From Candidatus Hinthialibacter antarcticus (GTDB lineage Bacteria > Hinthialibacterota > Hinthialibacteria > Hinthialibacterales > Hinthialibacteraceae), in assembly GCA_030765645.1 (NCBI GenBank), contig JAVCCE010000007.1, positions 1 through 64,000 on the forward strand: a stretch of 64,000 bases of DNA, in the 5' to 3' direction. Made by a program: the position numbers and the translations under genes. Every line of letters begins with the position of its first letter. Positions within the stretch are counted from its first letter, which is position 1. The notes under the pieces were generated by a model that worked only from the letters and a program-made list of their open reading frames with translations, was not told where the DNA came from and ran no database searches. Of the stretch, positions 1 to 64,000 are shown in pieces.

Positions 1-16
1 AGATTTCGCTGCATGT

Positions 17-96
17 GGCATGGGTACAGCTCTGCTCGCTTCAGTGCGGGCTTTCAGGCCCTTATGCACAGGCGCTCCCAGAGTTGCACCCATGCC
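17..96. repeat. 80-bp palindromic element, copy 1
   Basis: Near-identical, in inverted orientation, to 62822-62901. Its ends are imperfect inverted repeats of 18 bp (GGCATGGGTRCAACTCTG type), and inside it GTGC/GCAC and GGGC/GCCC form nested stems. Only a few bases differ between the two copies. Size, terminal inverted repeats and lack of coding content fit a MITE-like or other non-autonomous dispersed element. No target-site duplication is obvious. Confidence 0.75.
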
Positions 97-231
97 TGAT
101 TTGGTTTGTCAATTTTTGATGCGCCGGAACACGCTTTTGTAATCAAAATCATGACCATCCATCAATGCAAATACTCACTTACCGGATGAATCATAATTAT
201 GAATGATCGGGCGCTTGATCCAGAAAGCAAA

Positions 232-255
232 GGGCGCAGCACGCTGCGCCCCTAC
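232..255. repeat. GGGCGCA hairpin repeat, copy 1
   Basis: Perfect 8-bp stem GGGCGCAG / CTGCGCCC with loop CACG, followed by CTAC. The same hairpin occurs at 12394-12417 with one G-C pair replaced by A-T, a compensatory change. It lies about 30 bp past the ispE stop and could end that transcript, although the T tract on the minus strand (CCCTTTGCTTTC) is weak. The rest of 97-285 holds nothing else I can identify. Confidence 0.5.
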
Positions 256-285
256 GTGTTAAAACCAAACTTTAAATCAGTTCAA

Positions 286-1161
286 TTACAAAATCAATTC
301 GTAAGCGTGGGCGTCGTATCCCGCTTTTTGCATTGCCAGCGCGATAGGCTCCGCTTCATCTAAAGTAGGGTGAATACTGAATAGATTTGATCCTGATCCG
401 CTCAGCAATGGTTTGGTAGGAGAGATTTTTTTGAAATCTTTGTATGCTTTTGCGACAACTGGGTATGCGTCGAAAATGACAGGTTCAAATGCGTTGTATA
501 ATAATTTAGGAATCGTGTCCCAGTCGCCGTTCACCAGCGCCTGCATGAGCGGCTTGGGCGATTTTTGTTCAATCTTGCCCGACTTGTCCCACAGCCCATA
601 AGCGCCATGCGTGGCAACGCCTTCGGCAGGCGAGCAGATCACAACGCCCATGCGATCAATCCGCTTGGCGGCGACAAGACCCATTACACGCTCGCCAACG
701 CCCGCCACATAACAACACCCTTGTTCTAAAAAGAAAGGCACGTCAGCGCCAATGCCTTCGGCAATTTTAGAAAGTTCCGGCATAGAGAGTGGATATTTGG
801 CTAATTGATTGAGCGCAATCAGTGTCGCTGCGGCATTACTGCTGCCGCCGCCTAAACCGGCGCCATGAGGAACACGTTTACGGATATGTACGCGAGCGCC
901 CGGCGTGACCTTTGTTTGTAATATAAACCGTTCAGCGGCTTTGTAGGCGGTGTTGGTTTCATCAGCGGGAACCGTCGACTCCGAACACACCAATTCGATT
1001 TCGGGCGCATTGGTTAAACTGCATATAATATCATCGTGCAGTGATATTTTTGCATTCACCATGTCTAATTCATGATAGCCATCATCACGAACGCCGGTGA
1101 TGTTAAGGAACAGGTTCACTTTTGCATACGATGCAAGTCGGATGCGGTCAAGAATGTCCAT
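286..1161 (-). CDS. ispE: 4-diphosphocytidyl-2-C-methyl-D-erythritol kinase
   Basis: GHMP-family kinase of the MEP isoprenoid pathway, which phosphorylates CDP-methylerythritol at the 2-hydroxyl. Length (291 aa) is normal. Near the N-terminus is the YAKVNLFL segment with the substrate-binding Lys and Asp-Gly-Tyr-His. The Gly-rich ATP loop PHGAGLGGGSSNAA is at about residues 98-111 and GADVPFF with the catalytic Asp follows. It starts 4 bp after the ispD stop, so the two MEP enzymes are surely co-transcribed. In many bacteria ispE sits near prs/glmU-rplY-pth, and that block lies a few kilobases upstream here. Confidence 0.95.
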   Translation of the reverse strand: MDILDRIRLASYAKVNLFLNITGVRDDGYHELDMVNAKISLHDDIICSLTNAPEIELVCSESTVPADETNTAYKAAERFILQTKVTPGARVHIRKRVPHGAGLGGGSSNAAATLIALNQLAKYPLSMPELSKIAEGIGADVPFFLEQGCCYVAGVGERVMGLVAAKRIDRMGVVICSPAEGVATHGAYGLWDKSGKIEQKSPKPLMQALVNGDWDTIPKLLYNAFEPVIFDAYPVVAKAYKDFKKISPTKPLLSGSGSNLFSIHPTLDEAEPIALAMQKAGYDAHAYELIL

Positions 1162-1165
1162 TGTG

Positions 1166-1900
1166 TTATTCCTGGCGCGCGGCTATCGCCTCTGCGAGCG
1201 TGATGTCTTCGGGCGTCGTTACTTTCATATTGAGATAAGAACCCATGACCATTGTCACCGCTTCGCCCATTTCTTCAAGCACAGCGCCGTCATCCGTCGG
1301 GTACGGAGGCGGGGTTAAGCGCTGGTACGCATCTAAAATCATAGCATAGCGAAACGATTGCGGCGTCTGCGCCAACCAAAATTTGCTGCGGTCATGAGTT
1401 TGGACGACGCCCATTTTCTCATCGGTTTCTTTGAGCGTGTCTTTGAGAGGGACGCCAATGACGCATCCATCGACCTCTTGCAGCGCCTCAAGAGACGCAT
1501 CAATAAACTGCGGTTGAATGAATGGTCTCGCGGCGTCGTGGATGAGCACGACGTCAGGCGTAACTTCGACTAAGGCTTCCAGGCCATGCTTAACGGAATC
1601 AAATCGTTCTGCCCCGCCGGGCGTGAATAACCCTTCGGCTTTCGGACAATATTGGGATGCGATAGACAGAATTTCTTCGCGGTCATCTTCACGGCCCGCA
1701 ATCGCGACATGGGTGACGGCGGGGTGGCTTTGAAAGACGCTGAGACAATAAGACAAAATCGGGCGTCCAGCCAAATGGTTCAAAACTTTATTACGTCCGC
1801 CGCCCATGCGTCGGCTTTTTCCTGCGGCGACGACAACCACCGCAACCGTTTTGTCGTGATTGCCAGAATCATGTTCTGATTGAGTCTCTGTAATCGACAT
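1166..1900 (-). CDS. ispD: 2-C-methyl-D-erythritol 4-phosphate cytidylyltransferase
   Basis: Third step of the MEP pathway, joining CTP to methylerythritol phosphate. The nucleotidyltransferase fold shows VVAAGKSRRMGGG with a following Lys (about residues 24-40), then HDAARPF, VPLKDTLKETD and AQTPQSFRY, all hallmarks of IspD. Length 244 aa is slightly over the usual ~230 because of a polar N-terminal stretch before the first strand. The gene begins about 70 bp after the rpsT terminator and runs directly into ispE. No strong Shine-Dalgarno precedes the chosen ATG; GAAGGG lies about 11 nt away. Confidence 0.95.
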   Translation of the reverse strand: MSITETQSEHDSGNHDKTVAVVVVAAGKSRRMGGGRNKVLNHLAGRPILSYCLSVFQSHPAVTHVAIAGREDDREEILSIASQYCPKAEGLFTPGGAERFDSVKHGLEALVEVTPDVVLIHDAARPFIQPQFIDASLEALQEVDGCVIGVPLKDTLKETDEKMGVVQTHDRSKFWLAQTPQSFRYAMILDAYQRLTPPPYPTDDGAVLEEMGEAVTMVMGSYLNMKVTTPEDITLAEAIAARQE

Positions 1901-1969
1901 TTATCGCTAAGCCCTTCGGGCGCACTTAACGCACAAAATTTTCAAATACACGAAGCGTTTCTTTTGAAT

Positions 1970-1999
1970 AAAAAAAGGCCCCGACATAGGGGCCTTTTT
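1970..1999 (-). terminator. intrinsic terminator of the rpsF-ssb-rpsR-rpsT operon
   Basis: On the minus strand a GGCCCC/GGGGCC stem, extended by A/T pairs, with a 6-nt loop is followed by a run of seven T. It lies 20 bp past the rpsT stop. Confidence 0.85.
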
Positions 2000-2018
2000 G
2001 ATACGCACTTGGTTCAAT

Positions 2019-2288
2019 TTACACCTTGCTCAGCGCTTCGACTTCTCTCATCAAATTTGATTTGTGGCGAGCAGCATTATTGGGATGAATGACGCGCTTT
2101 TTGGCAGCAGTATCAATCGCTGAAATCGCGACGCGCATTCCCGTTTGGGCTTCTTCAACGTTTTTGACTTTAACCGACGCCTTCACTTTTTTTACCAACG
2201 TACGGATTCTGGATTTCTCATGTACGTTTTGCACTTGGCGTTTTGCGTTTTGGCGTAAACTTTTTGATGTCGCTCTATGATTCGGCAT
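2019..2288 (-). CDS. rpsT: 30S ribosomal protein S20 (bS20)
   Basis: Small, very basic helical protein of 89 aa that binds 16S rRNA early in 30S assembly. It begins PNHRATSKSLRQNAKRQ and has the typical KKRVIHPNNAARHKS segment toward the C-terminus, both diagnostic for bS20. It is the last gene of the rpsF-ssb-rpsR operon, in the place where many bacteria have rplI (bL9). It starts 17 bp after the rpsR stop and is followed by a strong terminator. Confidence 0.96.
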   Translation of the reverse strand: MPNHRATSKSLRQNAKRQVQNVHEKSRIRTLVKKVKASVKVKNVEEAQTGMRVAISAIDTAAKKRVIHPNNAARHKSNLMREVEALSKV

Positions 2289-2305
2289 AATTTCGCTCCG
2301 TCTTT

Positions 2306-2776
2306 CTAGTCTCTTGAAGTGAACGGCAACAACGCCATAAAGCGCGCGCGTTTGATGGCCCGGGTCAACATGCGTTGATGGCGGGCGCTGTTTCCACTAA
2401 TACGGCGAGGAATGATCTTTCCGCGTTCCGTCAAAAATTCTTTCAGGACGCGATAGTTGCGATAATCAATAAACGCTGTATTTTCGATGGTGAAACGGCT
2501 AATTTTGCGCCGGGGAAAACGACGCCGACCGCCGCCGCCGCGACGATCTCCACCGCCGCCGCCAAAGCGACCACCACCACCGCCGGGACGACCACCAGGA
2601 CGACCACCAGGGCCGGAGGGACGTCCGCCGGGACCGGAGGGGCGCCCGCCAGGACCGGAACTCGGACGACCGCCGGGGCCAGAACTCGGCCGACCGCCGC
2701 CATAACCGCCGGAAGATTGAGGCGCGGAACCGCCGCCTGTGGAACCGCTAGAGTGTCTGTTTGACTCTTCGCTCAT
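2306..2776 (-). CDS. rpsR: 30S ribosomal protein S18 (bS18) with a long Gly/Pro/Arg-rich N-terminal extension
   Basis: The last ~70 residues are a complete bS18: [33 protein letters not shown] and [17 protein letters not shown]. There is no zinc-binding Cys set. Before it lie about 80 residues of low complexity: a Ser/Gly/Gln start, several [11 protein letters not shown]-type repeats, and then a Gly/Arg-rich stretch ([14 protein letters not shown]) resembling RGG RNA-binding tails. Typical bS18 is 70-90 aa and this one is 156. The reading frame and start are supported by the tight spacing after ssb. The partner S6 in the same operon is also extended. Confidence 0.93.
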
Positions 2777-2800
2777 TATATAAGTACTCCTTGAATTTTT

Positions 2801-3235
2801 TTAGAATGGTAAATCGTCATCGTTCGGCGCTGAATCGGGCGCGCCCATATCCGGGGGCGGCGCATTATCGTCGCCGGGCGGGGGCGAATCGTTACGGGGG
2901 CTTCCGCCGCCTTTGTCGCCCCGGTCAAGGAACTGAACATTATCGGCTACAACTTCGTAGGCCGTCCGGTTCTCGCCTTCTTTGCTTTGATAGCGCCGCA
3001 TTTGCAGCGAGCCTTCCACTGCAACCAGGCGCCCTTTGCCCAGGTATTGATTCACGAGTTCGGCCAGTTTTCTCCATGCAACGATGTTGATGAAGTCGGT
3101 TTCTTTTTCACCGCTGGCGCTTTTATAATTCCGGTCGATTGCGATGCGAAAATTGACCACGCCAATCCCACTTTGGGTATAGCGCATTTCCGGGTCGGCA
3201 ACCAAACGTCCAATCAGGATACATTTGTTTAGCAT
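2801..3235 (-). CDS. ssb: single-stranded DNA-binding protein
   Basis: OB-fold protein that coats single-stranded DNA in replication and repair. The N-terminus (MLNKCILIGRLVADPEMRYT), the FINIVAWRKLAE strand and the KGRLVAVEGSLQ segment are classical SSB. A flexible Gly/Pro/Asp-rich linker leads to the acidic tip DDDLPF that binds partner proteins. It has 144 aa, about the usual size, and sits between rpsF and rpsR as in most bacteria. Confidence 0.97.
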   Translation of the reverse strand: MLNKCILIGRLVADPEMRYTQSGIGVVNFRIAIDRNYKSASGEKETDFINIVAWRKLAELVNQYLGKGRLVAVEGSLQMRRYQSKEGENRTAYEVVADNVQFLDRGDKGGGSPRNDSPPPGDDNAPPPDMGAPDSAPNDDDLPF

Positions 3236-3240
3236 TAGTC

Positions 3241-3978
3241 TTACTCGCTGGTTTTTGGTTCTTCAGTCGCCGCGTCAGGCGCTGGCGCTGTTTCGACCGG
3301 AGCAGGTGCAGGCGCTGGTTCAGTCGCTACAGGAGCCGCTTCGGCTGGCGCTGGCGCTGTTTCGACCGGAGCGGGCGCAGGCGCTGATTCAGGCGCGACC
3401 GGAGCCGCTTCGGCTGGCGCTGGCGCTGTTTCGACCGGAGCGGGCGCAGGCGCTGATTCAGGCGCGACCGGAGCCGCTTCGGCTGTGGGCGCTGCTTCAA
3501 CAGGCTCTTCTTCCGTTGCAGGAGCAGCAGCGGCTGCAGCAGCGGCTTCGGCTTCTTGCTCTGCGGCCTTTTGAGCAGCGGCTTCTTCGGCTGCTTTAGC
3601 GGCCAAGCGTTCTTTTTCCGCTTTATCTTTTTGCCGTTGCAAACGGTCGGCGTCGCGTTTTTCTTGAATCAATTTTGCTTTAGGAACCTGCATAATCATG
3701 TTGCGCAAAATTGATGTACGCGTATGAAACAGTTCACGCAGTTCAACCGGGGTCGCCGGCGTGGCTTGGAATTCGAGATCGACGTAAAAGCCCTGCGTTT
3801 TCTTTTTGATTGGATAAGCGAGTTGCCGTTTGCCCCAGATATTTTCTTTGGTAATCTTGCCGCCGCTATTCGCAATCGTCTTTTTGACTTCTTCTTCGGC
3901 TGCTTTAATATCGGTTTCGGGCAGGCTGGCGTCGATGATATACAAAATCTCATACAGACGCGATAATGCTTCAGTCAT
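3241..3978 (-). CDS. rpsF: 30S ribosomal protein S6 (bS6) with a long Ala/Pro/Glu C-terminal tail
   Basis: The first ~100 residues are a normal bS6: LYEILYIIDASLPE near the start, then the conserved WGKRQLAYPIKKKTQGFYV. It continues with a charged Ala/Glu/Lys helix (about residues 115-155) and then a proline/alanine-rich acidic tail built on a 23-residue repeat. At 245 aa it is about two and a half times the usual length. A strong TTAGGAGGT lies 7 nt before the ATG. S6 pairs with S18 in the 30S platform, and both genes of this operon are extended. Confidence 0.94.
   Translation of the reverse strand: MTEALSRLYEILYIIDASLPETDIKAAEEEVKKTIANSGGKITKENIWGKRQLAYPIKKKTQGFYVDLEFQATPATPVELRELFHTRTSILRNMIMQVPKAKLIQEKRDADRLQRQKDKAEKERLAAKAAEEAAAQKAAEQEAEAAAAAAAAPATEEEPVEAAPTAEAAPVAPESAPAPAPVETAPAPAEAAPVAPESAPAPAPVETAPAPAEAAPVATEPAPAPAPVETAPAPDAATEEPKTSE
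3287..3490. repeat. 69-bp tandem repeat inside the rpsF tail
   Basis: Three units of 69 bp beginning at 3287, 3356 and 3425, each encoding 23 residues of Ala/Pro/Val/Glu. Units 2 and 3 are almost identical at DNA level and unit 1 is more diverged. The period is a multiple of three, so copy-number changes would keep frame. Confidence 0.85.
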
Positions 3979-4001
3979 ACAAACCTCCTAAGGTCTAAGC
4001 G

Positions 4002-4025
4002 GCTTCCACCACGAAAGATGGAAGC
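4002..4025 (-). promoter_or_regulatory. hairpin in the rpsF leader, possible S6:S18 autoregulatory site
   Basis: Perfect 7-bp stem GCTTCCA/TGGAAGC, followed on the minus strand by CGC and, about 8 nt later, the rpsF Shine-Dalgarno. Leaders of rpsF in many bacteria bind the S6:S18 complex near a CCG element. Here a GCCGC sequence flanks the stem. The match is suggestive only. Confidence 0.3.
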
Positions 4026-4182
4026 AAAAGTTTTATGTGTTTTCATAAACCCGTTCGGAACCTATGTTTACTACGCAGAATCCAACGAACATTTGAAAAC
4101 AACGATGGCGTCCGCCGTATTTGGCAGAGCAAGCAAGTATTAAACCGACAAAGAGCGAAATCAACAAGGGGGACGAAGATAG

Positions 4183-4216
4183 AAAAACGCGCCGCCTTCG
4201 ATTGAAAGCGGCGCGC
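4183..4216 (-). terminator. intrinsic terminator of hppA
   Basis: 8-bp GC stem CGCGCCGC/GCGGCGCG followed on the minus strand by TTTTTC, 26 bp past the hppA stop. It separates hppA from the rpsF operon, which must therefore have its own promoter within about 4030-4180. Confidence 0.85.
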
Positions 4217-4241
4217 TGTGATCGCTTTTTGTTTACTTCGA

Positions 4242-6299
4242 TCAGATCATCAATGGGGCCAAGACCAGCGAAATAACCGCCATCAACTTAATGAGAATGT
4301 TGATTGAAGGGCCGACGGTGTCTTTCAATGGATCGCCAACGGTATCGCCCACGACCGCCGCTTTGTGCGTGTCGGAACCTTTACCGCCGAAGTGGCCTTC
4401 TTCGATGTACTTTTTGGCGTTGTCCATCGCGCCGCCGCTGTTGGCGCATTGGATGCCCAGCACCAAACCAGAGACCAGCGTACCGATCAAGACGCCAGCC
4501 AATGCTTCTGGCCCAAGGCCAAAGCCGATGATTGGCGGAACAACAATCGCCATCAAACCGGGAAGCAGCATACCGTTGATCGCGCCCTGGGTGCTAATCG
4601 CAACGCAACGAGCGGAATCGGGTTTGCCGGTGCCTTCCATCAGACCGGGGATTTCACGCATCTGACGACGGACTTCTTCGATCATTTTATAAGCCGCTTT
4701 GGTGACCGCACGGAATAATTGCGCCGAGAAGTAATAGGGCAACATGCCGCCTAACATCAAGCCAGCCAAAACTTTTACGTTAATCAGGGAGACTTCCGCT
4801 TGTTCAAGTCCCGCAGAAATCAGGAAGGCTGAGATCAGGCCAATCGCTGCAAACGCAGCCGAGCCAATCGCGAAGCCTTTTCCAATCGCCGCCGTGGTGT
4901 TGCCGACGGAATCTAAGTTATCGGTGATTTTACGAACTTCCGGGTCCAAGCCAGCCATTTCCGCAATACCGCCTGCGTTGTCAGCGATGGGGCCGTAAGA
5001 GTCAACCGCAACGACCATACCTGTCGTAGCCAGCATACCCAGCGCCGCCATGGCAACGCCGTAGAAACCGCCCAACCAGAAGGAACCAAGAACCGCTAAT
5101 GCCAAAACAATGACGGGAATCGCGGTACTTTCCATGCCGATCGCAATACCGTCAGTTACGGTCAATGCGGGGCCGCTTTGGGAATTTTCAGCCAATCTTT
5201 TGACGGGGCTATAATCGGTCGATGTGTAATACTCACTCATAAAGCCGATAATCATACCGGTAACGACACCGATAACGGAAGTGTAAAATGGAGCGAGTTT
5301 CGCATAAGTAACACCGCTAACGCCGGTCCATTCGGTTCCAATAATGGAGACGAGGATGCCCGTACCGATAATGGTGATGAGACCGGCGATGTAAGTACCC
5401 ATCATCAACGCGCTTTGGGGTTTGTTGGAGCCAAACATTTTCACGTAGAAGATGCCGATAATCGAAGAAAGCAAACCGATGACGGCAATGCTGAACGGAA
5501 TAGCGGTCAGGGCAATTAAGCCGGGTTTTGTGTTCGCGTCTGCAATCAAACTGATTTGCGCTGCAATCGCGACTGACGCGATAATCGAAGCGCAATAGGA
5601 TTCAAACAAGTCAGCGCCCAGACCCGCGACGTCACCGACGTTGTCGCCGACGTTATCAGCGATAACAGCCGGGTTGCGCGGATCGTCTTCGGGGATGCCG
5701 GCTTCGACTTTACCGACGAGGTCAGCGCCCATGTCAGCGCCTTTGGTGTAGATGCCGCCGCCGCTACGGGCGAAGAGAGCCATCAAACTGGCGCCCATGG
5801 CGTATCCATTAACGATTACGGAGTCGCCGCCGGACAAGTAATAGACGATGGCGATGCCCAGTAAACCAAGGCTGGCCACCGAAAGCCCCATGACTGCGCC
5901 GCCGGAAACCGCAACGCCTAAGGCCGCCCTGAGGCCGCCGGTCATCGCCGCATTACAAGTGCGGCAATTGGCTTTGGTCGCGATCGACATGCCAATGTAG
6001 CCTGCCAGGGCCGACATGCTCGAACCAAGCACGAAAGCCAAGGCCGTCCGCCAACCCAATGCGACCTCTGTGTTAAACATGGGAATAATTGAAAACAGGA
6101 CGGCAATGACCAACACAAAAGAAAACACCCACAGGTATTCTCTTTTTAAAAAGGCGCGGGCGCCCTCTTGAATCATGGCTGAGATGTCTTGCATCTGCTG
6201 GTTGCCCGGATCCATTTTAATCACGCCTTGCGCTAGCACCCAAACAAAACCCAGCGCAACAATTGATGCGATTCCACTGACGATAATGACCATATCCAT
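4242..6299 (-). CDS. hppA: membrane-bound proton- or sodium-pumping pyrophosphatase
   Basis: Multi-spanning membrane enzyme (685 aa from this start) that couples PPi hydrolysis to ion export. The active-site region reads IYTKGADMGADLVGKVE, then PEDDPRNPAVIADNVGDNVG with the metal- and PPi-binding Asp residues. The C-terminal motif GDTVGDPLKDTVGPS is present. GNTTAAIGKG has Ala rather than Lys at the position that separates K+-dependent from K+-independent enzymes, so it is predicted K+-dependent. H+ versus Na+ specificity is not resolved. Start chosen at MDMVIIVSG because GAGG lies 9 nt upstream; an in-frame extension of 33 codons has no such signal. Confidence 0.94.
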   Translation of the reverse strand: MDMVIIVSGIASIVALGFVWVLAQGVIKMDPGNQQMQDISAMIQEGARAFLKREYLWVFSFVLVIAVLFSIIPMFNTEVALGWRTALAFVLGSSMSALAGYIGMSIATKANCRTCNAAMTGGLRAALGVAVSGGAVMGLSVASLGLLGIAIVYYLSGGDSVIVNGYAMGASLMALFARSGGGIYTKGADMGADLVGKVEAGIPEDDPRNPAVIADNVGDNVGDVAGLGADLFESYCASIIASVAIAAQISLIADANTKPGLIALTAIPFSIAVIGLLSSIIGIFYVKMFGSNKPQSALMMGTYIAGLITIIGTGILVSIIGTEWTGVSGVTYAKLAPFYTSVIGVVTGMIIGFMSEYYTSTDYSPVKRLAENSQSGPALTVTDGIAIGMESTAIPVIVLALAVLGSFWLGGFYGVAMAALGMLATTGMVVAVDSYGPIADNAGGIAEMAGLDPEVRKITDNLDSVGNTTAAIGKGFAIGSAAFAAIGLISAFLISAGLEQAEVSLINVKVLAGLMLGGMLPYYFSAQLFRAVTKAAYKMIEEVRRQMREIPGLMEGTGKPDSARCVAISTQGAINGMLLPGLMAIVVPPIIGFGLGPEALAGVLIGTLVSGLVLGIQCANSGGAMDNAKKYIEEGHFGGKGSDTHKAAVVGDTVGDPLKDTVGPSINILIKLMAVISLVLAPLMI

Positions 6300-6325
6300 A
6301 GTAAATAGCCTCGGATGTGTTATTT

Positions 6326-6395
6326 CTACGGCGCGTAGGCCGATAGATGCAAATCTCCAAACAGTATAGTTGATAAACCGCCTCACGTTGAGGCG
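6326..6395 (-). promoter_or_regulatory. two hairpins in the hppA leader
   Basis: A perfect CGCCTCA/TGAGGCG stem with a 3-nt loop (6379-6395) and a CTACG/CGTAG stem (6326-6338) lie between glnS and hppA, the second about 27 nt before the start codon. Neither is followed by a T tract, so they are not obvious terminators. Function unknown. Confidence 0.3.
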
Positions 6396-6511
6396 CACAG
6401 GTCAGAGGACGATATTTTTATCATTCTCTAACCTGATGGTTTAGATAAGGTTTCAAATACGCAACTTCACTTTTTAAACTTATGCTTACAACATATTGGC
6501 GATTCTAAGCG

Positions 6512-8215
6512 CTACCTGTTTTTGGTTTGTATTTTCTTCCATGAATCTTTCAACGCGACGGTGCGGTTGAATATCAGTTGTTCCGGCGTGCTGTCTTTGT
6601 CTTTGGTGAAATATCCATTGCGCTCAAACTGGCAACGATACCCAACCGGCGCGTCAGCAATCGACGGCTCGATATACGCTTCTTCCAAAACCGTCACTGA
6701 TTCGGGGTTGAGAATGTCCACCCAGTCGCCGTCCTTGGGTTTTGGATTTTCGTCTTTAAACAAATACTCATAGAGCCGCACCTGGGATTTGATTGCGTGT
6801 TGAGCAGAGACCCAGTGGATGGTTCCCTTCACTTTGCGACCGTCGGGCGAGTCGCCGCCCTTGGTGGCAGGATCGTAGGTACAGCGCAGTTCGATAACCT
6901 CTCCCGCGTCGTTTTTGATTGCTTCCTGGCAAGTCATGTAATACGCATAACGCAGCCGCACTTCACGCCCGACGCCTAAGCGGAAAAATTTCTTGGGCGG
7001 GTCTTCCATAAAGTCGCTGCGCTCAATGTAGAGTTCCCGCGAAAACAACACGGTGCGCGTCCCGGCGGACGGGTCTTCGGGGTTGTTGACTGCTTCGAGT
7101 TCATCGACTTGGTCTTCGGGGTAATTGGTGATGACCACTTTGATCGGGTCTAACACCGCCATCACGCGCGGGGCGATTTTGTTCAAGTGTTCGCGTTGGC
7201 ACTGCTCCAAGTATTGAAGGTCCACCACGCCGTCGCCTTTGCTGTATCCCAAGCGAGCGCAAAAATCACGGACCGCTTCCGGCGTAAACCCACGTCGGCG
7301 GAACCCGCACAGAGTCGGCATACGCGGATCGTCCCAACCGGAAACATGGCCTTGTTCGACCAACTGGCGCAAAAAGCGCTTGCTCAAAATGGTGTAGGTC
7401 AGCGTCATGCGGCCAAACTCATATTGCCGCGAATGAAACGCGCCCAGTTCATCCAAAAACCAGTCATATAACGGGCGGTGGTTTTCAAAACTGGTATCAC
7501 AGAGCGAATGGGTCACGCCTTCGATCGAATCCGACTGACCGTGCGTCCAATCATAAGTGGGGTAGATGCACCATTTGTCGCCCTGGCGAAAATGCTCACG
7601 GTGCAGAATGCGGTACATGACCGGATCGCGCATGTTGAGGTTTGGATGCGCCATGTCGATTTTTGCGCGCAGCGTCTTGGCGCCGTCGGGAAACTCGCCG
7701 TTGCGCATACGCCCGAACAGATCGAGGTTTTCTTCGATGCTGCGGTCGCGGTGGGGGCTGTTCTTCCCCGCCGGGGTTTCGCGTTTGTCTTCGCTGAAAC
7801 CGGCGGTGCCGCGATATTCGCGCACTTCTTCTTCGGTCAAATCGCAGACGTACGCCTTGTCCGCCTTGATGAGTTGGACGGCCCAATCATACAACTGGTC
7901 AAAATAATCGGAGGCGTAAAACACATTGCCCCAGGTATAGCCCAGCCATTGGATGTCTTCTTGAATCGCCTCGACGAACTCGGTTTTCTCTTTTTCGGGG
8001 TTGGTATCGTCGAAGCGCAGGTTGCAAACGCCTTTGTATTCTTCGGCCACGCCGAAACTAAGGCTGATTGCCTTGGCGTGACCAATGTGGAGATATCCAT
8101 TAGGTTCGGGCGGAAAGCGGGTTTGCAGGCGCCCGTCATTTTTGCCTGCTTCAAGGTCTTTTTCGATAATTTCCCGGATAAAATCTTTGGAACGGGGCGC
8201 GTCGTTGTCCGCCAT
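6512..8215 (-). CDS. glnS: glutaminyl-tRNA synthetase
   Basis: Class I aminoacyl-tRNA synthetase of 567 aa. The N-terminal catalytic core has [16 protein letters not shown] with the HIGH motif and [10 protein letters not shown]. The KMSKS-equivalent loop is TILSKRF. The C-terminal half has the two-barrel anticodon-binding region ending [11 protein letters not shown]. It charges tRNA-Gln directly, so this organism need not use only the Glu-tRNA-Gln amidotransferase route. The start is the ATG with GAGGAG 8 nt upstream, one codon inside an in-frame TTG. Confidence 0.97.
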
Positions 8216-8373
8216 CAACTGAACTCCTCAAATCTGAATGATAAAAATGAATGAGCAACTATTGTAACCAAACCCAGGCCAAGTCGAAGAAAGACAGCGC
8301 GATTTAAAATTGGTTTTTTTAGAACTCGTCATTAAAAGCCTATCATGCGAGAGAGTGAAACGACCGAAGCCTT

Positions 8374-8455
8374 GGGAGGGCGAGTCTCCCGACGAGCCGC
8401 GATCATGAAAAACAGTTTCGCTCTCATGCGGCTCACCAGGAGGTTCGCCCTCCCC
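8374..8455. repeat. REPIN-like palindrome, copy A
   Basis: One of five ~83-bp hairpins with arms GGGAGGGCGA...GAGCCGCG and an A/T-rich centre. The left arm is of the GTCTCCCGAC type and the right arm of the GGAGGTTCGCC type, so it is inverted relative to copies B, C and D. It lies between pth and glnS, just past the pth stop. The rest of 8216-8476 holds nothing else recognisable. Confidence 0.85.
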
Positions 8456-8476
8456 ACGATAGATGGCTTTTCATGC

Positions 8477-9031
8477 TTAACGATTGAATTGGTTCATGGC
8501 TTTTTCGATGCCGTCTTTGAGCAGCGTTTCGACGGCGTCGATTGCGTTGATGAGAGCGTCGTCGATCACTTCGCGCTCTTTTTTTGAGAACGGACTTAAC
8601 ACATAGTCCGCCCAATCGCCGACCGGCTCGCCCACACCGATTCGCAGCCGGGGCGCCTCGTCGGTCTGCAAGTTATCAATAATCGAACGCAGGCCGTTAT
8701 GCCCGCCGTGGCTTCCCTTTCGGCGCATACGCAACGTACCGAGCGGTAGATGGACTTCGTCGTACATCACCAGGGTTTCTTGCAGGGAGAACTCAGGCTC
8801 GTTGAGCAAGCGGCGCAAAGCAACGCCTGAGCGGTTCATATAGATCATCGGCTTGACCAACGCAACCGGCTGGTCAAGAAATTCACCCGTGCCAAATAAA
8901 AACGTCGGGCCTTTTTGATCGACCGGGACTTTCCAGCGTTGCGAAAGCAAATCGACCAAATCGAACCCGACGTTGTGACGGGTGTTTTCATACTCGGCGC
9001 CAGGGTTTCCCAACCCCGCGAATAACCACAT
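8477..9031 (-). CDS. pth: peptidyl-tRNA hydrolase
   Basis: Frees tRNA from prematurely released peptidyl-tRNA. Length 184 aa is typical. It starts LFAGLGNPGAEYENTRHNVGF with the catalytic His, followed by KPMIYMNRSG (substrate Asn), YDEVHLPLG (Asp) and GSHGGHNGLRS (second Asn). It follows rplY by 18 bp, the classical rplY-pth pair. The stop is followed within about 20 bp by a REPIN-like hairpin. Confidence 0.97.
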   Translation of the reverse strand: MWLFAGLGNPGAEYENTRHNVGFDLVDLLSQRWKVPVDQKGPTFLFGTGEFLDQPVALVKPMIYMNRSGVALRRLLNEPEFSLQETLVMYDEVHLPLGTLRMRRKGSHGGHNGLRSIIDNLQTDEAPRLRIGVGEPVGDWADYVLSPFSKKEREVIDDALINAIDAVETLLKDGIEKAMNQFNR

Positions 9032-9049
9032 AAAGAATTCTCCGCCCGG

Positions 9050-9715
9050 TTATTTGGACGCTTCTTCTTTTGCGTCTTCGCCTTCGGCGTCGCCTTCTTC
9101 ACCCTCGACGCCTTCTTCGCCTTCTTCGCCCTCTTCATCGGTTTCCGTGCTCATAACAGCCGGGATGGTCACTGTCGCGAGAGCATCTTCAAGCGCGGTC
9201 AAGATTGTGTATTTGGGGTTCTCAGGGATATCCGACACGTGCAAGGTATCGCCAACCGCTAAGTCGGAGATATCGACTTCGATGTGGTCGGGGATATCCA
9301 ACGGCAAACATTCGATATCGATTTCGCGCTGCACCAACTCGAATACGCCGCCTTCTTTGACGCCCTTGGCTGTGCCAAGCGTCGCGACGGGCACGGTCAG
9401 AGTAATCGGCTTGTCGATAGAGATGCGCAAAAAGTCGACATGGTCGAGCGAACCGCGCAGTGGATGGTGTTGCGTATCGCGCAACAGCGTCAAGGTCTCA
9501 TTGCCGGAATCTGAAAATTTCAGATTGACCAGAATGTTTTCTGACTCGGCGCCATGTAATGACTTTTCAAGCACGCGGCGATCAACCGACACCGCCATTG
9601 ATTCTTCGCTGCCGCCGTAGACCACGGCAGGCAACATCCCCGCGCGACGCGTACTGCGGGCGCCGCCTTTACCAACTCGGTCCCGTAATTGAACGGGCAA
9701 TTCCATGCGTTTCAT
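9050..9715 (-). CDS. rplY: 50S ribosomal protein L25, general stress (CTC) type
   Basis: 5S rRNA-binding bL25 of the long CTC form, 221 aa. The N-terminal L25 domain has RRAGMLPAVVYG and QHHPLRGSLDHVDFLRI. The C-terminal TL5-like domain contains ECLPLDIPDHIEVDIS and LHVSDI. The last ~30 residues are a Glu/Gly/Asp tail, common in this form. GGAGGT lies only 4 nt before the chosen ATG, so the second Met (three codons on) could be used instead. Confidence 0.95.
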   Translation of the reverse strand: MKRMELPVQLRDRVGKGGARSTRRAGMLPAVVYGGSEESMAVSVDRRVLEKSLHGAESENILVNLKFSDSGNETLTLLRDTQHHPLRGSLDHVDFLRISIDKPITLTVPVATLGTAKGVKEGGVFELVQREIDIECLPLDIPDHIEVDISDLAVGDTLHVSDIPENPKYTILTALEDALATVTIPAVMSTETDEEGEEGEEGVEGEEGDAEGEDAKEEASK

Positions 9716-9757
9716 GATGACCTCCGAAACATCGCAATTTGCGATTCGCTTTTATCG

Positions 9758-10822
9758 TTATTCTGTTTCATTTTTTATGTCATTTGGGTATGTCACTTGA
9801 TTGTGCTGCAAATTGGCGAACGGCCCAATGCTCATGCCGCGCGGGATGGTGCATCCACGCAAATACGAACTATTGATGCGGCAGCCGTCATTGATTTCAC
9901 ATTCTTCCACCTGGGTCAATGGACCAATTTCACATCCCTGGCCGATTTGGGTTTTGCCGATCAAAAATGTATTGGGGTGAATGATGGTGTCAATGCCAAT
10001 ACTAACGCTGTCGTCGATAAACGTGGTGGACGGATCGACAATGGTCACGCCCGACAACATCAGCCGTTCAAGAATGCGGCTGCGCATGATGCGCTCAGCC
10101 AGCGCAAACTGGATGCGGTTGTTAATGCCCATGGTTTCTGACGGGTCTTTGGTCACCCAGGCTTCGACGCGTTTTTTTTCTTTGACCATAATATGAATGA
10201 CGTCGGTCAGGTAATATTCGCCTTGGTTATTGTCCGGCTTGATTTGATCGAGCGCCCAGAAGAGGTCTTGAGAATCAAACATATAAATTCCCGTGTTGAT
10301 CTCATTGATCTTCTTCTCATACATATTGGCGTCTTTGTCTTCGACGATTGACATGACGGCGTTGTCGCCGCTGCGCAATATGCGTCCGTAGCCAGAGGGG
10401 TCATCCATCTCGGTGGTCAACACCGTGGCGGATGCGTCCTGGTGGCGGTGGCGGTCAACGATTTTTTCAATGGTCTGGCGAGTCAATAATGGAGCGTCGC
10501 CCACTAAGACCATCACGTCGCTTTGTTCTTTTAAATCTAAAAGCGGCTTGGCGCAGAGAACGGCGTGTCCGGTGCCTTTGCGTTCTTCCTGGACGGCGAA
10601 GTCAACGTTGAAGCCGTTTAAGGCGTCGCGCACCATTTCGTTCGCGAAACCAATGACGACTACATTCTTGCGGTCAATGAGTCCATCCAGGCTGCGCAGG
10701 ATGTGGACGATCATGGGGCGGCCGCAAACGCGGTGAAGCGATTTGGGCTGCTTAGAGCGCATACGGGTGCCGTCGCCGGCGGCCAGTATGATTGACGATA
10801 TCGGTTTGGTTGCCTTACTCAT
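9758..10822 (-). CDS. glmU: UDP-N-acetylglucosamine pyrophosphorylase, GlmU without the acetyltransferase end
   Basis: Makes UDP-GlcNAc from UTP and GlcNAc-1-phosphate for cell-wall synthesis. The uridylyltransferase domain (about residues 1-230) is complete: LAAGDGTRMRSKQPKSLH, VGDAPLL, KGTGHAV, NEINTGIYMF and GEYYLTDV. A few left-handed beta-helix rungs follow, and the protein stops at IGPFANL, just where full GlmU enters its acetyltransferase half. It has 354 aa against ~456 normally. The acetyl-transfer step must be done by another protein or by a different route. Start chosen at MSKATK, with GGAG 6 nt upstream. Confidence 0.9.
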   Translation of the reverse strand: MSKATKPISSIILAAGDGTRMRSKQPKSLHRVCGRPMIVHILRSLDGLIDRKNVVVIGFANEMVRDALNGFNVDFAVQEERKGTGHAVLCAKPLLDLKEQSDVMVLVGDAPLLTRQTIEKIVDRHRHQDASATVLTTEMDDPSGYGRILRSGDNAVMSIVEDKDANMYEKKINEINTGIYMFDSQDLFWALDQIKPDNNQGEYYLTDVIHIMVKEKKRVEAWVTKDPSETMGINNRIQFALAERIMRSRILERLMLSGVTIVDPSTTFIDDSVSIGIDTIIHPNTFLIGKTQIGQGCEIGPLTQVEECEINDGCRINSSYLRGCTIPRGMSIGPFANLQHNQVTYPNDIKNETE

Positions 10823-10847
10823 CAAACGCTCCAAAATTCGTTAAACA

Positions 10848-10868
10848 CAAAAAAAGCCCGCAGGGGCT
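10848..10868 (-). terminator. intrinsic terminator after the GT-B glycosyltransferase
   Basis: AGCCC/GGGCT stem with a short loop and a run of seven T on the minus strand, between the glycosyltransferase and glmU. It marks glmU as the start of a separate transcript. Confidence 0.75.
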
Positions 10869-10933
10869 TCTCTGGTCTGCATACAGTATTCAAATAGAAT
10901 AGCAGAAAATTATGGTTCCCCACTTGCAATCGG

Positions 10934-12046
10934 TCAAGCGGATTGAACCACCCGACCCGAAACTTCATCAATTTGTTCTGTCATCCATTGGGCGGCAATC
11001 TCCCCGCCGTTACACGCCAACAGCGAACCCGAGAGCGAATTCCGCATGGAACAGGCAGCGAAAAAATCATCAATTGTGTCCCAATTTCCCTGAAAAAACA
11101 GGTCTGTTTCGATTTTTAACATAGGAAGTTGCAGGGCGGTTTGCTGTTCGAGAACGCCATATTCACGGAAGCCATCTCTGGGAACGTAGGCCATCGGGGT
11201 TTGATGGGCGATGCACTCGGTATTGAGGCCATACCCCAGTTTTGCGATCACTAAATCGGCTGCGTTGACCAAATCGGGGTGATAAATGGCTTGTGGGTCG
11301 AGATAAACAGCGTTTGCAACACCCTTAAAAATTGCGTCAAAGGTCAGAAATTTCCAATGCGGATAGCGCGAAAGCGTTTCCGGTTTGACGCCATTGACGC
11401 CCAAACCGCCAAATGACAATAGCGCGACGGGCTGTTCATCTGAGACGCCCCATTCTTTGCGCATGTCCTGGCGGGATTTCTTCGCCGTCCGCACAATCAT
11501 GGGGATGTCAAGAATACGCGGGAAAACCGACAAATCGCCTGAAAGCGGCGTACGCAACAAGCAATCCGTCTTGTTGTAATAATTAGAAATCGCTTCGATG
11601 ATGGGCGCAAATTTTGAGTCGTCATCAAGGTATTCTTCGAAAATCCAGTTCCAACAGAAATTGGCGATGATCGTACAGGGCAACTCAGCCGCTTGCGCGA
11701 CCGCAACCGCAAAGGGCGAAATATCGCCCACGATCAAACAGGCGTTTTGTTCTGCTAAAAATGCCCGTTCGTCTTGCGCCATCTGCGGGTAATTTTCCAG
11801 CAGCGCCTCCCAGCGCTTCCGCGTTGCGGAGGCGTCGATTCCCAGGCTGTCGGGCTGGACCACGCCGCAATCGTGATCGAGTTTGCGGTATTCAAACGAG
11901 CGCTTTAAATAGTGACGAAACAGCCATTCCGGCGCCGCAGTCACAATGGCGACGCCCACATGATCGGGAATATTGGCTATGACTTCCATCGCCCGGGTTG
12001 AATGACCGAAACCGTGCGAGGAGATATAAAAAACAATGGATTGCAT
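10934..12046 (-). CDS. GT-B glycosyltransferase-like protein (MGT / arabinokinase N-domain type)
   Basis: A 370-aa protein beginning SIVFYISSHGFGHSTR, the nucleotide-sugar glycosyltransferase entry motif also seen in the N-terminal domain of L-arabinokinase-type proteins. The C-terminal half has LLSFGGLGV and a LVIAKLGYGLNTECIAHQTPM segment that resembles the donor-binding site of UDP-glycosyltransferases. No membrane segment is seen. Donor and acceptor are unknown. Start chosen at MQSIVF, preceded by AGGA 5 nt away; an in-frame start 11 codons upstream lacks support. Confidence 0.7.
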   Translation of the reverse strand: MQSIVFYISSHGFGHSTRAMEVIANIPDHVGVAIVTAAPEWLFRHYLKRSFEYRKLDHDCGVVQPDSLGIDASATRKRWEALLENYPQMAQDERAFLAEQNACLIVGDISPFAVAVAQAAELPCTIIANFCWNWIFEEYLDDDSKFAPIIEAISNYYNKTDCLLRTPLSGDLSVFPRILDIPMIVRTAKKSRQDMRKEWGVSDEQPVALLSFGGLGVNGVKPETLSRYPHWKFLTFDAIFKGVANAVYLDPQAIYHPDLVNAADLVIAKLGYGLNTECIAHQTPMAYVPRDGFREYGVLEQQTALQLPMLKIETDLFFQGNWDTIDDFFAACSMRNSLSGSLLACNGGEIAAQWMTEQIDEVSGRVVQSA

Positions 12047-12164
12047 GGCGATCCTAACCGTATAAAAAAAATCAAACAAAAAAACGTAAACCCAATATAG
12101 CCCTAGATGTCAAAAACGGGGAGATTGCTTCGCGATGAGATGGAATTTTGTTTCTTTAATATGA

Positions 12165-12392
12165 AATCCCCCCGTTCGCTGCGACGCCACCCCCTTAGAG
12201 CATAAACTTCATTGGTCATGGGGAGGGCGAACTTCCTGGTGAGCCGGATAATACCGAACGCCTTTCTCATTTTCGCGGCTCGGCGGGAGCCTCGCCCTCC
12301 CCGCACGAATGATAAGCAGCGCGAATACCTGGCGGGCGGCTTTTTAGCCCCCTTTTTTAAGGGGGGACGGCGCTGAAAGCGCCAGGGGGATT
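12165..12392. repeat. inverted AATCCCCC...CCCCTTA segments around REPIN copy B
   Basis: The segment at 12165-12196 (AATCCCCC...GACGCCACCCCCTTA) recurs, diverged and inverted, at 12346-12392, where it includes the palindrome CCCCCTTTTTTAAGGGGG. REPIN copy B lies between them. This could be a composite or nested set of dispersed repeats; a boundary cannot be fixed from one copy. Confidence 0.45.
12220..12302. repeat. REPIN-like palindrome, copy B
   Basis: Same 83-bp architecture as the other copies but the most diverged (ACTTCCTGG in the left arm, GGCGGGAGCC in the right arm). Orientation matches copies C and D. Confidence 0.8.
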
Positions 12393-12393
12393 C

Positions 12394-12417
12394 GGGCGCA
12401 ACACGTTGCGCCCCTAC
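12394..12417. repeat. GGGCGCA hairpin repeat, copy 2
   Basis: 8-bp stem GGGCGCAA/TTGCGCCC, loop CACG, then CTAC. Identical to 232-255 except for the compensatory G-C to A-T change at the top of the stem. Confidence 0.5.
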
Positions 12418-12490
12418 AGGGCTGAAGAATAAATATGGCCTATAATGACAACTTTTTACATGAGAAACGGTCGAAATTCTAACAGTCCAA

Positions 12491-12518
12491 TTGATATATG
12501 GAATTTTTTGGTTAAAAT
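12491..12518 (+). promoter_or_regulatory. sigma-70-type promoter of the first pseudopilin gene
   Basis: TTGATA, 16-bp spacer, TAAAAT; each hexamer is 5 of 6 to consensus. It lies about 50 bp before the start codon at 12566. Confidence 0.55.
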
Positions 12519-12565
12519 CCTAAGTGGCTTAACAATATACCATCCAACATAGAAGAGGCAAAAAC

Positions 12566-13198
12566 ATGGGGAAGAAAGCGTTTACATTAATTGAACTTCT
12601 GATTGTCGTCGCCATCATCGGCATCCTCGCAGCAATCGCCGTACCGAACTTCTTGAACGCACAGATTCGCGCCAAAGCGGCCCGTACGTTCTCTGACCTC
12701 CGCACATTGCATGACCAGGTCAGCATTCGCCAATTAGACACTGGCCTTTGGTTGATCGACGGAAACGACTCTGGCGACAGTATCAATCCAGAAGGCTGCA
12801 AATACCCAAGCCATCTTGGTCAAGCATTCGGCAAGACATGCGGAAACTCCAATGTGGTTTGCAATGGAATTGGCGATAACTTCTTTGATGGACGCATTTG
12901 GGCGCAATTGACGACCCCAGTGAACTACATGGGCTCCATTCCAACCGATCCCTTTGCTAACGGCATGTTTTACGGTTACGAAGACCGTGACTGCGCGAAC
13001 GGCGAAGGACGCAACAACCACTGGTTGATGTTTGCCGCCGGCCCTGACGGCGACCACGGCGACTGGATCGACCGTAACGCCGAAGCCTATAACCCCTCAA
13101 ACGGCGTCACCTCAAATGGCGACATCTGGCGCGCCCACGTCTTCAAAGACAGTTTCTTCACCACCGAATTTTTGGGCATCACCATCGTTACCTTCTAA
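12566..13198 (+). CDS. type II secretion/type IV pilin-like protein 1
   Basis: Prepilin-type protein of 210 aa. After a 5-residue basic leader, cleavage is expected between Ala and Phe of A|FTLIELL, with Glu5 conserved, followed by the hydrophobic assembly helix. The next segment (PNFLNAQIRAKAAR) is almost the same in four of the five family members here. Downstream come LTTPVNYMGSIPTDPF, AAGPDGD and the C-terminal SNGVTSNGDIW. Cys residues are present in the globular part. No pilus machinery is nearby, so pilus versus secretion pseudopilus is open. AAGAGG precedes the ATG and a terminator follows. Confidence 0.88.
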   Translation: MGKKAFTLIELLIVVAIIGILAAIAVPNFLNAQIRAKAARTFSDLRTLHDQVSIRQLDTGLWLIDGNDSGDSINPEGCKYPSHLGQAFGKTCGNSNVVCNGIGDNFFDGRIWAQLTTPVNYMGSIPTDPFANGMFYGYEDRDCANGEGRNNHWLMFAAGPDGDHGDWIDRNAEAYNPSNGVTSNGDIWRAHVFKDSFFTTEFLGITIVTF

Positions 13199-13227
13199 TT
13201 CAAGCAGTTATTAAGACGACTACAGAC

Positions 13228-13258
13228 CGGGCGGGAGAAATTCTCCCGCCCGTTTTTT
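13228..13258 (+). terminator. terminator of pseudopilin gene 1
   Basis: CGGGCGGGAGAA/TTCTCCCGCCCG stem followed by TTTTTT, 30 bp past the stop codon. Confidence 0.9.
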
Positions 13259-13386
13259 ATTTCCCATAAATACAATCGGTTTATCCCTAAAATTTTTACT
13301 GGACTCAGGGTTTTAATAATACTATATTGATGAATCGCATTTATTATAAATTGATTCGATTCTGTTTATTCTGAGGAGATACTTTG

Positions 13387-14076
13387 ATGTTAAAAAAGCA
13401 AGGTTTTACGCTGATTGAACTACTGATCGTTGTTGCCATTATCGGAATTTTGGCCGCAATCGCCGTTCCCAACTTTTTGAATGCGCAGATTCGCGCCAAA
13501 GTCGCGCGTAGTTATTCTGACATGCGGGCGACATCAACGGCGGTGGCTATTTTTAATACGGATCGAGGCATGATGCTGGTTGATATCCGTGACGATGATA
13601 CGGATATTGGACAAAAACGCATTCAGGAAGAATTCTCCGGCGTGGGCTGGAACGGCGGCGGCGGCAACCGAAATAACTTAGCCGTATTGTCTCCATTAAC
13701 GACCCCAGTCGCCTATATGGGGAGCCTACCGATTTCACCATTTGTTAATTCCAGTTTGTTCACAATCAGCGGTGGAAACAATGAAGCCTACGGACGAATT
13801 GGCAACCAGTATTACGCCTATTGGGACAATGACCCTGAAATCAAAGAACCAGCCGGCAATAATCATAATGACTGGAACCTCGCCGCGCTATCAAACTATG
13901 TCAGTAATTTTACTCCCTGGAGCTACGTTTTCATTACCTTTGGCCCCTCGGCTGGAACGGACAACACGACCAACACGCTTGAACCCTACCAACCGTCAAA
14001 TGGAATCACCAGCGCTGGCGAAATCTTCTTATTTAACAGCGGCACCAACAACGAGAACGTGCAGAGAATCAACTAA
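13387..14076 (+). CDS. type II secretion/type IV pilin-like protein 2
   Basis: Second pseudopilin of the tandem set, 229 aa. Leader MLKKQG precedes FTLIELLIVVAIIGIL, and the IRAKVARSYSDMR helix matches gene 1. It carries LTTPVAYMGSLPISPF, an ITFGPS block and the C-terminal SNGITSAGEIF, all family hallmarks. The globular domain is rich in Asn and Gly. ATG chosen over an in-frame TTG one codon upstream because GAGGAG lies 8-9 nt before it. It is a single transcription unit bounded by terminators on both sides. Confidence 0.87.
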   Translation: MLKKQGFTLIELLIVVAIIGILAAIAVPNFLNAQIRAKVARSYSDMRATSTAVAIFNTDRGMMLVDIRDDDTDIGQKRIQEEFSGVGWNGGGGNRNNLAVLSPLTTPVAYMGSLPISPFVNSSLFTISGGNNEAYGRIGNQYYAYWDNDPEIKEPAGNNHNDWNLAALSNYVSNFTPWSYVFITFGPSAGTDNTTNTLEPYQPSNGITSAGEIFLFNSGTNNENVQRIN

Positions 14077-14103
14077 TTGCTATAGAATATTCATGATTGA
14101 CCT

Positions 14104-14134
14104 ATACAGGCGAGATTTCTCTCGCCTGTATTTT
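14104..14134 (+). terminator. terminator of pseudopilin gene 2
   Basis: 12-bp stem ATACAGGCGAGA/TCTCGCCTGTAT with a 4-nt loop and TTTT following. Confidence 0.85.
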
Positions 14135-14267
14135 ATAACACACAATTGAATGTTCCACTGAATCTCAAATCGTAAACGAAGATAAATACAACATGTTCGG
14201 CTTCATTTATCAGTAGGCTGAACTATATTTAATTTGTGAACATTACATTATCCAGGCGAGGTAAGCC

Positions 14268-14831
14268 ATGAATCGGAAAAAAGCATTTACGCTGATTGAA
14301 CTTCTCATCGTTGTAGCTATTATCGGGATTCTAGCGGCGATCGCCGTCCCTAACTTTTTGAACGCGCAAATGCGGGCGAAAATCACTCGCGTCAAGGCTG
14401 ATTTTCGTACCGCCAGCACGGGATTTTCGATGTATCAATTGGATCGCAACGCCCACCCTCCCGATCCGGGCGGCCCCTGCGTAGACTGGCAAGCATACGC
14501 CAGACTGACAACGCCAATCGCGTACGTCAGCAGTTTGGAAATGTTCCGCGACTTTTTCACCAATGAAGGCGCGGAGGGTGCGATTGGCGCGGCGTGCGAC
14601 CTGACGTTTTATGATTATGGCCAAGTGCCATACATCGCCGAGTCGGGCGTTGGATATGTGGTAATCAGTTTTGGTCCTGACCGCGACCTTGATATGGGAT
14701 GGAACGCAGGCTCAATGGACGCGTTGAAAAGCATGGAAGGCAGTAGGCTTACATTTCTCTATGACGCATCAAACGGACTGGTTTCATCGGGCGATTTAAT
14801 TTTGTCCGCGTTGGGCGTTCATAATAGATAA
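14268..14831 (+). CDS. type II secretion/type IV pilin-like protein 3
   Basis: Third tandem pseudopilin, 187 aa. MNRKKA|FTLIELL leader and cleavage region, NAQMRAKITRVKADFR helix, then LTTPIAYVSSLEMFRDFF, ISFGPDRDLD and the C-terminal ASNGLVSSGDLIL. GAGGT lies 6 nt upstream of the ATG. The shared mid-protein and C-terminal blocks show that similarity to genes 1 and 2 is not limited to the secretion signal. Followed by its own terminator. Confidence 0.87.
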   Translation: MNRKKAFTLIELLIVVAIIGILAAIAVPNFLNAQMRAKITRVKADFRTASTGFSMYQLDRNAHPPDPGGPCVDWQAYARLTTPIAYVSSLEMFRDFFTNEGAEGAIGAACDLTFYDYGQVPYIAESGVGYVVISFGPDRDLDMGWNAGSMDALKSMEGSRLTFLYDASNGLVSSGDLILSALGVHNR

Positions 14832-14859
14832 AAAGACCGAATCAACAATCTTACCTTCA

Positions 14860-14890
14860 ACGGAGCTTGAGCGATCAAGCTCCGTTTTTT
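14860..14890 (+). terminator. terminator of pseudopilin gene 3
   Basis: ACGGAGCTTGA/TCAAGCTCCGT stem, GCGA loop, then TTTTTT. Confidence 0.9.
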
Positions 14891-14973
14891 ATACCAATAT
14901 AAAACCTGTGTAATCGTGTGCGCCGCATGTAGGATATGTTTGTATATTTGACTTTAACAGGAAGCCTTCAACG

Positions 14974-16299
14974 ATGGAAACACTCGGCGATTTATATCAA
15001 CGGATACAGAAAAACGCAAACGTACAGGAAACCTTACGTGAAGCGTTGTTTCATACATACCAGTCTTTAGACCTCGATGAATTTAACGAAGACAGTCCGA
15101 ATGATGGATTTGACGACGCGGCGCGGTTGATTGAGGCAAAGCGCGATGAACTTCATCAGATCATGGAGAACCTCGACGAGCATATCGGCGGCAAGTCGCC
15201 AAAAGAAATTGCGGCGTTCTTTTCATCCATTCTCGACATATACAACCAACTCTACATTCACAGCACCCAGGGCGTCATCTCGGTCAGGATTCGCCTGATT
15301 GACTATATTCCACAGACGCGAAATCACGTCCCGCCGCCTGTTTTTTATCATGAAATTTCGATGATATACGCCCCGGAAGAAATTCGGGCGATGCAGAAAT
15401 GTCTTGAAACCATGGAGAAGACAAACCCGCTTTATTACTTCTTCATGGGGGTGTTAGACAAAGCATTCGACGCCAACCAGTTTAACGAAACCTCTAGTTA
15501 TCTTTTGCTTGAAATTGCCAATTATTTCATCATGCAGTTAGAGAAAAAACGCAATGGCGAAGAAGTCGCCGTGTTTAAGGAGCGCTTCGCGAAAAATAAA
15601 CGCGCCCTGGACCGAACAGCCAATGAATATCGTGAACTTGAAGTCATCCTGAACGGACACATGAGCAAGTATCCGGTTTTAGCGGTCGTTCCCAACATGA
15701 TTCGGTCGTTAATTTTGATCCGCTTTGGAGTTGTCGAACCTAAATACGCGCCTGAAATTCTACACGCCATTAACAACAATATGAAAGCCTACAACCAGGC
15801 CAAGCGGGTGGTTTCGTTTGATTTTAGCCGTATGCCGCCGATGCAGCAGGCAATGATTAGAAAACAAGAGATGATACTGAAGTTTCAGATGGAGGTATTG
15901 TCTTACACAGGCGAAGTGCTTGAAAAAGATTTTTCGGGCTTCATTGGCGAGTATGAACGCATGATGGTCGAAATTGAAACAAAGTCGGCCCAAGTTGATT
16001 CCAACGACCCGCGCTCCTCACAACTCGTCAAACAAAAACGGACCCTGCAAACTGAATATGAACAGCGCCGCAAATCGTTTGATGTTCTCAAATGCCAACA
16101 GAGCCTGGTCGAAGTTCAACAGAAGATGATTGAATCGTCGTTGACGAAGTTTGAGAGCGAAGGCTCCATGCACGGCGAAGTGCACAAGTCGTTCAAAAGT
16201 GGATTGTTTGTTGAAGACAAGCCCAAGCCGCAGGAAAAAGAAGACCCCGAAAAGAAAAACCGCATGGCCTCGATGGACCGCCGCGAAAAAGAAGAGTAG
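14974..16299 (+). CDS. hypothetical helical protein
   Basis: A 441-aa protein I do not recognise. It has no signal peptide or membrane span. The composition and charge pattern suggest mostly helix: charged helices at about 60-95, a central region with YYFFMGVLDKAFD and MSKYPVLAVVPNMIRSLILI, then a probable coiled coil at about 320-395. The end is a Lys/Glu/Pro-rich polar tail. AGGAAG precedes the ATG. It stands alone between the pseudopilin cluster and a convergent gene, so the neighbourhood gives no function. Confidence 0.75.
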   Translation: METLGDLYQRIQKNANVQETLREALFHTYQSLDLDEFNEDSPNDGFDDAARLIEAKRDELHQIMENLDEHIGGKSPKEIAAFFSSILDIYNQLYIHSTQGVISVRIRLIDYIPQTRNHVPPPVFYHEISMIYAPEEIRAMQKCLETMEKTNPLYYFFMGVLDKAFDANQFNETSSYLLLEIANYFIMQLEKKRNGEEVAVFKERFAKNKRALDRTANEYRELEVILNGHMSKYPVLAVVPNMIRSLILIRFGVVEPKYAPEILHAINNNMKAYNQAKRVVSFDFSRMPPMQQAMIRKQEMILKFQMEVLSYTGEVLEKDFSGFIGEYERMMVEIETKSAQVDSNDPRSSQLVKQKRTLQTEYEQRRKSFDVLKCQQSLVEVQQKMIESSLTKFESEGSMHGEVHKSFKSGLFVEDKPKPQEKEDPEKKNRMASMDRREKEE

Positions 16300-16319
16300 C
16301 GCCTTTCAACCGGTTAAGG

Positions 16320-19103
16320 TCACTCCACAAAGGGTTCGATCATGTTGTAGGGCGTGTTGGGCGAGGCGGGATAACGGCGGGCGTTTCCGAGCACGTCGAT
16401 GACTTCAACCGCATAGAGCGCTCCCGCGCCCGTCAACGGAAACGAGGCGGAAAACTGCGGATCGTCGCGCTCCATCGGGACGCGCAGCCAATCGCTGGAA
16501 CCCGCAGCCGGTCTCCACAGCAGCGCGGCTTCCGCAATGCCCATTAAATCGAGCAGATCAGCCATCACCGTGACTTGGGTCTTTTCAGGATTCATCGAAT
16601 GACGCAGGTAATTTAATTTTGGCGGCTGGTCGTCATGCGATACGGCAGTGATGTAAGGCTTACCGGTCGCAGGGTTGTTACACTCAAACGGTTGCCCCGC
16701 CGCCTTTCCAACGAAAAAATACTGCACGCCGCCCGCGACCACCAGGTCGGATGGTATCTGCGCATAGTACACGCCGCTAACCCGGGTCGGGTCCATCGTA
16801 ATTTGCCGGGTCACGCCCGCGCTGTTTCGATAGGCGAGATTGACGCCCTCCAACCCGGCCTTGGGCGGGAAAGACGCCGTCACCAAAAAGGGCTCATGCG
16901 GGGGGGTCCGCCGAACCGCCCAATGCCCCAAGGCGCCGTTCCAGGAGGTTAACTCTGACCACTGAGTGAAACGCTGGGTGATGAGGTCGCGGTCTGCTTG
17001 AAAGGGGCCGTCTTGTGCGCTCCAGTGGGTTTCGTGCAGCCCTTCTAACCCCGGAACAGGAACAAAGCGGTAGTTCTTTTGAGTGAAAGCCTGCAAGTCG
17101 CGCCAAGCCGTTTCGGCGGAGGTATTTTTCTCGGTTGCAACCACCAGCGCGGCAGCGTCGCCAGTGAGGCCATACAGCCCATATTGAACGGCGGCGTCGA
17201 GTTGGTCGAGCCAACACTGCGCGAGCCGGGCGGTCAATTCAAAATCCAATTGCCAAGAACGCCATTCCTGATAGCGGCGGATATCCACATCGCTGAGTAG
17301 GCCGTCGGACTGTTTGGATTGCGGGTTTAACAATTGTCCAGCGTCGCCGATGAGTTTGACAGCCTCTTGTGCGGATTGGAGCGCCTGCACCAGTTCGGTA
17401 CGCGGCGCAGCGCGGCCATCAATGCGTTTGGAGGCGAGCGTCTCAACTTCTTCTTGCAACGAACGCACAGCAAATGAATTTGAAACGGGGCGCTCTAACC
17501 AAGCAGTAATCGACGGCGGCGGAGACATCGCCAGCGGCGTTGTTTGAACCGCGCTGTAATTCGGCGGCAACAATTTGCGAACCGCAGGCAAGACGCTGCT
17601 GGCTTTTTGCGCGGCTTGATAGAGGATGCCGCCCGCTTGCGCACCGAACCGGCGTTGAAACGCCTGGACGAAAACAGCCTCTTCTTCGTCGGGGTTGTAG
17701 CCGAGTTTGCCCCAGATTTCATAGGCGTACCAGTCGCGGTCGTGCATCCATTGGGCGTAGCGTAAATCCGGCGGCGCAGTTTTCGCGTCGGGGGCGCGAT
17801 GCGGCGCGGCGGGCGCTTCGATTTCGATCAGAAAGCCGTTGGCGCCGTTAAAATGCGCGGCCTGCATAACGCGGCGCATCAGCCGGATGTCCGCCCACGG
17901 CGTCAGTTGATGCAGTTCGTAGGGTTGAACGTGAAACAGCAACGAATAGCGGCGCGGCGGCGCGATATAGTTCCAGGTTGAATTCGCGTTCGGCGAGATA
18001 TAATCCAATCCCAGTTTGACCGCATTCAACGCCACATGCGCGACGGTCCCGTGCGGGTAGGCGCGGGTCAATGCCTGCGCAAGATTGAAGTCGGCGTTGT
18101 GGGTCGAAATCGTCAATGGCAGTTTCGCGCCCGCGTCAATCATTCCTTCTAAAAACGCCACGTAAGTTTCGCGGGCTTGCGGAGAATCCTGACCCGGAGC
18201 AAAGCCCAAGCCCGCCAGATTTGGCGTTGCTTTCAAAAACGTACTGACCATCTCTTTTAATTTTGCAGTAGGATACTCGCCCGGCGCGATAAACGACTCC
18301 AAGGTAATGCGAACGCCGTATGCGCGGCCAATATCAATAATGCGATTGAGGCTGGTACGGTTGCGTTGCGCGATTGCGTCATCCACCCGCCCCGAAGACG
18401 ATTGAAAATACGGCAACAGATCAGACGGGCCTTGTTGCGCATCAACCACGCCGCGCAGCGCCAAACGATTAAAACGGCACCGGGCGATGCGCTCGAAAAA
18501 GCCGTCCCAATAGGCTTCTGAATGAAACCAGGAAAACGCGTCTTCTAACGCCTGGCGCGGAATCGACGCCGCAACGCCGCGCGAAAGCGCCGAGGTGGTT
18601 GCCCGTCGTTCTTGTACGCGGGACGCCACGTCATCCGATTCGGCGTGGGTCTCGAATTGGTCAGCCAGATCAAGCGCCGCATACAACGCGCCGACATCGT
18701 CGCTGCCGATGGCGTAAATGCGAACCCCGCCCTCACGCTCAAAGCGCATGACATGGAATGATTCGGGCGCGCTATCAACAACCTGTCCGACGGAATTGAC
18801 CTGCTCAGCGGGAAAGAGTTGCTCATTGAACGGCGAGACGACAATTTCAAGAGCGGGCGAGTCTGTGGCGGCGGCAGGCCCCTGCACCGATTGAACATCC
18901 CACCCTTGCGCGACCAACACACGCTGGAGGATGCGCATCCCGGCTTCGACAGGCGCGGGCGGCGGCGACAGCGGCGTAATCACACGCGCCGTCTTCGCGA
19001 ATGCGGCATCGCCCACGACAAACGCAATCACACACACAAAAATCAAAATGAAACGATGGGCGTTCAACTGCCGATTTCCCCTCCGGTTTTTGACTACCGT
19101 CAT
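16320..19103 (-). CDS. large secreted glycoside-hydrolase-like protein
   Basis: About 927 aa with an N-terminal signal peptide (basic start, hydrophobic ILIFVCVIAFVVG, cleavage near AFA|KTA). Residues ~70-160 include RIYAIGSDDVGALYAALDLAD, the type of alpha/beta domain that precedes the TIM barrel in GH20, GH67 and GH84 enzymes. A barrel-like region follows (FNRLALRGVVDA, GVRITLESF, LTISTHNADF, ANGFLIEIEAPA), and the C-terminal part looks like beta-sandwich domains. I cannot assign catalytic residues or substrate. The start is unsure: no Shine-Dalgarno, and upstream in-frame codons exist. It lies 43 bp after the next large secreted gene, likely in one operon. Confidence 0.7.
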   Translation of the reverse strand: MTVVKNRRGNRQLNAHRFILIFVCVIAFVVGDAAFAKTARVITPLSPPPAPVEAGMRILQRVLVAQGWDVQSVQGPAAATDSPALEIVVSPFNEQLFPAEQVNSVGQVVDSAPESFHVMRFEREGGVRIYAIGSDDVGALYAALDLADQFETHAESDDVASRVQERRATTSALSRGVAASIPRQALEDAFSWFHSEAYWDGFFERIARCRFNRLALRGVVDAQQGPSDLLPYFQSSSGRVDDAIAQRNRTSLNRIIDIGRAYGVRITLESFIAPGEYPTAKLKEMVSTFLKATPNLAGLGFAPGQDSPQARETYVAFLEGMIDAGAKLPLTISTHNADFNLAQALTRAYPHGTVAHVALNAVKLGLDYISPNANSTWNYIAPPRRYSLLFHVQPYELHQLTPWADIRLMRRVMQAAHFNGANGFLIEIEAPAAPHRAPDAKTAPPDLRYAQWMHDRDWYAYEIWGKLGYNPDEEEAVFVQAFQRRFGAQAGGILYQAAQKASSVLPAVRKLLPPNYSAVQTTPLAMSPPPSITAWLERPVSNSFAVRSLQEEVETLASKRIDGRAAPRTELVQALQSAQEAVKLIGDAGQLLNPQSKQSDGLLSDVDIRRYQEWRSWQLDFELTARLAQCWLDQLDAAVQYGLYGLTGDAAALVVATEKNTSAETAWRDLQAFTQKNYRFVPVPGLEGLHETHWSAQDGPFQADRDLITQRFTQWSELTSWNGALGHWAVRRTPPHEPFLVTASFPPKAGLEGVNLAYRNSAGVTRQITMDPTRVSGVYYAQIPSDLVVAGGVQYFFVGKAAGQPFECNNPATGKPYITAVSHDDQPPKLNYLRHSMNPEKTQVTVMADLLDLMGIAEAALLWRPAAGSSDWLRVPMERDDPQFSASFPLTGAGALYAVEVIDVLGNARRYPASPNTPYNMIEPFVE

Positions 19104-19146
19104 TCTAATGCAAATACAGCCCATTAGGCTATAGAAATCCGTTGCG

Positions 19147-22092
19147 TCACTCAAACGAAATGACCAGGCGGTCGCCCGGCGCCACTTCGACGATGCGCAA
19201 CCCGCGCTGACCGCCGCTGGAAACGACATCCAAGGGAACGCCTATTTCTTCGCCTGAAAGACGCTGGATTTTTGCATGAGCGCTTTCGATTTTGTCTTGC
19301 GGCAAATCAAACAACTCAATCATGCAGACTTCATCTTCGGCTTCATGCAGGTTGAGCGTTAGGGTCGAAGCGCTGGTCCATTTCATCGCTGCGTCAACGC
19401 GATGGTTGGCGCGGAGAATTGGCAATAGCGTTTCGGAATTCGATATTTCATGGGCGCCGCTCAACGCCACGTCCCAATGAGAATTGAATGGACTGAGAGA
19501 CAGTTTGCACAAGCCGTCGCCTGCAAACTCACCAACCCGCAGCAAGGCGCCGTCGCGGCTATTGATGAAATAAGCGTTCGGCGAAACGCAGACGGAAAAT
19601 GTGCGTTCACCCCGCAAGGCAATCAGCGACGCCACGCTGGTGCGTTCGTTGCGGGCGAGAAAACCGCCCGGCGCAATGGCGTCGACGCCGAGTCCCGGCG
19701 CGTTGACCGTCCAAGGGGCGTCGCTTCGGTTGGCATAGACGTTCATGCCATTTACGTACTGGATATGGATGCGGTTGTATTCACCCGCTTTGGAAAAATT
19801 TTGCAGATAGAGCAGCTGCTGTACATCCAAAGCCTCGTCTTTATCGTTGAAATACTGGATGCTCAACACCGCATTGAGCGGGTCGAGAATTTCATTCATC
19901 ACAGGCTGCATCAACGAGGCGGCTTCGATCATACGGCGCAAAACGTCACTCGGTCCGCCTCCCGCACTCCACAAACGGTCTGAAATATGCGGGACCCGGC
20001 CAAAGGCCGCCGTTGCGGTCAAATATTCATCAAAGGGAAAAAAGCGCTCGTCCTGCCAGGCGGCGCCGTCATCCTCGCCTAAAAATTTTGCATACCCGCC
20101 AAACCCAACGATGGGGCGGGCGGGACGTTGATTGCGAAGAGCGTCATCCACCAGCAACGGCGCCACGCTTGGCAGCAGCGGCGCATGTTCCCGGTTTTCA
20201 ACAAACCGGTACAACCCACGGGTAAAACGCTCATCGGCAGCCGGAACCGCCTCTGCCGTTGCAGAAGAAGCGGGAGCGCCGAGAAGGGGAACGCTCGCGG
20301 TCGGTTTTGCCGAAGGCGTTTCGGCTTCCGGTTCCGCTTCGGCCTCTTCTTCGTCGTCAGACACTAGAAACGCCGCGAGGTCGCTGCCTTCGTTGGCGTC
20401 GACAATAGTCAACTGGCTCAAAGTGTTAAAATTTTTGAGCGGATGCGGCGGCCATTGATACTCCACCCGCACTTGAGAGGCGGTCAACGCAGCGTCGATA
20501 CTTTGCAGGACGCTGTTCGATCCCCATTTTTCTTCACTCATTTCGTGATCTTGAATCGCATCGACGGCATGAGCGTCCCAATCGCGCAAAACGAACATCG
20601 GATTGAGTATGCCGACATCATTGAGGCGTGAGAGAAACTGCGCCGCCGTCGGGAACGCATCGCCCTTGGGGCCGGAGCGCACCGTCATTGAGAATGCGCC
20701 TTGCGTGGAACGCGAGTCAGGGCTTTCCCACGCTTGAACGGTCGGGTTCCAGAGAAGAAGCGACGCGCCTTGTTTGTGTTTTTGTTCGTAGTACCAGCCG
20801 TTATGCCCCTGTGTGGAAGAAAAATCGTCCATGCTGTCATAGCGCGCGCTTCCCTGTTGCATTTGAACGCGCAAATCGACAACGCCGCCTTGCATGACGG
20901 CAGGCGACTGGCAAGCGAACAGCAGTTGATCGTTTTGCGCGAGAGGAAACGTCCCCTTGAGACCCGTAGCGGGTTTTGTTTTAGCATCCAACATTTGAGA
21001 GAACAACAAACGCGGCGCGTCGCCGGGGCGCTCTAGAATCACTTCAAACAGGGCTTGATCGCCGCCGGAAAGTTTCACGGTCCCATTCAGTTCGACCGGC
21101 CCGGAGGTGGGCGCCGACCATCGGCGAATTTGGGTCACATACCCCCGGTCAAGCGGAATAAAAGGCGTCTCGCTCCAATCCAAGGCGATGCGCCGCCGCA
21201 AGTCGCGTGAATCCGGGGTCAGCGTTGCAGGCCGCATCGGCGCAACGTCGAGCGGGTTTTCGCTTACCGTCACATAGCCGACCACTTTGAGCGGCTCGGC
21301 GGTTTCGCCTTCGTTGGTCTCGATCCATGCCGGGGTATTCGAGGCGTAAAAGCTGCGTGAATTTTCCCGGCGGGCGGAATAGGTAAAGCGGTTCACGTTG
21401 CTGCGAAACGGATCAACGTATAACGATAAATAAAAGCGCCCCAGTGATTGCAGCGCTGGCAACGGCGAGGTGGGAAAAGACACAAATTTAGGGCGCCCGA
21501 CATAGCGCGTCGGCCCAAACGAAAAGCCGATATACCGCGCTTGTTGCTGAGGGCCTCCTACATCCGTCAGGGCGATCTCCAGCGACCGCCCCAGCAGGCG
21601 GAACTCATAGCGCTTGCGCAATACGGCGCCGAACACGGTTTCTTCATACTCCAACACCAGGCGGTTGCCTTCGATGGCGTGACGCACCATCTTGCATTCA
21701 CCCAACCCCGCGATTTGCAACGGGCTAAACATTTGTCCGGTCGCGTTTTGCACCCAGAAACCGCCTTGATACACCGGGATGGTTCGCATCGTCGTGATAA
21801 AACTCTGGACGCTAATCAGCCCCATCATAACGCGGGGTTCTGAAACTTTTATTTTGAAATCCGGCGTGGGATCAAGGGCCGGGTTTGAGAATTCGTATTG
21901 TTGGGTGTTGACGAAAAACGTCACCGACGCCGATGCAGCTGAAGCCGCCGAAGCCCCCACCGGAGGCGCAATTTGTTGGCCCGCCGCATTTGAAGACAAC
22001 AAACAAAATGCTGCATAGAAAACAAAAATAGATAACCCGTACAGATAATTTATCGCGCCTGATTGACGCTTACGGTAATCCAACACGTTCAC
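19147..22092 (-). CDS. large secreted protein, possible carbohydrate-active enzyme
   Basis: 981 aa with a signal peptide (GLSIFVFYAAFCLLSSNAAG). The N-terminal ~400 residues are beta-rich and look like the sandwich domains of glycoside hydrolases. The middle has barrel-like segments (GILNPMFVLRDWDAHAVDAI). A Glu/Ala/Pro-rich linker at about 600-650 leads to a second half ending in beta structure (VAPGDRLVISF). A distant link to GH101/DUF5696-type proteins is possible but not shown. It starts with GTG at 22092 overlapping AGAGG, so a nearby GTG or TTG may be used instead. It precedes the other secreted hydrolase-like gene. Confidence 0.65.
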   Translation of the reverse strand: MNVLDYRKRQSGAINYLYGLSIFVFYAAFCLLSSNAAGQQIAPPVGASAASAASASVTFFVNTQQYEFSNPALDPTPDFKIKVSEPRVMMGLISVQSFITTMRTIPVYQGGFWVQNATGQMFSPLQIAGLGECKMVRHAIEGNRLVLEYEETVFGAVLRKRYEFRLLGRSLEIALTDVGGPQQQARYIGFSFGPTRYVGRPKFVSFPTSPLPALQSLGRFYLSLYVDPFRSNVNRFTYSARRENSRSFYASNTPAWIETNEGETAEPLKVVGYVTVSENPLDVAPMRPATLTPDSRDLRRRIALDWSETPFIPLDRGYVTQIRRWSAPTSGPVELNGTVKLSGGDQALFEVILERPGDAPRLLFSQMLDAKTKPATGLKGTFPLAQNDQLLFACQSPAVMQGGVVDLRVQMQQGSARYDSMDDFSSTQGHNGWYYEQKHKQGASLLLWNPTVQAWESPDSRSTQGAFSMTVRSGPKGDAFPTAAQFLSRLNDVGILNPMFVLRDWDAHAVDAIQDHEMSEEKWGSNSVLQSIDAALTASQVRVEYQWPPHPLKNFNTLSQLTIVDANEGSDLAAFLVSDDEEEAEAEPEAETPSAKPTASVPLLGAPASSATAEAVPAADERFTRGLYRFVENREHAPLLPSVAPLLVDDALRNQRPARPIVGFGGYAKFLGEDDGAAWQDERFFPFDEYLTATAAFGRVPHISDRLWSAGGGPSDVLRRMIEAASLMQPVMNEILDPLNAVLSIQYFNDKDEALDVQQLLYLQNFSKAGEYNRIHIQYVNGMNVYANRSDAPWTVNAPGLGVDAIAPGGFLARNERTSVASLIALRGERTFSVCVSPNAYFINSRDGALLRVGEFAGDGLCKLSLSPFNSHWDVALSGAHEISNSETLLPILRANHRVDAAMKWTSASTLTLNLHEAEDEVCMIELFDLPQDKIESAHAKIQRLSGEEIGVPLDVVSSGGQRGLRIVEVAPGDRLVISFE

Positions 22093-22235
22093 CTCTGCTT
22101 AAATCAGCCTTATAGTAGTTTTTATAGTGGTTGCCAGAATAACGCACTCAATGAACAACGGTTGAGCGAAGTCCAATATAACATTTTCGTATTGTGGTCG
22201 AATTCGCCGACAGTTAAAGGCGAAGCGGGAAACGA

Positions 22236-23042
22236 ATGCGCAACATACGTCTTGATCTAGAATATGATGGGGCCAATTACTGCGGGTGGCAATTCCAACC
22301 CAACCACCCCTCGCTCGAACGAACGCTGAAAGAGGCGGTCGAACGCATCATCAATCACACCATTGTGCTATATTCATCCGGCCGGACGGATTCGGGCGTT
22401 CACGCCGAACAACACGTGGCGCACTTTCGCTCGGACACCACGCTGACTCACGACAATATCATTCGCGGCGTCAACTCCATCACCCCGCGCGATGTTTTGA
22501 TCTACGCCATCCATGACATGCCGCTCGAATGGAGCGCCCGCCATGACGCGCGCGAGCGCGAATATTGCTACCGAATCTATAACGACCAATTCCCCAGCGT
22601 TTTTTGGCGCAAGCATAGCCATTGGGTGCGTGAACCGCTTGATTTGGACGCCATGCGCGAAGCGGCCTCTCTGCTCGAAGGCCATCATAATTTCAACGCC
22701 TTTCGCAGTCTCCATTGCGATGCAGACAACCCGGTTCGGACCTTACGCCGCCTCGAATTTTTTGATGAGCGCCCTTTGATTCGGCTGCGGGTCGTCGGAG
22801 AGGCGTTTCTTCGCCATCAGGTGCGAATCATTGCCGGGACGCTGCTCGATGTCGGTTTGGGAAAACGCACGCCGGAATCCATGCGGGATATACTCGAATC
22901 AAAAGACCGCAATCAAGCCGGAACCACGCTGCCGGGATGCGGATTGACGCTGGTCTCAATAAAATATAGCGACGAAATTGAGCGCATAACAAATATACAG
23001 CCAGTCGCGGAACTCGTGCGCCGCTGTAGAAACCTCGAATAA
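22236..23042 (+). CDS. truA: tRNA pseudouridine(38-40) synthase
   Basis: Modifies uridines 38-40 in the tRNA anticodon arm. The catalytic Asp is in SSGRTDSGVHA, YDGANYCGWQ lies near the N-terminus and FLRHQVRIIAGTLLDVG near the C-terminus, all TruA signatures. Length 268 aa is normal. It is divergent from the large secreted genes and is followed 77 bp later by a pseudopilin gene. Confidence 0.96.
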   Translation: MRNIRLDLEYDGANYCGWQFQPNHPSLERTLKEAVERIINHTIVLYSSGRTDSGVHAEQHVAHFRSDTTLTHDNIIRGVNSITPRDVLIYAIHDMPLEWSARHDAREREYCYRIYNDQFPSVFWRKHSHWVREPLDLDAMREAASLLEGHHNFNAFRSLHCDADNPVRTLRRLEFFDERPLIRLRVVGEAFLRHQVRIIAGTLLDVGLGKRTPESMRDILESKDRNQAGTTLPGCGLTLVSIKYSDEIERITNIQPVAELVRRCRNLE

Positions 23043-23119
23043 TTTTTGTGCATTTGGGGCTGAATCGACTATTGTTAAAGTAGAGAGAGTTTTTACTTCT
23101 CGAAGAACGGGTCCGCGCA

Positions 23120-23680
23120 ATGAAGACAATGACTCAGGCGTTTACATTAATTGAATTGCTGGTGGTGGTCGCCATTATCGGCATCTTGACTTCGATTGCG
23201 ATGCCGAACTTTCAACACGCGCAAATCAAAGCCAAAACCACCCGCGCATTGGCTGACATGCGAACCCTGGTCACCGCGTTAGAAGCCTACTCGACTGATA
23301 ACAACAGCTATCCACTCGATGGAAACGATTACTTTGAACGGGACGAATCGCTCTACGATCAGATTCGCATTCAATCCGTGCTGACCACGCCGGTTCCGTA
23401 TATTTCAGAAATTTTCTCTGACATTTTCCATACGCGCGAGACGCAGATTAACGATCCATTGGTGAAGCGCCTGTTTCAGGATCGCCCGCCGTTTCCTTAC
23501 GTCTACACGACCAAAGACAACATAGTGCTTCACCGGGGCAACCCTCACGCATACTTCATTTTCAGCTTCGGCCCGGACCAGGATTTTGATAATGCCTCCA
23601 GCAAACCGGAAGACATACTCGTCTACGATGCGACCAACGGCATCATCTCTGATGGCGACATTCTCCGTAAAGGCCCTTAG
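23120..23680 (+). CDS. type II secretion/type IV pilin-like protein 4
   Basis: 186 aa. The leader ends TQA|FTLIELLVVVAII and is followed by PNFQHAQIKAKTTRALADMR, more diverged than the other members. LTTPVPYISEIFSDIF, FSFGPDQDFD and the C-terminal ATNGIISDGDIL keep the family pattern. It is downstream of truA on the same strand and converges on the PQQ dehydrogenase gene. The processing motif is standard and the adjacent 77-bp gap could hold its promoter. Confidence 0.87.
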   Translation: MKTMTQAFTLIELLVVVAIIGILTSIAMPNFQHAQIKAKTTRALADMRTLVTALEAYSTDNNSYPLDGNDYFERDESLYDQIRIQSVLTTPVPYISEIFSDIFHTRETQINDPLVKRLFQDRPPFPYVYTTKDNIVLHRGNPHAYFIFSFGPDQDFDNASSKPEDILVYDATNGIISDGDILRKGP

Positions 23681-23690
23681 ACGCCGAAGC

Positions 23691-25553
23691 CTATTTCAGA
23701 CGATACGCGATGACGTAGTCGCCAATCTTTGAGCCGACTTTTCCACCGCCGCCCGCGCAAATCACAACGTATTGTTTTCCGTCAGCGCCCAAGTAGGTAA
23801 TCGGCGCCGCATAACCCGCGCAGGGCATTTGGTCTTGCCATAGGACGTCGCCCGTCTTTTCATCAAACGCGCGAATGCGCCCGTCCATCGTGGAGGCGAT
23901 CAAAACGAGACCGCCAGCGGTCACGGTCGCGCCGCCAAAGTTCTCCTGGCCAGTGATGGGGATCCCCTTTTTCGTCAGTTCATCAAATTCGCCCAACGGC
24001 TTGCGCCATACGAACTCGCCTTTGTTCAGGTTCACTTTGATTAATTCGCCCCAAGGCGGCGTAACGGCGGGGTACCCGTTTTGGTCGCGAAACGCAAAGG
24101 CTTCTTTTAAGCGATAGCGAAACGGCGCGTCAGGATTAGGGTTTTCATTCATTATCAGGACCCACGGCAGTTCGGTTGAATTGATGTACATCATACCGTT
24201 TGGATCGACCGCCGCGCCCGACCAATTCGCGCCGCCGTGCAGTCCGGGAAAAACGATGGTTCCCTGCTCTGACGGCGGAGTGAAGATGCCTCGGTGGTCG
24301 AACTTTTCCCAGCGGTATTTCACATGGTCATAAGTCGCTTCGTCTAAATGGCTGATATCATCTTCGGTCATAATCTGGCGTGAAATAGCGGGCGGCTTCG
24401 ATGGAAACGGCTGCGTCGCCCATGGCTTTTCGCCGGGAACGCCGCCCTGGGGGACCGGGCGTTCTTCGACGGGAAACAACGGCTCGCCAGTCAAGCGGTT
24501 CAAGACATGAATGAACGCCGTCTTGCCCGCCATGACGACCGCAGGTACCTTCTTGCCATCAATATTCAGATCAGCCAAAACCGGCAACGCCGCCAAGTCG
24601 TAATCCCAAAGATCGTGATAAACCGTCTGGTAATGCCAGATGTGTTTGCCTGTCTTGGCGTCGAGCGCGACCACGCTATCGGTGTATAAATTTTTGCCGG
24701 GACGGTCGCCGCCGTAGAAATCCTGGTTGGGCGTACTCACGGGCAGAAACAACATACCGCGCTCATAGTCGATGCTCATCATCGACCAGATGTTGGCGCC
24801 GCCGCGTCCTTGCCAGGAGTTCCCTTCCCAAGTTTCGACGCCGGGTTCATCGCCTTGTGGAACGGTGTTAAACGTCCAGGCGAGTTTTCCGGTATGCGCG
24901 TTGTAGGCCTTGAGCGGCGTATGCGGCAACTTCTTGCTGGAGTCGTTGACGCCGAAGCCCTGAATAATCAAATCGCCGTAAATGACAGGGGGCGAACTCA
25001 AAAACAAATAGCCGCCGCCGTCCGGCATCCCAGCGCGAAGATTGATATATCCGTTTGTCCCAAACGTATTATCAGGTATGCCCGTTTCTACGTCGATGGA
25101 ATAGATGCGCCCATCGCGGACGGGATGAAAGATGCGCTGCTTGTCGCCCCAGACGCCATAAGCGACGCCCCGGCTGGCAAGCCCGCCCGCGCCGGTTTCA
25201 TGTACGGATAACGGCGGGTCAGGCGTGAATATCCACTTCTCATCACCCGTGACTGCATCCAACGCCGCCAGCCGCGACAGCGTGGTTATGACATAGACGG
25301 TGTCGTCGATCATCAGCGGCGTACATTCAAAATAATGCCCACGCCCCTCGCCGAAGTCGCCAGTGCGATACGTCCAGACGCGTTCGAGTTTGGCTACGTT
25401 GCCTTTATTGATTTGATCGAGCGGCGAGAAGCGGGTTCCTTCATGCGTACGAGAATGCAGGGGCCATTCGTGGTCTTTGACGTTCAACTCGCAAAATCCG
25501 GCGTGAGCAAATACGACGACAAAAAATACTCCCAAAAAACAATGCTTCCACAT
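23691..25553 (-). CDS. PQQ-dependent dehydrogenase (glucose/alcohol dehydrogenase-like beta-propeller)
   Basis: 620 aa with a signal peptide (LGVFFVVVFAHAGFC), so periplasmic or exported. Propeller W-motifs recur (ALDAVTGDEKWIF, AYNAHTGKLAWTF, ALDAKTGKHIWHY, AFDEKTGDVLW). HDLWDYDLAALPVL and the C-terminal YAAPITYLGADGKQYVVICAGG are typical of the membrane glucose dehydrogenase family, but the N-terminal membrane anchor of that enzyme is absent. Substrate unknown; electrons would pass to a quinone or cytochrome. It begins 15 bp after a pseudopilin gene with GGGGAG before the ATG. No PQQ-synthesis genes are in the window. Confidence 0.88.
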   Translation of the reverse strand: MWKHCFLGVFFVVVFAHAGFCELNVKDHEWPLHSRTHEGTRFSPLDQINKGNVAKLERVWTYRTGDFGEGRGHYFECTPLMIDDTVYVITTLSRLAALDAVTGDEKWIFTPDPPLSVHETGAGGLASRGVAYGVWGDKQRIFHPVRDGRIYSIDVETGIPDNTFGTNGYINLRAGMPDGGGYLFLSSPPVIYGDLIIQGFGVNDSSKKLPHTPLKAYNAHTGKLAWTFNTVPQGDEPGVETWEGNSWQGRGGANIWSMMSIDYERGMLFLPVSTPNQDFYGGDRPGKNLYTDSVVALDAKTGKHIWHYQTVYHDLWDYDLAALPVLADLNIDGKKVPAVVMAGKTAFIHVLNRLTGEPLFPVEERPVPQGGVPGEKPWATQPFPSKPPAISRQIMTEDDISHLDEATYDHVKYRWEKFDHRGIFTPPSEQGTIVFPGLHGGANWSGAAVDPNGMMYINSTELPWVLIMNENPNPDAPFRYRLKEAFAFRDQNGYPAVTPPWGELIKVNLNKGEFVWRKPLGEFDELTKKGIPITGQENFGGATVTAGGLVLIASTMDGRIRAFDEKTGDVLWQDQMPCAGYAAPITYLGADGKQYVVICAGGGGKVGSKIGDYVIAYRLK

Positions 25554-25568
25554 GAGAGGCTCCCCAGG

Positions 25569-26159
25569 TTATTGATAGATGCGGGCGTTGGTGGAAATAA
25601 TATCGCCGGAGGAAACCAGCCCGTTGGTGGTCGAATAAAAAATACCGCCGTCTTGATTTGGCCCGGCGTGAGCAGGGTCTTTCAAGAGAACCAGCGTTTC
25701 AGCTAATAGCGCCCAGGGCCAATTGGGTTCACGGTCCGGCCCCCAGCCAAACAGAAAATACTCAACGCCCGCATTTTTGAATTTTGCCAATCGCTCGGCG
25801 TCGCCCAGGCTGCCGATGTGGACGCCGGAACCGTAAGCGAAATACTGCCCGTCGTCTTCTTCATTATGGCTTTTGAAAATATCGCGAAAGGGATCAATGC
25901 TGGAAAGATACGCGACCGGCGTCGTCAGCGCATAATACGTTTGTCCCGTTTGCGCATCAGGGCCGTAATCAACGGGGACATTGTTGTTATCGACCTGGTA
26001 AGCGGCGATCGCCGTCTGGATGGATTTCATCGAGCCGTACGTCGCCGCGAGTTTGGCGCGGACTTGAGCGTTCAAAAAATTAGGGACCGCAATCGCCGCT
26101 AGAATTCCAATAATGGCGACGACGATTAAAAGTTCAATCAGTGTGAAGGCGGATTTCAA
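25569..26159 (-). CDS. type II secretion/type IV pilin-like protein 5
   Basis: 196 aa, TTG start (TTG AAA TCC GCC), with a very short leader before A|FTLIELLIVVAIIGIL and NAQVRAKLAATYGSMK. The family blocks LTTPVAYLSSIDPFRDIF, LFGWGPDREP and TTNGLVSSGDII are present. It is immediately upstream of the PQQ dehydrogenase gene on the same strand (15-bp gap), so the two are probably one transcript. Confidence 0.86.
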   Translation of the reverse strand: MKSAFTLIELLIVVAIIGILAAIAVPNFLNAQVRAKLAATYGSMKSIQTAIAAYQVDNNNVPVDYGPDAQTGQTYYALTTPVAYLSSIDPFRDIFKSHNEEDDGQYFAYGSGVHIGSLGDAERLAKFKNAGVEYFLFGWGPDREPNWPWALLAETLVLLKDPAHAGPNQDGGIFYSTTNGLVSSGDIISTNARIYQ

Positions 26160-26284
26160 AGGCCTGTTCCCCTAGAATGGATTTAGCGTGAATTTTGACC
26201 AAAGAAGTAAAGAATTGCAATAGGAAAGGACAAAAAGCCGACCCTACATTTCCCTGCGGCCTCGTAATCAACGATCAGCAATGA

Positions 26285-27346
26285 TTATTTTTTGATAATC
26301 ATGCCGCCGCCGAGGATTTCATCATCGCGAAATAACACTAATGCTTGTCCGGGCGCAACGCCGTATTGCGGCTCTTCAAATTCAATTGAAACGAAGCCGC
26401 CGCCGCATTCATTCACCACAGCGTTCGCGGGTTCGTGGCGGGAGCGAATCTTAGCCTGAAGTTTCTCGCCGACTTGTGGCTCGTGAATCCAACGCGTTGA
26501 GGTTGCGGTCACGGCGCTTTCACCCAAGTCTTCCATTGAACCAACGATGACGGCGTTTCGTTTGGGGTCGACCGCCGTAACGTAAAACGGCCCGCCCGAC
26601 AGCCCCAGGCCTTTGCGCTGCCCCACCGTGTATGACGCGACTCCCTTGTGCTTACCGAGTTCGGCGCCGTCCTGATTCAAGATCGGGCCTTCTTCGCTTT
26701 CGATATGCTCGGCGAGGAATTCATTATACGAACGCCCCAACGTGAAGCAGATTTCCTGGCTTTCTTCTTTGTCGGCAGTGACCAGCCCAAGTTTTTTGGC
26801 ATGACCGCGCGCCTCGGCTTTGGTCAATTCTCCCAGCGGGAAACGGATCCTCTTCAATAAATCTTTGCGAACGCCGTAGAGGTAATAACTCTGGTCTTTC
26901 TCCCGGTAGGCGGCGCGGGAGAGATGCGGCTCGCCCTCGGCGTCGACTTCGAGACGCGCATAATGCCCGGTGGCGACATAGTCGCAATCCCATTGCTTGG
27001 CGAGGTCGAAGGCTTCTTCAAACCGGACGAAACTATTGCAGCGAACGCATGGGTTCGGCGTGAAACCGGATTCATAACTTTTAATAAAGGGGATGATGAC
27101 TTTCTGGTTGAACTCCGGCGCCGTGTTGACGGTGTAGTGGTCGATGCCCAATGACGACGCCACACGCTTGGCGTCGCGCACATCGCCGAACGAGCAACAG
27201 CCGCCGCTCATTTCGCGGGTCGGCTCTACGTCAAGTTGCTTCATGGTGGCGCCGACCACTCGGAAGCCCTGCTCCAACAGCATGGCGCCCGCCGCGCTGC
27301 TGTCTACGCCGCCGCTCATCAAAAGTAAAACGCTTTTATCCGTCAT
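26285..27346 (-). CDS. mnmA: tRNA-specific 2-thiouridylase
   Basis: Thiolates U34 of tRNAs for Lys, Glu and Gln. The PP-loop SGGVDSS is at residues 11-17, the catalytic Cys in NPCVRCN near residue 100 and the second Cys in QEICF near residue 200. The C-terminal part has YTVGQRKGLGLS and the beta-barrel domain. Length 353 aa is normal. It is a single gene with a convergent-free neighbourhood. Confidence 0.96.
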   Translation of the reverse strand: MTDKSVLLLMSGGVDSSAAGAMLLEQGFRVVGATMKQLDVEPTREMSGGCCSFGDVRDAKRVASSLGIDHYTVNTAPEFNQKVIIPFIKSYESGFTPNPCVRCNSFVRFEEAFDLAKQWDCDYVATGHYARLEVDAEGEPHLSRAAYREKDQSYYLYGVRKDLLKRIRFPLGELTKAEARGHAKKLGLVTADKEESQEICFTLGRSYNEFLAEHIESEEGPILNQDGAELGKHKGVASYTVGQRKGLGLSGGPFYVTAVDPKRNAVIVGSMEDLGESAVTATSTRWIHEPQVGEKLQAKIRSRHEPANAVVNECGGGFVSIEFEEPQYGVAPGQALVLFRDDEILGGGMIIKK

Positions 27347-27500
27347 GTCTCAATTTCGTTTCGTTCAATTTTCTTGCAGATGGGATTATATCCGCTCGCA
27401 TCAAAAATGCACGTTATCGCCGCCCGCCTACGAAGGATTCACGAAATATGATATTGTTAAGTGTGCGTTTAACCTTAAAATTTAGCGGGAGGATATTGTA

Positions 27501-28190
27501 ATGAAAGCCTTCAAACTGATAGGGATGCTTGCTGTTGTTGCGTTGGTTTCGTTTAGCGCTTTTGCGGCTGACGACATGCCGAAGATTTATACGGAAGACT
27601 TTGAAGACGGCAACGCTGACGGCTGGGAGTTTACCGATTCCAGCGCTTGGCGCGTTGAAGACGATAGCGGCAGCAAAGTGCTTTGCCAATTTAAAATGAG
27701 CGAATATGAACCGCCGGTGCGCTCGCCGCACAACATCGCCTGGATCAAAGACCTGTATGTATCCGATTGCGTGATTGACGTGCGCCTCAAATCAACCGGG
27801 CGCAACTACGGCCACCGCGATATGTGCGTCTTCTTTAATGAACAAGATTCCAGCCATTTTTACTACGTCCACATGGCGCCAGCGCCGCCGACCGATCCCA
27901 ACGCCAATAAGATTATGATCGTGAACGGCGAGCCGCGTAAAAACATTTGCACCAAGACCAATCCGGGTTTGCAATGGAAAGACGACACCTATCATCACAT
28001 TCGCGTAGTACGCGATACGGAATCCGGCTCGATTAAAGTTTACTTTGACGATATGGAAAACACCGTGCTCGAAGCCAAAGACGACACCCTCAAAGCAGGG
28101 CGCATCGGTTTTGGCAATTTTGACGACACCGGCTGCATCGACAACATCAGCATCAAAGGCGTCAAGGTCGAAAAATCAGCCGTGAAATAA
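27501..28190 (+). CDS. secreted LamG/concanavalin-like domain protein
   Basis: 229 aa with a clear signal peptide (MKAFKLIGMLAVVALVSFSA, cleavage near AFA|ADD). The mature part begins IYTEDFEDGNADGWEF and continues as a beta-sandwich of the family-16/LamG/DUF1080 type: VIDVRLKSTGR, YHHIRVVRDTESGSIKVYFDD and GRIGFGNFDD. Such domains bind or cleave glycans or act as adhesion modules; no catalytic residues are evident. GGAGG lies 8 nt before the ATG. No operon partner. Confidence 0.75.
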   Translation: MKAFKLIGMLAVVALVSFSAFAADDMPKIYTEDFEDGNADGWEFTDSSAWRVEDDSGSKVLCQFKMSEYEPPVRSPHNIAWIKDLYVSDCVIDVRLKSTGRNYGHRDMCVFFNEQDSSHFYYVHMAPAPPTDPNANKIMIVNGEPRKNICTKTNPGLQWKDDTYHHIRVVRDTESGSIKVYFDDMENTVLEAKDDTLKAGRIGFGNFDDTGCIDNISIKGVKVEKSAVK

Positions 28191-28247
28191 CTCCATCATA
28201 CCGCATGGCTTTGTGATGGGCCATGAAACGATAAAATGAATCAACCC

Positions 28248-28274
28248 AATGGGCGGCGCGTTGCGTCGCCCATT
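28248..28274. repeat. hairpin AATGGGCG...CGCCCATT
   Basis: 12-bp stem with one G-T wobble and a 3-nt loop between the LamG-like gene and the next gene. There is no T tract on either strand, so it is not a standard terminator. It may be a transcript-stabilising or repeat hairpin. Confidence 0.35.
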
Positions 28275-28297
28275 GCTCAATAAAACGGTGAGATTGA

Positions 28298-28888
28298 ATG
28301 ACAGAAGAAACATCAATATTCGGCGGAAACGCCGAAGACAATTTTGAATTTAAGAAAAAACAGCGCCGCTGGTTATCCGGCCATTTTGACGCGGACCTGC
28401 CGCCGTGCATCTCCTTTGACTTGGAACCGGTGACCGATATCCCCATTCGCCTTGCAGTCGAAGAAGGCGCGATTCGCAACAAGCGCGATTTGTGCATTTT
28501 TAAAACGACGGACGAATGGCGCGAGTTTCCCAAAGGGACCGTTATCATCGCGCAACTTCTCGAAGAAAACGCGCCATACGCGCTGTTCGTCGGCGACGGG
28601 CGCAAACTATCGGCAATTGAAAAGAAAATACTCACAAACTCGCAAGACGAGGGCGAGAGTTCTCCGGTAAAGTCAAAACCAAAACAACTTCACGCAACTC
28701 AACCCAAGGTCGATGCGCGTACACGAAATCGCCGCCGCAACTTGCGAGCGCGATTGGGTAAACTCGGCGTACAACGCACGTCGCCGCCGTCGCGCAAACG
28801 GGCGCAATATCAGAGTATGCAAGAATGGAAAGCGGTTGGTCAGCAGAAAATTTTTACGCGGAGACGCCAGCAGCGATCAAAGAAATAA
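28298..28888 (+). CDS. hypothetical protein with a basic tail
   Basis: 196 aa, unrecognised. The N-terminal ~115 residues look globular (PCISFDLEPVTDIPIRLAV, FPKGTVIIAQLLEENAPYA). The C-terminal 75 residues are strongly basic (RTRNRRRNLRARLGKLG, ending RRRQQRSKK) and may bind nucleic acid. It has no signal peptide or membrane span. The 3' end overlaps the convergent ubiA gene by 12 bp. Confidence 0.65.
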   Translation: MTEETSIFGGNAEDNFEFKKKQRRWLSGHFDADLPPCISFDLEPVTDIPIRLAVEEGAIRNKRDLCIFKTTDEWREFPKGTVIIAQLLEENAPYALFVGDGRKLSAIEKKILTNSQDEGESSPVKSKPKQLHATQPKVDARTRNRRRNLRARLGKLGVQRTSPPSRKRAQYQSMQEWKAVGQQKIFTRRRQQRSKK

Positions 28889-29731
28889 GTCCAGCAAGGT
28901 AAAGCCGAACAGCCCGATGCTGATAACGCCGTTTACATTGAAGAACGCCATGTTGATTCGGCCGATGTCATCGGGACGCACCAGCAGATGCTCAAACAAG
29001 ATCAAGCCCGCAAACCCGGCTTCGCCCAGAAAAAACCAGCCGCCTAAATTCGCTGTCCAGCCAAATGCGCCGATAAAAATCACGCTGAAGACATGCAAAA
29101 CGAAAGCGATGCGCAAGGCGTTTTGTTTTCCGAAGCGCACCACAATGGAATGCAAGCCCATCTTTTTGTCGAAGTCTTCATCCAGCAGCGCATAAATCAC
29201 ATCGAAGCCCGCCACCCACAGCAAGACGCCCGCGCCCAGCAAGACTGGCGGCAGCGCAAACCCGCCCGTCACCGCGATCCAAGCGCCGATGGGCGCAATC
29301 GCCAGCGAAAGCCCCAACACAAAATGGCAGAACGCGCTAAAACGCTTAAACAGGGAGTATCCACAAACGATCACCAGCGCGACGGGAGAAAGCAAGAGCG
29401 CCAATGGGTTGAGCATCCACGCGCCAAAGAAAAACAACGCAACGCAGATAATGAGCAGCACACCCGCTTCGGTCATTGAAACAGCGCCCGCTGGGATATG
29501 CCGATCTTTCGTGCGGGGATTCTGGGCGTCAATTTTCGCGTCAACCATGCGGTTGAAGGTCATCGCACAGGTGCGGGCGGACGCCATGCAAAGTAAAATC
29601 CACCCCGCGACGCTCCATTGCAGCGGGCCGTCTGCGGCGACGAATGCGCTCATCAAGGCGAACGGCAGGGCGAAAATGGTGTGCGAAAAACGCACCATGC
29701 CTAAGTAATTGCTTATTTTGTTAATCAGCAT
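28877..29731 (-). CDS. ubiA: UbiA-family prenyltransferase (menaquinone/ubiquinone pathway)
   Basis: Integral membrane enzyme, 284 aa with about eight spans, that attaches a polyprenyl chain to an aromatic acid. Both Asp-rich motifs are visible: NRMVDAKIDAQNPRTKDR near residue 60 and DVIYALLDEDFD near residue 180. The start overlaps the end of ubiX by 11 bp, so they are translationally coupled. A ubiA-ubiX pair also occurs in the futalosine route to menaquinone (MqnP), which may be the pathway here. No other quinone gene is in the window to decide. Confidence 0.88.
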   Translation of the reverse strand: MLINKISNYLGMVRFSHTIFALPFALMSAFVAADGPLQWSVAGWILLCMASARTCAMTFNRMVDAKIDAQNPRTKDRHIPAGAVSMTEAGVLLIICVALFFFGAWMLNPLALLLSPVALVIVCGYSLFKRFSAFCHFVLGLSLAIAPIGAWIAVTGGFALPPVLLGAGVLLWVAGFDVIYALLDEDFDKKMGLHSIVVRFGKQNALRIAFVLHVFSVIFIGAFGWTANLGGWFFLGEAGFAGLILFEHLLVRPDDIGRINMAFFNVNGVISIGLFGFTLLDLFL

Positions 29732-30362
29732 CCTGACCTGTTCGCAAATGCGTCTTGGTTGAAATGGGGTCGAGTTCGCCCCAGCCTCCGCCGATCAGCG
29801 TCTTGGCTTCAACGCCGAGATGTTGCAACACGCGCTGGACGATAAAATCGACCATGTCGTTCACGGCTTGAGGGCGATGATAAAACCCGGGGCTGGCCGG
29901 CAAGATGATGGCGCCGTTCTGCGATAAGGTCAACATATTCTGCAATTGGATAGTGCTGTATGGGGTTTCACGTGGAACCAGGATCAGCGGGCGGCGCTCT
30001 TTCAGCGCGACGTCGCCCATGCGCCCGATCAGGTTTTCCGACGTTCCCGACGCCAGGCGCCCCATCGTCCCCATGCTGCATGGCACGATGGCGACCGCGT
30101 TCAAATCATACGAACCGGAAGCGGGCGCCGCGCCAACGTGAGTGTGATGATGATAGATGATCCACTCGTAAAATTTGTCGTCGAATCCCTGGATATGCCC
30201 GGTTTCCAGGTCAATATCGACGCCCAGTTCGAGGCGGGCGACGTGTACAGTATTCGGAGAAATGGTCAAATGGACGGTAATTTGCCGCGCCGCGAGTTCT
30301 TCAAGCACGCGCAATCCAATAATCGTACCGCTTGCTCCAGTGATGGCCAATCCAACCTTCAT
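29721..30362 (-). CDS. ubiX: flavin prenyltransferase UbiX
   Basis: Makes prenylated FMN for a UbiD-type decarboxylase. 213 aa; GLAITGASGTIIGLRVLEEL at the start is the FMN-binding loop, and AIVPCSMGTMGRLASGTSE and LVPRETPYSTIQLQNM are diagnostic. AAGGAAG lies 4 nt before the ATG. Overlap with ubiA indicates one operon for quinone synthesis. A matching UbiD decarboxylase is not in this window. Confidence 0.95.
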   Translation of the reverse strand: MKVGLAITGASGTIIGLRVLEELAARQITVHLTISPNTVHVARLELGVDIDLETGHIQGFDDKFYEWIIYHHHTHVGAAPASGSYDLNAVAIVPCSMGTMGRLASGTSENLIGRMGDVALKERRPLILVPRETPYSTIQLQNMLTLSQNGAIILPASPGFYHRPQAVNDMVDFIVQRVLQHLGVEAKTLIGGGWGELDPISTKTHLRTGQDAD

Positions 30363-30512
30363 TTTGCTTCCTTAGAGGACGGTGCAGACGTTCTGGACCG
30401 TTGATTTTTGTGATGATCGGGTAATTTTGTTCAAGTCAGTTTTAAAGATTGTATTTTTTAGTCCGATAATGCAACAGGGTAAGGACTATTATTTTCTCGA
30501 TTTAGCTGCGGC

Positions 30513-31172
30513 GTGGTATGGAATCCGCAGCTTGAACGTTTTACAATGGTTATGAAACGATTTGAGCGCTATTTCGGTTGCTTATCAGGAGACGCTGCTC
30601 TGCTGGCGACAGCGGAAGGCGTTTATTTACAGGATAGATACGTGGAAGATTCAGACCATCAAGGCCCTTATTTTTTAATGCAGATCACAGCAATGCTGTG
30701 TTTGTATATCGCCGCCGTGAGCGTAATTGACGGCTTGTTTGGCTTATATTCGTATCTCGCGTTCTCGCTGGGGATGGCTGATCCCACGCAAAGCCCTGCC
30801 TGGCAAGAGACTTTTAATGAATTTCAAAATTATCCAGTACGAACATTGGGTTTTACCCTCTATAATATAATTGTTTGGAACACAGTAATCATTTGTGCAA
30901 TTTGGATGCTGCGGCGCCGAATGTGGGCGTTGCACAATCTGCGGCGATTACTGAGTTTGGATATGATTGTTACCGTGCTTATTTTGTGTTGGCCCTTGGC
31001 GTTTGCGTTGTTTACTCAAACAGAGATTCAAGCCCGGCACATGACAAGCCCCGGTTTATTTATTTTTGTGAATGCATTACAAGTGGGCGCAATCATCGTT
31101 TTAGCGCACCCTCGCGTTCAAAAAGCGGTGGAACACAGCGCAGCGACGCGCCAATCTAAAGAGAAAAAGTGA
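30513..31172 (+). CDS. hypothetical membrane protein
   Basis: 219 aa with four predicted spans (about residues 55-85, 110-130, 145-167 and 175-200) and a basic C-terminus (RQSKEKK). No family recognised. The longest frame begins with GTG at 30513; an ATG at 30546 is equally possible and neither has a Shine-Dalgarno. It is 56 bp before the acidic DUF2325-type gene on the same strand, possibly co-transcribed. Confidence 0.65.
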   Translation: MVWNPQLERFTMVMKRFERYFGCLSGDAALLATAEGVYLQDRYVEDSDHQGPYFLMQITAMLCLYIAAVSVIDGLFGLYSYLAFSLGMADPTQSPAWQETFNEFQNYPVRTLGFTLYNIIVWNTVIICAIWMLRRRMWALHNLRRLLSLDMIVTVLILCWPLAFALFTQTEIQARHMTSPGLFIFVNALQVGAIIVLAHPRVQKAVEHSAATRQSKEKK

Positions 31173-31228
31173 ATCTTTAAGCGTGCCGAGGGATCACGTT
31201 TTAGGGAGAACGAAACAGAGGTGGAATC

Positions 31229-33838
31229 ATGCAAACGGCCGAACTCCAATTCGTGCTTCGCAATTGCTTTGCTATTGATGAAATGCGGCGCATACTGCGT
31301 ACAGTTTCTCCCTCCGAGGACCCTTACGAGGCCGCCGTTGAGGCAATTCTGAACGAAGATGAAGACGGCCTGTCCGTCTTGGATGAACTAGACCGCGCGT
31401 CACTGAAACAACGGCGAAAAGTGCGCTCGATGTCAGCGAAAGAGTTGCGTAGCGGCGTCGCGTTTGAGTTTATGGAACGGGGACGCACACTGGCGCACAC
31501 CGTATGGGCGTTGATGCGCGACGACCGAATCGCTGCGAAAACCATGGCTGATTCTCTGGTGCAGCAATTCGACGAACCCGAAGACGACCAATCCGATAGC
31601 GCCGAATCTGAGATGATTGACGTGCCGATCGCCGTCAGTGAACTCTTATCAGATATTACCGCGCCTGAAGAGCCCGAAATTGATTTAAGCCATCCACACC
31701 CCGAAGAACCAGAAGTTGAACCGGAGCCTGAGGTTCCTCAAAAAAACGCACAGGACATTCTTTCGGAAGAAGAAATTTCCCGCGAAGTCGATTCACTGAT
31801 CGATTCGTTAAAAGATGACCCCTCATTAGAATTAATTGAAGAAGACGACGACGATGGTGACATTGTTTTAGATTCGTTTGATCTTGAAGATGATGAAACG
31901 GAAACCATCCTTGATGTTTCTGAAGAAGACGACGATTCCGAAGGCCTTTCGTTTAGCGATATTGATTTAGAAGCCTTAAATCAAGAAGTGGTCGATGAAA
32001 TCACTCCAGAAGCAGAAGACGAAAGCGACCTCTCGTTTGATATTATGGGCGAAGCCGTTTCAGATGACGACGAAGATGATGATGTAATTCATACGCTTGA
32101 AGACGTCGATTCGCTGATCGCTTCGTTTCAAGAACACGAAATCAGTCAGGCTGACGATAGCGAGTTTGAAATTGACGCAACCGACAGCGATAGCCCGCTT
32201 GAATTTGATTCAAGCGTAAGCGTCGAACTAGGCGGCGTCCCGATTCCGTTAAGCGCGTTGCAGCAGGCGTGTGAGCGCGTTTTTCAAGAACCGGTCGAGT
32301 TGGTGATTGATGAAACGCTGACCCGCGACGATAAAATTGTTGTGGTCGGCAAGCAATGCGGCGTCCGCGTGTTGCAAGGGCCGAGCTGCGCCATTACAGC
32401 CCCGGATGAAGACTTTGTTCCTAGCGATGCTCCCGTGATTGTGTCTCCGGCGAGTTTACAATCCGCTCTGTCGACGATTCACGGCGAAAACATCGAGATT
32501 GTTCCTGATGCGCAGTTACTTTCGCGAGGCATCGTTGTGTTTGCGGGCCAGACCATTGGCATCGGCATGTACGAACACCCGCGCATGCAAGTGTTGGTCG
32601 ATGAAGACGGCGCCGCCGCTGAACCAACCGCAACCAGTCAGGAAGCGGTCGAATTGCAAAACCGCATTCAGTTACTGGAAGAACGCCTGAGCGCATTGGA
32701 AGCAGCGCCTCCGGTCATGGCAGAGCCTGTCGCAGCAGCGCCGACGCCTATCTCCGAACCGGAAATCGAAACAGAGCCTGAACCGGCCCCCGAACCGGAA
32801 CCGGAAGAAAGCCTTTCAAAAGAAACCATTTCGTTAGATGAAATAGAATCCGAAGAATTATCACCTGTCACCGAAGACATTGATGAAGACGATCTGATGG
32901 CCGCCATCGCCTTGCAAGGCGATGATGACGAAGATGATGACATCGGGTTATCCGACCTTGGCGAAATCGAAGAAGACGTCGCTGTAGACGCCGAAGAAGA
33001 ACCGGAAGATGACGCGCTAGACCTAGGCGCCCTCGAAGACCTCGTCGATGGCGAAGGGGATGAAACTGACGCAGCACCGGAAGAAGAAACCGCTTCAGAC
33101 GAAACCGAAGAAGAACTTGACCTCGACTCGCTCGATTTGGGCGAACTCGACTTAGACGCTGATGTCGAGGAAGAAAGCCCCGATGAAGCAACAACCGAAA
33201 CCGCTGAAACGGAACCGACCGAAAGCGAAGAAGAAGATGTTAGTCTCGATGATCTAGGCGACTTAGACCTCGATTCTCTCGGCGACGATTCGCTGACAGA
33301 TGATGCGCTGAGTGAACTCGGACTCGGTGAAGACAGTAAAGACGGCGAAGAAAGTCTTGAATTCGACGAATCAGAACTGGGCGATTTAGATCTCGACATG
33401 GGAGACGAAGACGGCGAGGGTGATGAAGAAGACGACAGCGCCATCGGCGATGCGCTTGATCTAGATGTATTGAGCGAACTCGACGAAGGCGGCGAAGACG
33501 ACTTTACCCCGCATAAAGTGTTCAATGGAGAAAAGATTCTCTTACTGGGCGGAGAAAGCGACCACAGCGAAGACTACCAACGCATCGTTCAAGAAGTCGG
33601 CGGCGCCGCTGAGTGGCACGGCGAATTGAATGGAATGAGCCCTGAAGAAATTACCGAACTGGTCGACCAATGCGATTTGATACTCACCCTTTCAGGAGAC
33701 GCGCTTTCTGACCCGGGCATCTTACAAGCAGTGAATTACGCCCAAGAGAATAACAAGCGTCTATTTGAACATCATTCCGCCAACCCGGTCAGCGTACAAA
33801 AACAACTGGTCAAATTGGTTGAAGACGGAAAAGTGTAA
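31229..33838 (+). CDS. very acidic protein with internal repeats and a DUF2325-like C-terminus
   Basis: 869 aa. Residues 1-115 are a mixed helical domain. About 115-330 and 510-760 are extremely rich in Asp/Glu with Leu-Asp-Leu/Ser patterns and probably disordered. A globular island at about 330-470 contains two similar halves (ELGGVPIPLSALQQACERVF... and VSPASLQSALSTIHGENIEI...). The last ~95 residues (KILLLGGESDHSEDYQRIV..., DLILTLSGDALSDPGI) resemble DUF2325, a small Rossmann-like domain of unknown role. GAGGTG precedes the ATG. Cytoplasmic; function unknown. Confidence 0.75.
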   Translation: MQTAELQFVLRNCFAIDEMRRILRTVSPSEDPYEAAVEAILNEDEDGLSVLDELDRASLKQRRKVRSMSAKELRSGVAFEFMERGRTLAHTVWALMRDDRIAAKTMADSLVQQFDEPEDDQSDSAESEMIDVPIAVSELLSDITAPEEPEIDLSHPHPEEPEVEPEPEVPQKNAQDILSEEEISREVDSLIDSLKDDPSLELIEEDDDDGDIVLDSFDLEDDETETILDVSEEDDDSEGLSFSDIDLEALNQEVVDEITPEAEDESDLSFDIMGEAVSDDDEDDDVIHTLEDVDSLIASFQEHEISQADDSEFEIDATDSDSPLEFDSSVSVELGGVPIPLSALQQACERVFQEPVELVIDETLTRDDKIVVVGKQCGVRVLQGPSCAITAPDEDFVPSDAPVIVSPASLQSALSTIHGENIEIVPDAQLLSRGIVVFAGQTIGIGMYEHPRMQVLVDEDGAAAEPTATSQEAVELQNRIQLLEERLSALEAAPPVMAEPVAAAPTPISEPEIETEPEPAPEPEPEESLSKETISLDEIESEELSPVTEDIDEDDLMAAIALQGDDDEDDDIGLSDLGEIEEDVAVDAEEEPEDDALDLGALEDLVDGEGDETDAAPEEETASDETEEELDLDSLDLGELDLDADVEEESPDEATTETAETEPTESEEEDVSLDDLGDLDLDSLGDDSLTDDALSELGLGEDSKDGEESLEFDESELGDLDLDMGDEDGEGDEEDDSAIGDALDLDVLSELDEGGEDDFTPHKVFNGEKILLLGGESDHSEDYQRIVQEVGGAAEWHGELNGMSPEEITELVDQCDLILTLSGDALSDPGILQAVNYAQENNKRLFEHHSANPVSVQKQLVKLVEDGKV

Positions 33839-33904
33839 AGGAACCGCATCCGAACGGCTGCAGCGTTTTCATGCCGGTTTCAATTCATAAAAGAACCAAA
33901 CCAT

Positions 33905-33936
33905 AAGGGGACATAGCTTGCTATGTTCCCTTTTTT
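33905..33936 (+). terminator. terminator of the acidic protein gene
   Basis: AAGGGGACATAGC/GCTATGTTCCCTT stem followed by TTTTTTG on the plus strand. Its right arm and T tract are at the same time the last codons of the convergent methyltransferase gene. Confidence 0.85.
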
Positions 33937-34841
33937 GTTTCATCAATGGAGAACAATTCGGCCTGATCGGGTAAGTGATTTGCATGAGGGATTTTGTCAA
34001 ATTTCGCGACCAGTTGCAGTTTTCGGAGCTGCAACGGATCACCGATTCGCTGACAGCAGATGGAAAAATAGCGCTCGGATATTTCATAACCGATGAATTT
34101 GCGCCCCAACGCATTTGCAACTTTCGGCGTCGTTCCAGCGCCCATGTACGGGTCTAACACGGTATCGCCGCGATACGAATACAACGTAATTAACCGATAG
34201 GGAATCTCCTCAGGAAACGCGCATGGATGCACCGCTTGATTGGGCGGAATCGGCGCAATGTGCCAGACATTATTGGCGATGTCGCGTTTAAATACATCAT
34301 CAATCTCAATCTGGTTGGCGGCCTGTTCCTCTTTGCTGCGATTGCGGTAGATGGGTTGCTCGCCGGGCTTGCGGAAAACCAAGATGCTTTCCGTCATGAT
34401 GTTTGGGTAATAATAACCGGGGTATGGATGCTGAATGGTCACCCGCGCGCGCTTCACGCCGCCAGTGACTTTGTTCCAGGTGATATCCTGGTGGAACTCC
34501 CAACCAATTTGCTGAAGCCGCGAGGTTACGTCAGAGGGCACGGGATAATGTTTGCCTTCGTGTAAAACCGTGCCGATGATAATGGCACAGAACCCGCTGG
34601 GTTTTGTCACGCGCAATACCGCCTCGAAGGCGCCCTGCATTTCATCGAGGTAGCCTTCGTAAGGGCCTCCATCGCGGGTGCGATACCATTGCGACGGGTC
34701 TTTGGAATGCTGTTCGTAATCAATGGCGTTCCAGTAAGGCGGACTGGTTACGGTGAGCGCAATTTCATCCGGCGGCAATTCAGCCAGATGTTCGCAAGAG
34801 CAATGCAGCAAAGTCCCATTTTCAAAATGGCGTTCGTCCAT
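33921..34841 (-). CDS. DNA methyltransferase, beta-class (N4-cytosine or N6-adenine)
   Basis: 306 aa. Motif IV is TSPPYWN near residue 34 and the AdoMet loop VLDPYMGAGTT follows near residue 230, the order of beta-class amino-methyltransferases. SPPYW is more often found in N4-cytosine enzymes, but the base cannot be fixed. HPCAFPEEIPYRLI precedes motif I as usual. No restriction endonuclease, specificity subunit or second methylase is adjacent, so it looks solitary. The ATG lies 5 nt past the cupin stop, suggesting coupled translation; an upstream TTG would overlap the cupin gene. Confidence 0.88.
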   Translation of the reverse strand: MDERHFENGTLLHCSCEHLAELPPDEIALTVTSPPYWNAIDYEQHSKDPSQWYRTRDGGPYEGYLDEMQGAFEAVLRVTKPSGFCAIIIGTVLHEGKHYPVPSDVTSRLQQIGWEFHQDITWNKVTGGVKRARVTIQHPYPGYYYPNIMTESILVFRKPGEQPIYRNRSKEEQAANQIEIDDVFKRDIANNVWHIAPIPPNQAVHPCAFPEEIPYRLITLYSYRGDTVLDPYMGAGTTPKVANALGRKFIGYEISERYFSICCQRIGDPLQLRKLQLVAKFDKIPHANHLPDQAELFSIDETKKGT

Positions 34842-34846
34842 ACCGA

Positions 34847-35212
34847 TTACGACTCGGTCTCGTCGCAAAGATATTCGTCGCCGGGGTCAAACGCCGGAAC
34901 CGGCACGACAATCGTTTTGAAATCACCGTAGCCGCGATGCGGCGTCCCCGGGTTAATGAGCACGGTGACGCCGGGCGTCAGTTCAACGGCGTCATCGCCA
35001 ATCTCCAATACGCCTTTGCCTTCGAGGATATGATAAATCTCAGTCGTATTTTTGTGGTAATGCCGTTTGGAATCCTGGATGTGGGTGATATGAAATCCTG
35101 CGACCGGGGTATCGTCGCGGGTAATGATTCGCGTCGCGCTGCCGCACGGACACGGCGTCGGGATGACATCGTCTTTATGGCGGGCGACGTAGCCCTTGGT
35201 TTTCACGTTCAT
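34847..35212 (-). CDS. single-domain cupin protein
   Basis: 121 aa cupin with the metal-binding pattern HxHKNTTEIYHILEGKG and a second motif PGVTVLINPGTPHRG. The N-terminal part has CPCGSATRI with two Cys. Similar proteins are sugar-isomerase-like or small-molecule binding; no substrate can be named. Start at MNVKTKG with GGAG 6 nt upstream. The frame stays open further upstream only because it runs through a REPIN-like repeat, so the longer version should be discarded. Confidence 0.85.
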   Translation of the reverse strand: MNVKTKGYVARHKDDVIPTPCPCGSATRIITRDDTPVAGFHITHIQDSKRHYHKNTTEIYHILEGKGVLEIGDDAVELTPGVTVLINPGTPHRGYGDFKTIVVPVPAFDPGDEYLCDETES

Positions 35213-35269
35213 GTCAATCTCCAGCACTTCATCATTGTCTTTGCAAGGAAGAATTAGCGACCAAAGCGT

Positions 35270-35352
35270 GGGGAGGGCGAACCTCCTGGTGAGCCGCGAT
35301 AATAGAAAATGCCTCGAAACAAAGCGGCTCGTCGGGAGACTCGCCCTCCCCC
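35270..35352. repeat. REPIN-like palindrome, copy C
   Basis: Left arm GGGAGGGCGAACCTCCTGG, right arm CGGGAGACTCGCCCTCCC, loop ~28 bp of A-rich sequence. Between the cupin start and the NPCBM gene. The translated repeat gives the false cupin extension. Confidence 0.85.
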
Positions 35353-35484
35353 CATCTTTGTGATGTTGCTGTATAGGCAATGACGTTTTTTTTGAGACTT
35401 CAACAGTAAGAATACCATGCGCCCGCACCAGATTGAATGCGCGCGCCTTGACCATTTACGCGATCTACTCATACGATTCGCGTT

Positions 35485-35988
35485 ATGAAAAACGCACTGT
35501 CTCCCCTCTTAGCCGTTCTCGCAGCATTCGCCCTGGTCGGCGCCTGGAGCCTGCTTCCGCCGCAGGATGTCTTTATATCCGACTTGGAGGTTGAAGTCGT
35601 CAGTTGGTATTGGGCCGAACCCCAGCGGGACGCTTCGACCGACGGCAACAGCCTGATGATCGGTGAGCGGTGGTTTGCGCGCGGTTACGGCGTTCATGCC
35701 GCCACGGAATTGAAAGTGCCCGTCCCTTCAACAGCGAAGGCGTTTATCACGTACATCGGCATAGATGACGAGGTCGGCGAAGAAGTCCCGTCCAGCGTAC
35801 AATTCATCATTATCGGCGACGGCGCGACCTTGTACGAAAGCCCCATGATGGTCGCGACTGATCCGCCGCGCCGCGTGTATCTCAATGTCGAAGGCATTGC
35901 CGAACTGCGTTTAATTGCGACCGACGGCGGCGACTCGCCCAACCACGACCACGCCGACTGGGCCAACGCCCGCTTTCTGTCAGACTAA
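35485..35988 (+). CDS. exported NPCBM-domain protein
   Basis: 167 aa: an N-terminal hydrophobic signal or anchor (PLLAVLAAFALVGAWSL) followed by one NPCBM/NEW2-type carbohydrate-binding module. Hallmarks are ARGYGVHAATELKVPVP, YIGIDDEVGE, VQFIIIGDGATLYES and the ending TDGGDSPNHDHADWANARF. Normally this module is fused to glycosidases; here it stands alone, as a small binding or surface protein. It has no operon partner. Confidence 0.85.
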   Translation: MKNALSPLLAVLAAFALVGAWSLLPPQDVFISDLEVEVVSWYWAEPQRDASTDGNSLMIGERWFARGYGVHAATELKVPVPSTAKAFITYIGIDDEVGEEVPSSVQFIIIGDGATLYESPMMVATDPPRRVYLNVEGIAELRLIATDGGDSPNHDHADWANARFLSD

Positions 35989-36013
35989 TTGGCTCAGTCA
36001 CGCCCTTAAACAC

Positions 36014-36040
36014 AAAAAAAGAGCGCAGCAGATGCTGCGC
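36014..36040 (-). terminator. terminator of the parvulin gene
   Basis: GCGCAGCA/TGCTGCGC stem with a 2-nt centre followed on the minus strand by TCTTTTTTT, about 28 bp past the stop. Confidence 0.85.
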
Positions 36041-36068
36041 CCTTTAGTCATCAATTTGAATTCAGACA

Positions 36069-37157
36069 TTACTTCAGTTCGTCTGGTGAGAGTTGAATCG
36101 TCGGAGAGGAACTCGCGTTAGGATCGGCTTTTGCCGCGTGGCGTTTTTTCCAATCGTCATCACTCATAACAGTTTCAACTTTGGCGTCTTTTTCCAGCGA
36201 TTCGATATAGCTTTGCACATTCGCTTGCATTTCAGTATTTTTCAAATGCGCTGAGATTTGGGGTTTCACTTCATCAATCGGCGTGACGCCTTCTTCGCGC
36301 TTGCCATTGAGTTGAATCAGGTGATAGCCAAACTGAGTTTCGACGATCTGGCTCACTTCGCCTTCTTTCATGCCAAATGCGGATTCTTCAAACGGCTTCA
36401 CCATTTGACCGCGGCCAAACCATCCCAAATCGCCGCCCTGAGGCGCGCTGGGGCATTTGGAAAACTCTTTTGCCGCATCGGCGAAGGCAATCTCATTCGA
36501 TTCGATCTTCTTGCGAATGTCCGTCAATTGCTCTTTGGCTTTGGCCCGATCTTCGTCGGTGGCTTTTTCATCGGCCATCAGAAGAATGTGAGAGGCTTGC
36601 ACCTGTTCGGGCGTTTGGAAATATTGCGAGTTGGAATCATAAAATTCTTTGCAGGCTTCGTCGGTCGGCTCTGCAGGCTCTTTAACTTCTGATTCCAGCA
36701 CTTTTTGGTAAACCAGTTGTTGAGCGTAATCTTTGCGCAGTTCTTCTTCGGTGGCGCCGCGTTGCGCGAGCATCGCCTGGAAAGCGTCTTCGGTTTTGGC
36801 TTGTTCTTTAATACTATCGATAAACTCGTCGACTTCTTCTTGGGGCGCTTCAATCTTTAGTTCATTGGCTTTTTGTTCGAGCAGCGTCATTTGGGTTAAT
36901 CGTTTCACGGATTCCTCGTAGAAAATCACATAGGCGTTCTGTTTCAGTTGCGGCGGAATTTGACCGCCTTTGGTCGTCATGAAACGATCAATTTCGTCCA
37001 TGATTTCGGCTTCGGTAATGGCTTTGCCATTGACCTTGCAAACGTCAATATTTTCACGCGGCTGGGCCGCGTCTGCCTGGCTGTATCCAAACGGCATGGA
37101 AACAAGCGCCAGCAGTCCGCAGAATAGCAATGCGGCTGAATGGGTACGAACGAACAT
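36069..37157 (-). CDS. exported parvulin-type peptidyl-prolyl isomerase (SurA/PrsA-like)
   Basis: 362 aa with a signal peptide ([16 protein letters not shown]). A SurA-N-like helical chaperone region (about residues 38-170) precedes one PpiC rotamase domain at about 190-285: [46 protein letters not shown] and [11 protein letters not shown]. It folds exported or outer-membrane proteins. The C-terminal tail is polar and Lys-rich. A promoter candidate lies upstream and a terminator follows, so it is monocistronic. Confidence 0.92.
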
Positions 37158-37269
37158 AATGATAAAACCCCTTTACCGGATTTCGCGGAATACAGTAAGC
37201 GCAAGAAAGAACAACCGGGGGAAAACTTAGGCCGGTGCAGATACTGCGCGGACAGTCCACGTGGATGGC

Positions 37270-37298
37270 AAGTTAATCGAACATTGGGCGCCCGTCAA
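37270..37298 (-). promoter_or_regulatory. sigma-70-type promoter of the parvulin gene
   Basis: On the minus strand TTGACG, 17-bp spacer, TAACTT. Transcription would begin about 105 nt before the start codon at 37157. Confidence 0.4.
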
Positions 37299-37427
37299 CT
37301 TGCTTTCAACATTGTATCATAAATGAATGCAGATGAAAAATGCAACGCAGGGTGAATGAAACCGCGCCCGGTGATATACTCCCTTCCATCTTAAATAGAC
37401 AGTAATTGATAGGGTGGACTCGCGTTG

Positions 37428-37512
37428 TGTCATTGCGAGCGAAGCGAAGCAATCTCGTTTTACATTAAACTTAGGGATTGCCGCAGTCGCTAATGCTCCC
37501 TCGCAATTGACA
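37428..37512. repeat. MITE-like repeat between ppi and aroB
   Basis: Begins TGTCATTGCGAGCGAAGCGA and ends in the inverted counterpart GCTCCCTCGCAATTGACA, about 85 bp. Elements of this TCATTGCGAG type are widespread in many bacterial phyla. The rest of 37158-37551 contains a promoter on the minus strand and nothing else recognisable. Confidence 0.7.
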
Positions 37513-37551
37513 CGCAAGTCGGGTATTTCGCATGAGTGAAAAATCCTCCCG

Positions 37552-38676
37552 ATGAACATTAATCAAAGCAGGATTATGGAAACCAAACAGTCTCAAACCA
37601 ATATCCGGGTCGGACTCGGCGACCGCAGCTATACCATCACCGTCGAATCCGGCGTCATCGACCAAGTCGGCGAATACGCCAAATCACTCGGGTTTCACTC
37701 GCCGCTGGCGATCATCAGCGACGATACTGTCGCGCCCATCTACGGCGAACGCGTATTAAATTCGCTCAAAAATGCGGGCTTCGAGGCAGAATTGATCTAC
37801 TTCCCCGCTGGCGAGACCCACAAACACCTCGAAACCGTCTCGTATCTCTATGACGAAATGGTGAACTTGCGCCCCGAACGCGACGGCGGCGTGATCGCGC
37901 TGGGCGGCGGCGTCGCGGGCGACATCGCGGGCTTCGTCGCGGCGACGTATCTGCGCGGGCTGCGCTTCATTCAGGTACCAACCACGCTTCTGGCGCAAGT
38001 TGACGCCAGCGTTGGCGGCAAGGTCGGCGTCGACCACGCAGGCGGAAAAAACCTGATCGGCGCCTTTCATCAGCCCCATGCGGTGTTGATTGATCCATTA
38101 TCGCTGAAAACTCTCGACAAGCGCCAAATTCGCGCTGGACTGGCTGAGGTCATTAAACATGGCGTCATCGCCGACGCCGCGTTGTTCGCGCGCGTTGATG
38201 AAACGCTTGACGCTCTGCTTGACGTAGATGTCGATGCGTACGGCGAGATCATCCCCTGGAACTGCCGCATCAAAGCCCATGTGGTCGAACAAGATGAACG
38301 CGAAAGCGGCGTCCGCGCCATTTTGAATTTCGGCCATACCATCGGTCACGCTGTCGAAGCGCTGACCGGCTACGAAACCTATCTGCACGGCGAGGCCGTG
38401 GCAATTGGAATGCTTGCTGAATCGCTGCTTGGCGAAAAACTCGGAATCACGCCGCCCGAAGTTACTCAATCCATGCAACGCTTGATTGAACGAGCGGGGT
38501 TCCCAATGGAAAAGCCCAAAATCGACGCGGATGCGCTGATTGAATCCATGTTTCGCGATAAGAAAGTCAAAGCGGGCAAATTGCGCTTTATTTTTCCTGA
38601 AAGCATCGGTAAAGTAAGGATCGAATCAGTCGATGACCTTGAATTGATAAAACAAGTATGGGACTCATTTCGTTAA
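37552..38676 (+). CDS. aroB: 3-dehydroquinate synthase
   Basis: Second step of the shikimate pathway (DAHP to 3-dehydroquinate), NAD- and metal-dependent. ALGGGVAGDIAGFVAATYLRG, PTTLLAQVDASVGGKVGVDH and the metal-site His in LNFGHTIGHAVE are present. Length 374 aa. The start is uncertain: ATG at 37552 lacks a Shine-Dalgarno and an ATG eight codons later has AGGA only 2 nt before it. Confidence 0.95.
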   Translation: MNINQSRIMETKQSQTNIRVGLGDRSYTITVESGVIDQVGEYAKSLGFHSPLAIISDDTVAPIYGERVLNSLKNAGFEAELIYFPAGETHKHLETVSYLYDEMVNLRPERDGGVIALGGGVAGDIAGFVAATYLRGLRFIQVPTTLLAQVDASVGGKVGVDHAGGKNLIGAFHQPHAVLIDPLSLKTLDKRQIRAGLAEVIKHGVIADAALFARVDETLDALLDVDVDAYGEIIPWNCRIKAHVVEQDERESGVRAILNFGHTIGHAVEALTGYETYLHGEAVAIGMLAESLLGEKLGITPPEVTQSMQRLIERAGFPMEKPKIDADALIESMFRDKKVKAGKLRFIFPESIGKVRIESVDDLELIKQVWDSFR

Positions 38677-38767
38677 AAATAGACAGCCAACTTTAGCCTG
38701 AATTCTAGAAACTCGGTTGACACGCAACATTATATCGGCTGTAATACTCATGATCGGAGACTTTCGG

Positions 38768-39163
38768 ATGTCCAGTCGTAGTCTCGTTTTAGTTGTATTT
38801 TCGTTTTGCTTGATTTCGGTTGAGGGATGCTTGACGACTCTGGTGCGGGTAGAAACCACGCCGCCTGGAGCGCAGGTGCATTATGACTACCAGCCCCAAG
38901 GCGTCACTCCAACCGAATTCGAGGTCGACTGGTACGGAAAACACCGGCTCACGCTCGACCATCCCGAATTTGGCCGCCGGGTCGAAGACGTCCACTTGAA
39001 AGCGCCAGCCTATCTGACGTTTCCCATGGATTTCTTTACCGCGATTTTGCCCTTCAAAGTCGTTGACCGGCATACCATCGAGATTGATCTGAGCGAAGAT
39101 GCGACGTCCAATACGGAGGAGCCAGATCATGAATCAGAGGGGACGCAACAAAACAACCCGTAA
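38768..39163 (+). CDS. PEGA-domain lipoprotein
   Basis: 131 aa from the start with GGAG 8 nt upstream. The lipoprotein signal ends in a hydrophobic stretch and LISVEGC (loose lipobox). The mature part is a PEGA domain: VETTPPGAQVHYD, GVTPTEFEV and KHRLTLDHPEFG. PEGA domains are surface or periplasmic and often bind sugar polymers or envelope proteins. The 3' end overlaps the next gene by 35 bp, so the three genes 38768-40621 form an operon. Confidence 0.75.
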   Translation: MSSRSLVLVVFSFCLISVEGCLTTLVRVETTPPGAQVHYDYQPQGVTPTEFEVDWYGKHRLTLDHPEFGRRVEDVHLKAPAYLTFPMDFFTAILPFKVVDRHTIEIDLSEDATSNTEEPDHESEGTQQNNP

Positions 39164-39581
39164 CCAGGAATCGGGCGGCGGCAATGCGCTGTTTACGTTG
39201 GGTTTGGTCAGCGTGATCGCACTGTTAATCGTCGGCTGGGTCATGCAAGGCGGTATGGAGTCACTCGCCGGCAAAGCCAAAGACCTAAGCAACATCACTC
39301 TGGGCGGCGCTCAAACCGCTGAAAATCCCAACGACCCAGAAGCGAAATTGACGGCGGCCCCGGTCAATGTAACGGCCCTCCAGCCTGCTGCACAAGAAAG
39401 TTCTCAGGCGGAACTCCGGGTCATCACCGAAAAATGGCAAACCAAACTCGAACAAGAACGCCAAGAATATCAGCGCCAGGTTGAGTCAATGAAAACCAAT
39501 TACGAAAGCCAGATTAAAGACCTGGAAATGAAGATGAAGATTCTTCAACTCGAAAATAAATCGCTTCGGGGAAATTCATAA
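39129..39581 (+). CDS. single-span membrane protein with coiled coil
   Basis: 150 aa. A short basic N-terminus is followed by one membrane span (FTLGLVSVIALLIVGWVM), a Thr/Ala/Pro-rich linker, and a C-terminal coiled coil from about residue 95 (WQTKLEQERQEYQRQVESM...). The architecture suggests an envelope scaffold. GAGGAG lies 7 nt upstream of the chosen ATG inside the preceding gene. No family recognised. Confidence 0.7.
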   Translation: MNQRGRNKTTRNQESGGGNALFTLGLVSVIALLIVGWVMQGGMESLAGKAKDLSNITLGGAQTAENPNDPEAKLTAAPVNVTALQPAAQESSQAELRVITEKWQTKLEQERQEYQRQVESMKTNYESQIKDLEMKMKILQLENKSLRGNS

Positions 39582-39583
39582 AC

Positions 39584-40621
39584 ATGCCTTACGTGTTTGG
39601 CGTTGACGGGGGCGGCTCCAATTGCCGTTCGATTCTTACCACTGACGACGGCAGAACGCTCCATGTCGGACGAGGCCCTTCGGTCAACTATCACGAAGTC
39701 GGCGCCGGACAAGCCACCCGCGTCATCAGCAAGTTATTCAAAGAAGCGCTCGAAGCGGCCCATGCCGGTCCCCGTGAATGTAAGGCCGCCTGCCTCGGTC
39801 TGGCAGGTTCAGCCCGGGAGCAAGACAAGTCAACCCTCTCTCCATTATTTGACAACATCTTCACCGAGACGCCTTATGTTTTAGTGAGCGACGCCGAAAT
39901 CGCGCTCGCCAGCGGCGCCATGTCTGACAGCGGCATCCTGGTGATGGCCGGGACCGGCTCCATGGTGTTCGGCAAGAACGATCACGGTCAAACCGGGCGC
40001 GTCGGTGGATACGGCCCCGCCGTCTCAGATGACGGCAGCGGGTATCGCATCGCGATCGAAGCCATCCGCGCCCTGCTGCGCAGCCATGACGGCGTTGAAG
40101 GCGAAACGACGCTCGGCCCGGTCTTACTCAAACATCTCGAACTTAAAGGCATCGACGAACTGGTTGTATGGATCAACTCAGACCAGGCCACCCGGCGCCG
40201 CGTCGCAGAATTGGCGCCGCTGGTGATTCGCGCCGCCAATGAAGACGACCCCGCAGCGGACGCCATCCTCAATCAAGAAGCCGACACCCTGGCGCTGGGC
40301 GTGGACGCGTTGCATAAACGTTTAAACTTTAAAGAAAATGTGCAAGTGGTGATGGGCGGCGGATTGTTGTTACACAGTTCATATTACAACCAACTCTTAC
40401 GCCGCAAGATCATGTATTTGATTCAAAGCGCCGCTGTCAACCCGCCCAAATTAGAACCGATTTTTGGCGCAGCGCTATACGCCTACTCGTTAGCAGGCAT
40501 TGAAATCAATGATGATTTGTTGGATTCGATGCAGCGTTCTTATCGAGAATTGGTTAAGAAATTACCTCTTCAAACAGCCCCAGCCCCGAAGATCGAGCCG
40601 AAGGAACCACCCGTCGAATAG
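39584..40621 (+). CDS. BadF/BadG-type ATPase, probable N-acetylglucosamine kinase-like
   Basis: 345 aa ASKHA-fold protein. Phosphate-1 motif VFGVDGGGSNCRSILT at the start, phosphate-2 motif GILVMAGTGSMVFGK near residue 125, DDGSGYRIAIEAIRA, and a late GGGLL glycine motif. The closest role would be an amino-sugar kinase; benzoyl/2-hydroxyacyl-CoA reductase activators share the fold but usually have Cys ligands not seen here. It begins 2 bp after the coiled-coil gene. A Pro-rich tail ends the protein. Confidence 0.82.
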   Translation: MPYVFGVDGGGSNCRSILTTDDGRTLHVGRGPSVNYHEVGAGQATRVISKLFKEALEAAHAGPRECKAACLGLAGSAREQDKSTLSPLFDNIFTETPYVLVSDAEIALASGAMSDSGILVMAGTGSMVFGKNDHGQTGRVGGYGPAVSDDGSGYRIAIEAIRALLRSHDGVEGETTLGPVLLKHLELKGIDELVVWINSDQATRRRVAELAPLVIRAANEDDPAADAILNQEADTLALGVDALHKRLNFKENVQVVMGGGLLLHSSYYNQLLRRKIMYLIQSAAVNPPKLEPIFGAALYAYSLAGIEINDDLLDSMQRSYRELVKKLPLQTAPAPKIEPKEPPVE

Positions 40622-40628
40622 AAACACA

Positions 40629-41927
40629 TTAAACCGTTGACGGAATGGGGATGATGGCTTCGATGGTTTCAGCAAACCCTTGTTGAAGATCGCCTTTGAG
40701 AAGGATATCTGACGCACCGCTTTGCAATAACGCGTCGCGCTCTTCGCTGGAAAGTTTCTTGCCGGTAATCACGACAATCTTGACGGAACGGCGCCAAAGT
40801 TGAGTACAATATTCAATGACGCGCTCGCCTTTGATATTCGGCATTAATAAATCCACAAAAAGAAAATCCGGTTTATGTTCCGTCAATTTCAACATGGCAT
40901 GCATTCCGCTATAGGCTTTATCGACATGATAATGCCCCCGGTTTTCGAGAAAATCAGACAACACTTCCACCATGTACGGATCATCGTCAACAATTAAAAC
41001 CGAACCGGCTTTCCCGGCTTCATAGGGTTTGGTTTCTGATTCAGGTTCGGTCGGTTGGGGCGCCGTTTTTTCTTCGACTTGCGCCGCAGGCTTTACCTGT
41101 TCTTTTTTGACCGGGATATTCAACCGAAATGTTGAACCTTCGCCGATTCGGCTTTCGAGTTCAACGCATATTTTAAGCAAGTCCGCCACGCGGCGGACAA
41201 TCGCCAGTCCCAGCCCGGCGCCCTGACAGGGCCGCGCCACCATAGGCTCGGCTTGTTCAAACAAACAGAATATTTTCTCGCGTTTTGACTCGTCGATTCC
41301 CGAACCGGTATCCGCGACTTCGAGCGTGACATGTGTTTCCCTGGGATGTATTTTGAGTTGAATGGTCCCTTTTTGAGTGAATTTGACCGCGTTGGAAACC
41401 AGCTGGCGTATCATTTCTCCCAGTTTGGCGGGGTCGCTAATTACATAGACGTCGCGCCGGGGGTAGGCGGTGATAAACTCGACCCCCTTCTCTTCCGCCA
41501 CTACCTGATAGTCGTCTAGCACGGCATCCACAATTTTTTTCAGGTCGGTCTCTTCATAAAAGACAGAAGCCGCGCCGGACTCTAAGCGGTTGAGTTCGAG
41601 CAGTTGATTGATAAGCGAAAGCAAGCGGGCGGCGTTTCGGTCGATGCGCTGAACGGCTTTGTGTTGCTTTTCATTCATATCGCCGTAGACGCCGTCATCC
41701 AGAAGCGAGTTGTAACCGATGATTGCATTCAATGGCGTACGCAACTCATGCGAGATCAGCGCAAGAAACTCGGTGCGCATACGCTCGGCTTCTTCGAGTT
41801 GCTGGGTGCGGGATTGCAGCGATTTCAAGGTTTCCTGGCAGCTGCGCATGTCTTCCACCAGCGCTTCCGCCTCAGACGCCTTGCCCGAGCGAATCAGTTG
41901 AATCAGATGTTGTAATCGGTCATCCAT
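40629..41927 (-). CDS. soluble hybrid histidine kinase with C-terminal receiver
   Basis: 432 aa without membrane spans or an obvious sensor domain. A short helical start (about 55 residues) leads to the H-box ISHELRTPLNAIIGY, the N-box LVSNAVKFT, and the glycine boxes DTGSGID and GAGLGLAIVRR. After a Pro/Glu linker comes a receiver domain with IVDDDPYMVEV and the phospho-acceptor Asp in FLFVDLLMPN. The receiver has LLKGD where Lys-Pro is usual. It converges on the BadF-type gene with 7 bp between stops. Confidence 0.92.
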   Translation of the reverse strand: MDDRLQHLIQLIRSGKASEAEALVEDMRSCQETLKSLQSRTQQLEEAERMRTEFLALISHELRTPLNAIIGYNSLLDDGVYGDMNEKQHKAVQRIDRNAARLLSLINQLLELNRLESGAASVFYEETDLKKIVDAVLDDYQVVAEEKGVEFITAYPRRDVYVISDPAKLGEMIRQLVSNAVKFTQKGTIQLKIHPRETHVTLEVADTGSGIDESKREKIFCLFEQAEPMVARPCQGAGLGLAIVRRVADLLKICVELESRIGEGSTFRLNIPVKKEQVKPAAQVEEKTAPQPTEPESETKPYEAGKAGSVLIVDDDPYMVEVLSDFLENRGHYHVDKAYSGMHAMLKLTEHKPDFLFVDLLMPNIKGERVIEYCTQLWRRSVKIVVITGKKLSSEERDALLQSGASDILLKGDLQQGFAETIEAIIPIPSTV

Positions 41928-42060
41928 GAACGCGCCGCCGTCTCTTCAAGAGCCAATAGAATTCAAATGGCTTCTGTTTCATTATATCGAAGACGCTATC
42001 CGGCGCCAATTCAAGCGCTTTCTTTTGTTCAGTACCATTTTTCTTACATGCTCAATTCAT

Positions 42061-44415
42061 TTACGACGGGCGGCGCAGCGCGATTCGCCCATACGCCGAT
42101 AGGATTTCATTTTTCATGTTGTCGTGGGCGGGGTCGATTAAGCGCGGGTCTTTCTGGAACATGTCATGCGCCGTTTGATTGGCCGCCTGCAACAACTCGC
42201 CGTCGCGCATGGGGTCAGCCAGATGGAAGCGAATACGCCCGCTTTGCTTGGTGCCGAACGCCTCGCCGGGGCCGCGCAGTTTTAAGTCTTCTTCTGCAAT
42301 ACGAAACCCGTCGCGGGTTGCTTCCATCAGGCGCATGCGTTGTTCCGCGTAAGGCGACAAGCGTTCCGGCGTAATGAGGATACAGTATGATTTTTGCGTA
42401 CCCCGCCCTACGCGCCCGCGCAATTGATGCAATTGCGCCAAGCCAAAACGCTCGGCGCCCAAAATCACCATAATGGTTGCGTTGGGCAGATCGACGCCGA
42501 CCTCGATCACCGTGGTCGCGACAACGGCGTCGAGATCGCCCGCGCGGACTGCGTCCATCATCGCCTGTTTGTCCTGCGGCGAATGTCTGCCGTGCAACAA
42601 CGCGATGCGGCGGTTGGTTAAATGCTTTTCCGTAATCGCCTCGAAGGCCTCTTCGGTTGAAGGCAAATCGGGTTGGGTTTCTGAGGGATCAATGATGGGG
42701 CACACAATATACGCTTGCTGACCCAGCGCGATCTTTTCATCCACGAAGCCCCATACCTTGCTTTCATTAATCCAGTGCGTCCAGCGCGTTCGTATTTCAG
42801 GGCGGTTGGGCGGCAAGGTCGCGATGGTCGAAATATCCATGTCGCCGTAAACCGTCAGCGACAGCGTTCGGGGAATCGGCGTCGCGGTCGCGGCCAATAA
42901 GTCGGGATGCTCGCCCTTTTTCACCAAACGCTCGCGTTGTTCCACGCCGAATTTATGCTGTTCATCCACAACGACCAACCCCAGACGGTCGAATTCAACG
43001 TCTTCCTGAAACAAGGCGTGGGTTCCAACCACCAATTGGGCGCCGCCGGTTTTCAACGCTTGTTGGACCGCGCGACGCTCAGCGGCTTTCATGCCGCCGG
43101 TAAGCACGACCGTTTGCAATTCAGGGATGGTCTTGGTGAATGCGCGGATCGAGGCCGCGTGTTGTTGCGCCAGCAGTTCCGTCGGCGCCATTAACGCCGC
43201 CTGACAGCCGCCCGCCGCCGCCAACACCATCGCATAAACCGAAACCACCGTCTTGCCTGAGCCCACGTCGCCTTGCAGCAAGCGGTTCATCGGCGCGGAT
43301 TCCAGCATGTCCGTTTGAATTTCGCGGCAGACTTTCCGCTGTTCGTCCGTTAAGGCGAAGGGCAGGTTTTGGACAAAACGCGCAGGCCAGGCGCAAGGTT
43401 GTTTTATTTCGAGTTCAATCGCGTCAAGGTTTTCGGCAAAGGGCTCAGGGTTCGGCGCGGGATGAGAGATCCCGGTGAATTGTTTTAGTTTGCCTTGAAC
43501 AAGCCGCAGCGAAAATTGGTGAAGAAATAATTCTTCAAACACCAAGCGGCGGCGGGCGTTCTCCCAAGGCGTGTTGATCTCGCCCTCAGGTAACAACGCT
43601 TCCGGTTCGTCATCGTCTGCATCCATCGTGTTAAATAACAACGACTCTTCCGGCAGGGCCGAATCAAGCGGCGCGCCCTCCCCCGCCTGCGGCGCGTGTA
43701 AAATGCGAAACGCTTCCATGCGCGACGGGAAGCCATGCTCTTGCAAAATCGCGCTGGGCATCCATTCCACAAGATACAAACTAAAACGCTCCATCGCCTT
43801 GCTCACAATTTTGCGTATCGCCCCTTGCGTCAATTTATCGCTGAGCGGATACAGCGGGAGGATATCGCCCGCTTCCTCTTCGGTTTCATCGCTGAGTACG
43901 ACAAATTTCGGCGATGACATTTTCATAAAGGGCGCGCGGCCTTCGGCTTTTCCATGCAAACGCAGGCGCGTTCCCTGTTTAATTTGCTCAGATAAATACG
44001 ACTGGTTAAACCAAACCACTTCTAATTCGCCGCTATCGTCTTTGACGGTCGCGTTCAAGATGTGGCGTACGCGGCTGCGTCCGCGCGGCATTCGGCTTTC
44101 AACATACGTCACCGTCGCGACCACCGTCGCGATGCCATTCGGCGGCAGACTGGCGATGTCCGTCACATGGACGAAATCTTCGTAACCGCGCGGCAAATGC
44201 CAAAACAGGTCGCGCACGGTATAGACGCCCATGTTCTCAAGCGCTTTTGCGCGGCCCGGCCCGACGCCGGGGCAAAACTGCACAGGGGTCTCAAGTCCCC
44301 GCTTCTCGTCGGGCGTAGGCTTTTGGCTATGGGCGGTCTGTTTTGAAGATGTTTTCACTTTTTTTTCATTTATGTCTAAAGTCTTCGGTTGCGAATACGA
44401 TAACTCATAATGCAC
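42061..44415 (-). CDS. recG: ATP-dependent DNA helicase RecG
   Basis: Branch-migrating helicase that reverses stalled forks. 784 aa. The N-terminal wedge (OB) domain is followed by helicase motifs: GDVGSGKTVVS (Walker A), VVDEQHKFGVEQR (DExH), ATATPIPRTLSL, TVIEVGVDLPNA and QLRGRVGRGTQKSYC, plus the RecG C-terminal TRDGFRIAEEDLKLRGPGE. A Glu/Asp-rich insertion of about 40 residues sits at about 245-290. The N-terminus, from a GTG with no Shine-Dalgarno, is a ~45-residue Lys/Gln-rich lead and may start later. Confidence 0.95.
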   Translation of the reverse strand: MHYELSYSQPKTLDINEKKVKTSSKQTAHSQKPTPDEKRGLETPVQFCPGVGPGRAKALENMGVYTVRDLFWHLPRGYEDFVHVTDIASLPPNGIATVVATVTYVESRMPRGRSRVRHILNATVKDDSGELEVVWFNQSYLSEQIKQGTRLRLHGKAEGRAPFMKMSSPKFVVLSDETEEEAGDILPLYPLSDKLTQGAIRKIVSKAMERFSLYLVEWMPSAILQEHGFPSRMEAFRILHAPQAGEGAPLDSALPEESLLFNTMDADDDEPEALLPEGEINTPWENARRRLVFEELFLHQFSLRLVQGKLKQFTGISHPAPNPEPFAENLDAIELEIKQPCAWPARFVQNLPFALTDEQRKVCREIQTDMLESAPMNRLLQGDVGSGKTVVSVYAMVLAAAGGCQAALMAPTELLAQQHAASIRAFTKTIPELQTVVLTGGMKAAERRAVQQALKTGGAQLVVGTHALFQEDVEFDRLGLVVVDEQHKFGVEQRERLVKKGEHPDLLAATATPIPRTLSLTVYGDMDISTIATLPPNRPEIRTRWTHWINESKVWGFVDEKIALGQQAYIVCPIIDPSETQPDLPSTEEAFEAITEKHLTNRRIALLHGRHSPQDKQAMMDAVRAGDLDAVVATTVIEVGVDLPNATIMVILGAERFGLAQLHQLRGRVGRGTQKSYCILITPERLSPYAEQRMRLMEATRDGFRIAEEDLKLRGPGEAFGTKQSGRIRFHLADPMRDGELLQAANQTAHDMFQKDPRLIDPAHDNMKNEILSAYGRIALRRPS

Positions 44416-44605
44416 AGCGAATTAACGGTCTTACGACTACTGCACTCATACGGAAAATTTTCCCTTCTTGGTTCAAACCAATGGGGAACAATTTTCCTTT
44501 TTCTTTTTTAGCGCCTCTTTCCCAATTATGCAAACCGTTCACTTACCATTTAAAAATCAATAGGTTGCCATTTTTTCTTCCCAAATTGAATTTTGATCGC
44601 GCCAT

Positions 44606-44621
44606 TGGCGCCGTGATTGCA
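44606..44621 (+). promoter_or_regulatory. sigma-54-type promoter of fliK-flgD-flgE
   Basis: TGGCGCCGTGATTGCA matches the -24/-12 consensus TGGCACGNNNNTTGCW except at two positions, with the invariant GG and GC exactly spaced. The predicted start of transcription is near 44632, about 58 nt before the fliK ATG. Sigma-54 drives hook genes in many flagellated bacteria. Confidence 0.6.
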
Positions 44622-44690
44622 TTCTTATGGGATTCATTAGGTGTATTGGCGAGGCCGGAGCCGCCTCGAATGAAACCAAGGATGGTTGAT

Positions 44691-46583
44691 ATGGAACAGT
44701 TAGCAGCCCCCCAATTGTTGCCAATACAAACGGGGCTTATATCAGAATCGACGCCGAAACCGTCAAGCGATTCAAAAGACGGCGGCGTCTCATTTCATGA
44801 TCTGTTTTCGGAATCGCTAAAAGCGACGTCCGCAAAACGCAATACAAAAGACGACTCGGATTCTCAACCGGTTCTCGCCATCGGCGATTTAAAAATCCCC
44901 CTCGAATCATTAAAAAAAGATAAAGACGGTCACTTCATCCTCTCTTTGGAAGACCTGAAAGAACTGCTCAGCGAAGCCCAAAAACAAGGCCTGATCGACG
45001 CAAAGCAAGCCAAAGCAATTGAAAAAGGCGAGACTTCGCTGGCGTCACTTCTCATTCAAGGTTCCGAAAATGGTGACCTGTTTACGCTGTCAGTACAGAA
45101 CGGCAAGGGCGTATTAACCCCAGCGCCAAACCAAACGAACAACACAAACGCGAGCCTTCATGCGCTGCAAATTCAGTCTGCTTTAGAAAAAGCCGAAACA
45201 GAAACAGCAACGAAAACAAAAATCCAAACAGATCATACAACTACTTCTAAACAACAACCGCTCGCCGCTGAAGGCAAAGCCTTGTTGACAGGCAACGAAA
45301 AAACTGACGCCTTGTTAACTTCAAGCGAAAAAAATGTTGAGGCGGCGGTCACCCGTTTAAGCAAACGAGAAAATGAAAGCATTGAGTCTTTAAAAACGCG
45401 CTTAAACCAAACCGATTCAGCGCTATTGATGAGAAAAGAAGGCGAAATTCAATCGGGACGCGAAGCGTTAGATTCTAAAATTGAACAAAGCCGCCTCTCC
45501 CGCACGCCCGCTGATATCAAAAAAGAGTTGTTCCAGGGCGAGTTAAAAAATCAACGCAACGCACCGTCTGAAATCACAGGAAAGCAATCACAATCGACGG
45601 TAGATGCGAAAACAAAAACCAATGCAGAGACAATCGCCAAGCCGGTTATCAATGCGGAAGTAAAACTGGCGTCCAACGACAATACCCATTACGACTTGCG
45701 TGACACCAGCAAAGGCGTGCTGAATGACGCCGCGTTACGCATATTGCTAGATAAATCTGAGCCAAAACAAGAGACGAAACTTGAACCCAAAGCCAGCCAA
45801 GTATTGAAAGACGCCCAAGTCGTCAAAGTCGATGCGCAAGCCAAGCAACATAGCGACGCTTCGAACGGTCAGGCGCAACAAGATAAATCATCTAAAAAAG
45901 AAAATGGTTCGTTTAAACAAGCAGCCAAGGCGGAACTCGACAAAGGCGCTTTACAGGCGATGTCCGACAAGCCCACTGCGGCGCCAAAAGCCAGCAGCGC
46001 CTCACAGGCTGAAAGCAACGCCCGCGTTGAACAGTCCAACATGACGCAAACCGCCGCGCAGAGCCGCCCGGTCGAAACCCAAGCGCCGGTGAAGTCGGCC
46101 AGCCCAACCACTAGCGCGTTCCAAGACCGCGTCGACAAAGTCCAACAAGCCGCGAACCAACAAATCGTGCGCGGCGTCAAAGGGGCCATCAGCGCTGAGC
46201 GCAGCGACGTCACCATTCGCCTGACCCCTCAATCGCTGGGCCGCGTTTCGGTGCAACTGGTGATGGACCATGGACATTTGACCGCCAACTTGAGTGCGCA
46301 AAAAGAAGCGACTCAGGCCATGTTAGAAAAGAACATCCACTTATTGAAATCAGCCTTAGACGACAACAACATCAAAGTAGAACGTATCAATATTATCCGC
46401 GAACCGGGCGATGCGCGTCAGCAAAGCGATCAACAACGCGAACGCTCACAAGAAGAACGCAGCGCGCAACAAAAAGGATCGCAAGACAATCCACAATCCG
46501 GCAGCAAACGCAATCCAAACGGGCAGCGCTGGAACTGGAACGAATACTGGAACACTTGGAACAACTGGCGTCAAACCACATAG
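44691..46583 (+). CDS. fliK: flagellar hook-length control protein FliK
   Basis: 630 aa. A long, polar, Lys/Gln/Ala-rich and probably extended N-terminal part acts as the ruler. The C-terminal Flg_hook domain at about residues 510-590 reads DVTIRLTPQSLGRVSVQLVM and ANLSAQKEATQAMLEKN, which is diagnostic. The tail is Gln/Asn/Arg-rich with a Trp-rich end. Start at MEQLAAPQ because AAGGA lies 8 nt upstream and the sigma-54 promoter is just before it; the frame stays open upstream across the promoter, so the longer version is unlikely. First gene of the hook operon. Confidence 0.9.
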   Translation: MEQLAAPQLLPIQTGLISESTPKPSSDSKDGGVSFHDLFSESLKATSAKRNTKDDSDSQPVLAIGDLKIPLESLKKDKDGHFILSLEDLKELLSEAQKQGLIDAKQAKAIEKGETSLASLLIQGSENGDLFTLSVQNGKGVLTPAPNQTNNTNASLHALQIQSALEKAETETATKTKIQTDHTTTSKQQPLAAEGKALLTGNEKTDALLTSSEKNVEAAVTRLSKRENESIESLKTRLNQTDSALLMRKEGEIQSGREALDSKIEQSRLSRTPADIKKELFQGELKNQRNAPSEITGKQSQSTVDAKTKTNAETIAKPVINAEVKLASNDNTHYDLRDTSKGVLNDAALRILLDKSEPKQETKLEPKASQVLKDAQVVKVDAQAKQHSDASNGQAQQDKSSKKENGSFKQAAKAELDKGALQAMSDKPTAAPKASSASQAESNARVEQSNMTQTAAQSRPVETQAPVKSASPTTSAFQDRVDKVQQAANQQIVRGVKGAISAERSDVTIRLTPQSLGRVSVQLVMDHGHLTANLSAQKEATQAMLEKNIHLLKSALDDNNIKVERINIIREPGDARQQSDQQRERSQEERSAQQKGSQDNPQSGSKRNPNGQRWNWNEYWNTWNNWRQTT

Positions 46584-46615
46584 AGGGCGCTTACAAGCGA
46601 TAAAGGGAAACGAAC

Positions 46616-47302
46616 ATGGTTATCGAAGCCGCATCATCAGTCAATAGCAGTTCCGCCGCGAACGGGCTTACAAGTTCCATCGGCTCTGACATTGTCAACC
46701 GCGACGATTTTTTATCGCTGCTGGTTGCTCAATTGCAGCACCAGGACCCGTTAAACCCGATGGAGAACCAGGAGTTCGTCTCTGAATTGGCCGTCTTTAG
46801 CGAGCTGGAACAATCGACCAATCAAACCAGTTTGCTCGAACAACTGGTGGCATCGCAAACGGGCGACGCCACCACTCAAGCGCTTTCGATGATCGGCAAA
46901 GAGGCGGCGGTGCAATCCGATTACATCTATCACTCACCCGGCAATGAATTGGAATTTATCTTTGAAACGCCCGGCGCGGGAACCTATACCGTTGAAGCAA
47001 TCACTGAAACGGGACGCGTTGTGTTTACGGACCTGGTTTCGGTTGATGGGGCCGGACAGCATGATTACACCTTCGATGGAACCAACACCAGCGGCGACCA
47101 ACTCGCAGGCGGCGTGTATCAAATTCAAATCGGCGCATCGACCGGTACAGATGGAACCACCACCGCTCTGCCCAGTTATCTGCGCGGTGAAATTGAAGGC
47201 GTGAATTTTGTCGACGGTACGCCCGTCTTGATGATAAACGGACAACCAGTCGAGATGGGCAACGTGTACGCCGTATTCTCGCCAGAACCCAGTAACGGAT
47301 AA
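46616..47302 (+). CDS. flgD: flagellar hook-capping protein FlgD
   Basis: Caps the growing hook. 228 aa; the N-terminal region has DDFLSLLVAQLQHQDPLNPMENQEFVSELAVFSELEQ, the signature of FlgD. A FlgD-type Ig-like/Tudor C-terminal domain follows (GAGTYTVEAITETGRVV, AGGVYQIQIGAS). It lies 32 bp after fliK with AAAGGGA before the ATG. Confidence 0.95.
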   Translation: MVIEAASSVNSSSAANGLTSSIGSDIVNRDDFLSLLVAQLQHQDPLNPMENQEFVSELAVFSELEQSTNQTSLLEQLVASQTGDATTQALSMIGKEAAVQSDYIYHSPGNELEFIFETPGAGTYTVEAITETGRVVFTDLVSVDGAGQHDYTFDGTNTSGDQLAGGVYQIQIGASTGTDGTTTALPSYLRGEIEGVNFVDGTPVLMINGQPVEMGNVYAVFSPEPSNG

Positions 47303-47360
47303 AAAAGGCATTTACGCGCGAGGGTTCGCTCTTTCGCGAATTTATATTGAATTTATTTCG

Positions 47361-47408
47361 TTTGGCAATCGCCAAACCACTGTGCAGCCAGACGGTCCAG
47401 GATGGACC
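47361..47408 (+). promoter_or_regulatory. two hairpins in the flgD-flgE intergenic leader
   Basis: TTTGGC/GCCAAA (loop AATC) at 47361-47376 and GGTCC/GGACC (loop AGGAT) at 47394-47408, 38 bp before the flgE start codon. No T tract follows. They may stabilise the flgE message or be a processing site. Confidence 0.3.
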
Positions 47409-47445
47409 GGCAAGTCGTAGACCAAAGACATGGAGGTCTTGAATC

Positions 47446-50400
47446 ATGACCGTACGTTCGCTATTTGTTGGGCTTACCGGCCTTAACGCACAAAGCCGAA
47501 ATATTGACGTAATCGGCAATAACATCACCAACGTCAACACCGTCGGGTTTCGCGGCAGCCGCGTCGCCTTCGACGATATCTTCTACAACACCATGTTCTC
47601 GGGCGCAGGCGCCACTGGCAACCGGGGCGGCATCAACCCGCGTCAAACCGGGCTTGGCGTCAAAGTCGGCAGCGTCGACACCATCTTTACGCAAGGCAGC
47701 ACTCAAACTACCGGGCGCTTGCTCGATATGGCGATTGAAGGCCGAGGGTTCTTCGTCTTGCGCAACGGCTCCGGGCAAGAATTTCTGACCCGCGCCGGAA
47801 ACTTCTCGATTGACAACGAAGGTTTCATCGTCGATCCAGGAACAGGCCTTCGTCTCATCGGACGCTCGTCGGACGAAAACGGTCAGTTGCAAACAACCGA
47901 AGCGCCCGGCGAATTAAACATTGATTTCGACCGCAAGTCGCTGGCGAAGCAAACCGAAAACGTGATCGCGTCCGGCAACTTCGACAAACGCATTGGCGAC
48001 CCCAATGAAGACATCGACATTCAACTCGCACAAAAAACAACAAACTTACAAGGGTTGTTCGATAACGTCGGTCAACCATTCGGGCTTATCAACGGCGATA
48101 CCATTCGCTTTGAAACCGGTTTTCTTGAATTGGGTTCCCCGCCGAATGATGTAGACGGCCCGGTCAATCTGACTCAACAAGACATCGGCTTCGGCGACGG
48201 CGTTTTGATGAGCGTCACCAGCACCACAACAATCGAAGACGTCGAAACCGCATTAAATGACTATTTTGAAACCGTGATGCGTGATATCGATCCGACCAAG
48301 TCCGCTGATATCAAAGTAACGTACGACACCGGTTCGGGTTCGTTCATCTTTAATAATTTCGGCAACAATACTCTAGCGGGAATCCGTATGGGCGTCGGCG
48401 AACGTCTGAGCCAAAACGAACCGCCGGAAGACGCTAACCGCGCCGTCGGCAATTTGTTTATTAACTCTTTCGATTCTGACAATCCTGATTACACCAAAAC
48501 GCTAAACGTGCAAGCGGGCGAAACCATTCAAACCAATTCGATCCGCAAGGCCGATCAAACCACTTCTCTTGACGTGTTTGACTCGCAAGGCGCCTCACAC
48601 ACCATTAATGTGGGTCTCGCCGCTGATACCGCAAACCCGCCCGCAGAGTCGTTGACTCAAGTCGGTCAACTGCGCGATTCAAACGGACAGTTTATGTTTG
48701 AAGGCGGTGTGGTTCCGCCCAAGGTTGTGTATAGCGACCCGATCATTGATTCGGCCACGAACACAGCCGTGTTTACCGCGAGCCAGGTCAGTAACATGGT
48801 CGCCACTCAGGGCATCTATAGTTTTAATGACGCCAATGACAACCTCATTGCCCTACGCCTGACCGACGGCGCCATCTCGTTCAACGGCGGCGCGTTTAAT
48901 GTTCCAATCGGCGCGGACGGCGCGGTCAGCGCCGAATTTTCCGCAGCAGGCATCGACGTGACCGGCGATTCATTCCTCAACATTACCAGCACCGGCAATG
49001 CAGGCGGCGGTTTGTTGGGCGACGCAGGTTTTTCTGAAACCACAACCACAGAAGATATCCGAAACAATATTGAAGAACGCATTAATTCCGCCATCCGCCA
49101 GGTTGCGGCGAATATCGACCAACTGGACCCATTGACCACAGGCTTCACAGGCGGCATTCCAGCGAATCTGGCCATCCCGGCGAATATCCCGCAGATCACG
49201 GTTTCGTTGACAAGCGAAGGTTCGTTTGCATTCAATAGTGAAGACGGCAGTTTAGGCGCTTCGGCCTCGACCGACCCGACCATCACAGCAAACTTGATCG
49301 CAGCGGCGGGCGGCGCGGAACAGATGGGCCTCGTGCTTGATCTCGCCGCCGAGACCCGGACGGTGCGGGTTAGCACCATCGACCGTCGCGGCACCTTAGC
49401 AGACGCCACCGACGATATCGCAGACGGTAAAGTGGATGCCGATTTCACCGACGGCGGCGGCATCACAGGATTTATCGCCAATGCAAATCCATTTGCCACC
49501 AACCTGCAAGATGCGTTCACCATTGGAAACACCGACTACGAAGGCAACTTTGATGCGACGGGCGATCCCTCCGCCACGCCTCCAACAGGAATTGACGACT
49601 CAGGCGTTCAACTGGTCGCGTTAAGTTCGGGCGTACTCGCAACCAACGACGCCTTAACGACTGAGAGTTTTGACGGTTTCCAGGCATTTGACCCTGAAGT
49701 CACAGCATTCAGCGCTATCTTCAATCAACGCGGATACGGCGTTGCAGCCGATTTTGACGGAACAACCGGCGTTGACCGTACATCCGGCGTCCCCGTGGGC
49801 ATCGTCGCCCGTGGGACCGACACCACCGCGTTTGAAACCAACACGCTCTTAAAAGACGGCTTAACGCGCAGCACCGTCAACTTCCAAGCCGTCGTCCCCA
49901 GCGACAACCGTACGCTGCCCACGCAAACCATCGGCGAATTGATCTTTGACCCCAGCGGACGTTTTGACACGTACGGCGACACTGACTTAACGCCGAACAT
50001 TACCTTCGACCCAGACAACTCCGATCCAGCCAATGGCGGCGTCGATCCCATCGCGTTCCGGCTGGACCTGAGCGGCATCACATATTTCAGCGCCAATTCA
50101 ACCGCACAGTTACAAAGCCAAGATGGGCGCCCGGTGGGCAATCTTGATAACGTGAGTATTGCTGGCAACGGCGAGGTGATCGGCGTCTTTACCAACGGTG
50201 ATTCACAAACATTGGGGCAAATTCTATTGGCTGACGTCACCAACGACGGCGGTTTGATTCAAGAAGGCGCAACCTTGTTTACCGTGGGGCCAAACTCAGG
50301 CGAGCGAGTCTTTATCGAGCCGGAAATTGAGGGAGGCGTCATCAATTCCGGCGCATTGGAACTCTCAAACGTCGACTTGGCGGAAGAATTCACCAACCTG

Positions 50401-50490
50401 ATCGTTGCGCAGCGAGGCTACTCAGCCGCCAGCCGAATCATTACAACCGGCGACCAGATTCTTCAGGAAACCTTGCGACTGAAACAATAA
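47446..50490 (+). CDS. flgE: flagellar hook protein FlgE, unusually long
   Basis: 1014 aa. The N-terminus (SLFVGLTGLNAQSRNIDVIGNNITNVNTVGFRG) and C-terminus (ELSNVDLAEEFTNLIVAQRGYSAASRIITTGDQILQE) are the conserved axial helices of hook proteins. The RLLDMAIEGRGFFVL block follows the first helix. Enteric FlgE has ~400 aa; the extra length is in the middle (about residues 200-850), which is variable surface-exposed D2/D3-type sequence rich in Asp, Thr and Gly. GGAGGT lies 8 nt before the ATG; a terminator follows. Confidence 0.95.
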   Translation: MTVRSLFVGLTGLNAQSRNIDVIGNNITNVNTVGFRGSRVAFDDIFYNTMFSGAGATGNRGGINPRQTGLGVKVGSVDTIFTQGSTQTTGRLLDMAIEGRGFFVLRNGSGQEFLTRAGNFSIDNEGFIVDPGTGLRLIGRSSDENGQLQTTEAPGELNIDFDRKSLAKQTENVIASGNFDKRIGDPNEDIDIQLAQKTTNLQGLFDNVGQPFGLINGDTIRFETGFLELGSPPNDVDGPVNLTQQDIGFGDGVLMSVTSTTTIEDVETALNDYFETVMRDIDPTKSADIKVTYDTGSGSFIFNNFGNNTLAGIRMGVGERLSQNEPPEDANRAVGNLFINSFDSDNPDYTKTLNVQAGETIQTNSIRKADQTTSLDVFDSQGASHTINVGLAADTANPPAESLTQVGQLRDSNGQFMFEGGVVPPKVVYSDPIIDSATNTAVFTASQVSNMVATQGIYSFNDANDNLIALRLTDGAISFNGGAFNVPIGADGAVSAEFSAAGIDVTGDSFLNITSTGNAGGGLLGDAGFSETTTTEDIRNNIEERINSAIRQVAANIDQLDPLTTGFTGGIPANLAIPANIPQITVSLTSEGSFAFNSEDGSLGASASTDPTITANLIAAAGGAEQMGLVLDLAAETRTVRVSTIDRRGTLADATDDIADGKVDADFTDGGGITGFIANANPFATNLQDAFTIGNTDYEGNFDATGDPSATPPTGIDDSGVQLVALSSGVLATNDALTTESFDGFQAFDPEVTAFSAIFNQRGYGVAADFDGTTGVDRTSGVPVGIVARGTDTTAFETNTLLKDGLTRSTVNFQAVVPSDNRTLPTQTIGELIFDPSGRFDTYGDTDLTPNITFDPDNSDPANGGVDPIAFRLDLSGITYFSANSTAQLQSQDGRPVGNLDNVSIAGNGEVIGVFTNGDSQTLGQILLADVTNDGGLIQEGATLFTVGPNSGERVFIEPEIEGGVINSGALELSNVDLAEEFTNLIVAQRGYSAASRIITTGDQILQETLRLKQ

Positions 50491-50520
50491 GTTAGAGTGA
50501 AATAGAAACAAGCAGAAACG

Positions 50521-50549
50521 GGAGGGTCTTCGAGGCCCTCCTTTTTTTT
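50521..50549 (+). terminator. terminator of the fliK-flgD-flgE operon
   Basis: GGAGGG/CCCTCC stem followed by eight T, about 30 bp past the flgE stop. Confidence 0.9.
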
Positions 50550-50669
50550 GGGCGATCTTCTTCCTAAAATCGGAGACAGATTGTAGTAAGATTGCCGCAA
50601 GGCGGGTATAGTGAGAAGATGACGCGCTTGATGGCCTCATCTTCTGAGAAAAATTCTTTGAATTCTTAT

Positions 50670-50696
50670 TCAATTCGCGCAAATTAAGACCGATAA
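50670..50696 (+). promoter_or_regulatory. sigma-28-type promoter of the flbD-motAB operon
   Basis: TCAA, 15-bp spacer, ACCGATAA, compared with the FliA consensus TAAA-N15-GCCGATAA: 3 of 4 and 7 of 8 matches with exact spacing. It is just after the flgE terminator and before the motor genes. The remainder of 50550-50904 holds nothing else clear. Confidence 0.55.
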
Positions 50697-50904
50697 TACT
50701 TAATTGAATGTAACATTCGATTTATCAAATAGATGGTAACCTCAAATTCAGGAGAAGCCAAACGGCGGCCCAATGGTATTAGATCCCATTGATTCCGAGC
50801 GCGTACAACGGATTCGCAACAATTTGGAAATTGAATTTTCCAAGCCGATTACGCACAAAGAGATCCAAGCGGCCATCCCCGGTGTTCCCGTCAGGAGTAA
50901 TGCC

Positions 50905-51096
50905 TTGATCGAAGTTACGAAATTGAATGACAAAAAGTTTGGCATAAACTCTGAGTTGATTGAAACAATCGAAGAAACGCCTGACACTGTCATCACCATG
51001 GCGACCGGACGTAAATATATCGTAAAAGAATCGTTGGAAGAAATTGGACAGCTTTGCGTCGAATATAAACGAAAAATTTTCCATCCAGGAGAGTAA
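50905..51096 (+). CDS. flbD: flagellar protein FlbD
   Basis: Small protein found beside motA in many flagellar operons; its role is not well defined. The 63-aa reading IEVTKLNDKKFGINSELIE...PDTVITMATGRKYIVKES matches the full length of FlbD. TTG start chosen: AGGAG lies 7 nt before it and the family begins at this point. The frame is open to an ATG at 50773, which would add 44 residues, but that ATG has only a GGAG 18 nt away. The extension looks codon-biased, so a longer form cannot be excluded. It ends 3 bp before motA. Confidence 0.82.
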   Translation: MIEVTKLNDKKFGINSELIETIEETPDTVITMATGRKYIVKESLEEIGQLCVEYKRKIFHPGE

Positions 51097-51099
51097 CCG

Positions 51100-51864
51100 A
51101 TGGATTTATCAACAGTAGTAGGAATGGTGTTGTGCCTGGGGCTGATTGCGGCGTCAATGATCGCTGGTGGTTCGCCCGGAGCGTTTATTGATATTCCTTC
51201 AGCATTGACAGTTATCGGCGGCACCTTCGCCCTTACGCTGGTGAATTTCCCCATCCCTACCGTGTTGGGCATGGGCGGCGTTGTGAAGAATGCGTTTTTT
51301 TTCAAACAACTCTCCCCACTCGACACCGTCAGCACCCTGGTTAGTTTTGCTGAACGCGCCCGCCGCGAAGGCATCCTGGCGCTCGAAGGCTCAATGGACG
51401 AAATCGAAGACGATTTTATCGGGACCGGCCTACGCCTGGCGGTCGATGGCGTTGAACCGGAATTAATTAAAGACATTCTGCAAACAGAACTCGCGTTTAT
51501 TGAAGACCGTCACCGTGGAGGCCGTGAAATTCTCGACTTTATGGGGTCGATTGCCCCTGCGATGGGCATGATTGGAACGCTAATGGGGCTTGTGCAGATG
51601 TTGAAAAATCTTGCCGATCCAAACGCCATTGGCCCTTCGATGGCGCTGGCGCTGTTGACGACCATGTACGGCGCGGTCATCGCCAACGTATTCGCAATCC
51701 CTGTTTCGGGTAAACTAAAAGTACGCTCTGCGGACGAGATTCTACTTAAAGAAGTCGCCATCGAAGGCATCATGTCGATTCAAGCCGGCGACAACCCGCG
51801 AATTTTAGAGCAGAAATTGCTGGCGTTTTTGGCGCCGAGTATGCGCCCGCCGCGTGAAGATTAA
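51100..51864 (+). CDS. motA: flagellar stator protein MotA
   Basis: 254 aa, four membrane spans; with MotB it forms the ion channel that powers rotation. It starts with a span (VVGMVLCLGLIAASMIAGG) and has the second span after PSALTVIGGTFALTLVN. The cytoplasmic loop is rich in charged residues (FAERARREGILALE, IEDRHRGGREILDFMGSIAPAMGMIGTLMGLVQML). PSMALALLTTMYGAVIAN is the last span. It follows flbD by 3 bp with GGAGAG before the ATG. Confidence 0.96.
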   Translation: MDLSTVVGMVLCLGLIAASMIAGGSPGAFIDIPSALTVIGGTFALTLVNFPIPTVLGMGGVVKNAFFFKQLSPLDTVSTLVSFAERARREGILALEGSMDEIEDDFIGTGLRLAVDGVEPELIKDILQTELAFIEDRHRGGREILDFMGSIAPAMGMIGTLMGLVQMLKNLADPNAIGPSMALALLTTMYGAVIANVFAIPVSGKLKVRSADEILLKEVAIEGIMSIQAGDNPRILEQKLLAFLAPSMRPPRED

Positions 51865-51961
51865 GTAAAATGATGATGGTATTTTTCATTCGAGCAAAAT
51901 TTAGGACTGCTGATTGAAAGTGAAACCTATTCTGAACAGCGAGCGGTAGCCAAGAGATAAT

Positions 51962-52798
51962 ATGGCAGGAAGAAAACCGGAAGAAAAAAAAGGCGGCGCT
52001 CCTGAGTGGATGTGTACATTCAGCGACATGATGTCGTTGTTGCTGTGCTTTTTTGTGCTTCTGTTCTCTCTTTCCACCATTGAAAAAAAGAAACTGATCC
52101 AAGCGTCGGGGTCCTTGAAAGGTGCGTTTGGAGGCATGCCCGCGCCGTATGTGGTTCCGCCCATTCCCGATAAAAAAACGCAGCCGGAGATGTCGCGCCC
52201 CGCCCAGCCTGTGCGCAAGCAGTTTTACGGCAAAGAAGAAATCACCCGCGAAGAAGCGCGAAAGGTCAAATCAAAAAACCTGGACCACATGATTCAAGTG
52301 ACGGGCACGGAACAAGGCATCACCTTTCGCCTGTCGGGAGACTTTTCGTTCGCGCAAGGCAATTCGGAGTTGCTATCGGAAGGGATTTTAGCGTTACAAT
52401 TTATTGCAGACGAAATCAGCCAGTTTCCGAATAACCCCATTAAAGTCGACGGGCACACCGACAACACAAAACGTCGCAGCGATCCTGACTACAACTGGCG
52501 GCTGGCGGCGGACCGCGCCTATACCGTCCTCGAATTTCTGGTCAACACTGGCAGCGAGCGAAACCGGGTGGATAAACGCCGATTTTCGTATGAATCATTC
52601 TCCGATACAAAACCGCTGCCCGACGTCGACCCCAATCAGGCGATTGGTCGTTCGCTGAACCGCCGCGTTGAAATTACATTAATTCAAACGGACCAAGGCT
52701 TCGGCACCACCTTTGAAGATACAAGCGAAAAGAATCCAAGAACACCGTTAATCAGCCCTGCGCTGATTCAAGAACCCGAAGCAACCGAAGAGAGTTAA
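51962..52798 (+). CDS. motB: flagellar stator protein MotB, copy 1
   Basis: 278 aa. MAGRKPEEKKGGAPEW then one span with the proton-path Asp in TFSDMMSLLLCFFVLLFS. A plug/linker region is followed by the peptidoglycan-binding OmpA-like domain: PIKVDGHTDN, NWRLAADRAYTVLEFL and GRSLNRRVEITL. It lies 97 bp after motA; that gap has no gene. It is followed after 1 nt by a second motB with an almost identical N-terminus. Confidence 0.94.
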   Translation: MAGRKPEEKKGGAPEWMCTFSDMMSLLLCFFVLLFSLSTIEKKKLIQASGSLKGAFGGMPAPYVVPPIPDKKTQPEMSRPAQPVRKQFYGKEEITREEARKVKSKNLDHMIQVTGTEQGITFRLSGDFSFAQGNSELLSEGILALQFIADEISQFPNNPIKVDGHTDNTKRRSDPDYNWRLAADRAYTVLEFLVNTGSERNRVDKRRFSYESFSDTKPLPDVDPNQAIGRSLNRRVEITLIQTDQGFGTTFEDTSEKNPRTPLISPALIQEPEATEES

Positions 52799-52799
52799 G

Positions 52800-53618
52800 A
52801 TGGCGGGCAGAAAACCAGAAGAGAAAAAAGGCGGCGCACCGGAATGGATGTGCACCTTCAGCGACATGATGTCGTTGTTGTTGTGCTTCTTTGTGTTGTT
52901 ATTTTCTCTATCCACCATGGAAAAAGTCAAATTCGTCCAAGCCATTTCCTCGATCCAAGGGGCGTTAGGGCGAATTCCCAATATGTACAATATGTCCTTC
53001 GTCCCCTCCACTTCGACTGCGCCGCAAAAAGTGGAACCCGTCCAACGCACCCGCGACGTTGAACGCGCAAAAGAAGCCATCGCGGAGCGCGCGCGCTCGA
53101 TTCTCGTCGCCGACGAAGCGTCGAAAGAAGTCATCGTCGAAGGCGTAAAAGAGGGCGTACGTTTTTCCATCACCGGGCGCGTATTGTATGACCAGGGCTT
53201 TGCCGTCTTGTCTCCAGAAGGCCAAAAAGTTCTAAAAACATTGGCGAACGATATCCTTAATGATTTTCCTAAACTGCGGATCAGCGTTGAAGGCCATACC
53301 GATGACACCATGGTTCCGCCGGAATTGCCGTTTCAAGACAACTGGCGGCTGGCGGAAGCGCGCGCCTATGGCGCCATGTTATTTTTACGCGACCAATGCA
53401 ACGTCGCAGAAGAACGATTAAGTTTTCAATCCTGCGGGATGGACCGCCCGCGCTTTCCAAACGATTCGCCGGAGAACCGCGCCTTAAACCGCCGCGTTGA
53501 GATCGTATTGTTGCAAGGACAATCGTCTGAGAATATCACCGGCGTCCTGGAAGGCAGCAGCGACTCTAAAGTAAGCCCGGATGAGCGCGAATTCGTCCCG
53601 CTGCTCGAAGAAGAGTGA
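52800..53618 (+). CDS. motB: flagellar stator protein MotB, copy 2
   Basis: 272 aa. The first ~40 residues match copy 1 except for about one residue, while the periplasmic part is clearly diverged: LRISVEGHTDDTMVPP, NWRLAEARAYGAMLFL and NRALNRRVEIVL. Both copies retain the channel Asp and the OmpA-like domain. DNA in the shared segment also remains similar with mainly silent differences. One motA serves two motB genes here. Confidence 0.94.
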   Translation: MAGRKPEEKKGGAPEWMCTFSDMMSLLLCFFVLLFSLSTMEKVKFVQAISSIQGALGRIPNMYNMSFVPSTSTAPQKVEPVQRTRDVERAKEAIAERARSILVADEASKEVIVEGVKEGVRFSITGRVLYDQGFAVLSPEGQKVLKTLANDILNDFPKLRISVEGHTDDTMVPPELPFQDNWRLAEARAYGAMLFLRDQCNVAEERLSFQSCGMDRPRFPNDSPENRALNRRVEIVLLQGQSSENITGVLEGSSDSKVSPDEREFVPLLEEE

Positions 53619-53667
53619 CCCGCCGTTTTGAATCTCATCGTAGCCAGAATCAGGGGAGCCGCGCATT

Positions 53668-55590
53668 TTGAACCAGACGTATTTTGAATCCAATTTATCC
53701 CTACTTGAACGACAAGACCCTGAATTGGCAGCGCATTTGCGTCAATTGCCGATGGAGGACCTTCCGGTTCAAGTCTCCATCTCAAAAACAAAAACCGTTG
53801 CCGCTCAATGGCAAGCGCAAGACGGCGGTCGTCCCATCCCGCTCTGTAGTGAATATGACCCGGTGCGCGAAGCAACGCGCTGGGCGGAATCTATCGCGTT
53901 TCAAAACCCCACAAACGTGATCGTGATGGGCTGCGGCCTTGGTTTTCATCTGTTAGCGTTATTAAAACAAAGCGATCAAGACATCCGTTTTTTATTCATC
54001 ATTGAGCGCGACCCGCGCATTCTCAAACTCGCAATGACAGCGATGGATTTGCGGCCTCTGTTCATGCGCAACGGCGTTCAATGGATTGTCGGCGCTGAAC
54101 CCAAAGAGATTCCCGAACTCATCGGCGAAAAGCGGACGGACATTATTCTGCACAATTGCAAAATACTAAACCATGATCCTTCGTTGCGCATTTTTAGCGA
54201 CTACTACAAAGAAACGCGTCAACAAATTCTTGATGCGCTGACGCATGACGAGATCAACCTTCGTACGACGTTTGAGAGCCAGGGCCGCAACCAATTCAAC
54301 ATTTTAATGAACCTTCCTGCGATGGTGCGCGGGTATGCCCTGCCCCCGCTGCAAGGTTTGTTGAAGGGCTACCCGGCGGTGGTTTCAGCAGCGGGGCCGT
54401 CTCTAGACAATAATGTGCGGCTGCTCAAAGAACTCAATGACCGGGCGGCGCTGTTGATTGTCGACACGGCCCAATCCACCTTCAAACAACTGGGCGTTGA
54501 ACCCGACGCCGTGATTACCGGCGACCCAACGCCGCTAAATTTCAGCCATTTTGAAACCATCGGTTCGCTGGGAAACGCATTTTTGGGCTTCCACCCGGAA
54601 GCGAACCATCAGATCACGCGCAAATTTCTCCATCACCCCTATTTGCTGCCGTTGTATGACGGTGAGTCTGCGTTAATCAGCCATATTTTCAACTTGGATG
54701 AAGACGGCGTGTATTGCGAACGTGAAATGAACGTCGGCCACATCGCGCTCAATGTTGCTTTATTACTGGGATGCGACCCCATCATATTGGTTGGCTTTGA
54801 TTATGCGTTTCCCAAACGCGGCGGCACAACCCACGCCGCCCAAGCCGCCGTCTCACGCCGGATCGACGCCATGCAAACGGACGGCACCATCAACATCGGC
54901 GGCAAAGAAGGCAAAGCGCCGGAAGAATCGGGCAAGATGATGCTGGTACCCGGCTATGACGGCGACCCGGTCCCGACAACGGTCCCGTTTCAGCAATACA
55001 TTCACGCATTGGAAAAAGCCATCGGAGAATGCGACGCAACCATCATCGACGCCACCGAAGGCGGCGCAAAATTTGAAGGCGCCGTCCAAATGACATTGCA
55101 AGACGCCCTGAATAAATACGCCCTCCAACCGGGCGTTTCAAACCACTGGGCCTCGTACCGCGCCAATAAGCCGTCCATCTCCATCCAAGACGCGCTGGCG
55201 CGCAGCAACGAATGTCTGAATGCACTCAAACAAGCGCAACAACAAAACAAACAACTCGATGAACAACTACGCCAATGGACGGGCCTGCTGCAACAGCCGC
55301 AACTAGACAGCGCTCTCGTTGAAAACGAATGGAATTCATTCGACAAGCGTTGGATCGAAATGGTGGAGCCAGAAATTTTTAACGCCAGCCTGGGCAATGC
55401 GGTACAATACTTATACTTCCGCCGACAGCGTCACGTCCGCCCGGCGGATCCATCACCCAAAGCCTTTTTGCGCTGTATGCACGACAAATATACTGGCATC
55501 ATCGAAGAAATGACCGGACTCTTAGACCATTTCATTCATTGCTTTGAATTGTCCATGCAGTTGTTGCAACAAAGCGCCCAAGGAGAGTAA
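53668..55590 (+). CDS. motility accessory factor Maf (DUF115 glycosyltransferase)
   Basis: 640 aa. The central region has PAVVSAAGPSLDNNVRLLKEL and ALLIVDTAQSTFKQLGVEPDAVITGDP, the MptE/DUF115 fold of flagellin-glycosylating Maf proteins, with PIILVGFDYAF downstream. The N-terminal part (TNVIVMGCGLGFHLLALL) is the usual Maf N-domain. It would add nonulosonic acids to flagellin, although the donor is unknown. TTG start with GGGGAG upstream. It lies 49 bp after motB copy 2 and 2 bp before a GT4 gene. Confidence 0.88.
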   Translation: MNQTYFESNLSLLERQDPELAAHLRQLPMEDLPVQVSISKTKTVAAQWQAQDGGRPIPLCSEYDPVREATRWAESIAFQNPTNVIVMGCGLGFHLLALLKQSDQDIRFLFIIERDPRILKLAMTAMDLRPLFMRNGVQWIVGAEPKEIPELIGEKRTDIILHNCKILNHDPSLRIFSDYYKETRQQILDALTHDEINLRTTFESQGRNQFNILMNLPAMVRGYALPPLQGLLKGYPAVVSAAGPSLDNNVRLLKELNDRAALLIVDTAQSTFKQLGVEPDAVITGDPTPLNFSHFETIGSLGNAFLGFHPEANHQITRKFLHHPYLLPLYDGESALISHIFNLDEDGVYCEREMNVGHIALNVALLLGCDPIILVGFDYAFPKRGGTTHAAQAAVSRRIDAMQTDGTINIGGKEGKAPEESGKMMLVPGYDGDPVPTTVPFQQYIHALEKAIGECDATIIDATEGGAKFEGAVQMTLQDALNKYALQPGVSNHWASYRANKPSISIQDALARSNECLNALKQAQQQNKQLDEQLRQWTGLLQQPQLDSALVENEWNSFDKRWIEMVEPEIFNASLGNAVQYLYFRRQRHVRPADPSPKAFLRCMHDKYTGIIEEMTGLLDHFIHCFELSMQLLQQSAQGE

Positions 55591-55592
55591 GC

Positions 55593-56771
55593 GTGCGAAT
55601 CGGTATTGTTTGTTATCCATCCATCGGCGGCAGCGGGATTGTCGCCACCGACTTAGGCAAGTCACTCGCCCGCATGGGGCATGAAATTCATTTCTTCAGT
55701 TACGACGTGCCTCACAAATTAGAAGGCGCAACCGAGAAATTTCACTTTCATCACGTCGACATCCCGTTTTATCCGTTATTTCGATTTCCGCCTTATACCC
55801 TGGCGCTGGCGACGAGCATCTACGAAGCGAACGCCGTCGCGCCGTTGGATATCCTGCACGTCCATTACGCCGTGCCTCACTCCACTTCGGCGCTATTGGC
55901 CAAGCAGATGATCTGCTCGAAAAGAAACGAAAAATTAAAAGTCATCACCACACTGCACGGCACCGACACCGACCTGGTCGGGCAGATGCCGCAATACAAA
56001 CCGGCGGTTGAATACAGCCTCAATTGGAGCGACGCCGTTACCGCCGTCAGCCGTTATCTCAAAGATATGACCGAACGCCAATTTGAAATTCATAAACCCA
56101 TTCATGTCATTTATAACCCAATCGACTCCGCCTTGTTTTCTCCGTCCCCAGAAGAAGACCGGGCGCAACGATCCGAGAAGCGAATTATCCACATCAGCAA
56201 CTTTCGCCCCGTCAAACGGGTGATCGACGTTATCAAGACGTTTGATTTGATCTCGAACGTCATTCAGGCGCGGCTGGTGTTAGTTGGAGACGGCCCCGAC
56301 CGCTCTGAAGCGGAGATGCTAGTGGCGCAACTGGGGCTTGTGGATAAAGTAGAGTTCGCCGGGCCGCAGCAGGATGTGGTTGAATCCTTGCGTAACGCCG
56401 ACCTGTTGCTCTCGACCTCTGAGACTGAATCGTTTGGTCTCACCATTGCGGAAGCGATGTCATGTGAAGTGCCCGTGGTCGCGACCAGCGTCGGCGGCGT
56501 TCCCGAAGTCATCAAGCACGGCGTCACCGGGTTTCTGGCGCCGTTGGGCGATATTCAATGCTTGGCGGAGAGCGCCATCGAAATTTTGCGCTGCCCCAAA
56601 CGCTTCGCCGCTATCGGCAAAGCCGGGCGCCAGCGTATTCTGGAACACTTCGAAATGGAAAAAATTACCAAGCAGTATGTTGATTTATACAATGAGGTGC
56701 TCAATAGCGACGACCCCAATTGTCCAACACTGTCACCAGCAAAAACCGAAGCGGACGATCAGCCAATTTAG
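55593..56771 (+). CDS. bshA: BshA-like GT4 glycosyltransferase
   Basis: 392 aa GT-B enzyme closely matching N-acetylglucosaminyl-L-malate synthase, the first step of bacillithiol synthesis: GIVCYPSIGGSGIVATDLGKSLARMGHEIHFF at the start, ITTLHGTDTDLVG, SNFRPVKRV, and the donor site ETESFGLTIAEAMSCEVPVVAT. GTG start with AGGAG 6-8 nt upstream. It sits 2 bp after maf, inside the flagellar operon; bshB and bshC are not in the window. It could instead act in glycan modification, but sequence favours BshA. Confidence 0.85.
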   Translation: MRIGIVCYPSIGGSGIVATDLGKSLARMGHEIHFFSYDVPHKLEGATEKFHFHHVDIPFYPLFRFPPYTLALATSIYEANAVAPLDILHVHYAVPHSTSALLAKQMICSKRNEKLKVITTLHGTDTDLVGQMPQYKPAVEYSLNWSDAVTAVSRYLKDMTERQFEIHKPIHVIYNPIDSALFSPSPEEDRAQRSEKRIIHISNFRPVKRVIDVIKTFDLISNVIQARLVLVGDGPDRSEAEMLVAQLGLVDKVEFAGPQQDVVESLRNADLLLSTSETESFGLTIAEAMSCEVPVVATSVGGVPEVIKHGVTGFLAPLGDIQCLAESAIEILRCPKRFAAIGKAGRQRILEHFEMEKITKQYVDLYNEVLNSDDPNCPTLSPAKTEADDQPI

Positions 56772-57607
56772 CAAATTTCTTCATGCAAGACTTCCATGCC
56801 CGCGAGGAGAAAATACACCACATTCTCTTCGACCTCGGGCGTGTAGCTGATGCGCTTTTTGGCGTCAACCGACGTATGAAACGCCAGCCCTTCGTTGCCG
56901 ATGCCGATGCCGACCATGCGCGATAGCGTATCCGCAACATGTACCAGATCGAGAATGCGCTGATGGGGGCCTTCATACTGATCGGGACGATGGTGATATT
57001 TGGCGACATCAATCATGGCTTGAATCCCGCTCCAGTTTGAGACGCATTCCGCCCCCACCTCGCCATGATCGCACCCCAGTCGCTTGCGCTCGGCTTCATC
57101 AATGGAGATCACTTCTTCAGCGGCAAGTTCGACGGTTGTGTTGAAATCAATGCCGAGGTTCCTCACTAAAACAGCCAAGCCCACGTCATGCATGAGTCCA
57201 GACAGAAATAGAAAACGGGGCGCTTGGCATTTACATTCCTTCGCTAATAAGAGCGCGCAAAACGCCGTCGCGAGAGAATGGAGATAGAGGTCGCTTAGGA
57301 CATCGTTGTCTTCGTCAGGCATCAGCATCGGTTGCAACGCGCCTGCGAGCGCCCACTCCAGGCACTCGTAAGGCGAATACGCTTCCATCACAGAGAGAAG
57401 CGACTGCCCGTCGGCGTCTCCAGCGGGTTGCAACGCTCGCGCCACCCGCAACGCATATTGATGCGCTAGCGAATTGGCTTCGATTTCATGAACCACTTCG
57501 CCGGGATCGACTTGCGGCATTTGCAGCAGCGACAACAATCGGCTCGCGCTTGACGTCATGTCAGGAATACGATGGTTGGAGTTTGAGAAGTCTAAGTTGA
57601 GATTCAT
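56768..57607 (-). CDS. HDOD-domain protein
   Basis: 279 aa. HDOD/HD-like helical domain: SLATAFCALLLAKECKC, FLSGLMHDVGLAVL with the HD pair retained, and VAKYHHRPDQYEGPH. Such proteins act in signalling, often beside chemotaxis or cyclic-di-GMP genes. Its start overlaps the cheD stop by 4 bp, so it is co-translated with cheD, and its end overlaps bshA by 4 bp. No effector domain is attached. Confidence 0.85.
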   Translation of the reverse strand: MNLNLDFSNSNHRIPDMTSSASRLLSLLQMPQVDPGEVVHEIEANSLAHQYALRVARALQPAGDADGQSLLSVMEAYSPYECLEWALAGALQPMLMPDEDNDVLSDLYLHSLATAFCALLLAKECKCQAPRFLFLSGLMHDVGLAVLVRNLGIDFNTTVELAAEEVISIDEAERKRLGCDHGEVGAECVSNWSGIQAMIDVAKYHHRPDQYEGPHQRILDLVHVADTLSRMVGIGIGNEGLAFHTSVDAKKRISYTPEVEENVVYFLLAGMEVLHEEIC

Positions 57608-58125
57608 ATTTCGTATTCTTCCCCCCGGGAACGTATTTTAGTAACGCCCGTTTTCAAATCGAGATAAAGCGATCGCGGCTTGGCGCCGCCGCAATCATCG
57701 CCGCGAGCGACAAAACGGCGATGCTGCAATACTGCACAAATCATCTCGTAATTTTTTTTGCCAATCTGAAAATGGCCTTGTTTATCTAAGAAGTTGCCTG
57801 CGCCGGCAAGTTTAATGATAAGCCTTTGCGGGTTTGCGCCTAAACGCACAACGGCCTGAATCAAAGACTCAAAACCGCTGTCAACAAACATGCCGGGTTT
57901 GGCCTGAGCGCGGGCGGGGTTGTGAGATGAATCGGGCAGCAGCGCATGCAGCATCCCGCCGACTTTCGCTTCCATATCAAACACGGTAACCCCGAGACAT
58001 GACCCCAAAGAATGCGTAACAATGGTTCCCTCAAAAGCGCGTACGGCCTTTAAATCTGAGATACCAACGACATATTGCTTCTTCGCGTCGGGAAACATCG
58101 AGGTTTGGTTCAAGGCTTGAGTCAT
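57604..58125 (-). CDS. cheD: chemoreceptor glutamine deamidase CheD
   Basis: 173 aa. Catalytic Cys and His are in THSLGSCLGVTVFD and GGMLHALLP, followed by VDSGFESLIQAVVRLGA and KLAGAGNFL, all CheD hallmarks. It deamidates receptor Gln residues and is usually regulated by CheC, which is absent here. The HDOD gene follows with a 4-bp overlap and might take a regulatory role. The N-terminal ~18 residues are poorly conserved. Confidence 0.92.
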   Translation of the reverse strand: MTQALNQTSMFPDAKKQYVVGISDLKAVRAFEGTIVTHSLGSCLGVTVFDMEAKVGGMLHALLPDSSHNPARAQAKPGMFVDSGFESLIQAVVRLGANPQRLIIKLAGAGNFLDKQGHFQIGKKNYEMICAVLQHRRFVARGDDCGGAKPRSLYLDLKTGVTKIRSRGEEYEI

Positions 58126-58298
58126 TCAATTCATCTCATTCCATAATAAGTAGTTAAACTATAATCGTACCTCCATCGCGCCAATATACAATCCAGTAAA
58201 AAAGAGAATGCCCAAAACCTCATACATCTTGATTCTTGTCACGTTTCGCAGCACTCTTTCCCTTTACAAATCGATCATAGATGATTTCGGAGGAACCG

Positions 58299-59384
58299 AT
58301 GAAGACCTACAAGATCGGCGTTATGGGCGGCGACGGCACAGGGCCGGAAGTCATTCAAGAAGGCGTCAAGATTCTCAATGTGTTGCAAGAAAAAGCAGGT
58401 TTTAAACTCGAATACACGGATTTTGATTTCGGCGGCGACCGTTATATTAAAACAGGCGAAGTCTTGCCCGAAAGCGCCTGCGCCGACCTCGCGCAGAATG
58501 ACGCCATCTATTTAGGCGCCATTGGCCACCCGGACGTCAAACCCGGCATTCTCGAAAAAGGCATCTTATTAAAAGTCCGGTTTGAACTCGACCAATATAT
58601 CAATTTACGTCCCGTCAAACTTTACCCCGGCGTTTGGACGCCAATTAAAGACAAAGGGCCGGAAGAAATTGATTTCGTCGTCATTCGCGAAAACAGCGGC
58701 GGCATCTACACCGGCGGCGGCGGAATCATTAAAAAAAACACGCCGAACGAAGTCGCGATTCAGGAAATGGTCTATACGCGTTTTGAAGTGGACCGCTGCT
58801 TGAAATACGCCTTCGATTACACCCGCAAACGCAACAAAAATAAAACTCTCACTCTTTGTGGAAAAACCAACGTATTGACCTACGTCTTTGACCTGTGGGA
58901 ACGCGCATTTCTCGAAATGGGTGAGAAAGAGTATTCCGATCTTAAATGCGATTACGCTCACATTGACGCCACCACCATGTGGATGGTCAAAAACCCCGAA
59001 TGGTTTGACGTCATCGTCACCAGTAACATGTTCGGCGACATCATCACCGACCTGGGCGCGATGGTTCAGGGCGGCATGGGCGTTGCGGCGGGCGGAAACA
59101 TTAATCCCGACGAAGGCGGTTGCTCGATGTTTGAACCGATTGGCGGTTCCGCGCCGAAATATACCGGCCAAAACGTCATCAATCCCATCGCCTGCATCGC
59201 GGCGGGCCAGATGATGCTCGAACACTTGGGCGAAGACAAAGCGGCGAAAATGCTCGATACCGCCATCAGCCAGTTTCTGGGCAGCGGCGTTTTGCCGGGC
59301 CTGAGCGTCAGCGACATCAAAAAAGCGGGCATGTCAACAACGAAAATCGGCGACGCCATCGCCCAACTCGTTCAAGATATGTAG
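58299..59384 (+). CDS. leuB: isocitrate/isopropylmalate-type dehydrogenase (LeuB-like)
   Basis: 361 aa member of the decarboxylating beta-hydroxyacid dehydrogenase family. It starts [46 protein letters not shown], the Lys/Asn in CGKTNVLTY, and the metal Asp cluster in [19 protein letters not shown] are present. [17 protein letters not shown] is the coenzyme region. 3-isopropylmalate is the likeliest substrate, but isocitrate-type members look similar and no leuA/C/D gene is adjacent. GGAGGA lies 4 nt before the chosen ATG, six codons inside a longer frame. Confidence 0.88.
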
Positions 59385-59454
59385 ATTGGATTCTCCAAAA
59401 ATTGCTTAGGTGGGTACGCCTATCTTCGCTTCCGTGCATTGGTTGATTAAATCA

Positions 59455-59535
59455 GGGGAGGGCGAACCTCCTGGTGAGCCGCGATAAAAGAAAACATTTC
59501 GATACGATGCGGCTCGTCGGGAGACTCGCCCTCCC
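59455..59535. repeat. REPIN-like palindrome, copy D
   Basis: Left arm GGGGAGGGCGAACCTCCTGG, right arm CGGGAGACTCGCCCTCCC, orientation as copy C. Both arms are identical to those of copy C; only the centre differs. Confidence 0.85.
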
Positions 59536-59593
59536 ATAATAAATATCAAAGGAAAATAAGATAAAACCCGCCGTTTCTAAGGGCAAAAAGATT

Positions 59594-59674
59594 GCTTGGT
59601 GGGCAGTTTGCCTGAGATGATTACCACTAGAAAAACCCGAAAGCGTCTTGGGGAATCCTCAAGGCGCTTCTTTT
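59594..59674 (+). promoter_or_regulatory. candidate cis-regulatory RNA with terminator before the antiporter gene
   Basis: A bulged hairpin GTGG/CCAC enclosing GGC/GCC with an internal loop CTGAGATGATTA (59599-59628) is followed by AAAACCCG and a terminator-like stem AAGCGTCTTGGGG/CTCAAGGCGCTT with TTCTTTTG (59641-59675). The antiporter ATG is 124 nt downstream. The aptamer-then-terminator layout resembles a riboswitch; I do not recognise a known class. Confidence 0.35.
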
Positions 59675-59798
59675 GTCACGCTGGAATGAATTATCACAAA
59701 ATATTGTTTGTTTCACGTAATCCTTGCCTTTTTACTGGCTGGATTTTACCCTATAAGGGTTTGGAATTTCTATCTGATATCAACAAAGGTGATTGGGA

Positions 59799-61418
59799 AT
59801 GAACCGTTTACTGCCGATTTTACTGATTTGCTGCGCGTTGTTTGCCTTGAATTCAACATGGTCAGACACGATGACTGATTCTAATGTACTGATTGCTCAG
59901 GCTGAAACCAATGAACATTCAGAAGGTGAACATGCCGAGGGAGAGCAAGAAGAAGTCGCTGACCACGCCGCCGAAGGTGAAGACCACGGCGAAGGCCATG
60001 ATGGCGCGGCAGGCGACGACCACGCCGCTGTCGCTGGAGCGCACAGCGATGGACATGGCGGCGGACACGGCCCCAATTTAGGTTCTGATCTTCCCTTGTG
60101 GACGTGCATCCCGTTCCTCGGCATCTTATTATCAATCGCTTTGTTTCCACTATTCGCTCCTCATTTCTGGCACCATCATTTCGCCAAAATTTCAGCCTTC
60201 TGGGCGCTGTTGTTAGCCGTTCCGTTTTTATTCGCGTTTCAAGGCGCAGCAGTGTATGAGATTTTGCACATTTATATTCTGGACTACATCCCGTTCATTA
60301 TTCTTCTCTGGGCGCTGTACACCATTTCCGGCGGCATTCTGCTGAGCGGAACATTAGTCGGCACACCGATTATTAACACCGGATTATTATTGATCGGCAC
60401 GATCCTCGCGTCATGGATGGGAACCACTGGCGCAGCGATGTTGATGATTCGCCCGTTCTTGCGCGCCAACCGCCACCGTAAAGACCGTACCTTTATGGTG
60501 GTGTTCTTTATCTTCTTAGTCGCCAATGTCGGTGGTTCATTGACGCCGTTGGGTGACCCGCCCTTGTTCCTGGGGTTCTTGCATAAAGTTCCATTTTTCT
60601 GGACCTTTAACCTGGCGCCTCACATGATTATGGTCGCGGCGATTTTATTGATTATGTACTTCTTTCTTGATAGCCGCGCCTACGCCGCAGAAGGCGCACA
60701 CCCGATTTCCGAAACCGTCCATCCGCTTCGCTTGTACGGCGCATACAACTTCTTGTTCCTTGGCGGCGTTGTTTGCGCCGTCTTAATGAGCGGGCTGGCT
60801 GATTTTGGCGAAGTCACCATCTTAGGAATCCACACCACCGTTCAAAGTTTACTTCGCGACGTGATTCTGATTGTGATGGGCGGGTGTTCCCTCTACTTCA
60901 CGCCGTGGAAACTGCGCGACGATAATGAATTCACCTGGTTTCCCATTAAAGAAGTCGCCTACCTATTCGCGGGCATCTTTATGACCATGATCCCTTGCCT
61001 GTTGATTCTCAAAGCGGGCAGCGAAGGCGCAGCGGCGGCGTTGGTGACCAATGTGAAAGAGCCGTTCCACTTCTTCTGGATCACCGGCATCCTGTCGAGT
61101 TTCTTGGATAACGCTCCGACGTACTTGACCTTCTTCACCACTGCCCTGGGCCGCTTCTATCCGGGTATGCCTGAAGCGCAGGCCGTTCCATTATTGATTG
61201 CTGAGAATGAAATTTTCTTGAAAGCGATTTCAGCGGGCGCGGTGTTCTTTGGCGCGGTGACCTACATCGGCAACGCGCCCAACTTCATGGTGCGCTCCAT
61301 CGCCGAAGACGCTGGCACGCCGATGCCGAGTTTCTTTGGCTATATGTTTAAGTACGCGTTTGTTTACTTAATTCCGGTGTACATACTGGTCACCTTCGTC
61401 TTCTTCTGGTTTGTCTAA
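59799..61418 (+). CDS. NhaD-like sodium:proton antiporter (ion transporter superfamily)
   Basis: 539 aa. A signal-like N-terminal span is followed by about 55 residues extremely rich in His, Glu, Asp and Gly (residues ~35-95), then about 11 spans. Family hallmarks are SGGILLSGTLVGTP, GTTGAAMLMIRPFL, NVGGSLTPLGDPPLFLGF and SSFLDNAPTYLTFF with the Asp-Asn pair. It exports Na+ (or Li+) in exchange for H+. ATG chosen over an in-frame TTG 2 codons upstream, with AAAGGTG 7 nt before. First gene of the operon with elbB and the DinB-type gene. Confidence 0.85.
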   Translation: MNRLLPILLICCALFALNSTWSDTMTDSNVLIAQAETNEHSEGEHAEGEQEEVADHAAEGEDHGEGHDGAAGDDHAAVAGAHSDGHGGGHGPNLGSDLPLWTCIPFLGILLSIALFPLFAPHFWHHHFAKISAFWALLLAVPFLFAFQGAAVYEILHIYILDYIPFIILLWALYTISGGILLSGTLVGTPIINTGLLLIGTILASWMGTTGAAMLMIRPFLRANRHRKDRTFMVVFFIFLVANVGGSLTPLGDPPLFLGFLHKVPFFWTFNLAPHMIMVAAILLIMYFFLDSRAYAAEGAHPISETVHPLRLYGAYNFLFLGGVVCAVLMSGLADFGEVTILGIHTTVQSLLRDVILIVMGGCSLYFTPWKLRDDNEFTWFPIKEVAYLFAGIFMTMIPCLLILKAGSEGAAAALVTNVKEPFHFFWITGILSSFLDNAPTYLTFFTTALGRFYPGMPEAQAVPLLIAENEIFLKAISAGAVFFGAVTYIGNAPNFMVRSIAEDAGTPMPSFFGYMFKYAFVYLIPVYILVTFVFFWFV

Positions 61419-61441
61419 ACGAAAAGTGAAGGAGAAACAAA

Positions 61442-62104
61442 ATGAAACGCATAGCAGTGGTTCTATCGGGTTGCGGCGTCTTTGACGGAGCGGAAATACA
61501 CGAGTCCGTCTTGACGCTGTTGTATCTCGATAAAGCCGGGGCGCAGGTTCAGTGCTTCGCCCCGGATAAAGACCAGGCGCACGTCATCAACCACAACACC
61601 CAACAACCCGCCGAAGGCGAGTCGCGCAATGTGTTGGTTGAATCAGCCCGCATTGCGCGCGGCGACGTAAAACCCTTGGTTGAACTAAAGATGGAAAATT
61701 TCGATGCGGTATTTTTCCCGGGCGGATTCGGCGCAGCGAAAAACATCTGCACCTACGCCTTTGACGGCGACGATTGCAAAAACGATCCCGCCGCAACCCG
61801 CGTCATTCGCGACGCCCACTCGCAAGGCAAGCCGATTGGCGCGATGTGCATCGCGCCCGTCATAGTCGCCCGCGCATTCAGCGGAACGGGGGTAACTCCG
61901 ACTCTCACCATCGGAACAGACGCCGCGATAGCGGGGTCGTTACGCGCAATGGGCGCCGTCAATGAGCCAAAATCCGTCAGCGAAATCACGGTGGATGAAC
62001 AAAACAAAATCGTCAGTACGCCCGCCTACATGCTGGGACCGTCGATTGCGCATGTATCGGAAGGCATCGAAAAACTGATCAACAAAGTATTGGAGATGGC
62101 TTAG
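61442..62104 (+). CDS. elbB: ElbB/ES1-type DJ-1/PfpI protein (glyoxalase III-like)
   Basis: 220 aa. VVLSGCGVFDGAEIHE at the start, FFPGGFGAAKNI, and the nucleophile elbow GAMCIAPVIVA with the reactive Cys are typical of ElbB, which has weak glyoxalase activity and a proposed link to isoprenoid metabolism. AAGGAGA lies just before the ATG. It is 23 bp after the antiporter and 9 bp before the DinB-type gene, in one operon. Confidence 0.9.
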   Translation: MKRIAVVLSGCGVFDGAEIHESVLTLLYLDKAGAQVQCFAPDKDQAHVINHNTQQPAEGESRNVLVESARIARGDVKPLVELKMENFDAVFFPGGFGAAKNICTYAFDGDDCKNDPAATRVIRDAHSQGKPIGAMCIAPVIVARAFSGTGVTPTLTIGTDAAIAGSLRAMGAVNEPKSVSEITVDEQNKIVSTPAYMLGPSIAHVSEGIEKLINKVLEMA

Positions 62105-62113
62105 GAAAATTCG

Positions 62114-62623
62114 ATGAACGCAAACGAATTATTTATTCAGCATTCCCGCTGGCGCCTGAAAGACGACTACTGGCCGCGCATCCAAAAATGCGCGGCCTTG
62201 CTTTCGGAAGATGAAATGTGGCGCCGCCCCAATGACGCCAGCAACAGCGTCGGTAACATCCTGTTGCATTTATGCGGCAACGTACGCCAGTGGGTCGTAC
62301 ATGGACTCGGCGGCGAGACCGATAATCGAAAACGCCAATCGGAATTCGATGAACGCAGTCCCATCCCCAAAGCAGAGTTACTCGCCAAAATGGAGCAGAC
62401 CCTCAACGAAGTCGATGCCGTGCTGGCTCAACTTGATCCAAACACCTTAACCGAGCCGCGCAAAATACAAGGCTATGATGAAACCACGCTCACAGCGGTC
62501 TATCATATCGTCGAACACTTTTCCTACCACTTAGGGCAGATCGCCTATATCACCAAAGCCTACCAGGCGGTTGATTTGGGATTCTTCAACATTGGGGATG
62601 ACGGATACTCGACGAATTCTTGA
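62114..62623 (+). CDS. DinB-fold protein (DUF1572 type)
   Basis: 169 aa four-helix DinB/YfiT-like protein. The metal-binding His positions can be seen: NILLHLCGNVRQWV in helix 2 and VYHIVEHFSYHLGQIAYI near the C-terminus. Members of this fold include bacillithiol- and other thiol-transferases, which could connect with the BshA-like gene earlier in the window, but the pairing is not proven. AGGA lies 7 nt upstream. Confidence 0.82.
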   Translation: MNANELFIQHSRWRLKDDYWPRIQKCAALLSEDEMWRRPNDASNSVGNILLHLCGNVRQWVVHGLGGETDNRKRQSEFDERSPIPKAELLAKMEQTLNEVDAVLAQLDPNTLTEPRKIQGYDETTLTAVYHIVEHFSYHLGQIAYITKAYQAVDLGFFNIGDDGYSTNS

Positions 62624-62658
62624 GCGCTTGATTGCCAGCGGCCTCCACGAGAGAACGT

Positions 62659-62760
62659 GGGGAGGGCGAGTCTCCCGACGAGCCGCGTTGCATCAAAACG
62701 TTTCCTGATTTCCGCGGCTCACCAGGAGCCAGCCTGCGGCAGGCAGGGTTCGCCCTCTCC
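62659..62760. repeat. REPIN-like palindrome, copy E, with an insertion
   Basis: Same hairpin as copies A-D, oriented like A, but 102 bp long. About 19 extra bp (containing the small palindrome GCCTGCGGCAGGC) are inserted in the right arm between CACCAGGAG and GTTCGCCC. The last arm is also altered (CGCCCTCTCC). Confidence 0.85.
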
Positions 62761-62821
62761 GCTCAACAATATCTCATCACGAAAAAGTACCCAGACATTT
62801 CAAAAACCTCAAACCAATTCT

Positions 62822-62901
62822 GGCATGGGTGCAACTCTGGGAGCGCCTGTGCAAAAGGGCCTGAAAGCCCGCACTGAAGCAAGCAGAGTTGTACCCATGC
62901 C
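62822..62901. repeat. 80-bp palindromic element, copy 2
   Basis: Inverted copy of 17-96. Left end GGCATGGGTGCAACTCTG, right end its inverted repeat with one mismatch, internal GTGC/GCAC and GGGC/GCCC pairs. It lies about 50 bp past the end of the GT2 gene (convergent side). Confidence 0.75.
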
Positions 62902-62951
62902 AAACGCCAGACGCAGCGAAACAATCAGTATTTTTTTGAGATGGTTTCTAA

Positions 62952-63926
62952 TTAAACGCTTGATTCCACATTAAACGCTTCTTCAACGGCGTAGGTCTTC
63001 TTGCGCTGGCTTTCGTGATAAACGCGGGTAAGAAGTTCAGCGAGCAGGCCCAACATCAACATTTGGATTCCAACCAGCCCCATTAAGATTCCCACCAAAA
63101 AAAGTGGGTTGCGGTGGACTTTATTGTTGACGACGTCTTGCAGTTTGTCGTATATCACCAGCAGCCAGCAAAATACGCCGAGTAAAATCGAAACCAGCCC
63201 CGCGCCTCCGAATAAATGCATGGGGCGGGTCAGATAACTGCCCAGCAAAATCAACACGGGCAAATCCAGTATGACTTTGAATGTTTTCGCGATCGAATAT
63301 TTTGACTTCCCATGCTTGCGGGCATGATGCGAAACCTCGGCCTCACCCACTTTGGCGCCCACCCAATGACCATAGATGGTGATAAAACGGTGCATCTCTC
63401 CATAGAGCGATAGTTCGTTCAAAATCGTCCGGCGGTACGCCTTGAGGGTGCAGCCGTGGTCATGCAGTTTTAATCCTGTGGCGAAGGCAATCAGCCAATT
63501 CGCCAATTTGGATGGAAGCACTTTGGTGAAGAACGGGTCTTTGCGGCTGCGGCGCCATCCGCTGACAATGTCATAGCCCTCATTGAGTTTTTCTATCAAT
63601 GCGGGGATATCGTGAGGATCGTTTTGGCCGTCAGCGTCCATCAAGACCACCACGTCGCCGCTGGCATGATCGACCCCCGCCGTAATGGCGGCGGTTTGGC
63701 CAAAATTGCGGCGTAATAACACGCCCTTGATGCGCGGATCGCGGCTGGCCCATTCGCGAATCATGTCGCGGGTCCCGTCCTGGCTGCCGTCGTCGCATAA
63801 CACGATCTCATACGAGCATTCAATCTGTTCCAATACGACCGCGAGTTCTTCCAACAGCGACGGCAGGCTCTCGGCCTCGTTATAGACGGGCATTATGACA
63901 GACAGGTCAAGCGAAGGTTGGTTCAT
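62952..63926 (-). CDS. GT2 glycosyltransferase, dolichyl/undecaprenyl-phosphate sugar transferase type
   Basis: 324 aa. N-terminal GT-A domain: SVIMPVYNEAESLPSLL, LCDDGSQDGTRDMI, LRRNFGQTAAITAGVDHA and VLMDADGQNDPHDIP with the DxD-type metal site. Two membrane spans at about 240-265 and 275-300 anchor it. This matches ArnC/DPM1-like enzymes that load a sugar onto a polyprenyl phosphate. The substrate is unknown. The 74 bp upstream to the window edge show no gene. Confidence 0.9.
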   Translation of the reverse strand: MNQPSLDLSVIMPVYNEAESLPSLLEELAVVLEQIECSYEIVLCDDGSQDGTRDMIREWASRDPRIKGVLLRRNFGQTAAITAGVDHASGDVVVLMDADGQNDPHDIPALIEKLNEGYDIVSGWRRSRKDPFFTKVLPSKLANWLIAFATGLKLHDHGCTLKAYRRTILNELSLYGEMHRFITIYGHWVGAKVGEAEVSHHARKHGKSKYSIAKTFKVILDLPVLILLGSYLTRPMHLFGGAGLVSILLGVFCWLLVIYDKLQDVVNNKVHRNPLFLVGILMGLVGIQMLMLGLLAELLTRVYHESQRKKTYAVEEAFNVESSV

Positions 63927-64000
63927 CAGAGTCCATTCCCATTTTCTTTCCCGTACTCTAGGGCGCGAAAATCAGGCGGTCAATCCAACCTAAGGACAAG

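Follow-up and report, generated by a model that had tools for sequence, protein, structure and literature searches.

In current models of stator rotation, the two MotB subunits are taken to be identical, with their two Asp residues acting alternately inside the MotA ring. Operons that encode one MotA and two MotBs are natural tests of this model. Two types of MotB in one cell are familiar from two-stator systems, such as the Bacillus MotAB/MotPS pair or species with two sets of MotAB, in which each B subunit has an A subunit of its own. In Bacillus subtilis, two stator types are reported to undergo exchange (PMC7595845). The closest described arrangement is the motA-motB1-motB2 operon of Aquifex aeolicus, where the two MotBs are 97% identical in the N-terminal/transmembrane part and 23% identical in the periplasmic/C-terminal part (PMC4525482). 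Chimeras in which either Aquifex MotB N-terminus was joined to an E. coli periplasmic part were functional in E. coli together with MotA (PMC4525482). Here, we describe a tandem motB pair in Candidatus Hinthialibacter antarcticus (NCBI GenBank: GCA_030765645.1), within the first 64,000 nucleotides of contig JAVCCE010000007.1 (the window).

Results

The stator operon lies behind flgE (47446-50490), with a terminator-like hairpin (50520-50542) in the interval between flgE and flbD. The first gene is flbD (50773-51096; Pfam FlbD, 3.7e-26), followed by motA (51100-51864; MotA_ExbB, 2.1e-30), motB1 (51962-52798; 278 residues), motB2 (52800-53618; 272 residues), and a gene for a Maf-like flagellin glycosyltransferase (53668-55590; MptE-like, 9.6e-27; Maf_flag10_N, 3.3e-8), all on the plus strand. 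The Maf-like gene is a conserved downstream neighbor that was also seen at loci L047 and L039. By this gene order, both MotBs are encoded with MotA amid flagellar genes. A single nucleotide separates motB1 from motB2, and no sigma-70-like site reading into motB2 was found near its start.

The initial annotation had described a nearly identical N-terminus that includes the channel Asp, followed by a strongly diverged linker and peptidoglycan-binding part, and both its description and its coordinates proved right. Residues 1-39, including the channel residue Asp22, are identical in MotB1 and MotB2 (51962-52078 and 52800-52916, 39 codons each on the plus strand; the second copy was also found as direct repeat D1, 83% over 152 nt), and residue 40 is Ile in one and Met in the other. 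All 17 of the nucleotide differences among the 117 positions beneath this segment are synonymous. The membrane core is identical at 28 of 28 residues, while identity beyond the shared N-terminus drops to 33% (225 aligned residues). Both proteins carry MotB_plug (66.6-68.2 bits against a cut-off of 24; 4.5e-19 for MotB1 and 1.4e-18 for MotB2) and Pfam OmpA (2.1e-12 and 1.4e-10), with Asp22 present and aligned in each. MotB1 thus comprises the channel Asp, plug, linker, OmpA-like peptidoglycan-binding domain, and a conserved C-terminal tail of its own; in MotB2, the same N-terminus is followed by a linker, OmpA-like domain, and tail that differ from those of MotB1.

AlphaFold monomers, built from 8-sequence alignments (mean pLDDT 61-63), gave both copies an ordinary MotB layout; as single-chain models they do not bear on pairing. 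For MotB1, a transmembrane helix (16-38), a plug helix (43-56), and a linker helix (91-104) were predicted at modest confidence, with an OmpA-like fold after them, and the MotB2 model matched periplasmic structures of MotB/PomB/MotS (E down to 7e-13). Region by region, the paralogues of one genome are 95% identical in the membrane core, compared with 91-94% for orthologues. The corresponding values are 43% versus 67-71% for the plug, 19% versus 59-62% for the linker, 39% versus 60% for the OmpA domain, and 10% versus 49-55% for the tail. Thus, MotB1 and MotB2 each have a conserved linker and tail of their own. In G003 and G005, MotB2 has lost the peptidoglycan-binding Asp (GHTD); this was rejected as proof of a non-anchoring subunit, as single-copy MotBs of the sister orders lack this Asp too.

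Elsewhere in the window, the products of five type IV pilin-like genes (12566-13198, 13384-14076, 14268-14831, 23120-23680, and 25569-26159) begin with an almost invariant N-terminal helix (FTLIELL.VVAIIGIL) but differ in their bodies; like the MotB pair, they combine a common membrane part with variable outer parts. Two genes named by eye, at 2306-2776 and 3241-3978 (minus strand), encode two ribosomal proteins: S18, extended at its N-terminus by a long Gly/Arg/Pro-rich stretch, and S6, whose C-terminal tail is long, repeated, and rich in Ala and Pro. S18 and S6 touch on the ribosome.

A single MotA had been proposed for the two MotBs, and the genome bears this out: no second motA pairs with either copy. 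The MotA_ExbB profile (PF01618) matched three proteins, one of them the window MotA; the other two are of the TolQ/ExbB type, one encoded before TolR/ExbD-like and TonB/TolA-like genes and the other directly before exbD. A search of this genome with the window MotA protein returned only itself, and the PF13677 profile found just the two MotBs. As to sodium coupling, a trait considered for the Aquifex type, the window MotA scores best against the NCBIfam models PomA and MotP but falls short of the cut-off of each. The MotA_N Pfam model is too weak as a MotA detector in this lineage. One relative, G003, encodes an extra MotA-like protein (L088:2804-3535) that is 50% identical to MotA over residues 37-253, with a FliM-like protein (named by eye; L088:5659-6561) nearby; its N-terminus is unlike that of MotA, and no motB was seen beside it in the 8 kb read. 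In another relative, G005, motA lies on another contig (L089), is just 66% identical to the window motA, and may have been replaced, while flbD, motB1, motB2, and the Maf-like gene are still together (L047:5024-7341).

The duplication is conserved in relatives. All nine sampled genomes of the order (the window genome, five others of its family, and three of a second family) contain the pair, always in tandem, and both copies keep the channel Asp in every one; loss of this residue from one copy, which the initial annotation had considered as evidence against its reading, was seen in none. Orthologues of motB1 and motB2 each occur in the eight relatives, separated by -11 to +38 nt, with neither copy lost or moved away. 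Recurrence in all nine genomes excludes a chance origin of the pair. Among sister orders of the same class, four of five genomes have one motB, and the remaining genome carries motAB at two separate loci. A tree of the periplasmic part only recovered MotB1 (100/98, ultrafast bootstrap/SH-aLRT), MotB2 (99/94), and the two together (100/96) as clades, and a second tree, which included the membrane part and many more families, agreed. On these trees, a single tandem duplication is placed at the stem of the order.

Gene conversion or purifying selection had been offered as the cause of the N-terminal identity, and the synonymous sites decide largely in favor of the latter. By the Nei-Gojobori method, dN is 0.011 in the N-terminal segment of the window pair and 0.86 in the remainder, whereas dS is 1.74 and 1.63, respectively. 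Both parts, the identical one included, are thus saturated at synonymous sites, which argues for purifying selection rather than recent conversion. Identical synonymous codons are somewhat more frequent between paralogues within a genome than between genomes, and this excess is similar in the segment (0.51 versus 0.43) and the remainder (0.46 versus 0.41), as expected from shared codon usage. We consequently reject recent conversion between neighboring copies as what maintains the identity; a present-day role for it is very improbable. Two observations speak for conversion: the variable cytoplasmic tail (MAGRKPEEKKG) is also common to both copies here, unlike in most relatives, and Aquificaceae-type pairs show lower synonymous divergence in the segment (dS 0.34-0.94). 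Older, occasional conversion may have occurred. Purifying selection is the simple explanation that the codon comparison supports.

To place the pair among other tandem motBs, we surveyed 386 genomes, of which 174 (126 families) had a MotB_plug match, and read the same-strand close pairs among the matches listed. Of the 126 families with MotB, at least 19 have tandem motBs downstream of a single motA; the sample is uneven, and all counts are lower bounds rather than exact frequencies. They fall into two classes whose ranges of core identity do not overlap. Where both copies keep the Asp (at least six families, two of them from this order), the membrane core is 75-100% identical and the rest 28-41%. 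Where one copy lacks it (at least 13 families), the core is 21-48% identical and the rest 24-49%. In this second class (loci L060-L064 and L066-L079; e.g., L072:3042-4470, L061:2603-4091, and L063:2420-3905), the Asp is replaced by Ser, Ala, Asn, or Thr, and the Asp-less copy may come first or second. Four of its lineages (G227, G148, f39, and G169) have the pair amid fliL, fliM, flgE, flbD, fliD, or fliO genes, as in the flgE-motA-motB'-motB-fliL-fliM order of G227, where one tandem MotB lacks the channel Asp. Three tandem families (f72, f77, and f189) adjoin unusual FliG-like genes or cluster in the tree with such cases and may not belong to ordinary flagella. The two motBs are separated by other DNA in G226 and at the second locus of G355, there by a kinase gene. 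G149 was omitted from the classes because its residues for peptidoglycan binding fail to align and core identity is just 29%. Searches of the open-access literature for heterodimeric stators, tandem motB, and Asp-less MotB returned only the Aquifex papers, which is weak evidence of novelty.

Discussion

The survey changes how the conserved membrane part should be read. It had been taken to support one shared MotA; the single MotA stands, but identity does not follow from sharing, as at least 13 other families share a MotA at 21-48% core identity. Across the alignments, membrane identity instead goes with retention of the Asp in both copies, and this clean split offers a simple, checkable rule. 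Judged from the same comparison, both MotBs of the window class are most likely full channel halves with specialized anchors, and the Asp-less class hints at stators that are obligate heterodimers and have just one ion-binding site. The window class raises the question of whether a stator can have two unlike anchors, and the Asp-less class that of whether one ion-binding site suffices.

For the window pair, we tentatively propose a mixed stator, MotA5:MotB1:MotB2, a reading toward which we lean slightly and which we hold at somewhat less than even confidence. One MotA would serve two complete, co-translated MotBs, both derived from one tandem duplication at the root of the order. Both copies would be working ion-channel halves in which selection holds the membrane segment constant, while the plug, linker, peptidoglycan-binding domain, and tail would have specialized separately in MotB1 and MotB2. 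Made together, the two would pair into a stator whose ion-binding Asp residues are equivalent but whose two anchors differ; we infer this pairing, the difference in anchoring, and the role in motility. The lean rests on the tight coupling of the genes, on the fact that neither copy is ever lost, and on the Asp-less class, in which the odd copy is presumably useless alone. An Asp-less copy in a true flagellar operon should not drive a motor by itself, which suggests that tandem MotBs can act as obligate partners. G005 adds a point for pairing, as its motB1 and motB2 remain together behind flbD though its motA is on another contig. Against pairing, the identical membrane halves should give no preference for MotB1:MotB2 over MotB1:MotB1 or MotB2:MotB2, so the periplasmic parts would have to supply any such preference, and the Asp-less pairs, as a different class, may have no bearing here.

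The Aquifex chimeras indicate that such halves can also work as homodimers, since each MotB N-terminus, once fused to the periplasmic part from E. coli, functions with MotA (PMC4525482). Interchangeable stators, MotA5:MotB1(2) and MotA5:MotB2(2), swapped by load, wall chemistry, or viscosity as their anchors differ, are thus a serious possibility, if a somewhat less probable one in our judgment. Each N-terminus would be a complete channel half, and the linker and tail are specific to each paralogue, within which they are well conserved. Exchange itself has a reported precedent in the two B. subtilis types (PMC7595845), yet in known cases each exchangeable stator comes with its own A subunit, and co-translation across a 1-nt gap would leave little scope for separate regulation. 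That neither copy has been lost or moved apart in nine genomes also sits poorly with alternation. Were MotB1 and MotB2 instead to assemble with MotA in all combinations, largely redundant and kept for dosage, the identical membrane halves and the probably coupled expression would be accounted for; dosage leaves unexplained, however, why strongly diverged linkers and tails have been separately conserved over the age of the order, and we consider a random mixture unlikely. Heterodimers of the MotA5:MotB:MotB' type might be widespread and repeatedly evolved. They would comprise a both-Asp class, seen in the window, in Aquifex, and in three further lineages, that joins an identical membrane part to two different wall anchors, and a single-Asp class whose stators run on one ion-binding site; we regard this broader view as plausible but a little doubtful.

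Among known systems, the two-stator bacteria resemble the window in having two MotB types per cell and differ in providing each B with its own A, where the window genome has one MotA. The Asp-less tandems, like the window, place two motBs after one motA, several of them in flagellar operons, but one copy lacks the Asp and the cores are unlike, whereas the window keeps the Asp in both copies and the cores identical. A. aeolicus is the nearest match, with one motA, two tandem motBs, a near-identical N-terminal/transmembrane part, a diverged periplasmic part, and the Asp in both. Our survey recovered Aquifex-type pairs, with the published Gly20/Ser20 difference, in G023, G171, and G310, three members of a single family. 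The window pair belongs to a different lineage, lies behind flgE-flbD and before a Maf-like gene, and has saturated synonymous sites, which those of the Aquifex type are less so. Shared ancestry was tried and is disfavored by the clade uniting MotB1 and MotB2 and by AU tests against joining MotB1 with Aquifex MotB1 (p = 0.026) and, at the borderline, MotB2 with Aquifex MotB2 (p = 0.052); separate duplications in the Aquifex-type family and in this order are favored. Most likely, the window pair arose independently and by convergence on a layout already known from Aquifex, here kept across the sampled order.
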